NCBI GenBank assembly: GCA_945882415.1
Contig: CAMCWC010000008.1
Coordinates: 62,001-126,000 of the forward strand
Direction: 5' to 3'
Length of the DNA stretch: 64,000 bases
Source: Chthonomonas calidirosea
GTDB taxonomy: Bacteria; Armatimonadota; Fimbriimonadia; Fimbriimonadales; Fimbriimonadaceae
The notes beneath the pieces are model-generated. The model saw only the letters and a list, made by a program, of their open reading frames with translations, ran no database searches and was not told the DNA's origin. The position numbers and the translations under genes were made by a program. Below are positions 1-64,000 of this stretch, piece by piece. Each line of letters opens with the position of its first letter. Position 1 is the first letter of the stretch.

Positions 1-427
1 CGGTTAACATAACGCACTCTTGGAGGTATCGGCGAAACACGTCGTCGCTACCGGCCAACCCTTCTGCAGAGAGAGCCCGACAATCTTGGACTGCATTTTC
101 CATGCTGCGGCGAAGGGACTGCGATATCCCGCTTCCTCGCGGTGGCCTTGCGAGTGTCACATCTGGGAGGTTCATGAGAGCATCAGCGTTGATTTCATTG
201 CGGGCTAAGGCGGCTGAATATCTAGCGATTACAAGTGTCCGGTTAACCGCGCCGTTTCTGAGTAAAATGTTTTGCCAGTGACTTGCCACCGTAAATTTAC
301 TAATCGAAAGGGCGGTAGCGATCTTTTTGTCCGAATATCCTAAGGATCCCAGATGGACAACTTCTAATTCTCTAGCTGAGAGATTCAGCATCGTTTGCAA
401 TCGCGTAATGACGGTGGATGTGTTCAT
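1..427 (-). CDS. LuxR-type HTH regulator, N-terminal part (cut by window edge)
   Basis: Read on the minus strand from ATG at 427, the frame stays open for 142 codons to the left edge, so the gene is partial here. Residues about 14-70 form a LuxR/GerE helix-turn-helix (LSARELEVV, then KKIATALSISKFTVASHW). The same N-terminal placement occurs in the complete regulator at 2422-3996 (TGRELQILELAAEG, KQIASNLGISKDTVASYW), so I infer a paralogue with DNA-binding domain first and a sensory domain after it. AAAGGGA lies 8 nt before the ATG and supports this start. A small ORF (441-695) ends just upstream and may be co-transcribed. The sensory part cannot be seen. Confidence 0.72.
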   Translation of the reverse strand, partial: MNTSTVITRLQTMLNLSARELEVVHLGSLGYSDKKIATALSISKFTVASHWQNILLRNGAVNRTLVIARYSAALARNEINADALMNLPDVTLARPPRGSGISQSLRRSMENAVQDCRALSAEGLAGSDDVFRRYLQECVMLT

Positions 428-440
428 GTAACTGGTCCCT

Positions 441-695
441 TTATCGCAACAAACGCTTCAGCTGCTTTTGTATCAACTTGAAATGTGTGTCAGCAGTTGC
501 GAAGAGCACTTCGTCAAACATGAAAGCTTGATTGCACCCTTCGCTGTTTAGGAGACTAGTCTTTTTGAGTGAGTTGAGTAAACCATGCTTTTGGGGGCCC
601 ACGTTTCGGCTACGGGAATAATGCGCCTTTAAAAATACTACCAGATACATGGTAACCCAAAAAAACCACGTGATTATACTAGGATGTGAATTCAT
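441..695 (-). CDS. hypothetical small membrane protein
   Basis: An 84-aa ORF on the same strand as the partial regulator, ending 13 nt before its ATG. The N-terminus has one likely membrane segment (about residues 6-24, ITWFFWVTMYLVVFL) followed by a basic tail. AGGA sits about 5 nt before the ATG. I recognise no family. Spacing and orientation make a two-gene unit plausible, but composition is AT-rich and the ORF may be spurious. Confidence 0.3.
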   Translation of the reverse strand: MNSHPSIITWFFWVTMYLVVFLKAHYSRSRNVGPQKHGLLNSLKKTSLLNSEGCNQAFMFDEVLFATADTHFKLIQKQLKRLLR

Positions 696-1022
696 TGGGT
701 CCTGGTGTGACGGAATGAGCGCACTCGACCAATCAGGTCTGCTATGAAGCAGATGAGTATTGCGGCAAGTTTATGATGGTAGCACAATAACCTAATGTAA
801 GGCAAATGCGAAGAGATGTTCTAAAAATTTCGCCTGACGTCTATCCAAATCGATTGGACAATGTGGAGTATCGAAAAAGTTTTAAGCTCAAGGGCGAGCA
901 ATGAACGAATCAGATCGATCGTTCACCAGATTGATCTAGTGCAAATGGGGCGATCGCACGACAAAAGCTGAGCGTCCAGCAAGATCTTGGGACTCTTAAT
1001 GGGGCACATCTTGCTAAGTATC

Positions 1023-1169
1023 TTAACGCCGAAAAGCTCCGCCGCCCGGCTGACGCGCAATTTTGCCGACCGATCTTTCACCAGATTTTGAACGAACACA
1101 GAAGCCGCTGATCGTACGCGAACCAAATGTGAAAAATTTTAAGAAGCAACGCTCTTTGGGGCAGGTCAT
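1023..1169 (-). CDS. possible 48-aa leaderless ORF or start of a small RNA
   Basis: A 48-codon ORF whose ATG lies 6 nt after the -10 box of the promoter at 1176-1203. A transcript would therefore start at or within a base or two of the ATG. The product is basic and cysteine-containing and matches nothing I know. The promoter is better supported than the ORF, so the transcript may be a non-coding RNA. Confidence 0.22.
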   Translation of the reverse strand: MTCPKERCFLKFFTFGSRTISGFCVRSKSGERSVGKIARQPGGGAFRR

Positions 1170-1175
1170 GATGAG

Positions 1176-1203
1176 ATTATAGCTTTCGACGAAGGCGTTT
1201 CAA
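1176..1203 (-). promoter_or_regulatory. sigma70-type promoter (TTGAAA-16-TATAAT)
   Basis: On the minus strand TTGAAA (1203-1198) is followed by a 16-nt spacer and TATAAT (1181-1176). Both boxes match the vegetative consensus well. No recognised gene follows for about 700 nt, only the 48-codon ORF. Confidence 0.5.
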
Positions 1204-1464
1204 TACGCAAAAATGCAATAAATAATCGTTATGAATGGAGTCGCCCCAAAAATTCGTGCTGCGCGTTCGCGTGCCAACGTCACGACCAATTTGAATGAAA
1301 TCATCTGCAGAAAACGCATCTACTGACATTCCTAATGTCGATTTATACTTGCTGTCTCCTGGAGTACAGTTTTGTGGTTTAGTTCCCTTTAAGCAAAACG
1401 ATGAAGTACGTTTCGTTTTGGAAGGATCTAGTAGGAGTAAGCGTTTGGGTGCGGTTCTGCTGAC

Positions 1465-2325
1465 TCACGAATTGATCAAACGCGGGGTGATAAGAATGAT
1501 GATCTCCGTGCGCTTCTTGCTTTTTCGGGAGTTACGGAAGAGGGAACCGACGACGGGGATGTCTCCGAGGACAGGCACCTTTTCGGACTCATTGGTCTCA
1601 GTATCTCGGATCAAACCACCAATCGCGATCGTTTGGCCTGGCTCAACTCGAAGGTAAGTATCTACTCGGCGAACGGTCATCGAAGGGTTTCCACCAACCG
1701 GTGCGGCCGCATCGCTGACTTCGGGCTGTAGATGTAGGTTCAGTGCTCCACCGGGCTCAACGAATCCCGTGAGCTTGAGTGTGATACCGGTGTTGACTCG
1801 CTGCAACTGGGTGAACGTGTTGTTCGCGTTGCCGGTAACGATGCTGAAGTACGTTTCCGAACCGATGGTCAAGCTGGCTTCGCGACCTTCGACCGCCAAG
1901 ATGGACGGGTTGGCTCGAAGGGTTGCCTTGTTGTTCGAAATCATGGCCTTCAGGTTCACGATGTCGGCAGTCGTCGCTTTTGCGTAAGACATTCCAAGGT
2001 CGTCGCCTTGGGCAAACTTGCGCCAGCTCCAGGAGAAGCCGGTTTCTTTGCCTTGCACTTCGCTAACTTCGGTGACAAGGGCTTCGACTACAAACTGCTT
2101 TCGGATACCATCCGCGGCTTCGAGCGATTCCCAGATCGCGTTGAGCTGCTTTTCTGGTGCCGTGATCGAGATCATGTTGGCGGACTTGTCGAGCTGAGCG
2201 TAGGCGGTGTAGCTGCGAGCCAAGAGAGTGTAGAGACTTTCGGCTGGCTGGGTTCGAGGAATGTAAACCTTGGTTTTGGCGAACTCATTGAACATTGGCG
2301 AATCTGGCGCGCCGATGGAGACCAT
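1465..2325 (-). CDS. secretin domain protein, short or 5'-truncated
   Basis: This 286-aa protein corresponds to the C-terminal half of a type II/IV secretion secretin (GspD/PilQ family). It has a short N-domain (about residues 15-70), then the secretin domain starting near VVEALVTEVSEV, and ends with the diagnostic GQTIAIGGLIR, VPVLGDIPVVGSLF and TEIIILITPRL motifs. GspD and PilQ are usually over 600 aa with a signal peptide and several N-domains; none of these is present. The frame is still protein-like upstream of the ATG (TDAGP) until a TGA nine codons earlier, which suggests a lost 5' part. It lies 96 nt downstream of the regulator at 2422 on the same strand, with no pilus genes nearby. 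It is either a remnant or an unusual short secretin. Confidence 0.75.
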   Translation of the reverse strand: MVSIGAPDSPMFNEFAKTKVYIPRTQPAESLYTLLARSYTAYAQLDKSANMISITAPEKQLNAIWESLEAADGIRKQFVVEALVTEVSEVQGKETGFSWSWRKFAQGDDLGMSYAKATTADIVNLKAMISNNKATLRANPSILAVEGREASLTIGSETYFSIVTGNANNTFTQLQRVNTGITLKLTGFVEPGGALNLHLQPEVSDAAAPVGGNPSMTVRRVDTYLRVEPGQTIAIGGLIRDTETNESEKVPVLGDIPVVGSLFRNSRKSKKRTEIIILITPRLINS

Positions 2326-2421
2326 GGGACCTGCATCTGTTTTGAATCAATAATGCAATGCATCAAAACATCAACAAAAAGCAATGGCTATTGTTGAATT
2401 GCGCGATTCAAAAGAGTAGGT

Positions 2422-3996
2422 CTAGACCTTACGAATAAACGCGGAGTACCGAGGCGCTGCACCGGTATCGATGCAAGAAAGCAACAGTTCTACGCGAACA
2501 TCTTCTTTTGCCTTGTTGAGGCCATGGATCTTGATGATCTGCCCCATGACCCGACTTACACGAGTTTCTTTATAACGTCGCAAGCCTTCTTCGTGGGCGG
2601 CCTTGTACTGCTCTGGAACAATCAGGTCAGCTAGGAGTTTGCCCATGGCTTCTTCGGCGGTGTATCCAAAAATCGCTTCCGCTCGCGAGTTCCAGTACTC
2701 AACAATGCCATCGTTGCTGATAACCACAACGCCATCCATTGACGCGCTCAGGACGTTGTGGAAGGTCTCATGTTGAGCTCGCCGCTCGGTGACATCGTTG
2801 TACTTCCACAGGTAGCCCAATCGCTTTCGGTTCTCGCGGACAACGATAAAGTCTCGTTCGTACATCCGACCGTCTGCGAACTTAACGAGGTCCCCATAGG
2901 CGGATTGTGTCGTCACGAGTAGCTGGTCCACGCGATGAAGAAACCCGTCTGGGTCCGCAAACATTGGCAGAGAAAGCCTGGCGATGTCCGCACAGTTCGC
3001 GCCGATGAGTTCCGAAGGGCTGTTGGTCGCACCAAAAATCTCCAGAAACGCCCGGTTTACGTACTGCAATTTCCGGTTCACATCTTCATAAAGGAACGCC
3101 GTCGGCATGGCATCCGTCAGGGTTTTCAGAAGCATGGCCGTTTCCGTGAGCTGGGCCTCGATCGAACGGCGATCGATTTCAGCACGCCAGCCGACGAGAT
3201 AATTCGCGCAGGTCGCGATGAGCGGAGCCAGGTAGTCGACGATTTGCTGGTCGTAGCCGCCAGGTCGATTTCCGAGGCCGATGACGCCGACCATTTCTTC
3301 ATCGCTGAAAACGGGAATGCCGAGATATGTACTGATGGTGAGATCAAGGGCAGCGATTTCGTCGCAGTCCGAGCTTTCCTGGCAGTCGTCCTCAATCGTC
3401 ACGTTCTGCGTCGTAAGGATCTTCCCGAAGAGAGACTCCAGGTTTCGGAACTCTAGCCCTGATTCTTTCCACTCGTCAAATTTGCGCCGGGCCTCGCGGC
3501 TGGCCGCAAGATCGGTCAGGGCATTTGCCACAAGGTACGGATTCCCGTCCGCATCCACTTTCACCTCGCCTAAGAATCCGAACTCAGATTGAGTCAAACC
3601 AAGGAGTTCGTGGAGATACCGATCAAAAACTTCTCGGTAACCACGCTTTCCAGAGATAAAGTCAAGCGAGCATTCGGTAATGGCTTGAAGTAGGTTTCGC
3701 TGGTCAAGCTCTCGTGCTTCGGCCTTCGTTCGGACGGAAACTTCCGACGCCAGGCGAACCGCTTCTTCGCCCTGTTCTTTTACCCACTCCATCGCCTTCT
3801 GCTCTGCATGGCGGGCAACGACTTCGGTGCGGCTCACCGCATCGTATTTGAGCAGGATGCGCCGCCAGTAGCTTGCGACGGTGTCCTTACTGATGCCGAG
3901 GTTAGAAGCAATCTGCTTATCGGTATTTCCTTCGGCGGCCAGTTCTAAAATTTGAAGCTCTCGCCCCGTTGCTTTGGCTTCGCGCTGTGGTCTCAT
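2422..3996 (-). CDS. LuxR-type HTH / GAF / PAS-PAS regulator
   Basis: A 524-aa one-component sensor-regulator. Residues about 8-65 form a LuxR-type HTH at the N-terminus (ending near the TVASYWRRIL helix), followed by a short coiled linker, a GAF-like domain (about 95-275) and two PAS domains (about 290-400 and 400-520; the second has SMDGVVVISNDGIVEYWN and RAEAIFGYTAEE). No kinase, receiver or cyclase domain follows. The family normally places the LuxR HTH at the C-terminus, so the order is inverted. I chose ATG at 3996. An in-frame TTG at 4017 adds seven residues; neither has a strong ribosome site. A paralogous HTH occurs at 1-427. The signal sensed is unknown. Confidence 0.85.
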   Translation of the reverse strand: MRPQREAKATGRELQILELAAEGNTDKQIASNLGISKDTVASYWRRILLKYDAVSRTEVVARHAEQKAMEWVKEQGEEAVRLASEVSVRTKAEARELDQRNLLQAITECSLDFISGKRGYREVFDRYLHELLGLTQSEFGFLGEVKVDADGNPYLVANALTDLAASREARRKFDEWKESGLEFRNLESLFGKILTTQNVTIEDDCQESSDCDEIAALDLTISTYLGIPVFSDEEMVGVIGLGNRPGGYDQQIVDYLAPLIATCANYLVGWRAEIDRRSIEAQLTETAMLLKTLTDAMPTAFLYEDVNRKLQYVNRAFLEIFGATNSPSELIGANCADIARLSLPMFADPDGFLHRVDQLLVTTQSAYGDLVKFADGRMYERDFIVVRENRKRLGYLWKYNDVTERRAQHETFHNVLSASMDGVVVISNDGIVEYWNSRAEAIFGYTAEEAMGKLLADLIVPEQYKAAHEEGLRRYKETRVSRVMGQIIKIHGLNKAKEDVRVELLLSCIDTGAAPRYSAFIRKV

Positions 3997-4097
3997 TTGC
4001 CGTTCATCGTTTTGCAACGTAAGTTGCTTGATCCCATTGTACGTTTTCCTCTTAATCTGGACTTGGGATGACCCGTTTTATCCGGATGAGTTGTGAG

Positions 4098-4116
4098 GAA
4101 CTGCCGAAAGCAGTTC
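4098..4116. repeat. short perfect hairpin in divergent intergenic region
   Basis: GAACTGC (4098-4104) and GCAGTTC (4110-4116) form a perfect 7-bp stem with loop CGAAA. It sits between the divergent regulator (2422-3996) and the nine-gene operon. No T-tract follows, so an operator or a 5' UTR stem is more likely than a terminator. Confidence 0.35.
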
Positions 4117-4227
4117 TACTAATGTAGGCGCTTTTAGGCGGTTCTTTCTGGTCGGATCATCAGACCATCTTCAAATCTTGTCTGAATCAAGGCAAAATTG
4201 CTCGATTTCCATTTGAGCACAAAAAGT

Positions 4228-4257
4228 TTGTTGAATCCAAGAATGTTCAGATAAAGT
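4228..4257 (+). promoter_or_regulatory. candidate promoter of the ABC/MoxR operon
   Basis: TTGTTG (4228-4233), an 18-nt spacer and TAAAGT (4252-4257). The predicted transcript would start near 4264 and give a leader of about 37 nt before the ATG at 4301, with GGAAG as ribosome site. Matches to consensus are moderate. Confidence 0.4.
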
Positions 4258-4300
4258 GAGTCACAAGGTGGGGCTGAGCCCGTCCAATGGGAAGAACAAG

Positions 4301-6217
4301 ATGAAGCTGCTACGGCAAATTTTTGCGGTTCTGGGTTGCTTCGTTGTGTCGGTGTCTCTGGCTGCGCCACAGTTGCGGATGGATGCAACGCCAACCTTTT
4401 CCGGCGCGACTCCCGATACGTCAGTCGTTACGGTTACCCTGGAGAACGATGGGCCGTCGGCCGTCGGCACGCTGGAAATTGATGGGGATCAATTGTCGAC
4501 GGTTTATCCCGTCGATTTGCCTCAAGGTGCTCGGAAATCCCTTCTGACTTTCCCCGCGGCAAACTACGGCGAACTGAACTTTGTGCTCAGGTCAAACCAA
4601 GGCTCGGTGCGCCGAAAGCTTTTTGCCAATTTCTCGCGTGGAAATGGTCTCGGAACCATTTTGCTGATCAGCGATTTGCCGAACTCACTAGGCTTTGTTC
4701 GCGAAGGTCTGGCAGGCAACCGCAGTGCCGCCGCCACCGATCTGTACGTTTCACCAGAGGCAGCGCCAGACCGGCCAAAGGCCTACCAAAAAATTACGAC
4801 CATCTTTCTTGGGCCAGGCTCGGAGCGATTGAGCGACGGGGCCGTTTCTGCGGTTCAGGACTTTGCGTTGGCCGGCGGGACGGTTGCCTTTTTTGGTGGA
4901 TCCAGCAGTCCCGTCCTCGCCGATCCACGCTGGCAGGCGCTTCTGCCAGGCACTACCTGGACGCCGAAGACTCTTCCAAAAGGCGTTCGAATTCCTTCGA
5001 AGGGGAGGCTTTCACCCGGGCCGATCACGATTTCGGTGCCTGAGGTCGTCAAGGCGGAAGCGGTAGTCAAGCGAGATCAAGGCGAGATTCTCGAATCCGA
5101 GAAACCATACGGGCTCGGGAAAGTCGTCGTGCTCGGCTACTCGCCGATTGATGCACCTTTGAAAGAGTGGGAAGGTCGGCGAGCGGCCCTAACGGCGTTT
5201 ACCGTCAACGCCTATCAAGTGAACGTTGACGGATTCTTTCGAACTGCCGCTTTTCCCGGTAGCACGGCCACGGACTATGCCTCGTATCCTGTCGGCGGAC
5301 CTGGGCCAGAAGCGAATCCTTTCGAAACCAAACTACCGCCGTCCCAAGCAATCTTCGGGCTGCTAGGAATCTATTTTGCGCTGGTCGTTCCGGTGTCGTT
5401 TCTCGTGCTTCGGAAAATGAAGCGTGGAGAGTTAGCTTGGATCACGGCGCCGGTGCTCGCGATCGTTTTTGCGGGCGCGGTCCTGAAGTACTCCGAAAGC
5501 CTGTATCGTATTGCCCTATCTCGAGCAACCACGGGAATCATCGTTGCTCAAGAAGGATCATCCTCCGCCCTGTTTTACGGCAACACCCAGATGTTCTTTC
5601 CAACGGGCGGCGTCCACGACCTGAAGTTGTCCCAGGTGGACAGCGTAGGCGCCATTTCGGATCGCGGTGCCCTGTACTACCGAACCACTAGCCAGGACTT
5701 TTCGGGGTTCAACCTTGTTGATAATGGCGAAATTCTTGCGCCGCGCCTTGAATCGAATAACCTCGGTTTTCGTGAGTTCAGCTACACCCAGCGCTTCAAC
5801 CAACACGAATGGTTCCGCTTCAAGTTGGATGGCAAAGGCGGGATCGAGATTCAGAACGCTTCGCCGTATTCGTTCATGGGGGAATTTGTCGATGGGGGTT
5901 ATATGGACCAACCCATCGAACTCGGCCCAGGCGAATCTCGCCGAATTGTTTTGCACAAGGAGAAGCCAAAGGGTGCGCTGGCCAAAGTCGGCAGCGGCGA
6001 TCCCCCAAGGCCACCGGGTGTGCCACCTATGCCGGGGGCACCAGCGAGCATTACCGACGTCAGTAACACTGATCCGCGGTTCTTCACTTTGCGACGAAAG
6101 CAATACGCCGTTTTCGGAACCATCTACGGAGTTCCCGTTGGCCCACAGTTAGGGAAAGAAGTAAAGGATCGTTCGGGAACCAAGATATTGGCCTTCGCGG
6201 AGGAGCGGCGGCCATGA
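4301..6217 (+). CDS. secreted/membrane auxiliary protein of ABC export set (GldG-like position)
   Basis: A 638-aa protein and first gene of the operon. It has a signal peptide (about 1-22, MKLLRQIFAVLGCFVVSVSL), an N-terminal beta-rich domain, a glutamine-amidotransferase-like alpha/beta region (about 110-330), two membrane segments (about 346-372 and 380-400) and a C-terminal periplasmic part with a Pro-rich linker near 567-580. I chose ATG 4301 over the upstream in-frame GTG at 4256 because it gives a clean signal peptide and has GGAAG upstream. It overlaps the next gene by ATGA. By position it resembles the GldG-type auxiliary subunit next to GldF/GldA-like transporters. The function is inferred from context only. 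Confidence 0.75.
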   Translation: MKLLRQIFAVLGCFVVSVSLAAPQLRMDATPTFSGATPDTSVVTVTLENDGPSAVGTLEIDGDQLSTVYPVDLPQGARKSLLTFPAANYGELNFVLRSNQGSVRRKLFANFSRGNGLGTILLISDLPNSLGFVREGLAGNRSAAATDLYVSPEAAPDRPKAYQKITTIFLGPGSERLSDGAVSAVQDFALAGGTVAFFGGSSSPVLADPRWQALLPGTTWTPKTLPKGVRIPSKGRLSPGPITISVPEVVKAEAVVKRDQGEILESEKPYGLGKVVVLGYSPIDAPLKEWEGRRAALTAFTVNAYQVNVDGFFRTAAFPGSTATDYASYPVGGPGPEANPFETKLPPSQAIFGLLGIYFALVVPVSFLVLRKMKRGELAWITAPVLAIVFAGAVLKYSESLYRIALSRATTGIIVAQEGSSSALFYGNTQMFFPTGGVHDLKLSQVDSVGAISDRGALYYRTTSQDFSGFNLVDNGEILAPRLESNNLGFREFSYTQRFNQHEWFRFKLDGKGGIEIQNASPYSFMGEFVDGGYMDQPIELGPGESRRIVLHKEKPKGALAKVGSGDPPRPPGVPPMPGAPASITDVSNTDPRFFTLRRKQYAVFGTIYGVPVGPQLGKEVKDRSGTKILAFAEERRP

Positions 6218-7041
6218 TGCAGCACTACCGGAGGCTCATAAAAGAGAACCCGATGAAGATCGAGATCTCGAGGTTTCAGCGGCGCTTCTTCTCCGCTAGC
6301 GCCACTTTGGCCAACCGCGCGATGGTTCTGCTTGTGGTGACCAGCTTCGTAGGGCTGTGCTTAATCGTTTTGACCTTTGGCGCGGCCATCAACCCGACCG
6401 CGATCATCTTTACGCAGACGATGCTGTTCTGTGCGTTCGGGCCGATGATGCTTCACGGCGCTGTCGCCGGAGAGCGAGAACGGCGCAGTTGGGAACTCCT
6501 TCTGGTCGCTCCCGTAACGAAGGGGCAGATCGTCGTCGGGAAGTTTCTTGGTGCGATGGCACTGCTTGTCGCCGGAGCCGTCGCTATGTTGGCGCCGCTC
6601 GTTTTGTCAACGTTCTACCAAAAGCAGATTGACGTGTCGTCGCTACTGATCAAAGAACTCGTGTCGATCTCGTTCTGCATGCTCGTGTGCTCCTGGACCA
6701 TTTTCATCTCGTCCCGTGTGAATCGACCGTTGATGGCGCTGGGGGTGATTCTCGGCACGGAGTTCGTTCTGCTCGCAGTTGTGCCCGCGCTCGTCTCCAC
6801 CATGGTCGGTAGTGACCGCATCAGCCAAATTTTCATTCTCTATCTCAACCCGTTTGATGTCCTCTCTAAAGGGACTAATCTCTTTTCGGGAGAGAGTATT
6901 GATTCATTTTATGGCGTTACTCAACTGTGCATTTACCTCGTCTTCACGGTGCTCTTCCTGATATATGCAGAGAAGACCTTGCACTTTGCAGACAACGATG
7001 TGAAGTTTTTACCAAAGCCGAAAGAAGATGCTGGAAGTTAA
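6214..7041 (+). CDS. ABC transporter permease (ABC-2 type, first)
   Basis: A 275-aa integral membrane protein with about six hydrophobic segments. It carries the ABC-2/NosY-like stretch GERERRSWELLLVAPVTKGQIVVGKFLGA, abbreviated here as the GERE-RSWELLL-GKF motif, at about residues 86-112. ATG 6214 overlaps the upstream stop (ATGA) and has GGAGG about 10 nt upstream; a second ATG at 6253 would remove 13 residues. The next gene (ATPase) overlaps it by 14 nt. It probably pairs with the ATPase at 7028 and the second permease at 7958 to form one exporter. Confidence 0.85.
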   Translation: MMQHYRRLIKENPMKIEISRFQRRFFSASATLANRAMVLLVVTSFVGLCLIVLTFGAAINPTAIIFTQTMLFCAFGPMMLHGAVAGERERRSWELLLVAPVTKGQIVVGKFLGAMALLVAGAVAMLAPLVLSTFYQKQIDVSSLLIKELVSISFCMLVCSWTIFISSRVNRPLMALGVILGTEFVLLAVVPALVSTMVGSDRISQIFILYLNPFDVLSKGTNLFSGESIDSFYGVTQLCIYLVFTVLFLIYAEKTLHFADNDVKFLPKPKEDAGS

Positions 7042-7954
7042 GAAGCTACGAAAAGAGTACGGTGGTCTCACCGCGGTAAACGGCGTCTCGTTCGAGCTTC
7101 AGCCAGGCGACATTTTTGGGTTTATCGGTTCAAACGGAGCCGGAAAGACCACGACGATCCGCATGATCTCGACTCTGCTGGAGCCGACCAGCGGTACAGC
7201 CATCCTAAACGGGCACGATGTTCGGAAGGACCCGATGGCGATTCGCCGGTCCATCGGCTACATGCCGGACTTCTTCGGTTTGTACGATGACGTCAAGGTC
7301 TGGGAGTATCTCGACTTCTTCGCCGCCCTCTACGAAGTGCCACCAAGGGATCGTCCGGGTGTCATTGACAATGTGCTTGAGTTGACGGACCTCACGGTGA
7401 AGCGGGACGCGTTTGTTCAGTCCCTCTCACGCGGAATGCAACAGCGTCTTTGCTTGGCCCGATGCTTGGTTCACGATCCGGCGCTGTTGCTGCTCGATGA
7501 ACCCGCGTCGGGGCTTGACCCTCGCGCGCGCTCTGAACTGAAAGAGCTGATTGTGGAGCTCGGCCGGATGGGCAAAATCGTGATCGTCTCTTCGCACATC
7601 TTGCCGGAGTTGGCTGACTTTTGTAACACGGTCGGAATCATTGAACGCGGAGAAATGCTCGCGTTCGGCGGAGTCAACGAGATCGTCCGCAGCATGCAAC
7701 CGGTTCGTGCCTTCAAAGCAAGCCTGATCCGAGATGGCGAAGGCGCAATTCCCACACTCACGCGGATTCCTGGCGTGCTGAAAGTGGAGTCGAACGAGAG
7801 CGACCTTCGCATTGAGTTCGAAGGCTCGAAGGAACAGCAAGCCGAAATCGCAAAAGCCCTCGTTGAAGGTGGCTTCGGTCTTCTCGGACTTCGGGAAGAA
7901 GAGACAAATCTGGAAGACGTCTTCCTGAAACTCACGACGGGAGCAGTGAACTAG
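7028..7954 (+). CDS. ABC transporter ATP-binding protein
   Basis: A 308-aa cytoplasmic ATPase with all expected motifs: Walker A GSNGAGKTT (about 34-42), signature LSRGMQQRL (about 138-146), Walker B LLLLDEPASGLD, and the H-loop IVSSH. Beyond residue 220 a short C-terminal domain ends with NLEDVFLKLT, which is usual for ABC-2/DRA-type exporters. It overlaps the upstream permease by 14 nt and is followed after 3 nt by a second permease, so translation of the three is probably coupled. The substrate is not visible from sequence. Confidence 0.93.
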   Translation: MLEVKKLRKEYGGLTAVNGVSFELQPGDIFGFIGSNGAGKTTTIRMISTLLEPTSGTAILNGHDVRKDPMAIRRSIGYMPDFFGLYDDVKVWEYLDFFAALYEVPPRDRPGVIDNVLELTDLTVKRDAFVQSLSRGMQQRLCLARCLVHDPALLLLDEPASGLDPRARSELKELIVELGRMGKIVIVSSHILPELADFCNTVGIIERGEMLAFGGVNEIVRSMQPVRAFKASLIRDGEGAIPTLTRIPGVLKVESNESDLRIEFEGSKEQQAEIAKALVEGGFGLLGLREEETNLEDVFLKLTTGAVN

Positions 7955-7957
7955 CGC

Positions 7958-9553
7958 ATGCTTCAGAACTGGATCCGGCAGACTCGGCGCACCTACTTTG
8001 GAAATGCCGCGGCCCAGCGAGACTTTCGAGTCCAGTTGCGAGGAAACCGATCCATTATCGTCTTCGGACTGTATCTAGCAATTCTGATCGGCGTCGCTTA
8101 CATCCAATACCGCGGGGTCGAGTCCCAAGCCGGTGTCTCACTCTCGACGATCCAGTACTCGCTCAAGTCGTTCTACTCAACGATCATGGCGTTGCTTGCC
8201 GGGATGGTTGTGCTGATCACGCCCGCCCTCGCGGCCACCGCAATCATCGTCGAAAGGCAACGGCGCTCACTGGATCTCGTATTTTCGGCGCCGGTTGAGC
8301 CTCGCTACTACCTCGTTGGAAAGCTGATGGCGGTTTACCGCTACATCTGGATGCTCCTGATCCTTGCCTTGCCAGTGGCCGCCGCGTGCGTGGTCCTTGG
8401 CGGAGCGAACTGGCTGGACGTGCTGAGCGCATTCATCTTGCTGTCGTTCCACGGACTGGCCTATGCCGCGGTCGGTCTTTACGTTTCCACGATCAGCACG
8501 AAACTGATCGGCGCAATTGGACGGACCTACATCACGGTGATGGTCATCGTCTTCGTGACCTCTGTTTGGGCCGGCGCGGGATTTGCGTTCGGTACCCAAG
8601 GCCGCGAGAGACCATTTACCGTTGCCATGTCACCGTTCATGGTTGCCGATGGTGGCAACACCTACACCGTGCTCTCGGGATTTCAGGTCCCGAACTGGGT
8701 TTTGGTCGGAGCACTGATCTTGGTTTTCGTCCGGATGTGCCTTTTGGGCGCGGGGTCGGTTCTCAGTGATGGCCGCGAGATCAAGAACCTCAGAATGAGT
8801 TGGACGGTCATCATGGCGGTCATTGGCTTCGCTCTGTCGAACTTCGGAGGTGGTGCTACCGGCGCAACATTCTTTATGACGAGAGGTTTGAATCCGGGCG
8901 CAATTTCAGCCCAAGCCGTTTCTGGCACAGGTGCGTCGGTGGCGGCAGGAGACCTCGGAACCGGTGCCTTTTGGCTCCTGTTTCCGTTCATTTTTTCAAT
9001 CTTCGGGGTCTCGGCTTTCGGAACGGATGGCCATGGCTGGCAACGTCCTAACGGCTGGTTTACGCCGAAGGAAGTTTTCTCAGGAACCCCAGCGGGAGCG
9101 CTGCCTTTCGCGCTGTTGCTGACAACGGTGACATTCGTTGGTCAGTACGTCAACACTTCATTGAGCGGTAGCGCAGTCAACGTCGTTGCGTACTTGCCGT
9201 ACTACTTTTACTCAGTTGGCTTCTGGACCCTGCTCTGGGCCGCAACAAGGCTCGCATCCTCTATTGGCGGTGGGCTCAAAGCCACCCAGACCACCTGTGT
9301 GCTCTTTTGCATCATCTTGCTGGTCGCTCCGGTAGTGTTTTTCTCGCTGATTAACGCTGGAATCGATAAGCCGTTCGAGCAACCCGTCTGGAACTTCTAT
9401 ATATTGCGACCCGTTTTACCGGTTGGGACGCCAACGTTCCTAAGTGCGCTTGTATATGGCGTACTATTCTTTTTCGCGGCTGCCGCACTTTACGCACTTT
9501 CCATCAACAGGACCAAACAAATGACCCGAACCCTAGAGGTCGACGTTGCTTAA
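7958..9553 (+). CDS. ABC transporter permease (second, large)
   Basis: A 531-aa polytopic membrane protein. It starts with a cytoplasmic N-terminus (RDFRVQLRGNRSIIVFGLYL) and has the ABC-2 permease element TAIIVERQRRSLDLVFSAP at about residues 93-111, then about ten hydrophobic segments in total. ATG 7958 lies 3 nt after the ATPase stop. It is nearly twice the size of the first permease, so the transporter is likely a heterodimer. Its 3' end overlaps the next gene by 8 nt. Confidence 0.87.
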   Translation: MLQNWIRQTRRTYFGNAAAQRDFRVQLRGNRSIIVFGLYLAILIGVAYIQYRGVESQAGVSLSTIQYSLKSFYSTIMALLAGMVVLITPALAATAIIVERQRRSLDLVFSAPVEPRYYLVGKLMAVYRYIWMLLILALPVAAACVVLGGANWLDVLSAFILLSFHGLAYAAVGLYVSTISTKLIGAIGRTYITVMVIVFVTSVWAGAGFAFGTQGRERPFTVAMSPFMVADGGNTYTVLSGFQVPNWVLVGALILVFVRMCLLGAGSVLSDGREIKNLRMSWTVIMAVIGFALSNFGGGATGATFFMTRGLNPGAISAQAVSGTGASVAAGDLGTGAFWLLFPFIFSIFGVSAFGTDGHGWQRPNGWFTPKEVFSGTPAGALPFALLLTTVTFVGQYVNTSLSGSAVNVVAYLPYYFYSVGFWTLLWAATRLASSIGGGLKATQTTCVLFCIILLVAPVVFFSLINAGIDKPFEQPVWNFYILRPVLPVGTPTFLSALVYGVLFFFAAAALYALSINRTKQMTRTLEVDVA

Positions 9554-11213
9554 CCTTTCACCGTTTGCACGGCAAGTTCGCATGGTGCGGGCTTGGAAAT
9601 CTGCGGCCATCGGCGCAACCCTTGGCGCGGCAGGTGCCGCTGCATGCGCGACCGCCGGTTGGCTGGGATACGCCGACCCCGAGCCGATTCAGCTTGTCGT
9701 TGGGATTGCAGGAAGTGCTTTGCTTGGTGCCGTCATTGGCGCAGTTCGGCCGGTTAAAGATGCAGCTCTTCGGGCGAGCGTGGACCGACGAGCGGGCTTA
9801 GAGAACCGACTCACGGCGTCGGCAGTGGACGTTGATTTTGTCGAAGAGATTCGCGCGGATGCCGAGAGCAAACTTGCGAACGTGAAGCCGTCGGCGATCT
9901 ATCCGGTGCGCCTAGGACGATGGCATGCGGGAGCGGTGGCCGCGACGATGCTAGCCGCATCGATCTTCTTGATTGGCTCCACGCCGATCCTTCTTAGCCC
10001 GCAAGAAAAGGCAGCTCGCGCGGAATTGGCAAAGAAAGGGAAGGTGCTTGAGCGAATCACCAAGGAGGCCTTCCAAGACGCGGAAGCGGAAAAGAAGCTC
10101 AGTCCGGCCGAGCGACGCCTGCTAGAAGACGCGAGACGATTACAGCGCGACCTCGAGCGCAACCGAATCCGGCCAGAAGAAGCCCTACAAAAAGCCAATG
10201 AGCTTCAGCGAAAGGCGGTCGAACTCGCAAAGCAAGGCGCTCAAGAATCGCAAAAGTATCTAGAGCAAGCCGAAACGGCAATGGAAAAGATGGAGCGCGC
10301 GGAACTTGAGAAAGCTGGTCTCTCCCAGGTTTCCCCCGAAATGCTTCAGATGCCTCAAGCCGAACGCAAGCAGATGCAAGCAAAGGCTGAGCAAAAGCTC
10401 AAAGAGATTCAACAGCAACTTGCAGATATCCAAAAGAGGCTGGATGAGATCAAGAAAAAGCTTGAGCAAAAAGGGCTCTCCGCCGAAGAACGAAAGAAGC
10501 TGGAAGAAGAGCAGAAGGCCCTTGAAGCCCAGAAGAAACGGCTAGAGGAAGAAGCCAAAGCCGCAAAGGAACTTGCCGATGCCCTCAAGCTGAGCGAGAA
10601 AGCGAAGAGTGTCCTCGAGAAGATGCGCAATCACGCGGTCATGGAAGAAATCCGCGCGCTCGCCAAGCAGATGGCGAAGGAGAGCCAACAGTCGGCGAAG
10701 ACCGGACAGCCGAAACTCACGAAGGAGCAACTCGAAGAGCTCAGGCGCCGGATGGAAGAACTGCTGGCCAAGCTTGAGGATGACGCCGCGATGGAGGAGT
10801 ACCTCAAGCAGCTTTTGGAAGCCATGAAAAAAGCTGGAGACTGCCAGGGGCAATGCATGCGTCCAGGCGGTTTAGGGGCAAAGTTAGCCGCGCTACTCGG
10901 GATTCGAGGAGGGCCTTCCTCGGATGAAGACGACAACTTTATGGACTCCGGGCACGTCAACATGCTCGACAAGGCAGTCGAGGGCAAGGGCAAAACGTTC
11001 ACCACATCGGTGTCCGGAACAAGGCGAGAAAGCGGTGAGGAAACCTTCATCGAGATCAAAGCCCCGACGATGCTCGGCAACCGCACATCGGTGCCCTATA
11101 AGTCGGTGCTCCCAAGCTACAACCGAAAAGCGGAAGAAGCGCTTAACCGAAAAGAAATTCCCAAAGAACACGAAAAGCGAGTTCGCGAGTATTTCAAGAG
11201 CCTCACCAAGTAA
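9546..11213 (+). CDS. membrane-anchored long coiled-coil protein (DUF4175-like)
   Basis: A 555-aa protein. Hydrophobic segments at about 17-45, 48-66 and 119-140 anchor it; residues about 150-420 are an Ala/Glu/Lys/Gln-rich coiled coil, followed by a Gly-containing C-terminal part. The start is TTG 9546: it overlaps the previous gene and has GAGGT 5 nt upstream, while ATG 9582 lacks a good site. Proteins of this kind (DUF4175-like) often sit next to MoxR, DUF58 and VWA genes, as here. I infer a periplasmic or structural scaffold. It could also be a substrate of the exporter complex. Confidence 0.7.
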   Translation: MLNLSPFARQVRMVRAWKSAAIGATLGAAGAAACATAGWLGYADPEPIQLVVGIAGSALLGAVIGAVRPVKDAALRASVDRRAGLENRLTASAVDVDFVEEIRADAESKLANVKPSAIYPVRLGRWHAGAVAATMLAASIFLIGSTPILLSPQEKAARAELAKKGKVLERITKEAFQDAEAEKKLSPAERRLLEDARRLQRDLERNRIRPEEALQKANELQRKAVELAKQGAQESQKYLEQAETAMEKMERAELEKAGLSQVSPEMLQMPQAERKQMQAKAEQKLKEIQQQLADIQKRLDEIKKKLEQKGLSAEERKKLEEEQKALEAQKKRLEEEAKAAKELADALKLSEKAKSVLEKMRNHAVMEEIRALAKQMAKESQQSAKTGQPKLTKEQLEELRRRMEELLAKLEDDAAMEEYLKQLLEAMKKAGDCQGQCMRPGGLGAKLAALLGIRGGPSSDEDDNFMDSGHVNMLDKAVEGKGKTFTTSVSGTRRESGEETFIEIKAPTMLGNRTSVPYKSVLPSYNRKAEEALNRKEIPKEHEKRVREYFKSLTK

Positions 11214-11218
11214 TCGAT

Positions 11219-12205
11219 ATGCAAGAAGACGCCAAGTGGTTCCGAGAGACGTTTGAGTCGGTTCGGCAAGAGGTCGCCCGAGCGGTGGTCGGTCAGGCGG
11301 ACATCGTTGAAGGGGTCCTTGCCGGCCTCGCGGCCAACGGGCACGTTCTCCTGGAGGGAATGCCGGGGCTCGGAAAGACGCTGCTTGTTCGGACGCTCTC
11401 CGAAGCGCTGGAACTCGGCTTCAGCCGAATTCAGTTCACGCCCGACATGATGCCAGCGGACGTAACGGGCACCCAAGTTTTGGGCGAGAACCGTGCATTC
11501 GAGTACCGCCCAGGTCCAATCTTTGCAAATATCGTTCTCGCCGACGAAATCAACCGCGCCACGCCCAAAACTCAGTCCGCAATGTTGGAAGCGATGCAGG
11601 AACGAGCCGTTACCGCCGGCGGTAAGCGACACCAATTGCCAGAGCCGTTTCTTGTGATGGCGACCCAAAACCCGGTGGAGCAGGAAGGCACGTATCCGTT
11701 GCCAGAAGCTCAGCTGGACCGGTTCTTCGTCAAGCTGATCGTCCCGTATCCAACCAAGGCTGAACTCTCAGAGATTGTCCTTCGGACCACCAGCCGAGAA
11801 GAGGTTGCCCCGTCACGCGTTGCCGGACAAGGCGACGTTCTGAGGATGCGCCAGATTGTCCGGTCGGTCGTCGTCGATCCCGAAGTGTTGGGCTTTGCGC
11901 TATCGCTCGTTGTGGCGACTCATCCGGAAGGTGAGGGAGCATCGAGTGTCTCGAAGCGATATGCCCGCTACGGCGCCTCGCCCCGAGGAGCCCAGTCGAT
12001 CGTCACCTTAGCGAAGGTGTTTGCGCTTCTATCCGAACGGCAAAACGCTTCCAAAGGCGATGTGCTCCGCGCCCTCAAACCGACCTTGCGGCACCGCATC
12101 TTGCTGAACTTCGAAGCCGAGGCGGATGGCATCACGCCCGACGCATTCTTGGATAGTGTGGCTGAGCAGGTTGGCAAAGCCGACTTAGACCCCGTTCGAA
12201 TCTAG
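11219..12205 (+). CDS. moxR: MoxR family AAA+ ATPase
   Basis: A 328-aa cytoplasmic chaperone-like ATPase. Walker A is GMPGLGKT (47-54), Walker B is ILADEINR with the MoxR-typical NRATPKTQSALLEAMQE-like continuation, and sensor 1 is FLVMATQNP. The length is normal for the family. It starts 5 nt after the coiled-coil gene and is followed after 7 nt by DUF58. MoxR proteins are known to act with VWA proteins in maturation or assembly of cofactors and complexes; the operon gives it two VWA partners (13085, 14897). Confidence 0.93.
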   Translation: MQEDAKWFRETFESVRQEVARAVVGQADIVEGVLAGLAANGHVLLEGMPGLGKTLLVRTLSEALELGFSRIQFTPDMMPADVTGTQVLGENRAFEYRPGPIFANIVLADEINRATPKTQSAMLEAMQERAVTAGGKRHQLPEPFLVMATQNPVEQEGTYPLPEAQLDRFFVKLIVPYPTKAELSEIVLRTTSREEVAPSRVAGQGDVLRMRQIVRSVVVDPEVLGFALSLVVATHPEGEGASSVSKRYARYGASPRGAQSIVTLAKVFALLSERQNASKGDVLRALKPTLRHRILLNFEAEADGITPDAFLDSVAEQVGKADLDPVRI

Positions 12206-12212
12206 ACGCGGC

Positions 12213-13088
12213 ATGGACCTTCTGCTCCCGCCTCGAACCTTTCGAATGCTGGAAGGCTTGCGCGTTTCGCCGCGCAAGAGCCAACCGGGTCGCGTTCGTG
12301 GCGAACGCCTCACGCGACGCGCTGGCCTGTCGATTGAGTTTGCGGATTATCGCGATTACGCCGAAGGCGACGATTTGCGCCACCTCGACTGGAACGTGTT
12401 GGCGCGCCTCGACAGCCCGGTGATGCGAACCTACCGCGACGAAGAGGACCTCGCGGTACACGTGCTCATCGACGATTCGCCGAGCATGGCTTTTGGCGAG
12501 CCGACGAAGTTGATGGTGGCCAGAAACCTCGCCGCCGCCCTTGGCTACATTGCGCTGTGCAGCGGAGATGCGCTGCTACCGGTACGGCTCGGTCGCCGAG
12601 AAGCGCCGCTATCGGCTTTGCGCGGTCGCTCATCCTTTGGCCGATTCGCGGCGTGGCTCGGCCGAGAGGTTGCTGACGATGCGCCGACGTCGCTTTCAAC
12701 CTCCCTGCGATCCTTTGCCAACTCGCGCAATCGTGCCGGGGTCGCCATTGTGCTCTCGGATGGCCTCGATCCTGAAGCCGCGAACGCGATTCGGGCGCTC
12801 GTAGGACGCGGTCACGAAGTCTGGCTCGTACAAATTCTCAGCGACCTTGATCTGCGACCTGACCTTGAAGGTGACCTCCGGCTAATTGATGGAGAGGGAG
12901 GCCGGCCAACCGACATTACCGCGAACTCGATTGCCCTCCGAAAGTATCAAGAAAACCTGCGCCAACACAACGAGAGTCTCGCCGACGCGGCCAAGCGGGG
13001 CGGCGGAAGATATGCCGTCTACGAGACTTCGCGCCCCCTAGAAGCCTTCATCCGGGACACCCTGAAACGCGAGGGGTGGATCCATTGA
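12213..13088 (+). CDS. DUF58 domain protein
   Basis: A 291-aa protein with the DUF58 core: YAEGDDLRHLDWNVLAR near residues 47-63, followed by a VWA-like fold with IDDSPSMAFG (about 89-98), a degenerate MIDAS, and SDGLDPEA. It lacks membrane segments, so it is probably cytoplasmic. It is encoded between MoxR and a BatA-like gene, the standard order for MoxR-DUF58-VWA clusters. Its stop overlaps the next start (TTGA). Confidence 0.9.
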   Translation: MDLLLPPRTFRMLEGLRVSPRKSQPGRVRGERLTRRAGLSIEFADYRDYAEGDDLRHLDWNVLARLDSPVMRTYRDEEDLAVHVLIDDSPSMAFGEPTKLMVARNLAAALGYIALCSGDALLPVRLGRREAPLSALRGRSSFGRFAAWLGREVADDAPTSLSTSLRSFANSRNRAGVAIVLSDGLDPEAANAIRALVGRGHEVWLVQILSDLDLRPDLEGDLRLIDGEGGRPTDITANSIALRKYQENLRQHNESLADAAKRGGGRYAVYETSRPLEAFIRDTLKREGWIH

Positions 13089-14893
13089 ACTTTGCTCGCC
13101 CGGATGCGTTTCTGGTGTTTATCCCGCTCGCCGCTGTGATCATCGCGCTTTATTTGCTGCGAATGCGGCGGCGCGAAATGCAAGTCCCGGCAACGTTTCT
13201 TTGGCCGACGCACACCGAGGAAGTAAGAGCGAACACCTTTTTCCAAAAGCTGAAACCTAGTTGGCTGCTGTTCTTGCAGTTGCTAGCTTTGGCGGTGATC
13301 GTCGGCTGTATCGCGCGCCCGCAGTTGGTTCAGCGAGGATTGACCGGCGAGATCACGGTTTTGGTGCTGGATAGCAGCGCCTCCATGGGCGCGACCGATG
13401 TCGCGCCGAGTCGGTTCGAAGAGGCAAAGCGACTTGCCCGGGCGGCAATTGAATCCGCTCGCCCTGGTGACCGCATCGCCATGGTCGAAGCAGGACCGGT
13501 GCCGCGCGTGGTGTTTTCACTTTCCAGCGATCCGGTCCGACAACTGGCTGACCTGCAGTCGCTGCAAGTCACCGACGCAGAGACAGACGTTGGTGAAGCC
13601 ATGCGGCTCGCCTCCGCAATCGTGTCGGGAACGGAAGGCGCGCGGATTGTTCTGCTCAGTGACGGCGTTTTTGAACGGATTGATGACTTCTCGCAAGGCA
13701 AGGCGTCAGTGGTGTTTCAAAGCATCGGGAAGTCCGGCGAGAACCTTGCCATCGAAGCGTTTGGCGCGTCGGAATCACAAAGAGGCAAGCTCCTCTTCGC
13801 CAGCGTTCGAAACTTTGGCGACAAGGCAGTCACGACGAACCTTACGGTTTTCGCCGATGGAAAGGTGATCGACTCGGCCCAAATTACAGTTTCGCCGCAA
13901 AAATCCCAGAGTCGAACCATCAACGTTCCCGCCGGATCCACGTTGTTCGAGGCCAAGATTGATGCCAAAGACGGCTTGGCCGCTGACAATTACGCCGCCC
14001 TGTCGGCCGATCCAGCGGCATCGTTACAAGTTCTCAAGGTTGGTGGCGAGGATCCGTTCCTGGATCGTGCGCTGGCCCTGGACCCTCGGGTGACGCTGGA
14101 TCGCGCAGACTCGTTGCCGCTCGATGGCGGGAGCAGCTACGACATCGTCGTGTTCGACGGAGTACCGGCAGAGCCAACCACGAGTCGTGGCGTCCTGATT
14201 CTCGGGAAAGCGGGCACCGGCAGCCCGGTGACGGCAAGCGGTACCGCCAAGCGGCCCAGGTTCACTGGCGCAACCACGAATCCGCTCATGCAAGGAGTTG
14301 ACCTAGATGGCGTCTACATCGAGGAAATCGAAGTGGTGCAGCCGAAGGGTAGTGCGGAAGTTCTTGCCCGATCTGCCGCCGGCCCCTTGATCGTTGCCGA
14401 CAAAAAGCCCAGTCAGCGCTCGGTGTACCTAGCATTCTCGCCGCTTGAAAGCGACTTCCCGCTCCAGATTGGATTCCCGATTTTTGTCTCGAACATGTTG
14501 GACTTCTTAGGTGGAAGAGCGGGCGAAGGACCGCTTGTCGTACCGGTTGGTCGACCATTTTCGCTGCCCGCAACCACCCCAACCGCGTCGCTCAAGGTGC
14601 CAGACGGAGACGATGTTCGACTGAAGTCGAACGGCGGCGCGGTGACGATTCGCGAGGCCAAGCGCGTTGGCACCTACTCGTTCCGAGCCGGTAACGCGGA
14701 GCGCAAGTTGATTGCCGTGCTCCAGAGCCCGCGCGAGTCGGCATTGGCCCCCGAACGAGAAATCGCGCTTGCCAAGAAGCCGGTGAAATCGACCGACGCC
14801 CCGCTTCGGTTTGCCGATTTTTGGCAGCCGTTGGTGTTGCTTGGCCTGCTCGTCCTGAGCGCCGAGTGGTGGCTTTATGCGAGGCGAAGTTAG
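13085..14893 (+). CDS. BatA-like membrane protein with VWA domain
   Basis: A 602-aa membrane protein. The N-terminus has the aerotolerance (BatA) layout: a membrane segment at about 6-26, a short RRREMQVPATFLWP stretch, and a second segment at about 53-75. A VWA domain follows with MIDAS DSSAS near residue 95, and a final segment lies at about 578-598. I prefer TTG 13085: it overlaps the DUF58 stop and has GAGGGG at an ideal 8-nt distance. GTG 13076 would start directly on that ribosome site. It is the likely MoxR partner in the membrane. Confidence 0.87.
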   Translation: MNFARPDAFLVFIPLAAVIIALYLLRMRRREMQVPATFLWPTHTEEVRANTFFQKLKPSWLLFLQLLALAVIVGCIARPQLVQRGLTGEITVLVLDSSASMGATDVAPSRFEEAKRLARAAIESARPGDRIAMVEAGPVPRVVFSLSSDPVRQLADLQSLQVTDAETDVGEAMRLASAIVSGTEGARIVLLSDGVFERIDDFSQGKASVVFQSIGKSGENLAIEAFGASESQRGKLLFASVRNFGDKAVTTNLTVFADGKVIDSAQITVSPQKSQSRTINVPAGSTLFEAKIDAKDGLAADNYAALSADPAASLQVLKVGGEDPFLDRALALDPRVTLDRADSLPLDGGSSYDIVVFDGVPAEPTTSRGVLILGKAGTGSPVTASGTAKRPRFTGATTNPLMQGVDLDGVYIEEIEVVQPKGSAEVLARSAAGPLIVADKKPSQRSVYLAFSPLESDFPLQIGFPIFVSNMLDFLGGRAGEGPLVVPVGRPFSLPATTPTASLKVPDGDDVRLKSNGGAVTIREAKRVGTYSFRAGNAERKLIAVLQSPRESALAPEREIALAKKPVKSTDAPLRFADFWQPLVLLGLLVLSAEWWLYARRS

Positions 14894-14896
14894 CTC

Positions 14897-17695
14897 ATGC
14901 GCTTTACTCAGCCCGCGTTTTTGATCCTGCTTTTGCCGATGCTGGCCGGGCTCTGGTTCAGCTTTCGGCACGTGCACGGCATGGCAAAGGGCCGAAAGTG
15001 GTTTGCGTTTGTGCTTCGCGGCTTGCTTGCGGCGGCCCTAATCATTGCTTTGGCCGGGCCCGAGGATCGACGACCGAATCGCGGAGTCGCGACGATCTTC
15101 CTCCTAGATCGAAGCGATTCAATTCCAGAAGCCGATCGAAAAGTTGCCGAGCAGTTTGTGAGCAAATCGCTTCAGGCGCTGGGGCCGGATGACGTTGGCG
15201 GAGTGATCGCCTTTGGAAAAATCCCGGCGGTCGACGCCTCGATGACCGGAAGGCGAGAACTGGGGCGCGTTCAAACGTCGGTGGACGCGAGCGCTTCCGA
15301 CGTTGCTTCCGCGATCCGGCTTGCCAGCGCAACCTTTCCCAGCGGAAAAGCGCGCCGGATCGTTCTGCTGAGCGACGGAAACGAGACCCGGGGCGATGCG
15401 GCCGGTGCTGCCCAAGTCGCCGCAACGGACGGAATCACCATCGACACCGTCGTGCTCCCGGGCCGGGAAAAGACCGCGGAAGCCGCCGTGATTGCGCTCG
15501 ACACTCCCGACGAGACTCGTCTGGATCGTCCGTTTGACTTGCTCGTGCGGGTGGAATCCACGATTAGCCAAAGCGCAACGCTGGATATAGACCGTGATGG
15601 GGCGTTGCTCAAGAGCGTTCCGGTGAAGCTCAGCGAAGGTGAGAACCGCATTCTCGTGCAAGACAAACTCGCGAAGACCGGAATTCACCGCTATCGGGCA
15701 ACGATCCGGGCCAAACAAGATGGCGATTCCCGCAACAACATTGGACTCGGATTCACCTCGGTGAAAGGTCGACCGCGTGTTTTGCTCGCCCAAGCGGACA
15801 CCGCCCGCCGCGAGCTTTTGACAGCGCTGGTCGCCGAAGGCTGGACAGTGGACCTGCGTACCGCGGCTGACTTGCCGTACCGACCGGAGGAGTACTCAAC
15901 ATACGACGCGATCTTCTTTAACGACATCAGCGCGGACACCGTGTCGGAGAGCCAAATGCGAATGGTCCACGCGGCAATCCGCGACGCTGGCGTTGGGTTT
16001 GGCATGGTTGGTGGCGAAAACAGCTTCCTCCCGGGTGGCTGGTATGGCACGTCGATCGCAGAAGCATTGCCCGTCGATCTCAACGTTCGGCAACGGAAAA
16101 GCTTTCCCAGCACTGCCATCGCCATCATGGTGGATTCTTCCGGTTCGATGAGCGCCGTCGAAGATGGCTTCCCCAAAATTCGTCTCGCGGCCAAAGCCGC
16201 GGAGCAAACGGTGCGCATGCTCTCCAACTTCGACAAAGCCGCCGTAGCATCGAGCAGCGACGGAATTGAGTTCGTCGTTCCGATGCAAAAGCTGATCAAC
16301 AAGTCCAGCGTCATCAGCCAGGTTCAACGATTGGACGTCAATGGTGGAGGCATCTACGTTTATCCGACCATGGTCAAGGCCTCGGAAGTCTTGAACAAAG
16401 ATGATTCCAAGGTTCGGCACCACATTCTGCTCGCCGACGGCGCGGACTCGAATTCGCAGGAAGGCGCCATCGCGGTGGCCATGCAGATGCGAGCAAACAA
16501 GATAACCACCTCGGTGGTGAGTATTGGCTCTGGCAAGGACGTCGCTTTCCTAAGATCGCTTGCCGCCGCCGGTGGAGGGCGGTTCTATCTGGCCAACCGA
16601 GCTTCGCAATTGCCGGCGATCTTCACCCAAGACACCGCGGTGATAAGTCGATCAGCGATTGAGGAGGGAGCATTTTTGCCGCGATTGGTGGGCGGCGATG
16701 ACCTACTGAGTGGCATTTCAGCGACCCCGCCTCTTCTCGCTTATTGCCTAACCGACCGTCGTCCGCTTGCGAGAACGTCGATGCTTGCGAAACAGGAAGA
16801 CCCGCTTCTCGCAACTTGGCAGTACGGACTCGGAACATCGCTTGCGTTTACCAGCGACGCCACCGCCCGATGGGCGAGAAACTGGATCGGCTGGCCCGGC
16901 TTTGGGGCATTTTGGTCACAGGCAACACGAGCCATTTCCCGGCGAAATACGCTGAACCAGTATCAGGCAGTGGTCACCCAAAACGCGGGCAAGGGGCAGG
17001 TCGAAATCGCAGCGTCCGACAGTCTCGGAAACCCGGTGATCAATAACGAAGCTAAAGTTCGAGTGGTTGGACCGACGGGTAAGGCAGCCGATGTGCCGAT
17101 GACACAAGTTTCCCCGGGCCGGTTCAACGGCAGTTTCGAAGCCGGAGACATTGGCAGCTATCTGGTGACGGTCGCGGAGCCCGACCCAAAGGGCGGCGTT
17201 CGGTCCCGCACGACCGGCTTCAGCTTGCCGTACCCAGCGGAGTACCGAACAGTTCGGCCGAATCGTCCCCTGTTGGCGCGGATGAGCGAAGTCACCGGAG
17301 GGAAAGTTCTGACGAATCCGAACGAGGCGGTTCGAGCGGTGAAAGATCATGGGGAATCCATTTCCGAACTCTGGATGTACTTTGTCCTGTTCGCCGCCGT
17401 GCTGCTTCCGCTGGATATCGGCGTCCGCCGCGTGGCGCTTCCGCTACGCGAAATCTTTGGAAAACTGGCGGCGAAATTGAAGCGAGCCCCGGCTCCGGTT
17501 GCCTCCGAAGAGCGAGTGGGCCGGCTTCAGCAGGCAAAGGCACGGGCCACCACGGTCACCGTAGAATCAGGAACAAAGGTCGAGGCATCTGCGCCAGCAG
17601 CAAATCGGCCAAAGCCGCAAGTCCCGGCACCGGAGTCGAAAGCAACCTCGGAAACCCTACTTGCGGCAAAACGAAAGCGTAAGTCCGGCGAATAA
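14897..17695 (+). CDS. large membrane protein with two VWA domains and an amidotransferase-like domain
   Basis: A 932-aa protein and the last gene of the operon. Two N-terminal membrane segments (about 5-23 and 35-54) precede a VWA-like domain with LLDRSDS (about 70-76). A class I glutamine-amidotransferase-like domain (about 292-400) follows, with GMVGGENSFLPGGW but without an obvious catalytic Cys. A second VWA with canonical MIDAS DSSGS lies at about 413-417, then a beta-rich domain, a membrane segment near 823-845 and a charged, Pro-rich tail. It starts 3 nt after the previous stop. It converges with the gene at 17701 with only 5 nt between stops and no terminator visible. Confidence 0.87.
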   Translation: MRFTQPAFLILLLPMLAGLWFSFRHVHGMAKGRKWFAFVLRGLLAAALIIALAGPEDRRPNRGVATIFLLDRSDSIPEADRKVAEQFVSKSLQALGPDDVGGVIAFGKIPAVDASMTGRRELGRVQTSVDASASDVASAIRLASATFPSGKARRIVLLSDGNETRGDAAGAAQVAATDGITIDTVVLPGREKTAEAAVIALDTPDETRLDRPFDLLVRVESTISQSATLDIDRDGALLKSVPVKLSEGENRILVQDKLAKTGIHRYRATIRAKQDGDSRNNIGLGFTSVKGRPRVLLAQADTARRELLTALVAEGWTVDLRTAADLPYRPEEYSTYDAIFFNDISADTVSESQMRMVHAAIRDAGVGFGMVGGENSFLPGGWYGTSIAEALPVDLNVRQRKSFPSTAIAIMVDSSGSMSAVEDGFPKIRLAAKAAEQTVRMLSNFDKAAVASSSDGIEFVVPMQKLINKSSVISQVQRLDVNGGGIYVYPTMVKASEVLNKDDSKVRHHILLADGADSNSQEGAIAVAMQMRANKITTSVVSIGSGKDVAFLRSLAAAGGGRFYLANRASQLPAIFTQDTAVISRSAIEEGAFLPRLVGGDDLLSGISATPPLLAYCLTDRRPLARTSMLAKQEDPLLATWQYGLGTSLAFTSDATARWARNWIGWPGFGAFWSQATRAISRRNTLNQYQAVVTQNAGKGQVEIAASDSLGNPVINNEAKVRVVGPTGKAADVPMTQVSPGRFNGSFEAGDIGSYLVTVAEPDPKGGVRSRTTGFSLPYPAEYRTVRPNRPLLARMSEVTGGKVLTNPNEAVRAVKDHGESISELWMYFVLFAAVLLPLDIGVRRVALPLREIFGKLAAKLKRAPAPVASEERVGRLQQAKARATTVTVESGTKVEASAPAANRPKPQVPAPESKATSETLLAAKRKRKSGE

Positions 17696-17700
17696 GGAGT

Positions 17701-18261
17701 TCAGGCCAATCGCTGAATCGCGGTGTCAAGCGCAAAACCAAACTCTGCTTTCAGCTTCGCGACGAGTTCGGGCATGCTGGCCGGATCCTCCTTCCGGGCC
17801 GTTCTTTGTTCGTCAATGAGCTTGAGCAACTGCTTCACTTCACCCGTGCTAGGTTCATCGAGCAACTGCCAAACCGTGAGCCAGTCGGCTTGTTGTTGCT
17901 TCTGGATTCGCACGACCATTCCACGTGCGTCTGCGAGGTTGTCGGCGGTCGGTTCGATTTGTCCGAGCAAGGCGCGAAGGCCTTCGCGGTAGCGCGGCTT
18001 CATGGCTTCGCTGACGGGCAGCCGACCAAAGTCCCCCTCGTGAAGAAGCACTTGCATGTGGAGCGGGGAGATCTTGACCACCCAACCGAGGATCTGCTCG
18101 CCGTTCATGATGCCTTCCGGCTGCCGGGCGTGAAGCTCGACCGTCCATCCCTTCGGCGCCTGATTGCTGTGAACCTCGAACCTTCGGCCCCCGAGCGGCT
18201 TGACGATGAATGCGTTCAGCCACGCGCCGATTTTGAGGTGGTTTGACGGGGTGGATTCCAT
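17701..18261 (-). CDS. hypothetical protein
   Basis: A 186-aa soluble protein without signal peptide or membrane segment. I do not recognise a family. Notable stretches are AWLNAFIVKPLGGRRFEV near the N-terminus, which looks like a start of a small beta-domain, and a helical C-terminal half (about 90-186). Coding character is good and base composition matches its neighbours. It is transcribed alone and faces the nine-gene operon. Confidence 0.7.
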   Translation of the reverse strand: MESTPSNHLKIGAWLNAFIVKPLGGRRFEVHSNQAPKGWTVELHARQPEGIMNGEQILGWVVKISPLHMQVLLHEGDFGRLPVSEAMKPRYREGLRALLGQIEPTADNLADARGMVVRIQKQQQADWLTVWQLLDEPSTGEVKQLLKLIDEQRTARKEDPASMPELVAKLKAEFGFALDTAIQRLA

Positions 18262-18306
18262 GCTCCATTGTGGCGTGAATCGCTGGACTTAGGTTGTAAT
18301 CACCAG

Positions 18307-18335
18307 TTCACACCCGCGAGAAGCCGCACTATAAT
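18307..18335 (+). promoter_or_regulatory. sigma70-type promoter of the GH32 gene (TTCACA-17-TATAAT)
   Basis: TTCACA (18307-18312), a 17-nt spacer and a perfect TATAAT (18330-18335). Transcription would begin near 18342, only about five nt before the ATG at 18347 and 26 nt before the in-frame ATG at 18368. Confidence 0.65.
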
Positions 18336-18346
18336 GGGGCAGAAAT

Positions 18347-19690
18347 ATGCTCATTCCGCCGGTGCCTATGCTAGAAAACGAACGACTGCGTCCACAGTTC
18401 CACTTCACGGCCCGCAGCGGATGGCTGAATGATCCGAACGGCTTGGTCTACGATCGCGGCGAGTATCACCTCTTCTACCAACACAATCCACAAGGCACGG
18501 AATGGGGGAACATGACTTGGGGGCATGCGGTGAGTTCGGACCTGTTCCACTGGAAAGACCTACCGCACGCGATAGAGCCGGACGCGCTCGGAACGATTTT
18601 CTCCGGCTCGGCGATCATCGATGGCAAAAACGAAGCGGGCTTTGGCAAGCGCGCTATGTTGTGCTTTTACACCGCCGCCGGCGGTACGAACGAAGAATCA
18701 AAAGGGAAGCCATTCACCCAATGCCTCGCATATTCGAAAGATGGCCGAACGTTTACGAAGTACGTGGCTAATCCAGTTGTTCCCAATATTGAAGGTGCCG
18801 ATCGGGATCCGAAGATTGTTTGGGATAGCGAGCACCAGCAATGGCTAATGGCCCTGTACTTGGAATATGCACCTAACTCGGGAAAGCGGGGTGGCTATTT
18901 CACTTTGCTTCGATCCACCAACTTGCTGAGCTGGACCAGGATTTCTGACTTTCCGCTCGGGGTCGGCGACGAGTGTCCGGACTTCTTTCAACTGCCTGTG
19001 CCAGGAGCGAAGGAGAAGAAGTGGGTCTTTAGCGTTGCCAACGGGAACTACATGATTGGCAGTTTCGATGGCAAAACTTTCCACCCAGAAACTCCCGTGC
19101 TGCCAACCAACTTCGGCAATGCGGCATACGCAGCCCAAACTTACAGCAACGTGCCAAGAGGTGAAGTGATTCAGATTTCTTGGATGCAGGGATCAAACTT
19201 TCCGGGTTGCAGTTGGAATCAACAGATGTCGGTACCGAACCGGCTGCAACTAAAGCACACGGCAGAAGGCCTACGTTTAGCCATGCTGCCGGTGAAGCAG
19301 ATCGAAAAACTCCGGGTTCGAGAGATTCCCGTGCTTGGGCAAGAGGTTTCTGTTCCGAGCGGTCTTATCGACTTTTCCGGCGAATGGCGCGGCGCCTTGG
19401 ATTTGCAGATCAATGGTGTCGATATTCGCTTAGAACCTGGAACTCGGAAGCTCCGTGCGTTGGATAAAGAAGTGGTGCTCGCTCCGTCAAGCGGCAAGTT
19501 CAAGCTCCGGATTCTTGCGGACGTCACGTCCCTAGAAATCTATGCGCAAGATGGACTCGCGTGGATGCCGCTATTTCATCTCCCGAAGCCTGGCGATTTC
19601 AAGGGAATTCGCTTCCTTGGCGATTCGGGAAACAAAGGCAAATTCCGCGCGTTCGAACTAAAAGGTGTCTGGGGCGACGACGGCAGATAA
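18347..19690 (+). CDS. GH32 beta-fructosidase (sucrose/levan/inulin hydrolase type)
   Basis: A 447-aa glycoside hydrolase of family 32, which releases fructose from sucrose or fructans. The three family motifs are present: WLNDPNG (26-32, nucleophile Asp29), DRDPK (transition-state stabiliser) and DECPDF (acid/base Glu), followed by a beta-sandwich C-terminal domain. There is no signal peptide, so a cytoplasmic enzyme on an imported substrate is likely. The start is either ATG 18347, giving an almost leaderless mRNA from the TATAAT at 18330, or ATG 18368. Neither has a Shine-Dalgarno site. No transporter or fructose regulator is adjacent. Confidence 0.92.
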   Translation: MLIPPVPMLENERLRPQFHFTARSGWLNDPNGLVYDRGEYHLFYQHNPQGTEWGNMTWGHAVSSDLFHWKDLPHAIEPDALGTIFSGSAIIDGKNEAGFGKRAMLCFYTAAGGTNEESKGKPFTQCLAYSKDGRTFTKYVANPVVPNIEGADRDPKIVWDSEHQQWLMALYLEYAPNSGKRGGYFTLLRSTNLLSWTRISDFPLGVGDECPDFFQLPVPGAKEKKWVFSVANGNYMIGSFDGKTFHPETPVLPTNFGNAAYAAQTYSNVPRGEVIQISWMQGSNFPGCSWNQQMSVPNRLQLKHTAEGLRLAMLPVKQIEKLRVREIPVLGQEVSVPSGLIDFSGEWRGALDLQINGVDIRLEPGTRKLRALDKEVVLAPSSGKFKLRILADVTSLEIYAQDGLAWMPLFHLPKPGDFKGIRFLGDSGNKGKFRAFELKGVWGDDGR

Positions 19691-19750
19691 TCTCTGGCTT
19701 AGCCAATCGATGTGCGTGTTCGCGCTAGGATGAGTCGGAGAACCACGGGT

Positions 19751-20179
19751 TTAGTTTTCTCCCCACCGAACTAAATCTCCCTTCAGCGTGGCGCATACCG
19801 GTCCACCTTTGGCATCGGTACAGTGGATCGTCGCGTGAATGTTTCCCGTTGCAAGTTGATCGTGGTTGACCGAACCGAGAGGAATCTTTGCCCGCCGAAA
19901 TCCGACCCAGGCTGGCCCGTGGAAGTGTCCCCAGCACAGGTAAGCAAATCGCTCCTGAGGAGTTCCATGCGCAAACGGTCCGAGAAAGTTCGGTCGTTCT
20001 CCGGAAAGATCAACGCGGAATTCGAGTTCAAAGGTCGCCCTCTCGAGCGGAAGCTTCACGGCCTGAACCACTTCTTTCCCGCGTTGCACGCCCAGCCAAA
20101 TCTGCCCGTGCCCGTCCCAATTTGCGTCGGGAAGGTCGATGCATGTAAAGGTCGCTTTTATGATCACCTCTTCGGCCAT
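19751..20179 (-). CDS. DUF5990 family protein
   Basis: A 142-aa protein resembling the DUF5990 family by its core RPNFLGPFAHGTPQERF, a YLCWG strand and FRRAKIPLG. The function of the family is unknown. No signal peptide is present. It is preceded on the same strand by a SnoaL-like gene (20399-20923) after about 220 nt, so co-transcription is uncertain. Confidence 0.7.
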   Translation of the reverse strand: MAEEVIIKATFTCIDLPDANWDGHGQIWLGVQRGKEVVQAVKLPLERATFELEFRVDLSGERPNFLGPFAHGTPQERFAYLCWGHFHGPAWVGFRRAKIPLGSVNHDQLATGNIHATIHCTDAKGGPVCATLKGDLVRWGEN

Positions 20180-20398
20180 GACTGGAAGCGAGTTTAGCTC
20201 TTTGTCCGGATTCTAAAGGTGCTCCCAAATTGAGCTTGTCGAACCCGTTCAACCCGCCCAGCGATTGACCTGCTGTTTACGATCAACGACAACGGGCAGC
20301 AAAACCGCGTGCTGGCATGGATTCTGAGCTTGGCGAAGCGGAAGAAGTGACATCTTCGCTCGCCAATGATCAGCGCTCTGGCAGTCCGCAGTTAAGAC

Positions 20399-20923
20399 CT
20401 AATCGTTGTCCTTGTCGGCGTCGATTGGGTTAAACGGGGCGGCCTTTGGGTCGACGATGGTGTTTTGGGCGGATGCGATCAACCACTGCTTGTCCCTTCG
20501 GAGCATGGTGAAGGTGAGTCGGTTCAGGTTCTCGGGCATCACACGGCCGTCGGGAGTTTTGTAGGAACCCATTTTCAGCGTGCAAACTGCTACCGCCGTG
20601 GTCTCGCCGAATCCCCGAATCTCAACCTTCTGGATGGATTGCGGAACGCCCTTGAACATCAGCTCGAAGTAGACAGCGTGGGCCTTCACGACGTTCGCCT
20701 TTCCGCGCCAGCACATTCCGACCACGTTGACCCAGTTGCATTGCTCATCGAGCTGCTTGCCGTAAAGGTCGACGTCCTGCGTGTTCCACGCCTTTTCCAT
20801 GTTGGCGAGCGTGGTGGAAATGCCGTCGATTCCTGGCTTATCCAGGTTGGTGGAAGTTACTTTTGCGTTCATGAGAGGAGTTTGAAGGGCGGCCAAGGCA
20901 AGGACGGTGCTGAAACTTAGCAT
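20399..20923 (-). CDS. secreted SnoaL-like / SgcJ-EcaC family protein
   Basis: A 174-aa protein with a short signal peptide (MLSFSTVLALAAL) and an NTF2-like fold of the SgcJ/EcaC type: an early helix with MEKAWNTQDVDLYGK, then a strand pair and C-terminal TMLRRDKQWLIASAQNT. Family members bind small ligands or act as isomerases and hydrolases; no catalytic residue can be assigned. It has 34 nt between its start and the AraC gene stop at 20958 on the same strand. Confidence 0.75.
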   Translation of the reverse strand: MLSFSTVLALAALQTPLMNAKVTSTNLDKPGIDGISTTLANMEKAWNTQDVDLYGKQLDEQCNWVNVVGMCWRGKANVVKAHAVYFELMFKGVPQSIQKVEIRGFGETTAVAVCTLKMGSYKTPDGRVMPENLNRLTFTMLRRDKQWLIASAQNTIVDPKAAPFNPIDADKDND

Positions 20924-20957
20924 GGTCTGAGTATGCGGAGCACCTTCTGGCGAACTC

Positions 20958-21749
20958 CTAGTAAGAATCCGACAATTTGCTCAGAACCAAGTTCGGCGCC
21001 GCGCCTGCGAGTTCACGAAAGTCGTGAACCAAGTGCATCTGGTCGTGGTACCCAAGTTCCGCCGCAATCTCGCCCCAGGTGCTTTCGGGTTGCTCCCGAC
21101 GTAGCCGAATGGCGGTTTCAAATCTTCGAACTCGCCAAAATCGCTTCGGCGAAACCCCGACCTGCTGCAAGAACAGGCGTTGCACTTGCCGCGCGCCGAA
21201 TGGGGCGTCGACGAGCCAATCATCCAGCGGAGCTCCCGTGTGAGGCGCCACTAAAATGGAGCGGAGCCATCGACTGGGATCGGACCGCCGGGCTTTGGCC
21301 GCGTGAACAAAGGGCCGTAGTGTCCGCTCTGCCTCCTCAACCGCCGTTTCAAACGAGCTACATTGGCCCAATCTTTCGCGCAATCCTTGCAAACAAACCG
21401 CCTCTAGATCGACCGAAGTGCCAGCGATTTCTTGCATGGGTAGTTGGAACAACTCATAAAAAGCCGTGGGCCGGAACACGATGGTGAAGTTGCGAAGTCT
21501 TCCAACTCTATTCAGTCGAATCGGCGCGACCGCCTGCAATCCGACCAGGGTTGCAGGGGCCGCCCGAAACCGGTTTGATTGCGAAAGGTCTTCGACCTCG
21601 TACTGATCCTCCAAGTAGAACTCGCAGAACTGCGTCAGCCGCGCCGGGCTAACGAAGCTGTCCACCATCGCCCCGGGCTCGCAAACCCGATATTGGTAGC
21701 GCCGAACAAACGGCGCAAGCGGCGGAGATGGCAGGAGGGTTTGGACCAT
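20958..21749 (-). CDS. AraC family transcriptional regulator
   Basis: A 263-aa regulator. The N-terminal 150 residues resemble the DUF6597/AraC-associated sensor region; the C-terminal AraC HTH covers about 165-255, with GARQVQRLFLQQVGVSPKRF as first helix pair and EIAAELGYHDQMHLVHDFR as second. It lies upstream of the SnoaL-like gene on the same strand and may regulate it. The effector is not predictable. Confidence 0.88.
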   Translation of the reverse strand: MVQTLLPSPPLAPFVRRYQYRVCEPGAMVDSFVSPARLTQFCEFYLEDQYEVEDLSQSNRFRAAPATLVGLQAVAPIRLNRVGRLRNFTIVFRPTAFYELFQLPMQEIAGTSVDLEAVCLQGLRERLGQCSSFETAVEEAERTLRPFVHAAKARRSDPSRWLRSILVAPHTGAPLDDWLVDAPFGARQVQRLFLQQVGVSPKRFWRVRRFETAIRLRREQPESTWGEIAAELGYHDQMHLVHDFRELAGAAPNLVLSKLSDSY

Positions 21750-21767
21750 GGCACCGAAGGCTATGAA

Positions 21768-22085
21768 TCAGGCCGAAGTCTTCTCGACGAGATCGGGCCG
21801 ATATCGAATCTTCGTCCAATATTCGACTCGCACGTCCTCGTCAATGTCAACGCCCGGCTGGCCATAAAGCCGATCGCCGCCCGCGCGCTTCGGTCCGCTA
21901 ATCCAATACTGCTCACCGGTCTCCATGTCGTAATAGTTCGCCTTATAGCCACCCTTCAGGCTCTGGAAACACTTGTCCTGGTAGTAAATCGTCTTTCGCG
22001 TCTTCGAAAACGTCACCCGCCCAATCCGCCCCCGACCACCCAAGCCTCCGGACTTGTTTTCGATATACATGATTCGGCTTTGCAT
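21768..22085 (-). CDS. conserved small protein of unknown function
   Basis: A 105-aa protein of a widespread short bacterial family recognisable by RIGRVTFSKTRKTIYY near the N-terminus, KANYYDMETGEQYWISGPK in the middle and VDIDEDVRVEYWTKIR near the end. I know no established function. It has no signal peptide or membrane segment. It ends 18 nt before the AraC start. Confidence 0.72.
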   Translation of the reverse strand: MQSRIMYIENKSGGLGGRGRIGRVTFSKTRKTIYYQDKCFQSLKGGYKANYYDMETGEQYWISGPKRAGGDRLYGQPGVDIDEDVRVEYWTKIRYRPDLVEKTSA

Positions 22086-22155
22086 TTCGATTCCAACGTC
22101 AGCGACCCCGCAACTGGTCGTCTGTTCCTTGCATTATGCATGCGGTTACCTCCGA

Positions 22156-23190
22156 TCAGCGGCCAGGAATCAGCCGGAGAAACCCGTGGAATAGCACGAC
22201 GGCGGTGAAAACGACCCCGCGCGGTAGTAGCAACCAAGAAAACTTCGCCACCCCCGAGCTTCCAGTCCCCAAGGCGGCAGCAAGCCGCGAAAGGTACGCA
22301 ACGCCATGCGGCCGATCTATTAGCCGAGATAACCACGTTTCTGGAATGCCCGCCCGCCCACCGGAGATCCCCGCCAGGGACCCGGCGATTGAGCCGACGG
22401 TATCCGTGTCACCGCCGAGCCGGACGACCGCTTCGATCGTCGTGCGGAAATCGCCGAAGTGGATAAACCAGGCGGCGACCGCGGCCGGAATCGTCTCTAG
22501 CACGTAGCCGGAGACCCCTTTTTGTCGGCCCCTATCGGTCAATGCCAAGTCCAGATTTCCCGATTCGCAAGCGGCCAGAGTTCTTTGCACCGCCTCATCC
22601 CAGTCCGGCCCGTTGCCGGATTCCCGCAGGATTTGCTCGAGTTGCGCAAGGCTCGGTCGGACTTGTTGCAGCGTGAGGAACGTGGCGAGTTCGGCTACCG
22701 CCTGGGCACCGAACAGCGCACGTGGGTCTCGATGCGTGACGTTCGAGGAGGCTTCGACAAAGCGAGCCCGGACGTCCGCGTTTTCGGCATGAACCACGCC
22801 GATGAGGGCCGACCTCATGGCTGCCCCGTTTCCGGCAGAAACAACGCCGCTGCGGGAGCTCGGGACGCCGCAATAGAGCCGAACAATGCTCCGAAGCGTC
22901 GCCAGCCCGCAACCCGCCGGGAAGCAGAGAAGCCAGCACTTGAGCCGGTTCGCCAGCACCCGCCCAAACTTCTCCGCGTCGTCACCGGCCTCGATCAGGG
23001 CTTGGGCAACAAAGACCGTATGATCGGTGTCATCGCTGACCATGCCGCGCCCGAAGACGAGGTGGTGTTCCAATGGAAGCTTGAGCCTCCGCGCAATCCG
23101 CTTCGGCGCCAGTCCCTCGAAGGGAAGGCCAATCGAATCCCCCATGGCGCAACCCAGCAGGCAGCCTTCGATCACGCTCTCTTTAGTCAT
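22156..23190 (-). CDS. ADP-ribosylglycohydrolase family protein
   Basis: A 344-aa enzyme of the DraG/ARH family, which removes ADP-ribose from proteins or small molecules. It has LGCAMGDSIGLPFEG at residues 11-25, the metal-binding SDDTDHT near 52-58 and the second metal motif GGDTDTVG near 258-265, so both Mg sites are intact. The C-terminus carries one hydrophobic stretch (LLLPRGVVFTAVVLF), which is unusual and may anchor the enzyme. It begins 18 nt after the aldo/keto reductase gene on the same strand. Confidence 0.9.
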   Translation of the reverse strand: MTKESVIEGCLLGCAMGDSIGLPFEGLAPKRIARRLKLPLEHHLVFGRGMVSDDTDHTVFVAQALIEAGDDAEKFGRVLANRLKCWLLCFPAGCGLATLRSIVRLYCGVPSSRSGVVSAGNGAAMRSALIGVVHAENADVRARFVEASSNVTHRDPRALFGAQAVAELATFLTLQQVRPSLAQLEQILRESGNGPDWDEAVQRTLAACESGNLDLALTDRGRQKGVSGYVLETIPAAVAAWFIHFGDFRTTIEAVVRLGGDTDTVGSIAGSLAGISGGRAGIPETWLSRLIDRPHGVAYLSRLAAALGTGSSGVAKFSWLLLPRGVVFTAVVLFHGFLRLIPGR

Positions 23191-23208
23191 CAGCCGTTCG
23201 TAAGATGC

Positions 23209-24126
23209 TTACGGAAGCTTGTTCCCGGCCGCGAGGTAGATGGCGTACCAGTCCTGGCGCGAGAGCTCGATCTTCATGGCGTCCGCGACCTGAGTCACGC
23301 GATCGACGTTCGTTGTCCCGAGGACGGATTGGATCTTTGCCGGGTGGCGCTGGATCCAGGCAATCGCCAGGCCCGTCTTGGTGATCCCGTACTTTTCGCC
23401 AAGCTCGTCCATCGCCTTGTTGAGCTCCGGGAACTTGGGGTTGTCGATGAAGACGCCATCGAAGAACCCGAACTGGAACGGCGACCACGCCTGGATGGTG
23501 ATCTTCTTCAGCCGGCAATAGTCCAGCACCCCGCCGTCTCGATCGATCGAGTTGTCGATCTTCGTGTTCGCGGCGATGCCCTGGTCAATCGGGCCGGTAT
23601 TGGTGATGCTGAGCTGGAGCTGGTTCGCGCAGAGCGGGTCGGGCAAGGACGCCTGCAACAGCTCAATCTGATTCGGGGTGAAGTTGCTGACGCCAAAATG
23701 CCGCACCTTTCCGCTCGCCTTCAGCGTGGCGAACGCCTCCGCTACCTCGTCTGGCTCGATGAGCGCATCGGGACGGTGAAGGAGCAGGATGTCCAAGTAA
23801 TCCGTCTTCAGGCGCTCCAAAATTCGGTTCGTCGAATCCAGAATGTGCTCTTTGCTGAAATCGTAGCAGCCCTTCCGAATGCCGCACTTGCTCTGCAAAA
23901 TCAGCTTGCTACGGTCGAGGCCCAACCGCGCGATTGACGCAGCAAAAACCTCCTCGCAACTCCCTCCGCCATAGATATCGGCATGGTCGTAAAAGTCGAT
24001 GCCGAGGTCGTACGAGGTCTGGATCAGATTACCCAGGGCGGCCGGCTCCATCCCGCCGATCCGCATGCACCCAAGCGCGACCTCCGATGCCTCAATGCCC
24101 GACTTACCGATCTCAAAACGCTTCAT
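23209..24126 (-). CDS. aldo/keto reductase
   Basis: A 305-aa NAD(P)H-dependent oxidoreductase of the YdhF/YccK-like group. It has the catalytic tetrad: GIDFYDHADIYG (Asp, Tyr) near 45-56, Lys in LILQSKCG and His in LLLHRPD. The C-terminal LAIAWIQRHPAKIQSVLGTTN is the cofactor-binding stretch. I chose ATG 24126; an in-frame GTG at 24132 adds two residues. It precedes the ADP-ribosylglycohydrolase by 18 nt. The substrate is unknown. Confidence 0.92.
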   Translation of the reverse strand: MKRFEIGKSGIEASEVALGCMRIGGMEPAALGNLIQTSYDLGIDFYDHADIYGGGSCEEVFAASIARLGLDRSKLILQSKCGIRKGCYDFSKEHILDSTNRILERLKTDYLDILLLHRPDALIEPDEVAEAFATLKASGKVRHFGVSNFTPNQIELLQASLPDPLCANQLQLSITNTGPIDQGIAANTKIDNSIDRDGGVLDYCRLKKITIQAWSPFQFGFFDGVFIDNPKFPELNKAMDELGEKYGITKTGLAIAWIQRHPAKIQSVLGTTNVDRVTQVADAMKIELSRQDWYAIYLAAGNKLP

Positions 24127-24289
24127 GCGCACAGGTTACACCGCGTGACCGCACCTTGCTCAAGATTCCATTCTCGGGTGGCGGTACGCGAAACCTCATC
24201 ACGTTCTCAGTGAATCATTCGGAAGCCAGCATCGAGAGTCAACGACCGGCGCGTTCTGCCTTTATGTGTGACTAATCACAAGGAGTAGC

Positions 24290-25033
24290 CTAGGTTGCTA
24301 ACTGGGCCGAGTCTGACCAGAGGAAAGTGACTTCCCCGATTGAAAAGTTGACGCCCGGGAAGGGCATCCAAGTTGCATCGTCAAAATCCTCGGAACTCAT
24401 CTTCGTAAGCCCATTGTTGCCGAAGTCCCTTAGCTCCCAGAGACCCTCCGCGTTCCGAGAAATCCGCACCTGATTCGTGTCCACGTTCGGAACCGCGCTC
24501 GAAATGTCGAGGCTGCGGGCGTACGGATTCACCTTTCCAATCATCAGCCCCCGCACGTCCAGCTTCACAACCTTCGTCATTTCCCCTTCAAGCTCAAAGG
24601 AATGATCGCTGACCACGTGGATGTAAACCGAGAAATCCGGCTCGACATACCCCTCTGGCTTAGCCGCCAGGTCAACTTTGAAAGTCCCGATAAAGTCGAG
24701 CTTAAGCCCTTCCGCCTCGTAGTCGTGCGGATTGCCGAAATCCTCCGGATTAAAGCAGGCAATGTAAAAGTTGTGGTCAAAGCGCGCGACCTTCTCCCGG
24801 ACCCCCTCGGCGTAAGAACTGCTGCACGCGAGGACCAAAAGAGCGTCCGCCAACGACTTCCACCCCTTGTTGAACTCAATGTCCATGAAGTCATGGTCAT
24901 AAAAGTTCACTCCCTGAGAGGCCGCGAACTCGGAAATCGGCCGGTCATCTGCAGCATAAGTTTCTTTCAAAAACTTGTTCAGCCGGGTCTTATTGGCCGC
25001 CTTCCCGAGCCACAAGTGGAGAACGTCCCTCAT
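24290..25033 (-). CDS. Imm22-like protein with FHA-like C-terminal domain
   Basis: A 247-aa protein. The first 120 residues resemble immunity protein 22 (start DVLHLWLGKA, then FAASQGVNFYDHDFMD). The last 90 residues look like a forkhead-associated (FHA) domain: ARSLDISSAVPNVDTNQVRI, LWELRDFGNNGLTKM, then FSIGEVTFLW, though the usual R-S-H pThr-binding set is incomplete. The ATG at 25033 gives the natural Imm22 N-terminus. A TTG at 25051 overlapping the upstream stop is an alternative. No polymorphic toxin is nearby. Domain assignments are by eye. Confidence 0.55.
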   Translation of the reverse strand: MRDVLHLWLGKAANKTRLNKFLKETYAADDRPISEFAASQGVNFYDHDFMDIEFNKGWKSLADALLVLACSSSYAEGVREKVARFDHNFYIACFNPEDFGNPHDYEAEGLKLDFIGTFKVDLAAKPEGYVEPDFSVYIHVVSDHSFELEGEMTKVVKLDVRGLMIGKVNPYARSLDISSAVPNVDTNQVRISRNAEGLWELRDFGNNGLTKMSSEDFDDATWMPFPGVNFSIGEVTFLWSDSAQLAT

Positions 25034-25051
25034 CTCGCACCACTCTACCAA

Positions 25052-27559
25052 TCACTTCACGCTATCGGCTAACCGCTTCGCGGCCAAAAACTTCCCAGAC
25101 TTGAACATTTCCATCCCTTGCTGAAAGTTCAGAACCAACGGTCTGGCGTCGTCAACGGACATTGCATGCAACTTTGCGTACGCCGCAGAAAGAGACTTTC
25201 GCGCCGCTAACTGCAGCGCAATCTCTCTCGCCAAAAGAGGGTTGGTATTGCGCACCCGAACCTCCATGCTCGACTTTCGCGGAACCGAAATCGTGGTGCC
25301 TCGCTCCAGCCCATCCGCGTCCGCCCGCCGAACGCTTCGCCAGCCGCCGCGAGTTTTGACCTCGAAATCGTACGTTCCCTTCGCAAGCTGCCGCATCTTC
25401 ACCACCGGCGCCTTCTCCGAGGTCGAAGAATTGAAGAGCAGAAACCGGCGTTCGGCCCCAGCCAGGGCAGATTCATACCCATCCAGCGGATTCAAGTTCA
25501 AAACCATTACGTCCGGACTGCTGGAGTATCCGAGGGCCTCATAAAGCCAGTAATTCCAAAGCGAGGTTGACGAATACAAAATCGGCGCCCCGGTATGCCC
25601 GCCCGGTGCCTCAAACGTATAGAACGGCTCGATCGGCAAATAGGGGGAGCGCAGCGCGTCCTTGCCCGCATGTTCCAGAAGCACCGGCGGCCAACTCGCG
25701 GAGTAGAACCCAGCACTGTTTAATCGATTCAAGTTCGAAAGCCGAACAAGCAGGTCACGGTAGGGCGCGTCCGGCACATTCGCAAGCACCCACGCGATGC
25801 AAAGATTCGCCTCCGTCGTCTCCCATGGGGTCAGGTTATAGGCGCCGCCGTGCGGGAAGAAAAGTCCCAAGCTGGAGAGTTGCGAAGCCACCGGGCCAAT
25901 CTCGTCCTCAAACCACGGCGTCAACCGAAGAAGCGTGGCTAAGAAGTGTCGCCCGAAAGTCTTATATCGAGGATCCTTCGTTGCTTCGTAGAGCTTGTAA
26001 GACGCCACCGCACCGTACGAATTCCCGAACAACTCCGTAATCGGAAAGTCTGCCGGGTCGGAATAAGAGCGCTGATACTTCTTGTTCTCTACCGAGAATT
26101 GCACTCGATTGAACAGCGACTCAAGCGAACGCTTTGCCTCCTCGAGTTTAGGTTTGTCGCCATCAATTTCGTGGGCCCGCAAAAGGATGTAGGCGTACTG
26201 ACCCGCTTGCCACGGTTCATAGACCACCCCTAGCTCTGGAACATCGTTTTGAATCGCCGGCAGCTTGGTCTCGGTGTTCCACCATTGCGGAAAGCTGTAC
26301 GAATTCTTGCTAGCGAGCTCTTCCAGCCCGCGCGTTCCCATAAGAAAGCGCCCCGCAACGCTCGGATTGAACTCGCTGGCACCCGCTGCGTCCGATGCGC
26401 GCAAAGATTCAATGGAAAACCACAACGTCTGCCAAGACATCGCGAGCGATCCCGTCCCGTAAGGATTCCAGCCGATGAATCGATCGCGCTCGTTAAAGTA
26501 AACCGGCAGTTGGTCCAGTTTCCGTCGCGCCGCAATCCCGTCCGCCTTGTTCGGGTTAACCCGAAGGTACAGCATGGAAGGCGAGAGGTGATTATTCGTG
26601 GTTGAAAAGTCCGAACCAGCCTGGCCAATGTGCGATGGATGGGTCAAGACGCGCTGGATCGGCGGCACCAAATTCAGCGGTCCATCGTTCCAAGGACGGT
26701 CGATTTCGGCGGAAGCATCGACCCTTCGGAGCGTTGCCATGAGGCTGCGCGCATGCTCTTCCCAACTCGGCGCACGCTGCGGGGCACCTTGCTCCGGATG
26801 AAGCGGTGCGGCAAGCTCGATCGACCGCGCGAGCGCCTCCATTCGCGTCGGTTTTGCTGGGTTCTGGCGGGCAACCACATGCCAAACCAGTTGCACTCGG
26901 CCCGGGCCGCACTGAGTCTGATGCGTTGCAAAAGACCGGAGGCCGAGCATCGTCTGCCCGTTTGCGGTGTGCGCAACCACACGCGCATCCAAAAACCGCC
27001 GCGGCGTCGCGATACCAAACCAAGTGGCCGGCGTCATGTCGAAAAACGCGACGGCCTCGGCATTCTGCCGCCAAGCATAAGCCGCCGGTAGCCCCGCGCC
27101 ATACACGTTGTCGCCATAAATGCTCATCGGTCCTTGCTCGCTCGTGACCGTCGCCGTCGGCGCTAGCATCCCCAAAAGGTTAGTTTCTCCCGTAATGCCA
27201 ATGGGCTGGTCGAGCTGGCTTGTGAGTTCGAACCGGATGGACGGGCGGTTGGGCGCGGAATCGACCCGGAGCGACCAAGTTGCGCCTTTAAGTTGAACCG
27301 TCTTTTGCCCAGCTCCGGTCTCTATGAAGCTAAGGGTTCCATCGCCGCTTGCCAAGGGGCTCTTGATTCCGCTCAGAACGCTCTGCCAAATCCCGCCGAC
27401 CTTGGCATCAACTCCGATTTCCTTCAGCGACCGCCCAATTGTCGCCCGAGTTTCGCCAGCTTGCAACACGTAGCTCGTGGCAACCTTGTCCGGCCGAACT
27501 TGGTGTGCCTCCGCCGGAACAGACGGGGGCACGGCGAGCCACATGAGTTGCAATATCAC
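25052..27559 (-). CDS. large secreted protein of unknown function
   Basis: An 835-aa protein starting at GTG 27559 with a short hydrophobic leader (VILQLMWLAVPPSVPAEA), likely a signal peptide without a strong basic n-region. A beta-rich N-terminal part (about 30-230) is followed by a helical, Trp-rich region (about 290-650) that resembles an alpha/alpha-toroid as in many glycosidases and lyases, then a beta-domain and a helical tail (about 770-835). No catalytic motif is certain. It ends at the start region of the Imm22-like gene, so the two may be co-transcribed. Confidence 0.65.
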   Translation of the reverse strand: MILQLMWLAVPPSVPAEAHQVRPDKVATSYVLQAGETRATIGRSLKEIGVDAKVGGIWQSVLSGIKSPLASGDGTLSFIETGAGQKTVQLKGATWSLRVDSAPNRPSIRFELTSQLDQPIGITGETNLLGMLAPTATVTSEQGPMSIYGDNVYGAGLPAAYAWRQNAEAVAFFDMTPATWFGIATPRRFLDARVVAHTANGQTMLGLRSFATHQTQCGPGRVQLVWHVVARQNPAKPTRMEALARSIELAAPLHPEQGAPQRAPSWEEHARSLMATLRRVDASAEIDRPWNDGPLNLVPPIQRVLTHPSHIGQAGSDFSTTNNHLSPSMLYLRVNPNKADGIAARRKLDQLPVYFNERDRFIGWNPYGTGSLAMSWQTLWFSIESLRASDAAGASEFNPSVAGRFLMGTRGLEELASKNSYSFPQWWNTETKLPAIQNDVPELGVVYEPWQAGQYAYILLRAHEIDGDKPKLEEAKRSLESLFNRVQFSVENKKYQRSYSDPADFPITELFGNSYGAVASYKLYEATKDPRYKTFGRHFLATLLRLTPWFEDEIGPVASQLSSLGLFFPHGGAYNLTPWETTEANLCIAWVLANVPDAPYRDLLVRLSNLNRLNSAGFYSASWPPVLLEHAGKDALRSPYLPIEPFYTFEAPGGHTGAPILYSSTSLWNYWLYEALGYSSSPDVMVLNLNPLDGYESALAGAERRFLLFNSSTSEKAPVVKMRQLAKGTYDFEVKTRGGWRSVRRADADGLERGTTISVPRKSSMEVRVRNTNPLLAREIALQLAARKSLSAAYAKLHAMSVDDARPLVLNFQQGMEMFKSGKFLAAKRLADSVK

Positions 27560-27647
27560 GATGACTAAGTATAGGGGAACCTATGGCCACCCGCAACTTC
27601 GCGCGAAGTATCTCGGTTGTTTGCGTCTGCGAGTCGCTTCTGCGCTG

Positions 27648-27677
27648 TTGCAAATCGACAAAGTACGTGGCTATACT
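27648..27677 (+). promoter_or_regulatory. promoter of the ArsR operon (TTGCAA-18-TATACT)
   Basis: TTGCAA (27648-27653), an 18-nt spacer and TATACT (27672-27677). The predicted start of transcription falls at or next to the ATG at 27685, so the message is probably leaderless. The -10 box lies inside the left arm of the operator. Confidence 0.65.
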
Positions 27678-27700
27678 GAACTATATGGTTCAGTATAGCC
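27669..27700. promoter_or_regulatory. perfect palindromic operator over the arsR-type start codon
   Basis: GGCTATACTGAAC (27669-27681) and GTTCAGTATAGCC (27688-27700) are perfect 13-nt inverted arms separated by TATATG, which contains the start codon. Such a site covers -10, transcription start and ATG, so binding would block both. ArsR repressors bind such palindromes; autoregulation is inferred. Confidence 0.8.
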
Positions 27701-28041
27701 AGTCCCAGTTCGATGCCTCCTTCGGCGCGCTATCCGACGCCACCCGGCGCGGCATCCTGCAACAACTCGGGCGAGAGGACGCCTCCATCACTGCCCTCGC
27801 CGAGCAGTTCCAAATGACCCTGACCGGCATGAAAAAGCACGTCGGCGTGCTGGAACAAGCGGGACTGGTGACCACGGAAAAGGTCGGCCGCGTGCGCACC
27901 TGCAAGCTCGGCCAGCGCGGCCTGGAGGATGAAGCCGCCTGGATCGAGGGCTACCGCCAACTCTGGGCGGCGCGGTTTGACGAGCTAGATCGGGTCGTCG
28001 CGGAGATGCAGAGAAGAGAGGAAACCAATGGACGAAAGTAG
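27685..28041 (+). CDS. ArsR family transcriptional repressor
   Basis: A 118-aa winged-helix regulator (about residues 8-90: FGALSDATRRGILQQL, then ITALAEQFQMTLTGMKKHVGVLEQAGLV). It has no Cys/His metal site. It belongs to the ArsR group usually paired with SRPBCC/AHSA1 genes, as here. ATG 27685 lies inside the palindrome at 27669-27700 and 7 nt after the -10 box; longer in-frame starts upstream are not protein-like. It overlaps the next gene by 14 nt. Operon: ArsR, unknown, AHSA1, DUF1801, alpha/beta hydrolase. Confidence 0.92.
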   Translation: MVQYSQSQFDASFGALSDATRRGILQQLGREDASITALAEQFQMTLTGMKKHVGVLEQAGLVTTEKVGRVRTCKLGQRGLEDEAAWIEGYRQLWAARFDELDRVVAEMQRREETNGRK

Positions 28042-28624
28042 ACAAGGCGGAGCGCTGGACTGGCGACACAATTCGCCACCCGAAGGCTACACCGAGCGGG
28101 AAATCGCGTTTCTCACCGAACAACTCCAGCCCATCTGTGGCGAGCCGCTAACCCGCATCCGGCAACTCTATGGCGACACGTTTGAATTCGGCGTTCAGCG
28201 CCCCCAGAAAAATCGAAAGGGGGACGATGTCACCTGGGCCGATTTCCGCCTAAAGTTCATCTGTGCGGACTGGCGTGTGGTCCAGCGTGGTCGAATCATT
28301 CTCGGCTCGAGAGAGTATCGCGACGGGACGCATTTAGTCGGCGATTTTGATGAATCGCCGGAAACTCCGCAAATCGCGGAATCGCGGCGAATCGCGCGAG
28401 AGTTTCTTGAAGGGGTGACGCAAGGCAAATTCACCGTCCAATCCGTTGTCGTCCGCGATCACGCAGATATGGTGATCCGGCTGTCCGACGATCTGGTGAT
28501 CGAGAGTTTCTCCAGTTCTTGCCAAGACGAAGATTCTTGGCACTTTTGCAATGATAACGCCAAAGTAAGCGGGCTCATCGGTGCCGTAACGTACAACATC
28601 GGGACATTTAATGAAAGAATCTGA
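28028..28624 (+). CDS. hypothetical protein in ArsR operon
   Basis: A 198-aa soluble protein that I do not recognise. The first 30 residues include a WRHNSPPEGYTEREIAFL segment; the middle has a Lys/Arg-rich turn (RPQKNRKGDDVTWADF); the C-terminal half is a mixed alpha/beta region with two Cys (SSCQDEDSWHFC). ATG 28028 has AGAGG upstream and overlaps the ArsR 3' end by 14 nt, and its own end overlaps the AHSA1 gene by 14 nt, so translation is coupled. Confidence 0.75.
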   Translation: MDESRQGGALDWRHNSPPEGYTEREIAFLTEQLQPICGEPLTRIRQLYGDTFEFGVQRPQKNRKGDDVTWADFRLKFICADWRVVQRGRIILGSREYRDGTHLVGDFDESPETPQIAESRRIAREFLEGVTQGKFTVQSVVVRDHADMVIRLSDDLVIESFSSSCQDEDSWHFCNDNAKVSGLIGAVTYNIGTFNERI

Positions 28625-29096
28625 AGAAAACCGCACCGAAGTGCAACGCAGATCCGAGCGCGAGCTCGTCGTCACCCGCACCGTCAACGCCCCCGCGCAC
28701 CTCGTGTTCGAGGCCTGGACCAAAGCCGACCTCTTCCGCCAATGGTGGGTGCCCAAGTCGTACGGCCTGAACCTCGTCTCCTGCCAGCTAGACGTGCGTC
28801 CAGGCGGGCAATACCGCCTCGCCTTTCTCCACGAAGGTTCCACCATGGAGTTCTTCGGCACCTACCTAGAAGTCACCCCAAACACCCGCCTCGTCTGGAC
28901 CAATGAAGAAGCCGAAGGCGAAACCATCACCACCGTCACCTTCGAAGCAACCGCCGGCCAGACCCTCATCACCGTGCACGACCTGTATCCGTCCGCAGAA
29001 GCCGTCGACACCGGATCTACCGGGGCAATGCCCGAGGTACTGAACCAACTCGACGAGCTTCTCGCCTTACTTAAGTCAAAAGAGCAAGCCGCATGA
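28611..29096 (+). CDS. SRPBCC / AHSA1 domain protein
   Basis: A 161-aa START-like protein of the activator-of-Hsp90-ATPase (AHSA1) type. Motifs are VTRTVNAPAHLVFEAWT, then QWWVPK, the DVRPGGQYRL turn, and a C-terminal VTFEATAGQTLITVHD. These proteins bind hydrophobic small molecules. The pair ArsR plus AHSA1 is common in bacteria. It overlaps the next gene by 4 nt. Confidence 0.9.
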   Translation: MKESEENRTEVQRRSERELVVTRTVNAPAHLVFEAWTKADLFRQWWVPKSYGLNLVSCQLDVRPGGQYRLAFLHEGSTMEFFGTYLEVTPNTRLVWTNEEAEGETITTVTFEATAGQTLITVHDLYPSAEAVDTGSTGAMPEVLNQLDELLALLKSKEQAA

Positions 29097-29560
29097 AACA
29101 AGCCATCGACAGCAGCGCGAAAGCTAAAGAGAATCCGCCCGCAGAGCTATTAGTAGCAATGACAGGTAAGGCAAGTTCGGCAAAGGCCGCGACGGGCGAC
29201 AAACCCGTGTTTGACTATATCGCTACCCTGCCGCAGCCACAACGCGAAATCGCCGAACGAATCGATGCTCTCGCCGCCGAAACCTTGCCGGGTCTGCAGC
29301 GAGCCGTAAAGTGGGGAATGGCCTACTACGGGGTCGATGGCGGATGGTGCTTCTCTTCTGGCGCCTTCGTCGGCCACCTGAAACTGATGTTCATCAAGGG
29401 CACCGAGCTTCAACCCGAGCCGCCCGTAACCCCAATCGGCATGGGCAAAGCCACCCGCGGCGTCGAGCTCGCTTCCGTCCAAGAAATCGACGAAATGCAA
29501 CTAACATCTTGGATGAAACAGGCCGCGACAATGCCGTTTGTCGGAGGAAAAAAGATATGA
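29093..29560 (+). CDS. DUF1801 (YdhG-like) protein
   Basis: A 155-aa protein with a DUF1801 core: [20 protein letters not shown], then [15 protein letters not shown] and a C-terminal [11 protein letters not shown]. The N-terminal 35 residues are Ala/Lys-rich and probably flexible. The family accompanies ArsR-SRPBCC operons; biochemical function is unknown. It overlaps both neighbours by ATGA junctions. Confidence 0.85.
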
Positions 29561-30438
29561 TCTCGACGCAAAACAAGACTCGAAAATACGCGCTGCGCTA
29601 CCTTGCGGCACTACTGCTTACCCTTGCCATGACATCAGCTTTCGCTCACCAAAAACCAATCACTGGCTATGCGGCCGTAAATGACCTCAAAATGTATTAC
29701 GAAGTTCACGGTAAGGGCGAACCGGTGGTCCTGCTGCACGGCGCGTTTATGGCGATCCCGACCAACTGGGACGGTTGGATCAGCGAACTGGCTAAGACCC
29801 GAAAAGTGATAGCCGTCGAGATGCAGGGCCACGGAAGGACGGCCGATATCTCGCGGAACTTAACTTCTGATCATCTTGCCGACGACGTCGCGAGCCTGCT
29901 TGGCCACCTCAAGATTCCCCGCGCAGACCTCATTGGCTACAGCATGGGCGGCAGCGTGGCCATGCAGTGCGCCGTCCGCCACCCAGAAAAAGTACGGAAA
30001 GTCGTCGTCATTTCGGCTCCTTTTCGACGTGACGGCGTTGTGAAAGAAGGCGCCGAAGCGTTAAAGAATCTCACGCCTGAACTCTTCATCGGCTCGCCTC
30101 TCGAAGTCGATTACAAAAAGCTCAGCCCGACACCGAATGACTTTCCTAAGTTCGTGAAGCACATTGTCGATTCGATGTCGAAAGAGCCAGATTTAGAACC
30201 CGCTCAGATCAAGGCGATCCCTTCCCCCATGTTCTTCATCTTCGGAGACGCCGATGGCATCCGCCTCGATCACGTCGCCGAAATGTTCCGCCTAAGGGGC
30301 GGCGAAACCCACGGAGACATGGGCCCGCGCACCGCCTCGCGCCTCGCCATCCTGCCCGACACAACCCACGTGACTCTGATGCAAAAGATGTCGCTGATCA
30401 TCCCAATGGTTAACGACTTTCTTAACGCGAAGTCGTAG
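29557..30438 (+). CDS. secreted alpha/beta hydrolase
   Basis: A 293-aa hydrolase with a signal peptide (about 1-27, [18 protein letters not shown]). The alpha/beta-hydrolase signs are VVLLHGAF (oxyanion region), GYSMGGS (nucleophile Ser, about residue 130), an Asp in FIFGDADGI and His in [12 protein letters not shown] 29557 overlaps the DUF1801 stop and has GGAGG upstream. It is the last gene of the ArsR operon. The substrate is unknown. Confidence 0.9.
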
Positions 30439-30453
30439 TCTCGGGCCGGTCTC

Positions 30454-30990
30454 TCAAACCAGAGGAAGGGCAGAGACCGCCGAGATCTTGACGGCAACCT
30501 GTTCGGCATCCGCCTTACTGCTGAATTTCAGAAGAGGCAAAAAAATTGGTCTTTTCGTCCCGACAAACGCAACCGAAAAGACCAAACCATCGATATCCTC
30601 GGTCAAAACGGAAACCCCGGTCGCGCCCTGAAAATCTATCGCTTCCTTCCCGTGCCGAAGGACAGTCGAACCTCGCTCAAGGGTGTATGGCGTCCTTGCG
30701 CCGCGGAGATAAAAGGGAACCGCGAAAATCAGTAGCCCGGCAAACCCGGACAAGAACCCGGCCCCCGCCGAATCCCAAGCGCCACCCCCCTCAAACAAGC
30801 CGCGGAAAGGATGGTTCTTCCAGATGTAGAAACCGATGCCGAGCGACACAACCGCAAGCACCCCCGCTCCGACGCATTGAGAGACCCTCGCACCCTTCGC
30901 CGGCCAATAATGCAGGGACAAGGGTTGCTCGGAAAACTCAACATCCCCCACCCAATACCGCTTCGATCCTGCAGAGCCAGGTATCCCCAT
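30454..30990 (-). CDS. hypothetical two-segment membrane protein
   Basis: A 178-aa protein with two membrane segments (about 37-58, VGAGVLAVVSLGIGFYIW; about 75-94, AGFLSGFAGLLIFAVPFYL) and a C-terminal beta-rich cytoplasmic or periplasmic domain of about 75 residues. No family recognised. It converges with the hydrolase gene. Confidence 0.7.
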   Translation of the reverse strand: MGIPGSAGSKRYWVGDVEFSEQPLSLHYWPAKGARVSQCVGAGVLAVVSLGIGFYIWKNHPFRGLFEGGGAWDSAGAGFLSGFAGLLIFAVPFYLRGARTPYTLERGSTVLRHGKEAIDFQGATGVSVLTEDIDGLVFSVAFVGTKRPIFLPLLKFSSKADAEQVAVKISAVSALPLV

Positions 30991-31675
30991 GCGCCTACGC
31001 TACCGGATGCCCCACCCTTCTTCGCAACTTCGCCCGAGCATCGTTGGACCGTGGATTAACGTTGGCCAGGGTCTTACTCACTCAGCGTGGCATAGAGTGT
31101 CTGTCGTTAAGGGCGTAGACGGACAGCTTCATACGCACGCAAAGTACCTTCGGACGGTCGCTCAAACGTAATGGACAATTCTTGACTTCGGTTCATACGA
31201 CGGTCGCACCGTGATTTTGGCTAAGCCACTTCTGTCAATGTGGCCGACTTTGCAATGGGCAAAGGAAACTCGCGCCTCAATCATGGCCTTCATTGAGATT
31301 GGAACAGTCTAATTCTATTAGGATCTACGCCGAGTGGATTGCTGATACTTGAACAGAGGCGAACGTCTTTCCAACCGCGGCTCCGCCCTAAACAGATCTC
31401 AGCAAGGTCTCGCCTGAATGGCGGCCTGTTGTACGGTCAGAGTGGAACCCGGTCGCCTCATGGTTGGAGATTTTGCCCGGTATCGCAAAGCTGTACTTGA
31501 CTCAACTTCCACTGAGTGCCGTCTGGATGAGCAAAGCCTTTTACGCTGACGACGAACACCGGCGTTCGCTAATCCGTGTGCAGAATTCGTAGAACTCCGA
31601 TTACAAACGTGATTCTCGGCGACGATTTTCTACGGGCCCATTCGTCGTCTTTCTCAAGTATCATGAGGTAATCGA
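30991..31675. other. gene-free stretch at left side of the defence island
   Basis: About 680 nt with no ORF of protein character on either strand, no repeat and no integrase or transposase remnant that I can recognise. It separates chromosomal genes from the IetAS-like pair and may hold decayed DNA. Confidence 0.5.
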
Positions 31676-32647
31676 ATGGCTACCGCAGAGCAAATAAAAG
31701 CCCTGATTCGGTCGCACGTCGGTGACGACTCGGAAAGATTTTACACTCTGGCCCTCCAGATCGCAGCTCACGAGGCTCACCAGGGCCACGGAGCGTTGGC
31801 TCACGAAATTCGAGACCTTGTGGACAGAGCGCGTTCACAAAAGAAAAAGCTCCTCGCTGGCACTATCTCACCAGAATTGGACGGACTGCTTCAATCCGAG
31901 CTGCCCGGCTCCCCCATGTCCGCCCTTGTCCTTCCGCTTCAACTCATCGAGAGGATCGAGCGAATCATCTATGAATATCGACAGAGAGACAAGCTGCGCC
32001 AGCACGCTTTAAAACATCGTAGGAAGATTTTGTTGATTGGCCCGCCGGGCAGTGGCAAGACCATGACTGCCAAGGTTCTTGCTCACGAACTCAGATTGTC
32101 TTTGTTCACGGTTCAGGCAGACCGTCTGATTACCAAGTTTATGGGCGAGACGAGTGCAAGGCTTCGCTCGCTCTTTGAGACTATTCGGGATCATGAAGGA
32201 GTCTATTTTTTCGATGAGTTTGATGCGATCGGCGGTGGTCGTACACGCGAGAACGACGTAGGCGAAATGCGTCGTGTCCTTACATCGCTCCTTCAGTTCA
32301 TTGAGCAGGACTCATCGGACAGCATCATCCTGGCGGCAACGAATACTCCGGAGATGCTCGACAAGGCATTGTATCGCCGCTTTGACGATGTCCTATCATA
32401 CGGTTTTCCAGATGAACAAGAGCGAAAACGGTTGATTGGCAATACACTCGGACTTTTCTTGAGCAAAGGCTTCGGTTGGAAAACCGCCCTCCATTCTAGT
32501 ATTGGATTGAGCTCCGCTGAGGTAGTTCAGGCTTGCGAAGACGCTTTGAAGGAAGCAATTCTAAGCGACGAAAAATCTGTGACTGCTGCACGGATGAGTT
32601 TCGCGTTCCAAGAACGCCAGTCGACACATCGGGGTGAGGTCCGATAG
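31676..32647 (+). CDS. ietA: AAA+ ATPase, IetA-like anti-phage component
   Basis: A 323-aa ATPase. An N-terminal helical domain (about 1-95) precedes the AAA+ core: Walker A GPPGSGKT (122-129), Walker B FFDEFDAIG (Asp180, Glu181), sensor 1 ILAATNTPEMLD and an arginine-finger-like LYRRFDD. It is directly followed by a subtilisin-like protease; this pair matches the anti-phage system IetAS described from defence islands. GAGGT 6 nt before the ATG supports the start. Its TAG stop overlaps the ATA proposed as the protease start; if base 32646 were G, the ATPase would continue for eight more codons to a second TAG. Confidence 0.85.
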   Translation: MATAEQIKALIRSHVGDDSERFYTLALQIAAHEAHQGHGALAHEIRDLVDRARSQKKKLLAGTISPELDGLLQSELPGSPMSALVLPLQLIERIERIIYEYRQRDKLRQHALKHRRKILLIGPPGSGKTMTAKVLAHELRLSLFTVQADRLITKFMGETSARLRSLFETIRDHEGVYFFDEFDAIGGGRTRENDVGEMRRVLTSLLQFIEQDSSDSIILAATNTPEMLDKALYRRFDDVLSYGFPDEQERKRLIGNTLGLFLSKGFGWKTALHSSIGLSSAEVVQACEDALKEAILSDEKSVTAARMSFAFQERQSTHRGEVR

Positions 32648-35106
32648 CGGATCACGACTACCCGTTAGTATTTCTCCCTGATTCAGTTCAGGGAGAACCG
32701 TATACAAGCCCTCGAAGCGGCCGCGATAACCAAGTATTCCCTTCCAGAGATAGGGTTGAGCATGCGCAACGCCTGCAAACTCGCTTTGATGAAGCCTGGA
32801 ATGAAGCCGAGGGTCGGAGCGCTGTCGCCCACGCGAGTAAAGATGGAGTCTATCTTGAATTTGAAGGCTCTCCAGGGTACGATCTTCGGACCAAGAGCCT
32901 TGACAACCGAACTCATGGCATCAAGCTTCTTAATGTTCGCTCCGTATCAAACGCTGGCCATAACGCCTATTTTGCGACAGTTTACGTTCCGAAATCTAAG
33001 AGTGGCTTCTTTGTTAAGAAGCTCTCAGAATATCAGTCTGAGGACATCGAAGCGTCCGGCAATCCGAAAAACGCGGCGCTAATAAACAGTATCGAGGATA
33101 TTCGTCTGGCTCTCGTTAGGTCATTCTGGACGGATGCTCTCGACAAATTTCCTGCGGAACAGCGTGTTTGGGTTGAGGTTTGGATAAGACGAGAATCCGA
33201 CGATGAACTGTTTCGGGCCAAATTACAGGCACTTGGCCTGACTGAACACCGTGATCTTCCCGTGCTTCACTTCCCGGAGCGTAGCGTCTTTCTCGTTTGG
33301 GCAAACGAAAAAGACCTGGCAAAATTGATCGACCATTCAGATCAACTAGCCGAACTTCGCCTTGCGTCTGAACCCAGTTCGTTTTTTGTCACCTTGCCAA
33401 ACAGCGAACAAGTAGATTGGTCAGCAGACCTTCTAAAAAGGTGTACTTACCACAATCCACATGATGTTGTGATTTGCCTATTGGATGGTGGGCTCAATAT
33501 TGGCCATCCCTTGATATCTCCAGCAACATCTCCCGCAGATGTTATGGCTGTGGATTCGGCATGGGGTACAGGTGATACAGGCCGTCATGGCACTTTGATG
33601 GCTGGACTAGCCTTATATGGTGACTTGTACTCAGTGCTGGCCATACGGCAGCCAGTGAATGTATACCACCGTCTTGAGTCCGTTAAGATCATTCCTCCAA
33701 AGGCATTCGGGGGAACGCCGAAGAACCTTTGGGGCTATGTAATGGCTCAAGGTGTGTATCTCGCAGAAGCAAATGCGTATAAAAAGAACCGGGTGTTTTG
33801 CATGGCAGTAACAGCAACTGAAACGAGAGCCCGTGGGAAGCCGACGTCGTGGTCCGCTCAAGCTGATCAGTTGGCCGCTGGCGTTTCGGACCCAATACGG
33901 CGATTTCTGATCGTGAGTAGCGGCAACATTGACGAGTCAGAAGAATGGAAACTTTATCCTTCAAGTAACAAAACAAATGAAATCCATGATCCGGGACAAG
34001 CTTGGAATGTCCTTACAGTTGGTGCATTTACTTCTAAAATTGTAATTAGTGACCCAACTTACAACGGATATGAACCGATTGCGCCTTCTGGAAGCCTTTC
34101 ACCATTTAGCACTACTTCACTAACATGGGCGAGCGGTCAACCAATTAAGCCTGAGGTGCTGTTTGAAGGGGGTAATGCAGCCAAGACACCTGGAGGAGAC
34201 GCAGACAATCCCGACGATTTGCAACTGATTTCGACATATCACAACCCTATGATTGCGAACTTCGGTAGATTCAGTGCGACGAGCGCGGCGTCAGCCCAAG
34301 CGGCTCAATTCGCTGCAACAATCTTGGCACGCTATCCAGAGACCAACCCAGAAACACTTCGAGGTCTCATAGTGCATTCTGCCGCTTGGACACAATCGAT
34401 GCTTGATGCATTCAAGCAAGGAGCAGGCAAAAATGCATACAAAGATTTAGTAAGGATATGCGGATATGGCATTCCAGATATTGACCGCGCGATCCGGTGT
34501 CTCAGTAGCCGACTGACGATGATCTGCGAAGGTCAATTGCGACCATTCAAAAAGAAGCCAGATGGAAGAGTTGTCACGAACGAGATCAAGTTTTACGATC
34601 TGCCTTGGCCAAAGGAAACCTTAGAGCAGCTGGGAAATACCAGGGTTAGTATGCGCGTGACACTTTCCTATTTCGTTGAGCCGAGCCCAGGTGAGGTTGG
34701 CTGGAATCGCCCGTCTGGTTATGCTTCACACGGGCTTAGATTCGACGTGAATAATCCGAGCGAGACCAAGGAAGAATTTGTTATTCGGAAGAACAAAGAG
34801 GCTCGGGATGAGGAGGATGCGCCAGGAAATTTCTCAGCCAGTAACTTCTGGACTCTCGGCAAGCTCAGGGACGTGGGCTCCATTCATTCAGACGTATGGA
34901 GCGGAACTGCCGCAGACCTTGCTTCCTCAAACTTCATAGCTGTTTATCCAACAATCGGTTGGTGGCGTGAGAGGCCACACCTTAATCAGTGGGATAAGCC
35001 AGCGAGATACAGCTTGATCGTATCAATTCAGACCCCGCCGACCGAACTTGACATCTATGCAGAAGTTCAAAACGCTATATCTGTTCAGGTACCCATTGAG
35101 ACTTGA
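32644..35106 (+). CDS. ietS: subtilisin-like S8 protease, IetS-like, with non-canonical (ATA) or lost start
   Basis: The frame that encodes the protease is open and protein-like from 32638 (after TGA), with YPLVFLPDS, YTSPRSGRDNQVFPSRDR and RLQTRFDEAWNEA at the N-terminus, as usual for S8 proteases partnered with AAA+ ATPases. No ATG, GTG or TTG occurs in frame before 33262. At the expected place there is ATA (32644), overlapping the ietA TAG, with GGTGAGGT just upstream. Counted from ATA the protein has 820 residues; the catalytic set is complete: Asp281 (LLDGG), His315 (RHGT), Asn428 (SSGN) and Ser547 (ATSAAS). If only GTG 33262 were used, 206 N-terminal residues would be missing. The gene is AT-richer than chromosomal neighbours, suggesting transfer. 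Confidence 0.82.
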   Translation: MADHDYPLVFLPDSVQGEPYTSPRSGRDNQVFPSRDRVEHAQRLQTRFDEAWNEAEGRSAVAHASKDGVYLEFEGSPGYDLRTKSLDNRTHGIKLLNVRSVSNAGHNAYFATVYVPKSKSGFFVKKLSEYQSEDIEASGNPKNAALINSIEDIRLALVRSFWTDALDKFPAEQRVWVEVWIRRESDDELFRAKLQALGLTEHRDLPVLHFPERSVFLVWANEKDLAKLIDHSDQLAELRLASEPSSFFVTLPNSEQVDWSADLLKRCTYHNPHDVVICLLDGGLNIGHPLISPATSPADVMAVDSAWGTGDTGRHGTLMAGLALYGDLYSVLAIRQPVNVYHRLESVKIIPPKAFGGTPKNLWGYVMAQGVYLAEANAYKKNRVFCMAVTATETRARGKPTSWSAQADQLAAGVSDPIRRFLIVSSGNIDESEEWKLYPSSNKTNEIHDPGQAWNVLTVGAFTSKIVISDPTYNGYEPIAPSGSLSPFSTTSLTWASGQPIKPEVLFEGGNAAKTPGGDADNPDDLQLISTYHNPMIANFGRFSATSAASAQAAQFAATILARYPETNPETLRGLIVHSAAWTQSMLDAFKQGAGKNAYKDLVRICGYGIPDIDRAIRCLSSRLTMICEGQLRPFKKKPDGRVVTNEIKFYDLPWPKETLEQLGNTRVSMRVTLSYFVEPSPGEVGWNRPSGYASHGLRFDVNNPSETKEEFVIRKNKEARDEEDAPGNFSASNFWTLGKLRDVGSIHSDVWSGTAADLASSNFIAVYPTIGWWRERPHLNQWDKPARYSLIVSIQTPPTELDIYAEVQNAISVQVPIET

Positions 35107-35401
35107 AAGACTCCATAAGCGCAATTCAGGATGCATGCGTGCCGATACACTGCATAGCACTTTCCAAGAGCTATGCGCATAAAAGTGCTAAGTCCAAGCC
35201 GGATAACACAACACTTGAGAATCATTGAGCGATGTAGAACCTTCGGCCAATTTCCCGTAATGTCATAATTGTAAAGGGTCAGCTTTACCGCCTCCATTTT
35301 CCGGTGATGCGCCTGACTACTCCAAGAAGAGTTTAATAAAATCAAGCGGGTGCGTCAGGAATTGCCTGCAGCAAATGCAGCTCAGACCCGATCGACAGAA
35401 T
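35107..35401. other. intergenic region with two competing hairpins
   Basis: TAGCACTTT (35155-35163) pairs perfectly with AAAGTGCTA (35182-35190). GCATAGC (35152-35158) also pairs perfectly with GCTATGC (35170-35176). The two stems share bases and exclude each other. No T-tract follows directly. No ORF of protein character is present. Confidence 0.45.
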
Positions 35402-35899
35402 TCAGCTCTCTAAAATGGGTTGTCGAACAGCGATTTCTTCGTCGATTCTCAAAGGTCCATCGCGAAGCAACACCCAGCATGACCGGAACCCCATCTCCGT
35501 CAAGGCATCGACGCGGTGGTTGCCGTCAGCCAGGTTGATAACGCCATCTAGCTCTTGCCATGCAATCACGGGCGGAAGGCTGTCCGGTGAGGGGCGGGTG
35601 GCAACAATCGCCTGTATTGCCCTTATCCACTCATCCGGAACTTGAGGGAACCGGAATGACTCGGATGGTCCGGCGATCCGTTGGAGGCGGGCAATCTCAA
35701 TGAGTTGTGGCGGTAGCCATGATGACGAGTGGGCCCGAACCCGCCGAAGCAGCCCCAGATTCTGCCAACTTTCCACTTGCAGATATCGTTCGATCCAATC
35801 TTGGTCCTCGCCCCGTTCGAACGCCATCTGCGCCGATTTCAAATCCCATTCGCTACTCAATTCACTGCGCCCTGAATGCACTCTGGTTCGTTCCTGCAC
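35402..35899 (-). CDS. ParB/Srx-like nuclease-fold protein
   Basis: A 165-aa protein. Its C-terminal half has the ParB N-terminal-domain signature: VIAWQELDGVINLADGNHR, then VDALTEMGFRSCWVLL (the DGNHRVDAL box corresponds to the DGxHRxxAL core). The first 80 residues are helical and unknown. Stand-alone proteins with this fold include nucleases and CTP-dependent switches; function here is unknown. It lies between the IetAS-like pair and a membrane protein gene, on the opposite strand from IetAS. Confidence 0.68.
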   Translation of the reverse strand: MQERTRVHSGRSELSSEWDLKSAQMAFERGEDQDWIERYLQVESWQNLGLLRRVRAHSSSWLPPQLIEIARLQRIAGPSESFRFPQVPDEWIRAIQAIVATRPSPDSLPPVIAWQELDGVINLADGNHRVDALTEMGFRSCWVLLRDGPLRIDEEIAVRQPILES

Positions 35900-35912
35900 T
35901 CAAGGAAGCAGA

Positions 35913-36626
35913 TCATTTGTCAGACTCGCCTTCGTGCTCGATCGATAATGGGTCTTCGTCCTCAAACCACTTGCTACTGAAGTTAGGCATGAAGCAAATC
36001 ACGAGGTAAGCGGTGCACAAGCATAAGACTGTGATGCTCACCAGCAGTTGAATCGGCTTCACCTCCGGCTTTAGCGCCAGAGGAATCGTCCAAATGGTCA
36101 GGGCCATGCCGAGTATGACAAGCGGTGCAATTCGCCTTTGCATTCGCTTAACCTCATCAATCCCTTTCGAGATTTCTTCAAACCTCTCATTGAGTGCCTC
36201 CACCAACTGCTCGGGCGGCAGCTGACTCATCGCCTCGTACTCGCGATTGATTGCTTCCCGCTCCGCAGCATTCTTGCGCTCTTGTGCCTGAATTCGGAAG
36301 AACGCGACGAACGGGAGAACCACCATAATAACGGCCGTACCGATGGAGATTGGCGTCATCGGTTTTTGCAACTCGATCGCTCGATCGACTTTCGCAAACA
36401 TCAGCCCCGTGGTTATGCCGCAAACATTCGCTAGCATCGTGACACCTAATGGCGACTTGCCGCGATGAGCCGCCAACCAAATGATCAAAAGCAAGGTGGC
36501 ACAACCAATCGGCCACTGCACGCTCCCCGCAATGCCGGTCCACTTCGGCATCTTGAAGGTCACCGCCGTAAGCAGGCCCGAGCCAACCATCAGCCAATAG
36601 ATGCGCCGTTCCGGGAACTGCTCCAC
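35913..36626 (-). CDS. hypothetical multi-pass membrane protein
   Basis: A 237-aa protein with about six hydrophobic segments (near 9-24, 34-52, 62-78, 92-110, 168-186, 196-214) and a central cytoplasmic helix with EREAINREYEAMSQL and a Glu-rich stretch. No family recognised. It starts with GTG 36626, only 6 nt after TATAAT on the minus strand (36638-36633), so the mRNA is probably leaderless. It precedes the ParB-like gene by 13 nt and may be co-transcribed with it. Confidence 0.68.
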   Translation of the reverse strand: MEQFPERRIYWLMVGSGLLTAVTFKMPKWTGIAGSVQWPIGCATLLLIIWLAAHRGKSPLGVTMLANVCGITTGLMFAKVDRAIELQKPMTPISIGTAVIMVVLPFVAFFRIQAQERKNAAEREAINREYEAMSQLPPEQLVEALNERFEEISKGIDEVKRMQRRIAPLVILGMALTIWTIPLALKPEVKPIQLLVSITVLCLCTAYLVICFMPNFSSKWFEDEDPLSIEHEGESDK

Positions 36627-36632
36627 TATTGA

Positions 36633-36638
36633 ATTATA
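36633..36638 (-). promoter_or_regulatory. -10 box of the membrane-protein gene
   Basis: TATAAT on the minus strand ends 6 nt before the GTG start at 36626. The -35 region (TTCCGT with a 17-nt spacer) is weak. Confidence 0.45.
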
Positions 36639-36743
36639 TGCAAGAAAGGCCCTTGACGGAACGTCTGCGCAATAAAATTGATGGGTCGTCGATCAAACAC
36701 AAAATGACGCAACCGAAATTGACCAAATTCCCAAAATCCCAGG

Positions 36744-36782
36744 TTGACATTTCCCCCTCGCCGCCGCTATAAGTCGGCGAGG
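36744..36782 (+). promoter_or_regulatory. orphan promoter with inverted repeat around its -10 box
   Basis: TTGACA (36744-36749), an 18-nt spacer and TATAAG (36768-36773) face right. CCTCGCCG (36756-36763) and CGGCGAGG (36775-36782) form perfect inverted arms flanking the -10 box, as an operator or an initiator stem would. No plus-strand gene begins until 37270. Confidence 0.5.
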
Positions 36783-36802
36783 CAAGGACGTGTGAGTCGA
36801 AA

Positions 36803-36837
36803 ATTTACACTCCTCGCGTAAGGCGGGAGTTGTAAAT
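36803..36837. repeat. imperfect hairpin downstream of the orphan promoter
   Basis: ATTTACA-CTCC (36803-36813) pairs with GGAG-T-TGTAAAT (36826-36837), 11 bp with one bulged T. It is followed by A-rich sequence, not a T-tract. Further right lie TTAATTAATTAA tracts and an imperfect inverted pair ATCTGGCTGG / CCACCCAGAT. No ORF is seen in 36627-36962. Confidence 0.4.
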
Positions 36838-36962
36838 AATAAAAACGGCGCGCACCTCAGTTGAACCTAAACGGCCATTTAATTAATTAATCTGGCTGGG
36901 GGGGAGCGTTAATTAATTCCACCCAGATGTCCAGAGCGGACACGCTATGGACACGAGAAAAT

Positions 36963-37019
36963 TGGTGGGCGGTACAGGATTCGAACCTGTGACCCTCCCG
37001 GCGCGCCGGGATGCTCTAC
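36963..37019 (-). pseudogene. tRNA-Val 3'-half copy (second tandem copy)
   Basis: Identical to the T arm, acceptor 3' strand and CCA of tRNA-Val at 37144-37218 and to GTAGAGCA of its D arm. The anticodon arm is replaced by a 16-nt perfect palindrome TCCCGGCGCGCCGGGA, one nt shorter than the real arm and without U33. The 5' acceptor strand is missing. It cannot act as a normal tRNA. Confidence 0.7.
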
Positions 37020-37055
37020 ACAGGCGTGCCGCCTGAGTTTTAAGACGGGAAAAGA

Positions 37056-37110
37056 TGGTGGGCGGTACAGGATTCGAACCTGTGACCCTCCCGGCGGGCC
37101 GGGATGCTCT
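37056..37110 (-). pseudogene. tRNA-Val 3'-half copy (first tandem copy)
   Basis: Same construction as the copy at 36963-37019: intact T arm, acceptor 3' strand and CCA, with anticodon arm TCCCGGCCCGCCGGGA (one mismatch to a perfect palindrome). Sequence identity to the tRNA ends after AGAGCA. Start points of the three units are 93 and 88 nt apart. Confidence 0.7.
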
Positions 37111-37143
37111 TCACTTTCGTTCGATCTGGAGGGATTCGTAAGT

Positions 37144-37218
37144 TGGTGGGCGGTACAGGATTCGAACCTGTGACCCCTTCGGTGTGAACGAAGTGCTCTA
37201 CCACTGAGCCAACCGCCC
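37144..37218 (-). tRNA. tRNA-Val (anticodon CAC)
   Basis: A complete 75-nt tRNA with encoded CCA. Acceptor GGGCGGT pairs with ACCGCCC, the anticodon stem CTTCG/CGAAG encloses loop TTCACAC (anticodon CAC, reads GUG), and the T arm is ACAGGTTCGAATCCTGT. The 3' end points towards the two truncated copies and the defence island. Confidence 0.95.
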
Positions 37219-37269
37219 GGACGGATAGAAGAGATTACCTGGTAAACACCCAGGCATCGGGCCGGGTCT

Positions 37270-38082
37270 ATGATCGCAATTCTTCTTCCGCTCATCGTCC
37301 TGCCTCAAATCGCAATCGAGCGTCCGCTACCGATCGCTCGGCGATTCCTCCGCAAGGGGCACAAGTTCATCGTTTGCGCCCACCGTGGGGACCATACGGA
37401 GGCCCCGGAGAACTCGCTCGAGGCCTACGATCGCGCCATCAAGATCGGCGCAGACTTTGGCGAGGTGGACCTGCGGATGACCAAGGACGGCGTGATCGTG
37501 CTGATGCACGACGCGACCGTCGACCGAACCACCGACGGACATGGAACGGTTTCGAACCTAACGCTGCAGGAGATCAAGGCGCTGAAGTTCAAGCGGGCAA
37601 CGGAGAAGCACGAATCCGTCCCGACTTTTGAAGAACTCCTGAAGGCGGTGCGCGGGAAGATCAACCTGTATCTCGACATCAAGGCGGTCCGAGCGAAGGA
37701 TGTTTTGCCCCTCCTGAAGAAGTACCGAATGGAGCGCAGCGCGATCGCCTACGTCTACGGGCCCGCGAACGTTGATGAATGGCGACGAGATGCCCCAGAA
37801 GTCCCGATCATCTCGGACATTTCAAAAATGACCGATGCCGAGCAAATCGAGCGAGACTGGCGCGCGCATCCGTTCGCGATCAGCGACGGCCGCGCGTCGG
37901 GCTACACGCAACAGATCGTCGACATCTGGCACAAGCTGGGTGTGGTGGTTGTTCCGGACATCCAAAGCGGCGACGAAGGGCCCGCAAAGTGGGCGCCCCT
38001 GCTTGCAATGCGAGTGGATGGATTGCAAACGGATCACCCGAAGGAACTGATCGAGTATCTGAAGTCGGTGGGTGCCCGGTGA
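37270..38082 (+). CDS. glycerophosphodiester phosphodiesterase
   Basis: A 270-aa enzyme that cleaves glycerophosphodiesters to glycerol-3-phosphate and an alcohol. It has the GDPD fingerprints AHRGD (about 36-40), PENSLEAYDRAIKIGADFGEVD-type core (shortened here: PENSLEAY, GEVDLRMTKDG) and VLMHDATVDRTTDG. A hydrophobic N-terminus (MIAILLPLIVLPQIAIE) suggests export or membrane anchoring. It converges with the halogenase operon; the stops are 19 nt apart. Confidence 0.9.
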   Translation: MIAILLPLIVLPQIAIERPLPIARRFLRKGHKFIVCAHRGDHTEAPENSLEAYDRAIKIGADFGEVDLRMTKDGVIVLMHDATVDRTTDGHGTVSNLTLQEIKALKFKRATEKHESVPTFEELLKAVRGKINLYLDIKAVRAKDVLPLLKKYRMERSAIAYVYGPANVDEWRRDAPEVPIISDISKMTDAEQIERDWRAHPFAISDGRASGYTQQIVDIWHKLGVVVVPDIQSGDEGPAKWAPLLAMRVDGLQTDHPKELIEYLKSVGAR

Positions 38083-38101
38083 TGGGCACCCATTTGGCAC
38101 G

Positions 38102-39847
38102 CTAACCGACCAGGTGCTTCGCTCGGCGCTCCTCAGGGAGCTCCATGTCGCGATTCTCGTCGATCAGTCCGCCGCCGACGCCGTCGCCATAAACCGCGCT
38201 CAGCAAGGGGCCGTCCTGGAACTTCTTGCAGGCAACCCAACCATCCCGGGCCATCGCCTCGAGGGTCTGAACCAGCCGGGAATGGGTGTAGCCGTCGTAC
38301 GGTTCACCAATCTCCGCCAGCTTCGCGCGGATGAACTGGAATGCATGTTCCACGCTCGGCGAGTACTGCAACCCGGCCACGATCCAGCCGAAGAAGCCGA
38401 TGAGCGGAAGAATCTTCCCGTCTCGCCGATAAGCCGGAACCGGAATGACGCGACCCTGTTCGTAGTACGCGAACTCAATCCGCTCGGCATCCTTCAGCCG
38501 AAGCGAGAATCCGCTGTACCCATCGATCGGGCTCACCGGCGGCTCGTCGGAGAGTCGGTTGGAGATGAAGTGAACGCAGTCGAGGCTGAACCCGGCAATG
38601 CCGCCCAGCCCAAGGTCCTCTTCCACAAACCCACCGGTCCCGAGCCATCGGAACGCGGCATTCGCGTCGAGGTCCAAACCGGCATCCTTCGCGATCTCTC
38701 GAGTGAACTCTTTAAGCTCCCCAAAGTGGCCGTTGGCGGTGTACCAGTAGTCGGCAAACCGAATGTGCTGCAAAATGCGCCGTCGATTCCGCTCGTCGTA
38801 CTGCGTTTTCAGCCACTCGTCGCGGCCCTTGCCAAGTTCCAGAATCGAGCAAGCCGCTTCTTGAGCCGAAACGTGCGAAAGAGTCATGCCAGCGGCAAGA
38901 ATCGGGTCGGCAAACCCAGCCGATTCCCCGGTCAGGAACCAGTTCTTTCCGGCAAGCCGATCGGCAAGGAACGACCAGTCTTTGGTCGTCGCCAGCTTCT
39001 CTTCGCGGGTTGCATTCTGGAGCAAGCTCGCAATCCGCGGCTCCTCGGCCAGGGCCTTCAAGTAGAGCTCAGTCGGCTTCAGCCCGGTCTTCTTGTAGTA
39101 GTCCGCCGGGCAAATGAACCCAACCGAGGTTCGGGTTTCGCTGATCGGAATGAACCAAATCCAGCCGTAACCCAGCGACATCACCTGAACCCGGGTGCCG
39201 CCAACGCCAAGGCTAACCGCCCATTCGGCGCTCTGCCAATAATCCCAAATCGCAATGTTCTTCAGCGTGCTGGGCTCGGAAACGTCAACGCCCATCGCGC
39301 GCCGAAGCACACCCGCATGCCCACTGGCATCAACGTAGGTCTTCGCACGAACAATGTCGCCATTGTCCAAAACCAGGTGATCAATCAGGTCATCTTCCTG
39401 GATAACCTTCCGAACGCCGGTTGCCTCAAAGACCTCGCAACCGAGCTCCTTGGCGTGGTCCAGAAGAATCTTGTCGTAGACGGCTCGATCTACCTGGAAG
39501 GCGGTCTGCAGCCGCTGCCCTTCGAACTTCGCCGGCCGAGCTTCATCGGCAAAGGCACCGTGGGCAATGAAATTAAAGTCCCACAGATCATCGCTTTTGC
39601 CCCACCGGTAGGTCGCCCCGATCTTGACCGGAAATCCGGCCGCCTCGATCTTGTCCCAGGCTCCCAGTTCATTGAGAACGCGACTAATCAGGGGCAGCTG
39701 GCTCTCGCCGACATGATCGCGCGGAAAAATTTCTCGCTCAAAAATCCCGACTTTAAGGTCCGGATTGTATTTGGCAAGAAACCCGCCGCAAGTCGATCCC
39801 GCAGGACCACCACCAATGATGACGACATCGTAATCTGTGGTTGACAT
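38102..39847 (-). CDS. FAD-dependent halogenase (tryptophan-halogenase-like)
   Basis: A 581-aa flavoprotein. The N-terminal Rossmann motif is GGGPAGS (12-18). The halogenase marks are present: VGESQLPL near 46-53, Lys75 in FPVKIGATYRWG at the place of the catalytic Lys79 of PrnA, and WIWFIP (229-234) matching WxWxIP. ESAGFADPILAAGM is the second FAD contact. The family chlorinates or brominates aromatic or pyrrole substrates with FADH2; close relatives include geranylgeranyl-reductase-like oxidoreductases, so activity is inferred. It is the fourth gene after LacI, pseudopilin and lipoprotein, 13 nt behind the last. Confidence 0.82.
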   Translation of the reverse strand: MSTTDYDVVIIGGGPAGSTCGGFLAKYNPDLKVGIFEREIFPRDHVGESQLPLISRVLNELGAWDKIEAAGFPVKIGATYRWGKSDDLWDFNFIAHGAFADEARPAKFEGQRLQTAFQVDRAVYDKILLDHAKELGCEVFEATGVRKVIQEDDLIDHLVLDNGDIVRAKTYVDASGHAGVLRRAMGVDVSEPSTLKNIAIWDYWQSAEWAVSLGVGGTRVQVMSLGYGWIWFIPISETRTSVGFICPADYYKKTGLKPTELYLKALAEEPRIASLLQNATREEKLATTKDWSFLADRLAGKNWFLTGESAGFADPILAAGMTLSHVSAQEAACSILELGKGRDEWLKTQYDERNRRRILQHIRFADYWYTANGHFGELKEFTREIAKDAGLDLDANAAFRWLGTGGFVEEDLGLGGIAGFSLDCVHFISNRLSDEPPVSPIDGYSGFSLRLKDAERIEFAYYEQGRVIPVPAYRRDGKILPLIGFFGWIVAGLQYSPSVEHAFQFIRAKLAEIGEPYDGYTHSRLVQTLEAMARDGWVACKKFQDGPLLSAVYGDGVGGGLIDENRDMELPEERRAKHLVG

Positions 39848-39860
39848 TTGTTAGCCCCGT

Positions 39861-40070
39861 TTAGTTGCCGGCAGCGCCAGGTGCAACTTTTCCAATCACG
39901 TCTTTAGCTTGGTCTGGCATGTTGTTGCCGTTTGGAGCGTTCGGATTGGTCATTGGCTTAACCGGTGGGTTTGGCGTGGATACCTGTCGGGTTTCGCTTG
40001 ACTTATCTTCGGCGCAACCAACAAGTCCGAGCACAACAACGAATGAGGCGAGAAGGCTGAGTTTTTTCAT
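39861..40070 (-). CDS. small lipoprotein
   Basis: A 69-aa lipoprotein: basic start MKKLS, hydrophobic segment and lipobox LVGC (Cys19), then a Pro/Asn-rich extended tail. Mature length is about 51 residues. It lies between a pseudopilin and the halogenase on the same strand. A comparable lipoprotein occupies the same place in the mirror unit (44474-44674). Confidence 0.8.
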   Translation of the reverse strand: MKKLSLLASFVVVLGLVGCAEDKSSETRQVSTPNPPVKPMTNPNAPNGNNMPDQAKDVIGKVAPGAAGN

Positions 40071-40080
40071 GAGAGGTTTT

Positions 40081-40105
40081 GCTGCGGCCCATTGTGGGCC
40101 GCAGC
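40081..40105 (-). terminator. strong intercistronic hairpin (attenuator or mRNA stabiliser)
   Basis: GCTGCGGCCC and GGGCCGCAGC form a perfect 10-bp stem with a 5-nt loop, 13 nt after the pseudopilin stop. On the minus strand it is followed by AAAA, not by U residues, so it is more likely a 3'-end stabiliser or partial stop than a full terminator. Confidence 0.5.
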
Positions 40106-40118
40106 GATTGTTGTTACC

Positions 40119-41000
40119 TTAGCGGTACTCAGGGAACAGGTTCTGGGATGCGAGCTGTCGGTCAGCAATCGTCCAAGGCGTACCCGAGACAGGATTGTTG
40201 GACAGGTTGGATGCCCAGTCGTCATTAACCGCATCGTTGGTGCGAAGGGTCTGCGCGTAAGGTCGAGCCTTAGCGTGGCCGTCGGCCCAAACGAAGTTCG
40301 AGTTCTTTCCAGCGGAGTGGATAGGACCGTTTCCGATGGCAGGGCAGGTTGGGGTAGCAGCGCCGCGAGCGGTGATGCACCACGAAGTGTCGTTGATGTT
40401 TGCAACGCCGCCTGGGAAGCCAACAGCACCAAAGTGCCACTTAAGGTCGTTCCACTGCGATCGGTTCGGGACCATGATGATGGTTCCAGCAACGTCTGGA
40501 AGGATGTCGAGGCTGCTCTGTCCGTTTGGCGTGTATGGTCCGCCGCACTCGCCGTTTGCAAATCCGATGAGGGAGTTGTTCACTGCGAAGTTGGAAGATG
40601 CGTACTGGTTTGCGTTAGCAACGCCCTGTCCGTCGAAGGAGACGGTCCAGAAGTTCTCAGCCTGGAACGGGTTGGTTGGGTCCTGAAGAAGGCCCTTGCT
40701 CTTCGTGTATGGCTGCATCGCGTGGCGCCAGCTGTAGAAAGCACCAGGCGTGCCCCAGGGAACAGCACCCCAGTTGCATCCGCTAGGGAAGCCGAAGTAT
40801 TCCTTGATCAGAGCGTCATCATAGTCGCCCATGTAGATCATGTTTGCGGTTGCCAACTGCTTCGCGTTGCTGAGGGCAACGGTCTTTTTGGCGGCGAGCT
40901 TAGCCTGTGCGAAGACAGGGAAGAGAATGGCAGCGAGAATCGCGATGATTGCGATAACGACGAGAAGTTCAATAAGTGTGAACGCTTTCTTGTTTTTCAT
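40119..41000 (-). CDS. DUF1559-type pseudopilin
   Basis: A 293-aa protein with a type IV prepilin-like N-terminus: a short basic leader MKNKKA, then [20 protein letters not shown] as the hydrophobic helix; position -1 is Ala, not the usual Gly. The globular part ends with a HSAGKNSNFVWADGHAK-type motif, close to the H-X9-DG sign of planctomycete and Armatimonadota pseudopilins. The protein is expected to be processed by a prepilin peptidase and exposed at the surface. Its ATG overlaps the LacI gene stop by 4 nt, so it is the direct second gene of that operon. Confidence 0.9.
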   Translation of the reverse strand: MKNKKAFTLIELLVVIAIIAILAAILFPVFAQAKLAAKKTVALSNAKQLATANMIYMGDYDDALIKEYFGFPSGCNWGAVPWGTPGAFYSWRHAMQPYTKSKGLLQDPTNPFQAENFWTVSFDGQGVANANQYASSNFAVNNSLIGFANGECGGPYTPNGQSSLDILPDVAGTIIMVPNRSQWNDLKWHFGAVGFPGGVANINDTSWCITARGAATPTCPAIGNGPIHSAGKNSNFVWADGHAKARPYAQTLRTNDAVNDDWASNLSNNPVSGTPWTIADRQLASQNLFPEYR

Positions 41001-42019
41001 GATTCCTTCATTGGAACGGTGGTCGAGGACCGGACGACGAGGGTTGGTTCAAAAGTGACGTGCCTAGGCACGGGCTTGCCGTCGATGAGGTCAAGCACCG
41101 ATTGCACGGCGTAGCGACCCATTTCAGCGATTGGCTGAAACACGGTAGTTAGGGGAGGAATTGTAAGTTCGCTGGCCGAGGTCTGGTCGAAGCCACAGAT
41201 GCTCATTTGACTCGGAACGTTGACGCCCATTTCTTGGCAAGCTCGGAGAGCACCTATCGCCATATCGTCGTTTGCGCAAACCACGGCAGTCGGCGGATTC
41301 GGCAGCGCCAGCAGGCTTTTCATTGCGGCGTAACCTCCATCTGGATGAAACTGGCCCTTGAGTACCCACGAGTCGTGATACGCCAATCTGTTTTCGGTCA
41401 TGAAGTCGGAGTACGACCGCAAGCGCTCGATGGCGTCCTGCATGTCAAGCCGACCGGCAATATGGGCAATCCTTCGGTGGCCGAGATCAAACAGGTGCTT
41501 CATCGCCAGTCGCATTCCTGTCTCGTTGGCAACCGAAAGCGTGTGAACGCCGTCAATCTCGGATCCAGCGAGGGAGATGCAAGGGATTCGGAGTTCTTTG
41601 GCTAGCAAAACGGCGCGATTGGTGCTGTTCGGGGCAATGAAGACGGCCCCATCAACACGACCATCGAGAATGGTCGAAAGCACTTCTTCGTGACCAGATC
41701 CGGCCAGTCGGGTGAATAGGATGAGGTCGTGGTGCGAAGAGCCAGCCGCGTTAAAAATGCCGTTGAGGGCGAGTTGGAGGTATGGGCTGAGAAGAACGTC
41801 CTCAACGATTTCGGGCGGGACGACTCCGATTGTCCGGCTACGGCCGGTGACCATCGACTTGGCAACTCGATTTGGTCGGTACCCAAGTTCACGGGCGGCA
41901 TCGAGCACCTTCTCTTTGACTTCCGGGCTCACGGTCCGAGGGCCGCCGTTGATGGCGTAGCTCACGGTGCTGACCGAGACATTCAGCAGTTTCGCAATAT
42001 CTTTAATCGAAGTCGGCAT
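40997..42019 (-). CDS. LacI family transcriptional regulator
   Basis: A 340-aa repressor. The N-terminal HTH (SIKDIAKLLNVSVSTVSYAINGG, shortened here to IKDIAKLLNVSVSTVS) and hinge (RPNRVAKSMVTGRSRTIGVV) are canonical, followed by a periplasmic-binding-protein-like effector domain to residue 330. Such domains bind sugars. A palindrome GTCGAAACGTTTCGAC lies in its own leader (42037-42052), which predicts autoregulation. It is the first gene of the unit LacI, pseudopilin, lipoprotein, halogenase. Confidence 0.93.
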   Translation of the reverse strand: MPTSIKDIAKLLNVSVSTVSYAINGGPRTVSPEVKEKVLDAARELGYRPNRVAKSMVTGRSRTIGVVPPEIVEDVLLSPYLQLALNGIFNAAGSSHHDLILFTRLAGSGHEEVLSTILDGRVDGAVFIAPNSTNRAVLLAKELRIPCISLAGSEIDGVHTLSVANETGMRLAMKHLFDLGHRRIAHIAGRLDMQDAIERLRSYSDFMTENRLAYHDSWVLKGQFHPDGGYAAMKSLLALPNPPTAVVCANDDMAIGALRACQEMGVNVPSQMSICGFDQTSASELTIPPLTTVFQPIAEMGRYAVQSVLDLIDGKPVPRHVTFEPTLVVRSSTTVPMKES

Positions 42020-42036
42020 TGACTTGTTTAGTTGGA

Positions 42037-42052
42037 GTCGAAACGTTTCGAC
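42037..42052. promoter_or_regulatory. LacI-type operator O1
   Basis: GTCGAAACGTTTCGAC is a perfect 16-bp palindrome with a central CG, the classic LacI-family form. It lies about 8 nt after the predicted transcription start of the LacI gene. Confidence 0.8.
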
Positions 42053-42066
42053 GCGCTTACGATTTG

Positions 42067-42095
42067 ACTATACAGCTTTTTACGTCCGGAATCAA
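42067..42095 (-). promoter_or_regulatory. promoter of the LacI operon (TTGATT-17-TATAGT)
   Basis: On the minus strand TTGATT (42095-42090), a 17-nt spacer and TATAGT (42072-42067). Transcription would start near 42060, giving a leader of about 40 nt that contains operator O1. Confidence 0.65.
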
Positions 42096-42147
42096 CCACT
42101 TTTTTATTATTCTTCCCGAATTTGGAAAATTTCTTGACTTGCGGGTT

Positions 42148-42163
42148 GTCGAAAGGTTTCGAC
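42148..42163. promoter_or_regulatory. LacI-type operator O2
   Basis: GTCGAAAGGTTTCGAC matches O1 in 15 of 16 bases and is palindromic outside the central GG. Its centre is 111 bp from O1, compatible with DNA looping by a tetramer or with a second regulated promoter. A further half site TTTCGAC lies at 42221-42227. Confidence 0.7.
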
Positions 42164-42309
42164 GGTTGCAGGGGGACTTGAGGTTAAGTCAAGGATTGAT
42201 CGATGTCTGTGCTTGGTGTATTTCGACAAAGTTCTCACGATGAGAGTTGGTCTGCATAAGAGTAAGTTCGGATACAAAAACCTAGACCAAAAAAACCATA
42301 ATTTCCATC

Positions 42310-42338
42310 TTGTTCACTGGGAATATTGTTGTTATAAT
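42310..42338 (+). promoter_or_regulatory. promoter of the GntR-LacI operon (TTGTTC-17-TATAAT)
   Basis: TTGTTC (42310-42315), a 17-nt spacer and TATAAT (42333-42338). The transcript would start near 42345, about 60 nt before the ATG at 42404, with the operator at 42353-42376 in the leader. Confidence 0.65.
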
Positions 42339-42352
42339 CCGGTCAAGCGACG

Positions 42353-42376
42353 TTTGGTGTACTAAAGTAGACCAAA
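42353..42376. promoter_or_regulatory. GntR-type operator
   Basis: Arms TTTGGTGTACT and AGTAGACCAAA form a 24-bp palindrome matched at 10 of 12 base pairs, of the GGTNNACC type bound by GntR regulators. Two more half sites, TTGGTCT (42247-42253) and AGACCAA (42284-42290), lie upstream. Autoregulation is inferred. Confidence 0.65.
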
Positions 42377-42403
42377 AAAGCCAAAAGTGCGGAGCTAGGT
42401 TCC

Positions 42404-43561
42404 ATGAGTCGAACATCACCTCTAGTGAATGCGATCAGCGGAAAAATCCGGGAAGCCATTATCAGCGGTAGGTTCCCGGCTGGTTCCACAATGCCTGCGG
42501 AACGAGACCTTGCCGATGAGTTTGGAGTCAGTCGCACCGCGATTCGAAGCGCCATTGAGTGCCTAGTTCAAGAGAAGCTGTTGGAGTCCATGCCGCGTTG
42601 CCGACCGGTCGTAACGGGTCCAATGGCTTGGAGGCAATCGGCCGAGCGAAAAGATGTCGGCGTTTGGCTCTGGCCCAATTCCACCGGGTTTGCGGCTTCG
42701 CATTTGCTGTCCGGAATCCAAAGCATCTTTAGCCATGAATCGAACGCCCGGCTTATCATCGGGAGTGCCACCGGCGACGATTGGGATTCAATGTGGGATT
42801 CGGAAGCGAAGTTCCTTCGCTCGATTGCTGAAGACCCCAACATCTCCGGCGCGATCCTTTGGTACATCGACGGCGTTGGGCACCGGAACGAGCTTGAGCG
42901 GGTTCGGCAGGCGGGGGTCCAACTCGTCTTCGTGGATCGGTATCTCGATCCGAACTATCCAGCCGACTACGTCGGAACGGACAACACCGGCTCTGCAGAG
43001 ATCGCAGTCAACCACCTGATCGAACTTGGGCACACCCGGATCGCGATGATCCGAAACTTGGACTCTGCCAGCTCGGTGCTCGAACGAGTTGATGGCTGGA
43101 GGGCCGCGCTTTCGCGTGCCGGAATCACTTACGATGCGGACCTTCTAGAGCGGCTCGATGAGTCTGGAAGCGACCGCGAACAGGTCGCTGGTCCTCTTAA
43201 GCGGTTGCTTGCTCTTCCGTCACCCCCTACCGCAATTTTCTGCGTTAACGATCTCGTTGGGCTGACGGCCTACGACTTACTGGAATCCTGGGGGATCGAT
43301 ATCCCAGGCCAATTGTCCCTCGTTGGATTCGATGGACTCATGTCTTGGCTACCCGGAAAAGGACACCTAACCACCGCCGTTCAAGACTTCCGAAGAATCG
43401 GAGAGATTTCTGCCCGCCTCGTTCTCGACCGAGTTTTTGGTCGAGCTCCTCGTCCGCATCGACATACGATGCTGGCCGCCCCACTCTTGGCGCTGGACTC
43501 CAGTGGTCCCGTGCCCCAAACCAATGCTCGTATCTCAGCCCCTTTAGCAGGGGCAATATAG
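42404..43561 (+). CDS. GntR-HTH / LacI-type sensor regulator (AraR-like)
   Basis: A 385-aa regulator with a GntR winged helix at residues 6-70 ([20 protein letters not shown], then [20 protein letters not shown]) fused to a LacI-type sugar-binding domain (about 83-365). The architecture is that of AraR. It starts a plus-strand unit that mirrors the LacI unit: a pseudopilin follows 2 nt after its stop, then a lipoprotein. The operator at 42353-42376 suggests autoregulation. The effector is likely a sugar, but its identity is not visible. Confidence 0.9.
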
Positions 43562-43563
43562 CC

Positions 43564-44472
43564 ATGAATAGAACGGAACAGAGAGGTTTCACCCTCATCG
43601 AACTCTTGGTCGTCATCGCGATCATCGCAATTCTTGCGGCGATCCTATTCCCTGTGTTTGCCCAGGCAAAAGCAGCAGCAAAAGCTACCCAGTCGCTTAG
43701 CAACGTTAAGCAGATTGGTCTCGCTCAGCTGATGTACTCCAATGACTCAGATGACCTATTCAGCCCAGTTTTGGCCTTCAAAGCTGACTGGATCATGCCA
43801 TCGTTTATCGTTCTCCAGCAGCCGTACATGAAGTCGCTTGACCTCATCATCGACCCGCTCGGGCCAGCGAAAGTCACCGACAACAACTTCATTCTCACCA
43901 GCACGTGGGGAATGCCTCCTCGACGAGATGCGACCACCCGTACCTCTACTTCCAACTCCTTCCGAATGGGCCTGCGCTGGCCACTCAGCGGTCAGTTCAC
44001 CGGCGGTCAAGTTTGGGACGTAGACGGAATCGGCGGAGTTAGCAAGGAACCAGGCACTTGGATCTGGCCCTCGTCCGCGTACAAGGACAGCACGTCGTCG
44101 CTAAGCACGACGGCGGTAGCACGACCGTCAGATCAGGTTATGATCGCTCAGGCAAACCACCCAGACTTCAACTGGCCGCTTGGCTGCGAACCATTGAACT
44201 GGTTCCGATATTGGGGTGATCCTCCCTTCAACCTTTATGGCGACAGCAACATGATCTGCGCTCCTGCAGGTCGCGTTGGCGCTCAAGGAATCCAGGCTGG
44301 CATCATTCCGGTCTCGACCGACCGAGGCACGATTACGACCTTCCCAGTTGGCCGAAACATTTATGTTGCGACCGACGGACACGCAAAGTCCACGCCTTGG
44401 CGGCAGCTGATGAGCAAGCGGGCCGTCCGCGGATCGCTTACGACTCTGGATGCCTTCTGGCCAGCCGAATAG
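43564..44472 (+). CDS. DUF1559-type pseudopilin
   Basis: A 302-aa protein with leader MNRTEQRG and the hydrophobic helix [20 protein letters not shown]; Gly at -1 gives a normal prepilin-peptidase site. The globular part has [17 protein letters not shown] after the helix and a C-terminal [16 protein letters not shown] motif. ATG 43564 lies 2 nt after the regulator stop, with AGGGG upstream; longer in-frame starts lie inside the regulator gene. Likely surface or periplasmic pseudopilin under control of the GntR-LacI regulator. Confidence 0.9.
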
Positions 44473-44473
44473 G

Positions 44474-44674
44474 ATGAACAATCGGTACTTCACTCTGCTG
44501 TTGGCAGGCGTCGTACTCGGGTTGGTGGGTTGCTCTGGAAGCGATGCAATGCCTGAAAAGGACAAAGACGCGCTCAAGAGCAACCTGAACACTCCGGTTG
44601 ATGTTGAGAAGATTCGGTCGGAATACGCAAAGGAAAAGGGCAACCAAACCGGCGCGCCGGCCGACAAAATGTGA
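44474..44674 (+). CDS. small lipoprotein
   Basis: A 66-aa lipoprotein: MNNRYFTLLLAG leader, lipobox LVGC (Cys20), then a charged 46-residue tail. ATG 44474 follows the pseudopilin stop after one base, so the two are translationally coupled. It corresponds in position and type to the lipoprotein at 39861-40070; the tails share no clear identity. A strong terminator follows. Confidence 0.8.
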   Translation: MNNRYFTLLLAGVVLGLVGCSGSDAMPEKDKDALKSNLNTPVDVEKIRSEYAKEKGNQTGAPADKM

Positions 44675-44680
44675 GCCAAA

Positions 44681-44714
44681 GCCCGAGGCAACCTCCGTTG
44701 CCTCGGGCTTCTTT
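44681..44714 (+). terminator. intrinsic terminator
   Basis: GCCCGAGGCAAC (44681-44692), loop CTCC and GTTGCCTCGGGC (44697-44708) make a perfect 12-bp stem followed by TTCTTT. It closes the regulator, pseudopilin, lipoprotein unit before the GH35 gene. Confidence 0.88.
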
Positions 44715-44769
44715 GTGCCTGGATGGCCGCTTACTGAATCGGTTCAGTTGGTAGAATCCGATCACTGCA

Positions 44770-47172
44770 ATGGCGCACTTGGCAAGTCGAAAATTCATCG
44801 TCGCGGGCAAGCCTGCGCTTATCCTTTCCGGTGAAGTTCACTACTTCCGACTTGCCCGGTCCGAGTGGGAAGACCGCATTATCAAGACCAAGCAGGCCGG
44901 ATGCAACGCGGTGGCGACGTACATCCCCTGGCTCTTCCACGAGGAAGAAAACGGCTTCATCGACGTCACCGGCAAGACCCGCCCCGAGCGCGATCTTGGA
45001 GCCTTCATCGACCTCTGCAAGAAGCACGATTTGTGGTTCATTGCCCGGCCCGGCCCGTTCATCATGGCGGAGGTCAAGAACGAAGGCATCCCCCACTGGG
45101 TTTATGAAGCCTGTCCTGATGCCGTGCCAGAAATTTGGGATGGGAAGCCAGCGAAAAGCAAAGTCGTTCGCTATAACGATCCCGATTTTCTACGGTACGT
45201 CGAGCGCTGGTACTCGGAGGTTCTAAAACCCGTTGCCGCGAGATTGGAAACAAAGGGAGGCAACGTAATAGCGGTGCAGCTCGACAACGAAATCGGGATG
45301 CTTCAGTGCTGGTCAGAAGATCCCGATCTGAGCGAAGCGACGCTTTGTGAATTCGCTGAGTACGTTCAGTCCAAGTACTCGGCTCCCGAGCTTGCGAAGC
45401 GATACGGATTCGACATGGGCGACCCTGCTCTCCGAATCCGCACCTTGCGAAGCGGACAAGGCCCAAGCGCGCTCGCTTTCCACTCGGACTACACCTGGTT
45501 CGCCCGGACCTTGTTCACCAGGTTCGTCTCGTCACTCCGAACGTTTTCCGAGAAAGCCGATGTCTATGGAGTCCCCTTCATTGTCAACATTCACGGCAGC
45601 GGCGGCGGGAGAGCCACAACGTTCCCGATCGGAATTGCGCAAACCTACGAAAGCTACACGCAGGCGGCCGGGTATTGGGGATCGTCCGATCACTACCTTG
45701 GTGAACTGACCCGTGATAACGCTGGCGACCTCTACATGCTGAACGCCTTCATGGCGGCAGTTAACCGACCCGAGCAACCGCTGTCTTCGGTTGAGTTTGA
45801 GGCCGGTACGGGCGACTATGGCGAGATTGGCGGAATCCGCTATTCGAACAAAGCCACCGATTTCAAAGCTCGTCTCAGCGTTATTCAAGGCAATCGGATG
45901 CTCAATCACTATCTCATCGCCGGAGGGCGAAATCCGATGCTGGATAAGCCGCTGAACGATGGAAATGGCCGCGTCGGAACAACCGGCGAAAGGCACGGAT
46001 TTGCTGCCCCCATTGGCCCAGAAGGGCAGTTAGACCCGGTCTACTTTGGATTGAAGGACACCAATGAGACGCTGCTAGCGGTTGAGCCTTGGCTCTCCGA
46101 GGCTCGCCAAGAATTGGACGGAGTTTCCTTGGGATTCATCCCGGATTATTACTCCACGGACCTCAAGCCAGTCGGCCCGATGCGTGATCTTGCGGGCAAG
46201 CTCGAAGCGGCGCGTGGCTGGCAAGAACGGCTTGTTAGGGCGCTTCTCGATCAGAGTGTCAGCTTCGATGCCATCAACTTGCAGGCAGAAGGGGACATCA
46301 AAACGCCGGTATTGGTCCTTGCCACCTCGGTTTGTATGGCACCGGTCATTGCCCGGAAGCTCCAGAAGTACGTGCAAAATGGCGGCACTCTCGTGCTCTT
46401 TGGCCCGGTGCCTACGGAAGACCTGGAGGGGAACGCGTTGCCTCTATGGACGGACGCTTTGGGGCTGACGCTGCATCCGGGGCTAAGGGCCTCGCACGAA
46501 TCGTTCCCGTCTATTCAGGGCATTGGTTTTGCATTCTTCGAACCTGAGACGCGAATTTGGGAAGGGACGCCGTTCACCGCAAAATCGGGTTCAACCTTCC
46601 TTAAGGTCGTCCAATCTGACCATTCCGGCGGCGCGATCATCCCGTATGGTTCGGGCAAAGTGTGCCTCCTTACCGTTCAACCTCCGCAGCATCGCCGACT
46701 CTGGAAGGCGTTGTTTGATGAGCTCGGAATTCGAGCGGGAGTCACGCACGATTCTGCGAACGGGGGCGTTTTGCTCCAGCGAGTCCGCCACCATCAAGCG
46801 CGATTTGTCAGCCTCATCAATCTGGACACCGATCCCAAGGACCTCACGATCAAAGATGGAGGGCAAGTTCTCTTTGGCGGAAAGGTTCACTTGCCCGCGA
46901 GAACGGCAAAGCTTCTGCCGATGAGCTTGCCGATTGGTAGCTTCCTTCTCAGCCACGCAACCGCTGAGATTGTTGCTGCCGACTCAGCATCGGTTTCGTT
47001 CCGTCGCGGACCAACGAAGGAAATCGTAATCCTTCGCGGGAAGCCAAAACTTGCGGGAACTGGTGCGAAACTGCAGCTGATTCAGGGCGACGAGTATCGG
47101 CTCGAGATTGACCCAGGGATCGGTAAAGTCGAAGTCCGAGCGGCCAGTCCAACAACTGAAAGAAGTATCTAA
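44770..47172 (+). CDS. GH35 beta-galactosidase
   Basis: An 800-aa glycoside hydrolase of family 35. The N-terminal TIM barrel has SGEVHYFRLARSEWEDRI (about 20-37), NAVATYIPW, RPGPFI and VIAVQLDNEIG with acid/base Glu174; the nucleophile is Glu342 or Glu344 in SVEFEAGTGD. Beta-domains follow to residue 800. There is no signal peptide, so it is probably cytoplasmic. TAGAAT 12 nt before the ATG may be its -10 box; the terminator at 44681-44714 separates it from the pseudopilin unit. It likely cleaves terminal galactose from imported oligosaccharides. Confidence 0.9.
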   Translation: MAHLASRKFIVAGKPALILSGEVHYFRLARSEWEDRIIKTKQAGCNAVATYIPWLFHEEENGFIDVTGKTRPERDLGAFIDLCKKHDLWFIARPGPFIMAEVKNEGIPHWVYEACPDAVPEIWDGKPAKSKVVRYNDPDFLRYVERWYSEVLKPVAARLETKGGNVIAVQLDNEIGMLQCWSEDPDLSEATLCEFAEYVQSKYSAPELAKRYGFDMGDPALRIRTLRSGQGPSALAFHSDYTWFARTLFTRFVSSLRTFSEKADVYGVPFIVNIHGSGGGRATTFPIGIAQTYESYTQAAGYWGSSDHYLGELTRDNAGDLYMLNAFMAAVNRPEQPLSSVEFEAGTGDYGEIGGIRYSNKATDFKARLSVIQGNRMLNHYLIAGGRNPMLDKPLNDGNGRVGTTGERHGFAAPIGPEGQLDPVYFGLKDTNETLLAVEPWLSEARQELDGVSLGFIPDYYSTDLKPVGPMRDLAGKLEAARGWQERLVRALLDQSVSFDAINLQAEGDIKTPVLVLATSVCMAPVIARKLQKYVQNGGTLVLFGPVPTEDLEGNALPLWTDALGLTLHPGLRASHESFPSIQGIGFAFFEPETRIWEGTPFTAKSGSTFLKVVQSDHSGGAIIPYGSGKVCLLTVQPPQHRRLWKALFDELGIRAGVTHDSANGGVLLQRVRHHQARFVSLINLDTDPKDLTIKDGGQVLFGGKVHLPARTAKLLPMSLPIGSFLLSHATAEIVAADSASVSFRRGPTKEIVILRGKPKLAGTGAKLQLIQGDEYRLEIDPGIGKVEVRAASPTTERSI

Positions 47173-47192
47173 CTTTCCACGATGGAATAGCT

Positions 47193-47218
47193 GGCTGCCG
47201 AGGAAACCTTCGGCAGCC
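47193..47218. terminator. hairpin between convergent genes
   Basis: GGCTGCCGA (47193-47201) and TCGGCAGCC (47210-47218) form a perfect 9-bp stem. It lies between the GH35 stop (47172) and the pseudopilin stop (47230) and could serve both strands. T-tracts are poor. Confidence 0.5.
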
Positions 47219-47229
47219 GAAATTGACGA

Positions 47230-47970
47230 CTACGGACCGATGGTTGGGCCGCCAACACAGTACGTGCCGGCTCGACCTTCAAAGAAGAGCGGGTCGCCAG
47301 GGCGCGGACCTTCGGGATGGATGCCCAAGGTTGTTAGGATGTAGCTTGCATTGTGGAACTTCGCGTGGCCATCGCCGTATCCAACGGTCGAGCCGCCCTC
47401 ATTTTGCTTGGTGCCAGAAGCGCTGCCGTGTCGGCTTCGCTGATCAGCGCAAGGAACATTGTCAGGGCTGGTGTTAGACGAGTTTGCAAACGCGATTCGT
47501 GATCTTCGGTTTGGTCGAGCGTAGAAGTCGCCGAGGCTGCCGTCGGCCATGAATGCGGTTCCGGCTGGATCAACGTAAGACGTCGCGGAAAAGTTTGGGT
47601 CTGGGATTGCCGTTACGATGTGGGTGTTGGTTGCGTAACCGTAGTAGGTCAACAAAGGATTTCGATTGGCGGGAGCTTTGTAGTCTGGGCACTGAACGAT
47701 CTGCTTGTTCTTAACATAGGGCTGAATCAAATCCACCCAGTGTTCTGTACCAGAAGTGTTGGTGCCGACCAAACGCTGCATGTAGTAGTCCTCGTAGTCA
47801 TTGGTGTAAAGAATGACGCCTAGACTTAGTTGCTTGACGCTGCTGATGCATGTCGTTTTCTTCGCCGCTGCCTTGGCCTGCGCAAAGACGGGGAACAGAA
47901 TTGCAGCCAAAATGGCAATAATTGCGATTACGACGAGGAGCTCAATTAGGGTGAAACCGGATCTCTTCAT
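47230..47970 (-). CDS. DUF1559-type pseudopilin
   Basis: A 246-aa protein: leader MKRSG, helix [20 protein letters not shown], then [20 protein letters not shown], and a C-terminal region with STVGYGDGHAKFHNASYIL, which carries the DGHAKF element. It is the third pseudopilin in 8 kb; it stands alone, without a linked regulator. Gly at -1 predicts normal processing. No convincing promoter identified. Confidence 0.9.
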   Translation of the reverse strand: MKRSGFTLIELLVVIAIIAILAAILFPVFAQAKAAAKKTTCISSVKQLSLGVILYTNDYEDYYMQRLVGTNTSGTEHWVDLIQPYVKNKQIVQCPDYKAPANRNPLLTYYGYATNTHIVTAIPDPNFSATSYVDPAGTAFMADGSLGDFYARPNRRSRIAFANSSNTSPDNVPCADQRSRHGSASGTKQNEGGSTVGYGDGHAKFHNASYILTTLGIHPEGPRPGDPLFFEGRAGTYCVGGPTIGP

Positions 47971-48172
47971 GAGTGAATTTCCAGAGTTTCCTCCGGAGAT
48001 TGCTAATCTACTTGTTCACTCTTTAAGAGATAGTTAAGGTCGGCAATAAATAAACTCTTCACGGAAGCTGCTGCATTTATCCATTGGCGCAGATGTGTTT
48101 GTCTTAACAATTCTAGCCCCTCGATTAAACCGTTGACGGGTTCTTTGTTCGTCTTTTGGGGATGAGCAAAGA

Positions 48173-48196
48173 GGGCAAGGCTGGATTGCCTTGCCC
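48173..48196 (-). terminator. intrinsic terminator of the SnoaL-like gene
   Basis: GGGCAAGGC and GCCTTGCCC form a perfect 9-bp stem with a 6-nt loop. On the minus strand it is followed by TCTTTG. It lies 22 nt after the stop of the gene at 48219. Confidence 0.72.
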
Positions 48197-48218
48197 GCTT
48201 TGACTCTACAAGCGACGC

Positions 48219-48728
48219 TTACTGTCCGCCCATCTGGCTCGGGTCCATTTTCTTGCCATCCATGATCATCTCGGACGATTTCCAATCCATGATGGCGAGC
48301 TTCCACTTTCCGTCTTTCTTAACGTAGGTTTCGACGGTCTTGCCAGACATGGTCAGTTTGTGCATCTTCTTATCTGGCCCGGTCATGGTGCCAGACATCG
48401 ATCGCGTCATTTCGGCGGTCGCTTTGTCCCCTTTCTCGTTTAGCTTGATCAGTTTGCTCACGACGTCGGTGATTTTCTGGAGCGACCCGGTTCCTTGCTT
48501 CATCCCGGCCAGCATCTGATCAAAATTCATCGTGCGGCCAGCTTCGATGTACTTAAAGTCTGCCGTGATGTACGGCTGCATGGACTTTTTGAATGCGGCC
48601 ATGTCTTTCGCCATGAGCGCCTTTTTGCTCGCCGCATCGTTCTTGAGAATCATTGACTTCAGTGACTCGGCGTGGGTGGTCGATCCGAGAACGAGAAGCA
48701 GAGCGGCGCAAATTGGGAGTCGATTCAT
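48219..48728 (-). CDS. secreted NTF2/SnoaL-like protein
   Basis: A 169-aa protein with a signal peptide (MNRLPICAALLLVLGSTTHA) and an NTF2-like fold: helical start MILKNDAASKKALMAKDMAAF, then TADFKYIEAG and a C-terminal strand set with VKKDGKWKLAIMDWKSSE. The ligand is unknown. I chose ATG 48728 for the cleaner signal peptide; ATG 48737 adds three residues. It is divergent from the GH9 gene. Confidence 0.72.
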   Translation of the reverse strand: MNRLPICAALLLVLGSTTHAESLKSMILKNDAASKKALMAKDMAAFKKSMQPYITADFKYIEAGRTMNFDQMLAGMKQGTGSLQKITDVVSKLIKLNEKGDKATAEMTRSMSGTMTGPDKKMHKLTMSGKTVETYVKKDGKWKLAIMDWKSSEMIMDGKKMDPSQMGGQ

Positions 48729-48812
48729 GACGCACATACTTTAGCCGTTCGCAACGTCATCTGCAATCCGTCTCGTACTTTTGGCGGATGCCCAACGTGA
48801 TAAATTGTAGGC

Positions 48813-50669
48813 ATGCCATTTTTCGGCGCGATGTTGCTCCTTCTCGGCCAGGGGGCTGAAGCCCCGCCTTACTCGGTTGCCCAAATGTCGGGCATCACGG
48901 TCAAGGGGCTGCCGCCCATAACCAGCCGAATTCACGTCGATCAGTTCGGCTATTTGCCCAGCGAAACAAAAACCGCCGTTCTCTCCGATCCTCAAGTTGG
49001 CTTTAATGCGGAAGCGGTCTACACCCCAGGAAAGAGTCTTCACGTCAAATCTCTTGCAGGCAAGACGGTTTTCACCGGCTCCGTAGTGATCTGGAATGGC
49101 GGCAAGACCCACCAAGACTCGGGCGACCGCGGCTGGTGGTTTGACTTTTCAAAGGTAACCACCCCTGGCGAATACTACGTTTACGACCCGGCTAACAAAG
49201 TTCGAAGTGCGGTCTTCTCCATCAAGGCAACCGTGTTTGCGCCGGTGATGCGGGCTGCAATTCGCACTTTCTACTACCAGCGTCTGGGCGTCGATATCAA
49301 AACCCCGTACGCCGAGCAGCCCTGGACCGAGAAGGCGGCCCTCACGCAAGACTCGCGCGCCCGGAACGTTCTTGCCAAGGATGACGCCAGCCAAGAGCGA
49401 GACCTCAGCGGCGGCTGGATGGATGCCGGAGACACAAACAAGTACCCGCCGTTTAACGCCGACGTGCTCCATCCGCTCCTATATGCCTACAAAGCCAACC
49501 CGAAGGCGTTTGGAGAAGGGAACGGCATTCCGGAGAGCAAGAACGGTCGCCCGGACATTCTCGATGAAATCAAGGTCCAGCTTGATTGGCTCGTGAAGAT
49601 GCAGTTCCCGGATGGCGCGGTGCCCGTGAAAATGGGCAACATCGACTACAACGGCAAGTGGCCCCTGAGCGAGGACAAGCGAACTCGGTACTACGGACCG
49701 AAGGATAGCGGAGCCGCCATCTACACCGCCGCTAACTTCGCCCACGCGGCCCGCGTCTATCGAAACTTCCCGGCTTGGATGGGGTTTGCCGAGGACTTGA
49801 AGCGGCGCGCGATCCTGTCTTACAACTGGTTCGAGAACAACCCACCGACCTTCAAATCGGACACCGGCGAGATCAAGAGCGGAATCGCGAACAAGTCCGC
49901 CGAAGACCAAGATCGGTACCACTGCTTCACCGCAATCCACCTGTTTGAGCTTACAGGCGACGAGAAATACCACCGAGTCATCAAAGCGCTGGCGGGGAAA
50001 ACACGCCAACTCTCAGAGCCAACTTGGAGTCCATACGACGCGGGGGCCGGTGAGGCATTGGCTGAATACACGACGTTCAAAAAGGCTGATCCGGCGCTTG
50101 TAGCAAAGATCAAAGCGCAACTGAAGCGTTCCGCCGCTAGTACAGCCTGGGCACCGGCGCCCTCGGCCGATCTTTATCGAGCTTGGATGGTTCCGACCAG
50201 CTATCACTGGGGCAGCAACTTTGTGCGCGCGAGCTACGGACTCAGCAGCATGGTTGCCGCAAAGTACGGTGGACTTGATGCCGCGACGAAGGCACGCCTG
50301 AAGGTCCGTGCGGCCGATATGCTGCATTCGTTCCATGGAACGAACCCGCTAAACATCGTTTACCTCTCCAACATGGGCAAGCTCGGGGCGGAGAACTCGA
50401 TCCGCAGCATCTATCACGAGCGTTACAACGTGAACACCCCGTTCGCCTACGATCCGCCGCCAGGATATATCGTAGGCGGCCCGAACCAGAGCTACTCCGG
50501 CAAAGCCGCCGAAGGCGCACCGTCGGTCGAATGGATTAAGACCCAGCCTCGCGCGAAGGCCTACGCCGACTTCAACCGCGTTTGGCCGGAAAGCAGTTGG
50601 GAGCTCAGCGAGAACGCGATCTACTATCAGTCGATGTACGTTCGCCTCATCGCTGAATTTGCTCGCTAA
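48813..50669 (+). CDS. GH9 glycoside hydrolase (endoglucanase-like)
   Basis: A 618-aa protein with a short hydrophobic N-terminus (MPFFGAMLLLLGQGAEA, probable signal peptide), a cellulase N-terminal Ig-like domain (about 35-145, IHVDQFGYLPSETKTAVL) and the GH9 alpha/alpha-barrel. DLSGGWMDAGD near 198-208 holds the catalytic Asp pair; ELSENAIYYQ near the C-terminus holds the acid Glu. GH9 enzymes cut beta-1,4-glucans or related beta-linked chains by inversion. It is transcribed alone. The exact substrate is open. Confidence 0.9.
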   Translation: MPFFGAMLLLLGQGAEAPPYSVAQMSGITVKGLPPITSRIHVDQFGYLPSETKTAVLSDPQVGFNAEAVYTPGKSLHVKSLAGKTVFTGSVVIWNGGKTHQDSGDRGWWFDFSKVTTPGEYYVYDPANKVRSAVFSIKATVFAPVMRAAIRTFYYQRLGVDIKTPYAEQPWTEKAALTQDSRARNVLAKDDASQERDLSGGWMDAGDTNKYPPFNADVLHPLLYAYKANPKAFGEGNGIPESKNGRPDILDEIKVQLDWLVKMQFPDGAVPVKMGNIDYNGKWPLSEDKRTRYYGPKDSGAAIYTAANFAHAARVYRNFPAWMGFAEDLKRRAILSYNWFENNPPTFKSDTGEIKSGIANKSAEDQDRYHCFTAIHLFELTGDEKYHRVIKALAGKTRQLSEPTWSPYDAGAGEALAEYTTFKKADPALVAKIKAQLKRSAASTAWAPAPSADLYRAWMVPTSYHWGSNFVRASYGLSSMVAAKYGGLDAATKARLKVRAADMLHSFHGTNPLNIVYLSNMGKLGAENSIRSIYHERYNVNTPFAYDPPPGYIVGGPNQSYSGKAAEGAPSVEWIKTQPRAKAYADFNRVWPESSWELSENAIYYQSMYVRLIAEFAR

Positions 50670-50738
50670 GCCGGGCAGAAGGTCCGTCATCGATTGTTAA
50701 GATTCGATTTCGGACCTTTAAAAAACTCCATATTCTTG

Positions 50739-53396
50739 ATGAAACCGAGGCAGTTATGGAGTAAGTTTCTTGGTATGAGGTGGCTGGCCGCTCTCCTGAC
50801 CCTACTCCCCGCATCAATGGCGCTTGCCCAGGTGCGATCCCTGGAGCCGATTGCACCGGGACTGCCGTTCACGGGCCCGGACGCGCCGGCCTCTGATGGA
50901 GTCTTGAGTGCTGACGGCAAGGTTTTCGCGTTCAAGTCGTACGCATCGAATTTGACCGCTGATCTCAAGCCGAGCTTCTTTTCGCTCTACGTTCAAACCT
51001 TGACGGACGGGAAAATCCATCGCGTACCGACGACAAGCGATTCCGGTTTTGGCCCATTTCTCTTGAGCCCAGACGGACGACGATTGGCGTTCTCCGACTC
51101 AACCACTGCATTTTTGTATGATCGGACAACGAATGTCGTTCGACCGGTCGGATTCCTTCCAGACGGCAAAAAAGTGAAAGGGGACGTCGTTGGGATGAAC
51201 CGTGATGCCTCAAAACTGCTGCTTCACCTGAACAATGGCAAGCGGTATGACTACGGCTATTTCCTTCGAGATGTGTCAGCGGGAACTACTACCCGCGTGC
51301 AGACCAATTCGGCCGGTGAAGGGATTAAGAGCTTTCTTGAGGCCAAACTGACGCAGGACGGACATGCGGTCTTTTTCCGGTCAAATGATGCTCGTCTGCC
51401 TAAGGGGCTTGGTGAATACAGCATATACAAAAAGTCGTTACAGACCGGTGAAGTCACACTGATAGAGGATAGTGGTGATCTGCTGGTCGACATCGATGCA
51501 ATGGGCGAGAAACTCCTTCTGACAAAGGACCCCTATTTTAAGTCGGGATACTCTGTTTACGACACTAAAGTAAAGAAAAAACATCGATTACCTGATACTT
51601 TTTCAAAATTAAAGCTCTCGGCTGATGGCTCCTGGGTTCTTGGGACTTTTCCAGGAGAATGGTATTACTACGCGGGGCCGATTGTAGCCTATCGCATTGC
51701 TGATGGAACCTGGAAAAAGGTGCGTGATCGCAGCGCTCAAGTGCACCAAGTGACCAGCCTTTCTCGAAACGCCAGTCGAATCGTTTATGCGGAGTCGATT
51801 CATTCGCCTACTCCAACGGTTTCAGTTTGCGATCTTGATGGAGTTGAAGTGCCGAACGTGGACGCTAACCTACCTGGAGCAGCAAACAGTCATCTCACGT
51901 CAATTTCCATTTCCGCGAATGGGTCGCGTATCGCTACGGTCACGAGCGCCACAAATTTGGCTTCGAAAGTCGTTCCTGGTACCCCCCAGGTTTACGTGCG
52001 CAATGTGCCCGAAAAGACATCCACCTTGGAGAGCATAGGTGGAGACGGCGAACCTGTACGCGGAACCGTTGAGATGGTCAACATCTCGTCTAATGGGCGT
52101 TACCTTGCTTATAGTGTAAAGAGGTCCTACTTCGCGACTGATTTTTCGCTTGTTGTCCGCGACCTTCAAACAAGAAAGAACGTCGGGTCGAAGAGTTATC
52201 CTGGCAGAGCTCAACACATCCGTGTTGCGAATGACGGTCGCGTCGTGATTGTCTCAGACTATGTTGCGAGCGTTGCAAGGCAGTTTAATCCGTTCACTGG
52301 TCTCGATGTCGATATCAAGAGCCAAATTCCGGCCGGAAGTACCCTAGGCAATTCCTTTTATGGCATCTGGAGTACCGCGGACGGAAACGAAGTTTTTCTA
52401 CCGGTTACTGACACGACCAACAACACGCGTTCTGTCCTTAGAGTATCAATGAATAGTTTGACTATCGATGCGATTCCTTTGGCGCGCAACGATGAAGTCG
52501 TGAACATTTCTGAAGATGGCAAGTACGCGTTACTTTTGAGCGTTACAACGATAGGCGTGTCGCAGCTTACGCGCATCGAAAAGAAGCTGAATCTGCGAAC
52601 TCGGGAGATCACGAGCCTGCCGGTACCTATCGAGTGGGGATATTTATCCATCTCAAGAAATGGTCGGTACGCCAACAAAGGGGACCTTGTTTTTGATATT
52701 GACAATGCGGCTGGCTGGAGATTAAGCAACGAGGAAGCTAATTCCGTCGGTATCACGAACGGCGCCGATCCCGTTGTCTATGCCTCGATGAACCTGGGTG
52801 GATTGCCGATTAGCCACTTGAGCCAGCCATACTTGGTGCGAGTTGGGCTTCCCGATCAATCTCCGGATACCTACATCTACCCAAGCACAACCCTAGTGAA
52901 GTCGGAAATTGATCTAAACTTGCGCGGTCAAAGTTTCCAAGAGCTCCCTCAGAACCTGAAATTCCAGGTCCGGATCGGTTCAGGTCCATGGTCAACCCCG
53001 GGTCCTGCTCAACAAACCCACACCTTGCCAAACAATGGCGTTCACCAGATTTCCGTGCGGAGCGTAGACTCGGCTGGCCGAGTTGATCCCTCGCCGGCTA
53101 CCCTTTGGGTCACCAGTGACACGAGCGCACCGGAAGTATCCGGTGCCGCTAGAATCTCCAGAACGACCGCTAAGATTTCTGGGTCTGCCTCGGAGTCCGT
53201 GCGATGGCGAGTCCGCATCCGCCTTGCTGATAATGGTGAAACCGTTTATGAGCAGGGTGAAGATGCTCCGTTCACCTCGTTTGAAACCATCGTTAGTGGT
53301 CTTGTCCCGAACACGAGTTACGCGTACGAACTTATAGCCACTGACCGAGTCGGGCTTGCGACCACGTTTGCTGGCACGTTTGTTACTGGCGTTTAG
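50739..53396 (+). CDS. secreted WD40/TolB-like propeller protein with FN3-like C-terminus
   Basis: An 885-aa protein. Signal peptide within the first 30 residues (MRWLAALLTLLPASMALA). It then carries repeated beta-propeller blades with the pattern LSPDGRRLAFSD, ISANGSRIATVTS, ISSNGRYLAYS and ISEDGKYALL, as in TolB-like proteins, and ends with an FN3-like domain (about 795-885). ATG 50739 is preferred over TTG 50694; ATG 50775 is also possible. Codon use is AT-richer than in the GH9 gene before it. Function is unknown; extracellular binding is a guess. Confidence 0.75.
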   Translation: MKPRQLWSKFLGMRWLAALLTLLPASMALAQVRSLEPIAPGLPFTGPDAPASDGVLSADGKVFAFKSYASNLTADLKPSFFSLYVQTLTDGKIHRVPTTSDSGFGPFLLSPDGRRLAFSDSTTAFLYDRTTNVVRPVGFLPDGKKVKGDVVGMNRDASKLLLHLNNGKRYDYGYFLRDVSAGTTTRVQTNSAGEGIKSFLEAKLTQDGHAVFFRSNDARLPKGLGEYSIYKKSLQTGEVTLIEDSGDLLVDIDAMGEKLLLTKDPYFKSGYSVYDTKVKKKHRLPDTFSKLKLSADGSWVLGTFPGEWYYYAGPIVAYRIADGTWKKVRDRSAQVHQVTSLSRNASRIVYAESIHSPTPTVSVCDLDGVEVPNVDANLPGAANSHLTSISISANGSRIATVTSATNLASKVVPGTPQVYVRNVPEKTSTLESIGGDGEPVRGTVEMVNISSNGRYLAYSVKRSYFATDFSLVVRDLQTRKNVGSKSYPGRAQHIRVANDGRVVIVSDYVASVARQFNPFTGLDVDIKSQIPAGSTLGNSFYGIWSTADGNEVFLPVTDTTNNTRSVLRVSMNSLTIDAIPLARNDEVVNISEDGKYALLLSVTTIGVSQLTRIEKKLNLRTREITSLPVPIEWGYLSISRNGRYANKGDLVFDIDNAAGWRLSNEEANSVGITNGADPVVYASMNLGGLPISHLSQPYLVRVGLPDQSPDTYIYPSTTLVKSEIDLNLRGQSFQELPQNLKFQVRIGSGPWSTPGPAQQTHTLPNNGVHQISVRSVDSAGRVDPSPATLWVTSDTSAPEVSGAARISRTTAKISGSASESVRWRVRIRLADNGETVYEQGEDAPFTSFETIVSGLVPNTSYAYELIATDRVGLATTFAGTFVTGV

Positions 53397-53464
53397 GTAG
53401 GTCTTAACCTGGCTCGGGTCTGCTTTCCGGGAAACGACTCCGGGAGGTAGAACGTCGGATCGTC

Positions 53465-55228
53465 GTGATCTTTCGCTGGGTTCTTTTCGCCTTCATTCTC
53501 CTCGCATCTCAAACCGTCGGCTTCGCGCAAGGCGGATTCGTGGGGCAGGGAGGTGGTGGGCTCGGCGGCGGTGGAGGAGGTTTTGGAGGAACGCAGGGGC
53601 CGAATGGTTCTTACTCCGACGAATCGCGGCTGCCTATGGTAGATCGGGACCAATCGGATCCATTTTGGCAAACGCGGAGTGCCATCTTAACCCCCGGGGA
53701 TCGGGTCGAGTTCCGATTCTCGCTGAAGAATGGGGAAACAATTCTTGCAGGAGCAACCAGCGAAGCGTTTGATCCTGCACTTGCCGTCACCGACGCCAGC
53801 GGAAAAGAACTGCTCAGGAACGATGATCGCAAGGAGGGGAACCAAGACCCATTTATCAATTTCAAGGCACCGGCCGACGGTGATTACCTGCTGAAAGTGC
53901 TTAGTTATCGCAGCGTCGCAGGCGGAAAGTTTGAGGTGCGTATGAGAACGCTGCATCCTACAGATGTGCCGCTTGCACGTGCCGAAAACTTGCCACTAAA
54001 CTTTTCTTCTAGAGATAGAAGCTACCGCTTTTCTTTACGGATTCCTGTAAGAGCGGGCACTACATACGATCTCAGCGGAATTGAAGCTAAGATTCATAAT
54101 AGTTCGGCCTATCCTCCTTCTTTCAAAATAATCGGCCCGATCGGAATTCCTAGTGAGGAATATCGTTCGTTCGGTGGCACGTTTGGAAACATCATCGAAT
54201 CAAAAGTCGATGGAGAATTGATCCTTGAGTACTCCGCGCCAGAAGGTGTAAGTATCTCGACAAACTTTCAGATTGTGCCGGTTACTAAGTTTGGCACTGC
54301 CCAAAAACTTTCGCTTCCTGCAGATCGCGGACAAACCGTTCGGCTTGAGATCTCGGTAAAGAAGCTTCAAGTAGTTCGTACGATCATTCGCTCCGCTGCC
54401 GAGTCTTTAGTAACGCCAAAACGCAATTTGACCCAGTCCGAACCATATCGGGCCGATGACTCAAGCGGTTCAAAAGGTAACCCCTGGTTTGCGATTCAAA
54501 GACGACAAGGCGAAGAGCGCGATGTGACTCGCGTCTATCAAGCAGATGACACGATGATTCTTCTTGTTAGAAACAATGTTAGAGGTGCGAATATTGAAGT
54601 CGAGAATACGGAGTTCATTCCGGACTTTACGCCCGAACAACCGGCAAAGGCAGATCTCGCCATTGGAGACACGCACGTGTATCGGCTTAGAACACCCAAG
54701 GGTGAGCTGGTTCGATACGAGTACCAGGTGCAGGGCTTTTTGCTGAATGTCTTAACCTATTCCCTCACCGGTGCATTGGCGAATATGCCAGTAGCGCCTG
54801 CAGACGTGTTTTATCAAAAATCGGATGACTATCTCGTTGTAGTCAGCTGCGTGGGGCACGGAGGTTCGGGCAGTTATCAGATTACTCAGAAGGTCATACC
54901 ATCTCCGGTAATCCGAATTGGGGAGGCCATGAAGACGGTGCCGAATCGTGAAGGAACTTCCTACGTCGCGGTGAAGCTGGAGGCAAATCAGTCCTATGAG
55001 GCCATCGTCGAGCCTATGGCAGCCGTCCAAGGTGGTTATGCATATTTTCAGCTAGTCAATCCTGGAGGGACTAGCGAACCGGTTCAGACTTTGGTCACAA
55101 GCAAGGCAACTCTTAACTACTTCACACCGAAAGAATCGGCTGTCTATCGAGTTTGGATCCGAAGTTCAGGAACGGGAGTGCGACTGAAGATCCGCCCGTT
55201 TAAGATTCCAACCGTTGACGACAAATAG
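53465..55228 (+). CDS. secreted protein with Gly-rich linker and PPC-like domain
   Basis: A 587-aa protein that starts with GTG and a signal peptide (about 1-22, VLFAFILLASQTVGFAQ). A Gly-rich low-complexity segment follows (about 23-45), then a PPC-like beta-domain (about 60-165, FDPALAVTDASGKELLRNDD and YLLKVLSYRS) and further beta-domains. It lies 68 nt after the propeller gene on the same strand and has a similar lower GC, so both may have been gained together. Function unknown. Confidence 0.72.
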   Translation: MIFRWVLFAFILLASQTVGFAQGGFVGQGGGGLGGGGGGFGGTQGPNGSYSDESRLPMVDRDQSDPFWQTRSAILTPGDRVEFRFSLKNGETILAGATSEAFDPALAVTDASGKELLRNDDRKEGNQDPFINFKAPADGDYLLKVLSYRSVAGGKFEVRMRTLHPTDVPLARAENLPLNFSSRDRSYRFSLRIPVRAGTTYDLSGIEAKIHNSSAYPPSFKIIGPIGIPSEEYRSFGGTFGNIIESKVDGELILEYSAPEGVSISTNFQIVPVTKFGTAQKLSLPADRGQTVRLEISVKKLQVVRTIIRSAAESLVTPKRNLTQSEPYRADDSSGSKGNPWFAIQRRQGEERDVTRVYQADDTMILLVRNNVRGANIEVENTEFIPDFTPEQPAKADLAIGDTHVYRLRTPKGELVRYEYQVQGFLLNVLTYSLTGALANMPVAPADVFYQKSDDYLVVVSCVGHGGSGSYQITQKVIPSPVIRIGEAMKTVPNREGTSYVAVKLEANQSYEAIVEPMAAVQGGYAYFQLVNPGGTSEPVQTLVTSKATLNYFTPKESAVYRVWIRSSGTGVRLKIRPFKIPTVDDK

Positions 55229-55288
55229 CAGGACCGATATCAGTAAGTTCGGGCGGATTCAGCCACGATCGGAGTCAGCGAGCGCACA

Positions 55289-55978
55289 TCATGTCCGTTC
55301 CGTCACTCGCTCCGACATCATTTCAACCTGAATCACCTGCACTTCCATTAGTCGCTTCATCTGCCTCGTCAGCAGGTGGTCGATTTTGTCGTGAAGCTTC
55401 CGGATCTCCAGTTCCGCCTTCAGGTTCGTTCTGTAGTCCCGTTCCGCACGGATGCGGTCTTTGGCTTCCTGCCGGTTCTGGCTCATCATGATCACCGGCG
55501 CTTGCATGGCGGCAAGGTAAGACAGAACCAGGTTCAGCAGGATATAGGGGAACGGATCAAACCGAACCGCAAGCGCAAACGTGTTCACCCCAATCCAAAC
55601 CACAATCACGCAGCCAAAGAAGATGATAAACGCCCAACTACCGCCAAACGCCGCGACCTTATCGGCCAGCCGATTTCCGAAAGTCACCGTTTCCTGAAGG
55701 TCCTCAACAAATGCGGTGTTCTCCGCATCCTGAAAGCTCTTGGTCACCAGCTTCTCGATGACATCAAGGTCGCCCTCGTCCGTTTGCAGACCCTGGTTAA
55801 CGTATTCCGTCCGGTAGAGGTTTAAGCAATCCAGGCAGAGGTCGTCGCTTTCAGTCCAGTCGGGGTGATCGATCCGAATGAGACTCAAGATGGCCCGAGG
55901 AATGGGCCTTCGGACTCGCGGTCCCGCCTGTCGTCCACACCGCAGGCATGTCACTGGCTCACCCATCTTTTCGTCCAT
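55289..55978 (-). CDS. DUF1003 membrane protein with N-terminal zinc ribbon
   Basis: A 229-aa protein. Two CxxC pairs (CLRC near 11-14 and CLDC near 47-50) form a probable zinc ribbon. The DUF1003 core follows: NRLADKVAAFGGSWAFIIFF, FDPFPYILLNLVLSYLAAMQAP with two membrane segments, VIMMSQNRQEAKDR, then a C-terminal coiled coil. ATG 55978 is chosen; in-frame TTG, GTG and a later ATG are possible and the GGGGAGG just before 55978 is too close for a normal ribosome site. Function of the family is unknown. Confidence 0.85.
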   Translation of the reverse strand: MDEKMGEPVTCLRCGRQAGPRVRRPIPRAILSLIRIDHPDWTESDDLCLDCLNLYRTEYVNQGLQTDEGDLDVIEKLVTKSFQDAENTAFVEDLQETVTFGNRLADKVAAFGGSWAFIIFFGCVIVVWIGVNTFALAVRFDPFPYILLNLVLSYLAAMQAPVIMMSQNRQEAKDRIRAERDYRTNLKAELEIRKLHDKIDHLLTRQMKRLMEVQVIQVEMMSERVTERT

Positions 55979-56088
55979 CCTCCCCTTTATCACGCCTTTC
56001 TCCGGTCGGAGAGCCAAAGAAAACTGCAAAACGTCCAAAGGGCCCGAAAGCCGTAGGCTAGATGCCGTAATATAGTCGCGTAAAAGTC

Positions 56089-56565
56089 ATGAAACCTTGG
56101 ATGTGGATCGTAGGTGCGTTGGTTTTGGTACTAGGATGCTGCGGCGGAATTGCTGGCCTAGGCTTCTGGGGAGCAAAGCAGGTGGTGTCGGATGCGAAAA
56201 ACGCGAAGCCGATCGCTCAGGCTTTTGTCGATCGGCTCCCGTCGGCTAAGGAACTTAAGGCACTGATCGCGAGCTCAACCACCAATGGCATCCGAACCGA
56301 ATCCTCCGGATCGTGCGTGGCAAACGCGGCCGCAACCGAGAAGTTGGCTCCCACTACTGAGCTCGAACTTGGCAACTTTTCGTCCAGAAATGCGAACGGA
56401 AAGAGCACGACCGTGGCCGAATACTTCCGGGATTACACCCTAGGAAAAAGCAAGCTCCGCATCGTAGCAAACGTCGGCAAGGTTGGCGAGACATGGAAAG
56501 TTGAAAGCGTTTCCGTCGAATGCGACCCTCAGCCAAAAGATAAGATGCCGGACATCCTCCAGTAA
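56089..56565 (+). CDS. small membrane-anchored hypothetical protein
   Basis: A 158-aa protein with one N-terminal membrane segment (about 4-30, WIVGALVLVLGCCGGIAGLGFW) and a periplasmic domain rich in Ser/Asn that ends with VGETWKVESVSVECD. TATAGT at 56071-56076 lies 12 nt before the ATG and may be its -10 box. It converges with the alcohol dehydrogenase gene. Family not recognised. Confidence 0.7.
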   Translation: MKPWMWIVGALVLVLGCCGGIAGLGFWGAKQVVSDAKNAKPIAQAFVDRLPSAKELKALIASSTTNGIRTESSGSCVANAAATEKLAPTTELELGNFSSRNANGKSTTVAEYFRDYTLGKSKLRIVANVGKVGETWKVESVSVECDPQPKDKMPDILQ

Positions 56566-56568
56566 GCC

Positions 56569-57696
56569 TTACGCCCAAGGATCGATAACCAGCTTAAACG
56601 CTCCCTTTTCTCGGGGGGCAGATGTCACCCGCTCGAACCACCCCGGAACTTCGGATAGCCGAACCGGGGTGAGCCAATCCCGCACCTGCAGCCGCCCGGA
56701 TTCCAGCCAAGCGAGCGCCCGCGGGTAATCCCCGACTTCAAAATTACAAGAAGTCACGATTCGCCGCTCCGAACCAAGCCGGAGAAAGTTCAGCGGAATC
56801 TCCTCATCATGAACCGCGAGGTTCACCAGCGTTCCAGCCTTGCCAAGATGCTCGATGCCAAGACGAAGCGAATCTGCAGAGCCGACCGTGTCGAAAACGG
56901 ACCCAAATCCCTCCGGTGCAAACCCTTTGATCTGCAACGAAATCTCCGAGTCCGAGAGCCCTGATACATCAACTGCGGTCCCGATGCCTTGCGACTTGGC
57001 AATCTGTACCGCCACCGAAGACCGCTCTAGCAAAAGCACCCGGCTTGCCCCGAGGTTCAGCGCAACCTGCGCCACCCCGTTCCCAGCCGGACCCGCGCCG
57101 ATGCACAAGACTGGTCGCCCCGGCTGAATCGCCCCTTGCTCGGCCACGTGCAAACAAACGGCGAGAATGTCCATCATCGCCGCGTCGTCGAAGGGCAAAG
57201 TGTCAGAAATCGGGAAGCAAGTCGATCCCCAAGCAAGGGCGTATTGGGCGTAGGCGCCGGGGAAATACTCCCGATCGCCCCAACCCTGTCCGTGCCCCAT
57301 GTGCACCGTGTCCGCGCAAAGCCGCGTCCGCCCCGCCAGGCAATCCGCGCACCGACCGCAAACCTTGCTACAAACCGGGGCCACTCGCTTTCCGAGCAGT
57401 TTCTGATTCGCCGATGAAAGCACCGCCACAACCGTCCCCGCATATTCATGCCCTAGCACAATGTTCGGCGGATTCGGCACAAACCGCCCTAAGGTGTGCT
57501 GCGCCCAAGGATTCTCCCCGGCGTAATACCGAAAGTCCGAACCGCAAACGCCGCATGCCGAAACTTTGATCAGCACGAGGTCATCGTCGCCATAATCGGC
57601 CAAGGGCCAAACCGGAATCTCTCGAATCTCCAGCTGACGCGGGCCAACCAGCACCCCCGCCGGCATCGTCGCCGGAACCGTTTCAACAGAGAACAT
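56569..57696 (-). CDS. zinc-dependent alcohol dehydrogenase family protein
   Basis: A 375-aa medium-chain dehydrogenase. Catalytic zinc ligands lie in CGVCGSD and GHEYAG; the structural zinc lobe is CSKVCGRCADCLAGRTRLC; the Rossmann motif is GAGPAGNG near 190-197. ATG 57696 gives the normal N-terminus for the family; upstream in-frame codons run into the divergent DinB gene and are not credible. Substrate may be an alcohol or polyol. ATG 57664 is an alternative. Confidence 0.9.
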   Translation of the reverse strand: MFSVETVPATMPAGVLVGPRQLEIREIPVWPLADYGDDDLVLIKVSACGVCGSDFRYYAGENPWAQHTLGRFVPNPPNIVLGHEYAGTVVAVLSSANQKLLGKRVAPVCSKVCGRCADCLAGRTRLCADTVHMGHGQGWGDREYFPGAYAQYALAWGSTCFPISDTLPFDDAAMMDILAVCLHVAEQGAIQPGRPVLCIGAGPAGNGVAQVALNLGASRVLLLERSSVAVQIAKSQGIGTAVDVSGLSDSEISLQIKGFAPEGFGSVFDTVGSADSLRLGIEHLGKAGTLVNLAVHDEEIPLNFLRLGSERRIVTSCNFEVGDYPRALAWLESGRLQVRDWLTPVRLSEVPGWFERVTSAPREKGAFKLVIDPWA

Positions 57697-57738
57697 GAAC
57701 GGGAGTATAGACAGCACTCGCTGTAAACTGGCGCCCAA

Positions 57739-58260
57739 ATGCGACGCGATCTCCAAACCCTCGAAAACGTTCACCCTACGCTTTCGGTACTCATCGAGAC
57801 CTGGCGAGATGGCTCGCGCGAATGGCTCCAAAACATCGAGGAACCACCGCCCGTAGAGGCGATCACATGGCAGCCGTTTGAAAACGGCCCGAGCATCGGT
57901 GGCCTCCTTTTGCACATGATCGGCTGCGATCTGTATTGGCTCGAATCAGTGGTGCACGGACGAGCATTAGGCGCCGAAAATCCCGCCGTCGCTTACGATT
58001 CAACTGCGATGCAGGATATCGCGTTTTGGCCCGCGCCCCCAAAGAACGATTGGGACTGGTACCTAACGCTCTTCACTTCAAGTCGTGAGGCGGCGATTGC
58101 CGACGTCATTGCCTTCAACGAACCCAAGTACACCGTCCAACGAAACGGCCGCGAATACACCTTCCAGTGGATCATCGCCCACCTCGTGGAGCACGATTCT
58201 TACCACGGTGGTCAGATCGTGATGCTGCACGAAATGTGGAAAAAACTGCACGTGCGCTGA
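57739..58260 (+). CDS. DinB family protein
   Basis: A 173-aa four-helix metalloprotein. The three expected His are in LLHMIG (near 58), HLVEHDSYH (near 152-160), and the fold closes with GGQIVMLHEMWK. The DinB superfamily includes thiol transferases and bacillithiol-related enzymes. It is divergent from the alcohol dehydrogenase and precedes the phosphoesterase by 38 nt. Confidence 0.87.
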   Translation: MRRDLQTLENVHPTLSVLIETWRDGSREWLQNIEEPPPVEAITWQPFENGPSIGGLLLHMIGCDLYWLESVVHGRALGAENPAVAYDSTAMQDIAFWPAPPKNDWDWYLTLFTSSREAAIADVIAFNEPKYTVQRNGREYTFQWIIAHLVEHDSYHGGQIVMLHEMWKKLHVR

Positions 58261-58298
58261 CCAGACATGTCTATACTTGCCCCGAGAGGGCAGGGAAG

Positions 58299-60863
58299 AT
58301 GAACGGGAAATTTGTATTAGCAGTCAGCGCAACGATCATGGCTTTTGGTGCCGCCGGATGGATGGCGCAAAGTCGTTTGAAACTCGGCTCCCAGCCAGAT
58401 GGCAGCATCCTCGTCTCTACCAATCAGCGCCTTACGCCGATCGGCAACTTCACCCGGCTCGAAGGTCAGCGGCCCAAAGACCTCGCGCTTAGCCCGAGCG
58501 GCGAGTTCGCCGCCATCCTTGCCCACCGAAAGCTGATCATCAGCAACGCAGAAAGCAAAGTCCTCGCCGAGCTACCCATCAACGCCGGGCCCGTCGGCGT
58601 GACTTGGTCCGCCGATGGAAAAACGGTGTACGCATCCACTGCGGGCGGAAAAATTCTGATCGCGAGCTGGAACGGTCAACAACTCACCAAGGTCCGCGAT
58701 CTCACCGTCAACCCGACCAAAGGTGGCGATCCGCATCTTGCCGGACTTGCCGTCGTCGGCAACAAACTTTTCGTCGCCATGACGACCCAAAACTCCGTGG
58801 CCGTCGTTGATCTAACGACTAACGCGACCGATGCAATCGTCACCGTCGGTGCCGCGCCCTTCCACCTCGCTGTCTCGCCGGACGGCAAAACCGTTGCCGT
58901 TTCGAACCGTGGTGGAACCCTCGTGGCTCCAAGCGACGCGCAAATGGACCCGAACACGAAGCGGCCGTTCCAAGGCACCGGTGTCCCCACCGCCGATTCC
59001 GCCGGAACCGAGGTTCAAATCGACCCGGCAACGGACGCCGCGTGGAAAGGAAGCATCTCATTCATCGACACCCAAACCAAGGTGATGCGCGAGGTCGCGG
59101 TGGGTCGCCAACCTTCGGGCCTAACCTTCTCCGCAAATAGCCGCGAGTTGTTTGTCGCGGAATCAGATTCCGATTCCGTCAGCTTCCTTAACGTGCCAGA
59201 GGGCAAGGTCATCGGCAACCTCAGCATCCGCCCGGCCGAAGACCCTCAGTTCGGGCAAATCCCGACCGATCTTGCGCTCAGCAAAGACGGCAAGCGGCTC
59301 TATGTCAGTTGCGGTGGCCTTAACGCGGTTGCCGTTGTAGACCTCGAAAAAACCCCGAAGGTTTCTGGATATGTCCCCACCGGCTGGTACCCCATCGCGA
59401 TCAAAGCCACCGGAGACCATCTCTTCGTCGCCAGTGCTAAAGGCGTTGGTAGTCAGCCCGCCGCAAAGAAAACCGGCTTTGGAGTTCACGACAGCGTTGG
59501 TGCCTTCCAAACCATCCCCGTCTCGCAACTGAAAAATCTTAAGGCGCACACCAAGCAAGTTGCCCAGAACAACGGCTGGACCGAAACCCTCGCTGCCCGA
59601 AAGGACCGACCGGCTAAGCCAATCCCGCAACGGCTCGGCGAGCCGAGCGTCTTCAAGCACGTCGTCTACATCATCAAAGAAAATCTCACCTACGATTCTG
59701 CGCTGGGAGATATGAAGGAAGGCAACGGCGACCCTAGCCTGTGCCTCTTCGGCGAAAAGGTAACGCCGAACCACCACGCCCTCAGCCGGGAGTTCGTGCT
59801 GATCGATAACTTCTACACCAGCGGGACCAATAGCGCGGATGGCCACCAGTGGGTCGCCAGCAGCATCGCCAACGGCTACACCGAACAGAACTACGCCACC
59901 AACGTCCGCAGCTATCCGTATGATGGCGGAGACCCCCTCGCCACTTCGCCCGAAGGCTTCCTCTGGAACGCTGCCGCAAAAGCCGGAAAATGGGTCCGCG
60001 TGTTTGGCGAGTTTGTGGATAAGCCAAAGATCGTAAACCCCGCGACTGGTAAGAGCCCAAGCTGGACCGAAGCTTGGCAAGACTATAAGAGCGGCAAGAA
60101 CTCAATGGTCATCGAGGCGCACACCTCGCAGAAGGCACTTGAGCCGCACCTCCACCCGAACTACATTGGCTTCCCCAGCATCATCTCCGACCAATGGCGA
60201 GCCGATGTCTTCATCAAAGAACTGAACACCTGGGAAAAGAACGGCCGCATGCCCGCGCTCAGCATGATGCTGCTCCCGAACGACCACACCGCCGGAACCG
60301 GCTCCACCATGCCCACTCCCCGCGCCACCGTCGCCGATAACGACCTCGCCCTTGGCCGAATCGTGGAAGCCATCAGCAAGAGTCCGTTCTGGAAAGAGAC
60401 CCTCATCCTCGTGGTCCAAGACGACTCGCAGCTCGGCGTCGACCACGTCGATGGCCACCGCTCCATCGCCATGGCGATTTCACCCTACACCCGCCGCGGT
60501 GCGGTAGTGAGCGACCTGTACAACCACACGTCCTTCATTCGAACCCTCGAACTCATCCTGGGCATCCCACCAATGAACCGCTTCGATCGCACCGGAGCCC
60601 CTCTCACCTCGTGCTTCGTCGATTCGCCCGACTACCGGCCCTACACCCACAAGCAGAACCAGATTGAGCTGAATGAGATGAACCCGAGTCCAAAGCAACT
60701 CACTGGCGTCCAGCGCGAGCTGGCTCTGGCGTCCGAAAAGCTGGACCTAACCGACGTAGACCGTGGCCACGCCAAGACCATGGCTAAAGCCGCCTGGTAC
60801 TCCGTCCACCCGAATCGACCATTCCCGAACCAGTTCTATCGGCCGCCTGCGGATCAAGATTGA
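58299..60863 (+). CDS. YncE-like propeller / phosphoesterase fusion
   Basis: An 854-aa exported protein. A signal-anchor (about 1-24) precedes a YncE-like beta-propeller (about 45-400, blades such as LAVSPDGKTVAVSNRGG and LALSKDGKRLYVSCGG) and a phosphoesterase domain of the alkaline phosphatase superfamily (about 450-800): VVYIIKENLTYDSALGDM, TSGTNSADGHQW and VVQDDSQLGVDHVDGHRS. ATG 58299 with GAGGGCAGGGA upstream is chosen; TATACT (58272-58277) may be the -10 box. Probably hydrolyses phosphodiesters outside the cell. It converges with the haloperoxidase gene. Confidence 0.9.
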   Translation: MNGKFVLAVSATIMAFGAAGWMAQSRLKLGSQPDGSILVSTNQRLTPIGNFTRLEGQRPKDLALSPSGEFAAILAHRKLIISNAESKVLAELPINAGPVGVTWSADGKTVYASTAGGKILIASWNGQQLTKVRDLTVNPTKGGDPHLAGLAVVGNKLFVAMTTQNSVAVVDLTTNATDAIVTVGAAPFHLAVSPDGKTVAVSNRGGTLVAPSDAQMDPNTKRPFQGTGVPTADSAGTEVQIDPATDAAWKGSISFIDTQTKVMREVAVGRQPSGLTFSANSRELFVAESDSDSVSFLNVPEGKVIGNLSIRPAEDPQFGQIPTDLALSKDGKRLYVSCGGLNAVAVVDLEKTPKVSGYVPTGWYPIAIKATGDHLFVASAKGVGSQPAAKKTGFGVHDSVGAFQTIPVSQLKNLKAHTKQVAQNNGWTETLAARKDRPAKPIPQRLGEPSVFKHVVYIIKENLTYDSALGDMKEGNGDPSLCLFGEKVTPNHHALSREFVLIDNFYTSGTNSADGHQWVASSIANGYTEQNYATNVRSYPYDGGDPLATSPEGFLWNAAAKAGKWVRVFGEFVDKPKIVNPATGKSPSWTEAWQDYKSGKNSMVIEAHTSQKALEPHLHPNYIGFPSIISDQWRADVFIKELNTWEKNGRMPALSMMLLPNDHTAGTGSTMPTPRATVADNDLALGRIVEAISKSPFWKETLILVVQDDSQLGVDHVDGHRSIAMAISPYTRRGAVVSDLYNHTSFIRTLELILGIPPMNRFDRTGAPLTSCFVDSPDYRPYTHKQNQIELNEMNPSPKQLTGVQRELALASEKLDLTDVDRGHAKTMAKAAWYSVHPNRPFPNQFYRPPADQD

Positions 60864-60873
60864 ACGAAGACTG

Positions 60874-60895
60874 GGCTTGGTTTTCCCACCAAGCC
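60874..60895. terminator. hairpin between convergent genes
   Basis: GGCTTGGT (60874-60881) and ACCAAGCC (60888-60895) form a perfect 8-bp stem with loop TTTCCC, between the stops at 60863 and 60910. T-tracts are weak on both strands. Confidence 0.5.
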
Positions 60896-60909
60896 TAAGC
60901 AAGAAAACC

Positions 60910-62337
60910 TCAGGGCTGAAACGCGCGGCCCGGGACGCCGTTGATGAAGTCCATTGCCGTCTCGTACGCGCGCTCCCCAACCTTCTTTCCGCAAGCCCGT
61001 GCGTCGAGGTCGCCCGCTTTGAAGTGGATTCCTCCGTATCGCCGGCTCATGCCCGCCTGATCGGCGGCGTCCTTAAAGGTCGGCCAGCTCAAAGTCACCG
61101 GCGCTGCCGGAACTCCTGCCTGAATCGTCAGAGAGTTCGCCGGAACCGTGACCGAGTAGCCGAAGTAGTCGCTTCCCGTAAACCTTCGCAAAACCTCTGC
61201 CCCCGCCGCACTAAACGTGCTGTGACCACTGGCATATTCGGGGAATGGCGGAGTGACAAAGTTCGGAGATTGGAACGGCAGCCACTGCGAGCCATCCACC
61301 ATACCGAAGCCCGCCGTAGGCGAAATGAAACTCTTGACCTGCCGACCGGCATAGTTGGCCCGAATCGCCGTGATCGGTCGCGAGGTGTTGTAAACCCGCT
61401 TCATGTCCCAGCAAGCAATGCTCGCGTCCATCACTGCATTCCCGACCATAAAGAACAATTGAACGGACTTGTCGAGGGTCATCTGGTCTCGTTTCGCAAC
61501 CTCGGTCGCAAACAAAAGCCAGTGCCCGGGCGGCGTCACCGTCCGAGGGCCATCTGCCCAATACTCCGCAATCACCTTCTGCTCATCCGTCAGGTTCGCG
61601 GTGGTTTCCACGATCTCGTCCAACTGGGCTAGATACTGAGGCGATCCATAAGTCGGCCCGCCATTCGTGCGGAACTCCGAAGCGGAGGAGAGCCCAAACG
61701 GAATGACCTGACTCCAATGCGGCGCCAGGAAGCCCGGCGTCGCACCGTTTGCAAAGCGCAGCGGCTGCCACTTACTTGGATCGTTCACAACATCCGGCGT
61801 ATTGACCGGCACATAACCCGTCGTATCCGCGTAGTTTCCGCTCTGATTCGCGCCGTCATTTCGCCGGTACTCAATCAGCTTCGCTGCAACGTGGTTCCCG
61901 ATTCCCTGTGGGGTCGTGAGAGATTCCGAAGCGTCATCGGGGTCGTAGCCGAAGGCGACCATCTTCGCCCGGAATCGGTCCGCCTGCGTTGGATATAGGT
62001 TCAGAAGGGTGCGATACATCGCGTAGCTAATCGCCTTCTGCTTGTTGGCAACCGTTCGTTCCGCCGCCGGACGACGCAGCGATCCGCCAAGTCTTGTCCC
62101 GATGGCTTTGGCGTCATACGCCGCCCAGGCGTCAAAGCCCGCCGTGGAAACAATCCCCAACGATCGTGCGATTGCGGGTGGCCCGATCGTAGAGTTGCTG
62201 GCGCTTGTTAGCAACTCCTCCGTCCACTGCAAGCTCGCATTCGCAGGGGCCGAGGAAGTGGAACTGCTACTGCCGCCACAGCCAGAAATCGCCACCATCG
62301 TGGCCGCCAAAAATCCAAACTGAACCGCTCGTTTCAT
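60910..62337 (-). CDS. vanadium-dependent haloperoxidase / PAP2 lipoprotein
   Basis: A 475-aa lipoprotein (lipobox ISGC, Cys20, then a Ser-rich linker). Vanadate-binding motifs of the haloperoxidase/PAP2 superfamily are present: K-x6-RP in KRVYNTSRPITAIR, SGH in PEYASGHSTF, and SRRYGGIHFKAGD. Family members oxidise halides with peroxide; some act as phosphatases. AGGA 5 nt before the ATG supports the start. Together with the FAD halogenase at 38102 it suggests halogen chemistry, although the loci are 21 kb apart. Confidence 0.9.
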   Translation of the reverse strand: MKRAVQFGFLAATMVAISGCGGSSSSTSSAPANASLQWTEELLTSASNSTIGPPAIARSLGIVSTAGFDAWAAYDAKAIGTRLGGSLRRPAAERTVANKQKAISYAMYRTLLNLYPTQADRFRAKMVAFGYDPDDASESLTTPQGIGNHVAAKLIEYRRNDGANQSGNYADTTGYVPVNTPDVVNDPSKWQPLRFANGATPGFLAPHWSQVIPFGLSSASEFRTNGGPTYGSPQYLAQLDEIVETTANLTDEQKVIAEYWADGPRTVTPPGHWLLFATEVAKRDQMTLDKSVQLFFMVGNAVMDASIACWDMKRVYNTSRPITAIRANYAGRQVKSFISPTAGFGMVDGSQWLPFQSPNFVTPPFPEYASGHSTFSAAGAEVLRRFTGSDYFGYSVTVPANSLTIQAGVPAAPVTLSWPTFKDAADQAGMSRRYGGIHFKAGDLDARACGKKVGERAYETAMDFINGVPGRAFQP

Positions 62338-62443
62338 CGAATTCCTACTTGCTCCCTAAAACATATCACGGGTGTGATCTCAGTGAACACACTAACGACG
62401 TGCTATCCCTTAGTTTTCGGCGCAAATAACCCAAAGCTTTAGG

Positions 62444-62472
62444 TTGCGTTTTCAGCACGTACCCATTAAAGT
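62444..62472 (+). promoter_or_regulatory. promoter of the ankyrin gene (TTGCGT-17-TAAAGT)
   Basis: TTGCGT (62444-62449), a 17-nt spacer and TAAAGT (62467-62472). Transcription would start 2-3 nt before the ATG at 62482, so the mRNA is nearly leaderless. Confidence 0.5.
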
Positions 62473-62481
62473 CCGGTTTAG

Positions 62482-63306
62482 ATGTTGAACTCCGAGCTAT
62501 TCACCGCAATTGCGGCCGGGGACATGGCCGTGGTTGGAGCCTATTTTCGAGCCTTTCCCGAGCATGTGAACGTTCGGAACCTCGAAGCCGACGATAACAA
62601 GCCGAATTGGGATGAGCTCACTCCGATTCACGTGGCCGCTAAATTTGGCCATCTCGCGATCGTCAAGCTTCTCGTCGAACTTGGCTCCGCCGTCTACTCG
62701 CACCCGTTCTCGACCTATCCGGCGGTCATCGTCGCCGCCTGGAAAGACCAGCAAGCGGTCGTGGACTACTTCCTCCAGGAAATCCCCGAGAAGGCCGAAG
62801 GGCAGCGCGGCGTCGGCGTTGCGATTAACCTCGCCGGAAGGGAAGGCTGGTTCCGGCAAGTCCAGATGCACGTCGAACTCGATCCCCTCGCCGTTCACCA
62901 ACGTGGCTGGATCGGAGATTCGCCCCTCCACTGGCCCGCGCACAACGGATTCACCGAGATCGTCGACTTCCTCCTCGCGCACGGCGCGGACCCGAACGCT
63001 CACGAAATCGGCTGGATCGGCGGAACTCCTCTTCATTGGGCATCCGAGCGCAATCCAGAGATCATCCGCAAGCTTGTCGCCGCCGGTGCAAACGTAAACG
63101 CCCAAGTCCAAAAGTCTGGTTCCCATCATCTCGGCGGAACCCCGCTCCACTGGTGCGCCCGGCAACGAGACGATTGTGGAGAATGCATCTCAACCCTGCT
63201 CGAATTCGGTGCCGACCGAAGTGTTAGCGATGCCGAAGGCAAAACGGCCCTCGACTGGGCAACCGAACTCGGTAACGAAAAATGCCGAATCGCGCTAACA
63301 TCCTAA
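62482..63306 (+). CDS. ankyrin repeat protein
   Basis: A 274-aa protein of about six ankyrin repeats: TPIHVAAKFGHLAIVKLLVELG, DSPLHWPAHNGFTEIVDFLL, GTPLHWASERNPEIIRKLV, GTPLHWCARQRDDCGECI and KTALDWATELGNEKC. No signal peptide; a cytoplasmic protein-binding role is likely. It has no Shine-Dalgarno site, in line with a leaderless message. It ends 4 nt before the next gene, so the two may be co-transcribed. Confidence 0.88.
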   Translation: MLNSELFTAIAAGDMAVVGAYFRAFPEHVNVRNLEADDNKPNWDELTPIHVAAKFGHLAIVKLLVELGSAVYSHPFSTYPAVIVAAWKDQQAVVDYFLQEIPEKAEGQRGVGVAINLAGREGWFRQVQMHVELDPLAVHQRGWIGDSPLHWPAHNGFTEIVDFLLAHGADPNAHEIGWIGGTPLHWASERNPEIIRKLVAAGANVNAQVQKSGSHHLGGTPLHWCARQRDDCGECISTLLEFGADRSVSDAEGKTALDWATELGNEKCRIALTS

Positions 63307-63310
63307 AACC

Positions 63311-64000
63311 ATGGTCCTCGCCGCGGTTCTGAGTTTGGCAATGACGCAACCCCTCGAAACAATCGACCTTTGGCCCTCGGGAAATCCGAACGGCTGGACC
63401 CGAACCGACACTGAAGTGACCGAGTTCGACGAAAAGTCGAACTTCAAAATCGTCAAAAACGTTTCGAAACCCACCCTGCAAATTTTCAAGTCGCCGAGCG
63501 CTCAGCCGAACGCGCCGACTGTCCTTGTGTGCCCCGGCGGCGGTTACTGGATCGAAGCGATTGAGCACGAAGGCACCGAAATTGCCGAGTTCCTAAACTC
63601 AAAGGGAATTCACGCTGCCGTCCTAAAGTATCGCCTGCCGAACCGAGAGCAAGACAAGCCGCTCCATCTTGCCCCAATGCAAGACGCCCACCGCGCCCTC
63701 CGCATTCTTCGCAGCCGATCTAAGGATACGAGCAAGATCGGCATCATGGGCTTCTCTGCCGGGGGACACCTCGCCGCCGTCACGAGCACCAACGAGCCCA
63801 CCTACACGAAGGTAGATGCGATCGACCAAAGCTCCAGCCGCGCCGACTTCACCGTCCTCGTCTACACCGCCTACTTGGTGAACGACGGTGAATCGACGCT
63901 AAAAGATGAGGTGCCCGTGTCTTCAAGCACCCCACCAACCTTCCTCGTGCACACCATGGACGACCCCATCCCGGTCCAAAGCGCATTGACCTACACCGCA
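63311..64000 (+). CDS. alpha/beta hydrolase (BD-FAE/esterase-like), cut by window edge
   Basis: The first 230 codons are present and the gene continues past the right edge. A short hydrophobic leader (MVLAAVLSLAMTQ) precedes the hydrolase core: TVLVCPGGGYW (oxyanion hole, about 77-87), then GIMGFSAGGHLAA with the nucleophile Ser, and TFLVHTMDDPIPV with the acid Asp. This is the layout of secreted acetyl-xylan or feruloyl esterase-like enzymes. ATG 63311 lies 4 nt after the ankyrin stop. The catalytic His is outside the window. Confidence 0.85.
   Translation, partial: MVLAAVLSLAMTQPLETIDLWPSGNPNGWTRTDTEVTEFDEKSNFKIVKNVSKPTLQIFKSPSAQPNAPTVLVCPGGGYWIEAIEHEGTEIAEFLNSKGIHAAVLKYRLPNREQDKPLHLAPMQDAHRALRILRSRSKDTSKIGIMGFSAGGHLAAVTSTNEPTYTKVDAIDQSSSRADFTVLVYTAYLVNDGESTLKDEVPVSSSTPPTFLVHTMDDPIPVQSALTYTA

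Follow-up and report, generated by a model that had tools for sequence, protein, structure and literature searches.

A probable ATA start codon, overlapping the ietA stop, for the protease gene of an IetAS pair

In the window analyzed here, a stretch of 64,000 nucleotides from Chthonomonas calidirosea, an ATPase gene is followed by a protease gene that lacks a canonical start codon where one is expected, and we asked how such a gene could be translated. A TGA at 32635-32637 bounds the protease frame on its upstream side, and from there the frame stays open over 32638-35106. Its first ATG, GTG or TTG is the GTG at 33262, 206 codons past an ATA at 32644-32646. Direct reading thus bears out what a sequence-only reading of this DNA had reported, namely that no canonical codon occurs in the frame from 32638 to 33262 and that ATA occupies the expected start, where it shares bases with the TAG stop of ietA as ATAG. 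The motif GGTGAGGT was located at 32633-32640. The features of the locus are as follows.

31676-32647, + strand: ietA, AAA+ ATPase (antitoxin/partner), 323 aa, TAG stop at 32645-32647 (PADLOC IetA, E 5e-71; Pfam AAA)
32644-35106, + strand: ietS, subtilase (S8) protease, 820 aa from ATA (PADLOC IetS, E 5e-34; Pfam PF00082, E 4e-53)
32644-32646, + strand: proposed start codon of ietS, ATA; it aligns with M1 of the canonical homologues and with the ATA/ATC/GTC of the clade
32631-32640, + strand: extended Shine-Dalgarno (SD) sequence GGGGTGAGGT, from the ungapped junction alignment, -10.9 kcal/mol against the anti-SD
32644-33261, + strand: N-terminal 206 residues, lost if the start were GTG 33262 (40-42% identity to relatives; AlphaFold model)
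32666-32668, + strand: TAG in the ietA frame, 22 bases past ATA, an offset matching the ietA stop of two relatives (L003 and L093)

An S8 subtilase gene lies directly downstream of an AAA+ ATPase gene, and both the catalytic Asp/His/Ser of the subtilase and the P-loop of the ATPase (GPPGSGKT, Pfam AAA) are kept. The same operon order, together with the PADLOC match, likens the pair to the known IetAS systems (ietA/ietS of pTiC58, sgiAT of SGI1, and TA132/3 of a mycoplasma), and PADLOC and Pfam Peptidase_S8 agree with the earlier description of the protease as IetS-like. The ietAS block (window 31500-36000) has a GC content of 49-52% versus 55-61% in its flanks, which suggests acquisition.

The canonical codons ATG, GTG and TTG make up 5.4% of codons in the window genes, and the probability of 206 codons without any of them is about 1e-5, a post hoc figure. 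For 310 putative genes of this genome, taken from 384 kb (the window and 320 kb of sampled stretches), a median of 8 codons separates the stop codon from the first canonical start. At 208 codons ietS is the extreme, followed by a gene at 123 codons with a non-coding score there. The start-free stretch of ietS looks coding, whereas those of the runners-up do not. One further gene with a coding-like upstream stretch (C4:115076) was rejected, as it looked like a shadow ORF.

Relatives of the IetAS pair were sought in 291 genomes of the phylum, and three close ones were found, each with an IetS about 50% identical to that of the window.

L003: same genus, single-contig genome; IetA 71% identical; start ATC
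L093: same family; IetA 70% identical; GTC, then TTG one codon later
L094: another family; IetA 67% identical; ATA with the same ATAG overlap

These three and the window pair form one clade, with a support of 1.0 in the IetA tree and the concatenation and 0.985 in the IetS tree. The window and L094 are sisters in the IetS tree and the concatenation (support 0.94-0.96), a pair that the IetA tree alone leaves unresolved, and L003 and L093 are sisters in the concatenation (0.998). A scan of viral contigs found no relatives of the IetAS pair.

The junctions of all four clade members align ungapped from -24 (gtcgacacatcggggtgaggtccg-ATA in the window, ccacggacacggaggtcaaaggcg-ATC in L003, acacgggcatggagggcagtcacc-GTC in L093 and gcactctatgggaggtaacttgcc-ATA in L094), and ATG stands at the aligned start in none of the four. 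The alignment with related IetS that had been proposed as a check places a non-ATG codon at the ATA position in each relative. The start of L093 is ambiguous because TTG stands at +3; in the window and L094, ATA is the sole near-cognate codon before the conserved N-terminus because an in-frame stop lies two codons upstream. A near-cognate codon at the conserved N-terminus is thus kept in relatives, ambiguously so in L093. Among the other homologues, which come from plasmids and roughly 80 species, the codon near the aligned place is ATG in 84/86 and GTG in 2/86, and when 29 homologues are aligned, at least 90% have Met in column 1. The start-codon difference is significant (P = 3e-5, Fisher’s exact test, with L093 scored canonical), a value that ignores shared descent. 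The clade has only four members, one of them ambiguous, and shared descent inflates the significance of both the start-codon and the SD comparisons. The conservation of ATA between the window and L094 is partly the conservation of the ietA stop, because TAG fixes its third-base A. Two homologues of the same phylum outside the clade (L095 and L096) start with ATG behind a weak SD. Another two, L013 and L017, were tried as further ATT/ATA starts and rejected; they are counted as canonical because ATG lies three codons on. Near position 3001 these two loci have near-identical ietS starts in genomes assigned to different phyla, which suggests recent transfer or a binning error. In a draft genome, the IetS homologue at L091 3001-5507 is internally frameshifted (18 stops in a one-frame reading).

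The SD sequences were evaluated with an anti-SD checked against the 16S rRNA of the window’s own genome (3' end GGATCACCTCCTT). The SD:anti-SD energies of the four range from -9.8 to -11.6 kcal/mol, compared with a homologue median of -5.05 (P = 0.0015, Mann-Whitney test, uncorrected for shared descent). Only 3-9% of the canonical homologues have an SD this strong, and within ietA itself roughly 2% of sequence windows score -9.8 or stronger. The SD of the window is in register with the GGAGGT/GGAGGG/GGGAGGT of the three relatives, such that an extended SD with proper spacing is found in identical register in 4/4.

The end of ietA and the start of ietS overlap in 4/4 of the clade versus 8/84 of the others; in the remaining 76/84 the ietA stop lies upstream. 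Within the clade, the stop begins either at the second base of the start codon, as ATAG (window and L094), or 22 bases after it (L003 and L093). Because the window retains an ietA-frame TAG at +22, the stop site of L003 and L093, the ancestor is suggested to have had a longer ietA/ietS overlap. In the window/L094 lineage ATA may later have come to double as start and part of the stop, an order of events suggested by the present sequences. It had been claimed that a single base ends ietA and at the same time abolishes the ietS start, which is misleading. IetA has 323 aa in the window, L094 and L096 and 321 in L095; since 323 aa is a normal IetA length, the TAG of the window is the ordinary end of ietA and not a truncation. 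A sense codon in place of that TAG would extend ietA by seven codons (32645-32665) before TAG 32666, not by eight as previously counted.

The protein downstream of ATA shows the marks of constraint. Catalytic D281, H315 and S547 and the oxyanion N428 are conserved in alignments with relatives and homologues, and the frame is open for 820-826 codons in all four clade members. Identity to the relatives is 40-42% over residues 1-206 versus 52-53% over the remainder, which upholds the earlier view that a start at GTG 33262 would cost 206 residues of conserved character. Within residues 1-206, differences per codon position amount to 0.65-0.69 at third positions and 0.38-0.47 at the first two, a bias that fits a coding gene under constraint as judged from the sequences. 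The open frames and this codon-position pattern are not those of a pseudogene, though a very recent silencing of the window copy alone would be invisible here. In the AlphaFold model (mean pLDDT 72.5), residues 38 onward are folded and residues 1-37 are of low confidence; on this model, a start at GTG 33262 would cut through a mostly folded alpha/beta N-terminal domain. No sequence relative of IetS was found in the PDB, and a fold search returned ordinary matches, subtilisins and pro-subtilisins.

Several explanations would dispense with initiation at ATA. A point mutation may have destroyed the ietS start and so shut down the system, leaving a young pseudogene; ATA is generally a poor start and the window gene alone is compatible with a recent event. 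Such a loss is nevertheless improbable, given that L094, which belongs to another family and is 50% identical in IetS, shares both the ATA and the ATAG overlap, that L003 has ATC, and that 4/4 keep the open codons, the catalytic residues and the third-position-biased divergence. The same observations make an error of sequencing or assembly at base 32646 extremely improbable: the base in the window was read from one assembly, and the same codon recurs in the independent assembly of L094, and non-ATG codons stand in two others, one of them a single-contig genome. Both options had been raised by the sequence-only reading, and both are disfavored by the relatives’ non-ATG codons and the intact, conserved proteins in 4/4.

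Alternatively, ietS may need no start of its own, or may start elsewhere. In 4/4, ietS is read in the -1 frame relative to ietA and the two frames overlap, so that -1 frameshifting near the ietA end could yield an IetA-IetS fusion. We regard this as very improbable. Neither CGA TAG nor CCA TAG shows a slippery heptamer, and in the window the two frames share only about 10 bases ahead of the stop. Elsewhere in the family the genes are separate and begin with ATG, and a fusion gives no role to the conserved register of SD, spacing and codon. A start further in would fall at the first canonical codon of each gene, GTG 33262 in the window, ATG +159 in L003 and TTG +30 in L094, but these positions are unrelated and each deletes a different conserved stretch, the window losing most of its folded N-terminal domain. 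Homologue N-termini near 33262 had been named as the observation that would decide for such a start, and the 86 homologues instead begin near the ATA position, which renders an internal start highly improbable.

Initiation at ATA would require a host that tolerates such codons, on which infC is informative. The gene infC is the textbook case of a start restrained by IF3. In the same genus it begins with ATA (most), ATT or ATC behind GAGGT, with ATC in the window’s own genome and ATA in G008, and gene callers likely misplace its start in the genus. No canonical codon is nearby at infC loci L117, L118 and L120-L129. Since infC begins with ATA, ATC or ATT here, these cells very probably can initiate at AUH codons, to judge by homology. 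Precedents from other bacteria indicate what such starts may achieve. In Streptomyces, sigR has a GTC start behind a AGGAGGTG site, is repressed by IF3 and in this way sets the sigma/antisigma ratio, and a canonical codon leads to uncontrolled activity (PMC5472188). A report on Staphylococcus aureus describes AUA starts with an extended SD for infC and ccpN, with ccpN and citZ AUA giving about 10% of AUG in poor medium and ccpN up to 30% in rich medium (PMC13009471). IetS homologues of SGI1 and of a mycoplasma are toxins neutralized by an AAA-ATPase (PMC5006074; PMC8562856). A study of reinitiation at non-canonical codons (PMC4648390) concerns a eukaryotic system and was set aside.

From the sigR and ccpN/citZ precedents and the toxic homologues, we infer a weak, SD-supported initiation at ATA that is coupled to ietA. 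That ATA 32644-32646 is used as the ietS start appears highly probable from the comparisons above. The fuller account, in which ietS is intact, has a genuine non-canonical start coupled to ietA and probably restrained by IF3, and thereby keeps a toxic protease scarce, is likely on the same comparative grounds. Under this account, ribosomes terminating at the ietA TAG, or loading on the SD within the last ietA codons, would reach ATA, where fMet-tRNA would initiate at low efficiency. The weak codon under IF3 restraint would hold the self-toxic IetS low relative to IetA, while the strong SD and the stop-start overlap would give just enough initiation and link IetS output to IetA synthesis. Since IetS homologues are toxins held by an AAA-ATPase, keeping the IetS:IetA ratio low should be important; that this stoichiometry is the purpose of the arrangement is rather probable by analogy with homologues from distant bacteria, and restraint of the ietS start by IF3 is slightly favored. 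Deeply diverged relatives retain a rare codon at this position behind an unusually strong SD, so that a brake built into protease synthesis is the most likely reading of the rare start, ahead of an error or a dead gene. The first of the options offered earlier, a rare start of low efficiency, is thus supported by the ATA/ATAG of L094, the ATC of L003, the GTC of L093 and the strong SDs. It is also conceivable, though unlikely, that IetS synthesis serves as a sensor of initiation fidelity: phage or stress would lower free IF3 or alter initiation, translation of ietS but not of IetA would rise, the balance of the pair would shift to the protease, and defence would be triggered. This speculation likens ietS to infC, which shares the same kind of start.

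The arrangement differs from the surveyed IetAS pairs, in which ietS begins with ATG, or in two cases GTG, mostly downstream of the ietA stop and behind a weaker SD, whereas here an overlap is combined with ATA/ATC/GTC. Its closest analogue is sigR-rsrA of Streptomyces, where likewise one gene of a pair has a lineage-conserved, non-canonical start with a very strong SD, setting the ratio of effector to inhibitor. Unlike ietS, sigR encodes a sigma factor, stands first in its operon and is coupled to the downstream rsrA; its control is experimental, whereas that of ietS is inferred. The AUA starts of infC/ccpN in S. aureus and AUU starts of infC/pcnB in E. coli share an AUH start, extended SD and low initiation, but these genes are housekeeping or regulatory ones and not self-toxic defence proteases, and the available parts of the sources describe no ATAG stop-start overlap. 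No non-canonical start was found in the literature for a toxin-antitoxin or defence pair, which is weak negative evidence for novelty. If confirmed, ietS would be a case in which the toxin level is set by a lineage-conserved non-canonical start fused to the antitoxin stop codon. Such a case would join the few natural AUA starts, present start-codon choice as a safety device in bacterial immunity, account for the truncation that gene callers would impose on such proteins (206 residues in this instance), and provide a directly testable link between IF3 and defence.

Downstream of the pair, the window carries a tRNA-Val at 37144-37218 (- strand). A mechanical ORF at 36945-37295 (- strand) reads like a repeated tRNA-derived peptide, and ARAGORN calls only one tRNA there; this ORF possibly represents tRNA remnants.
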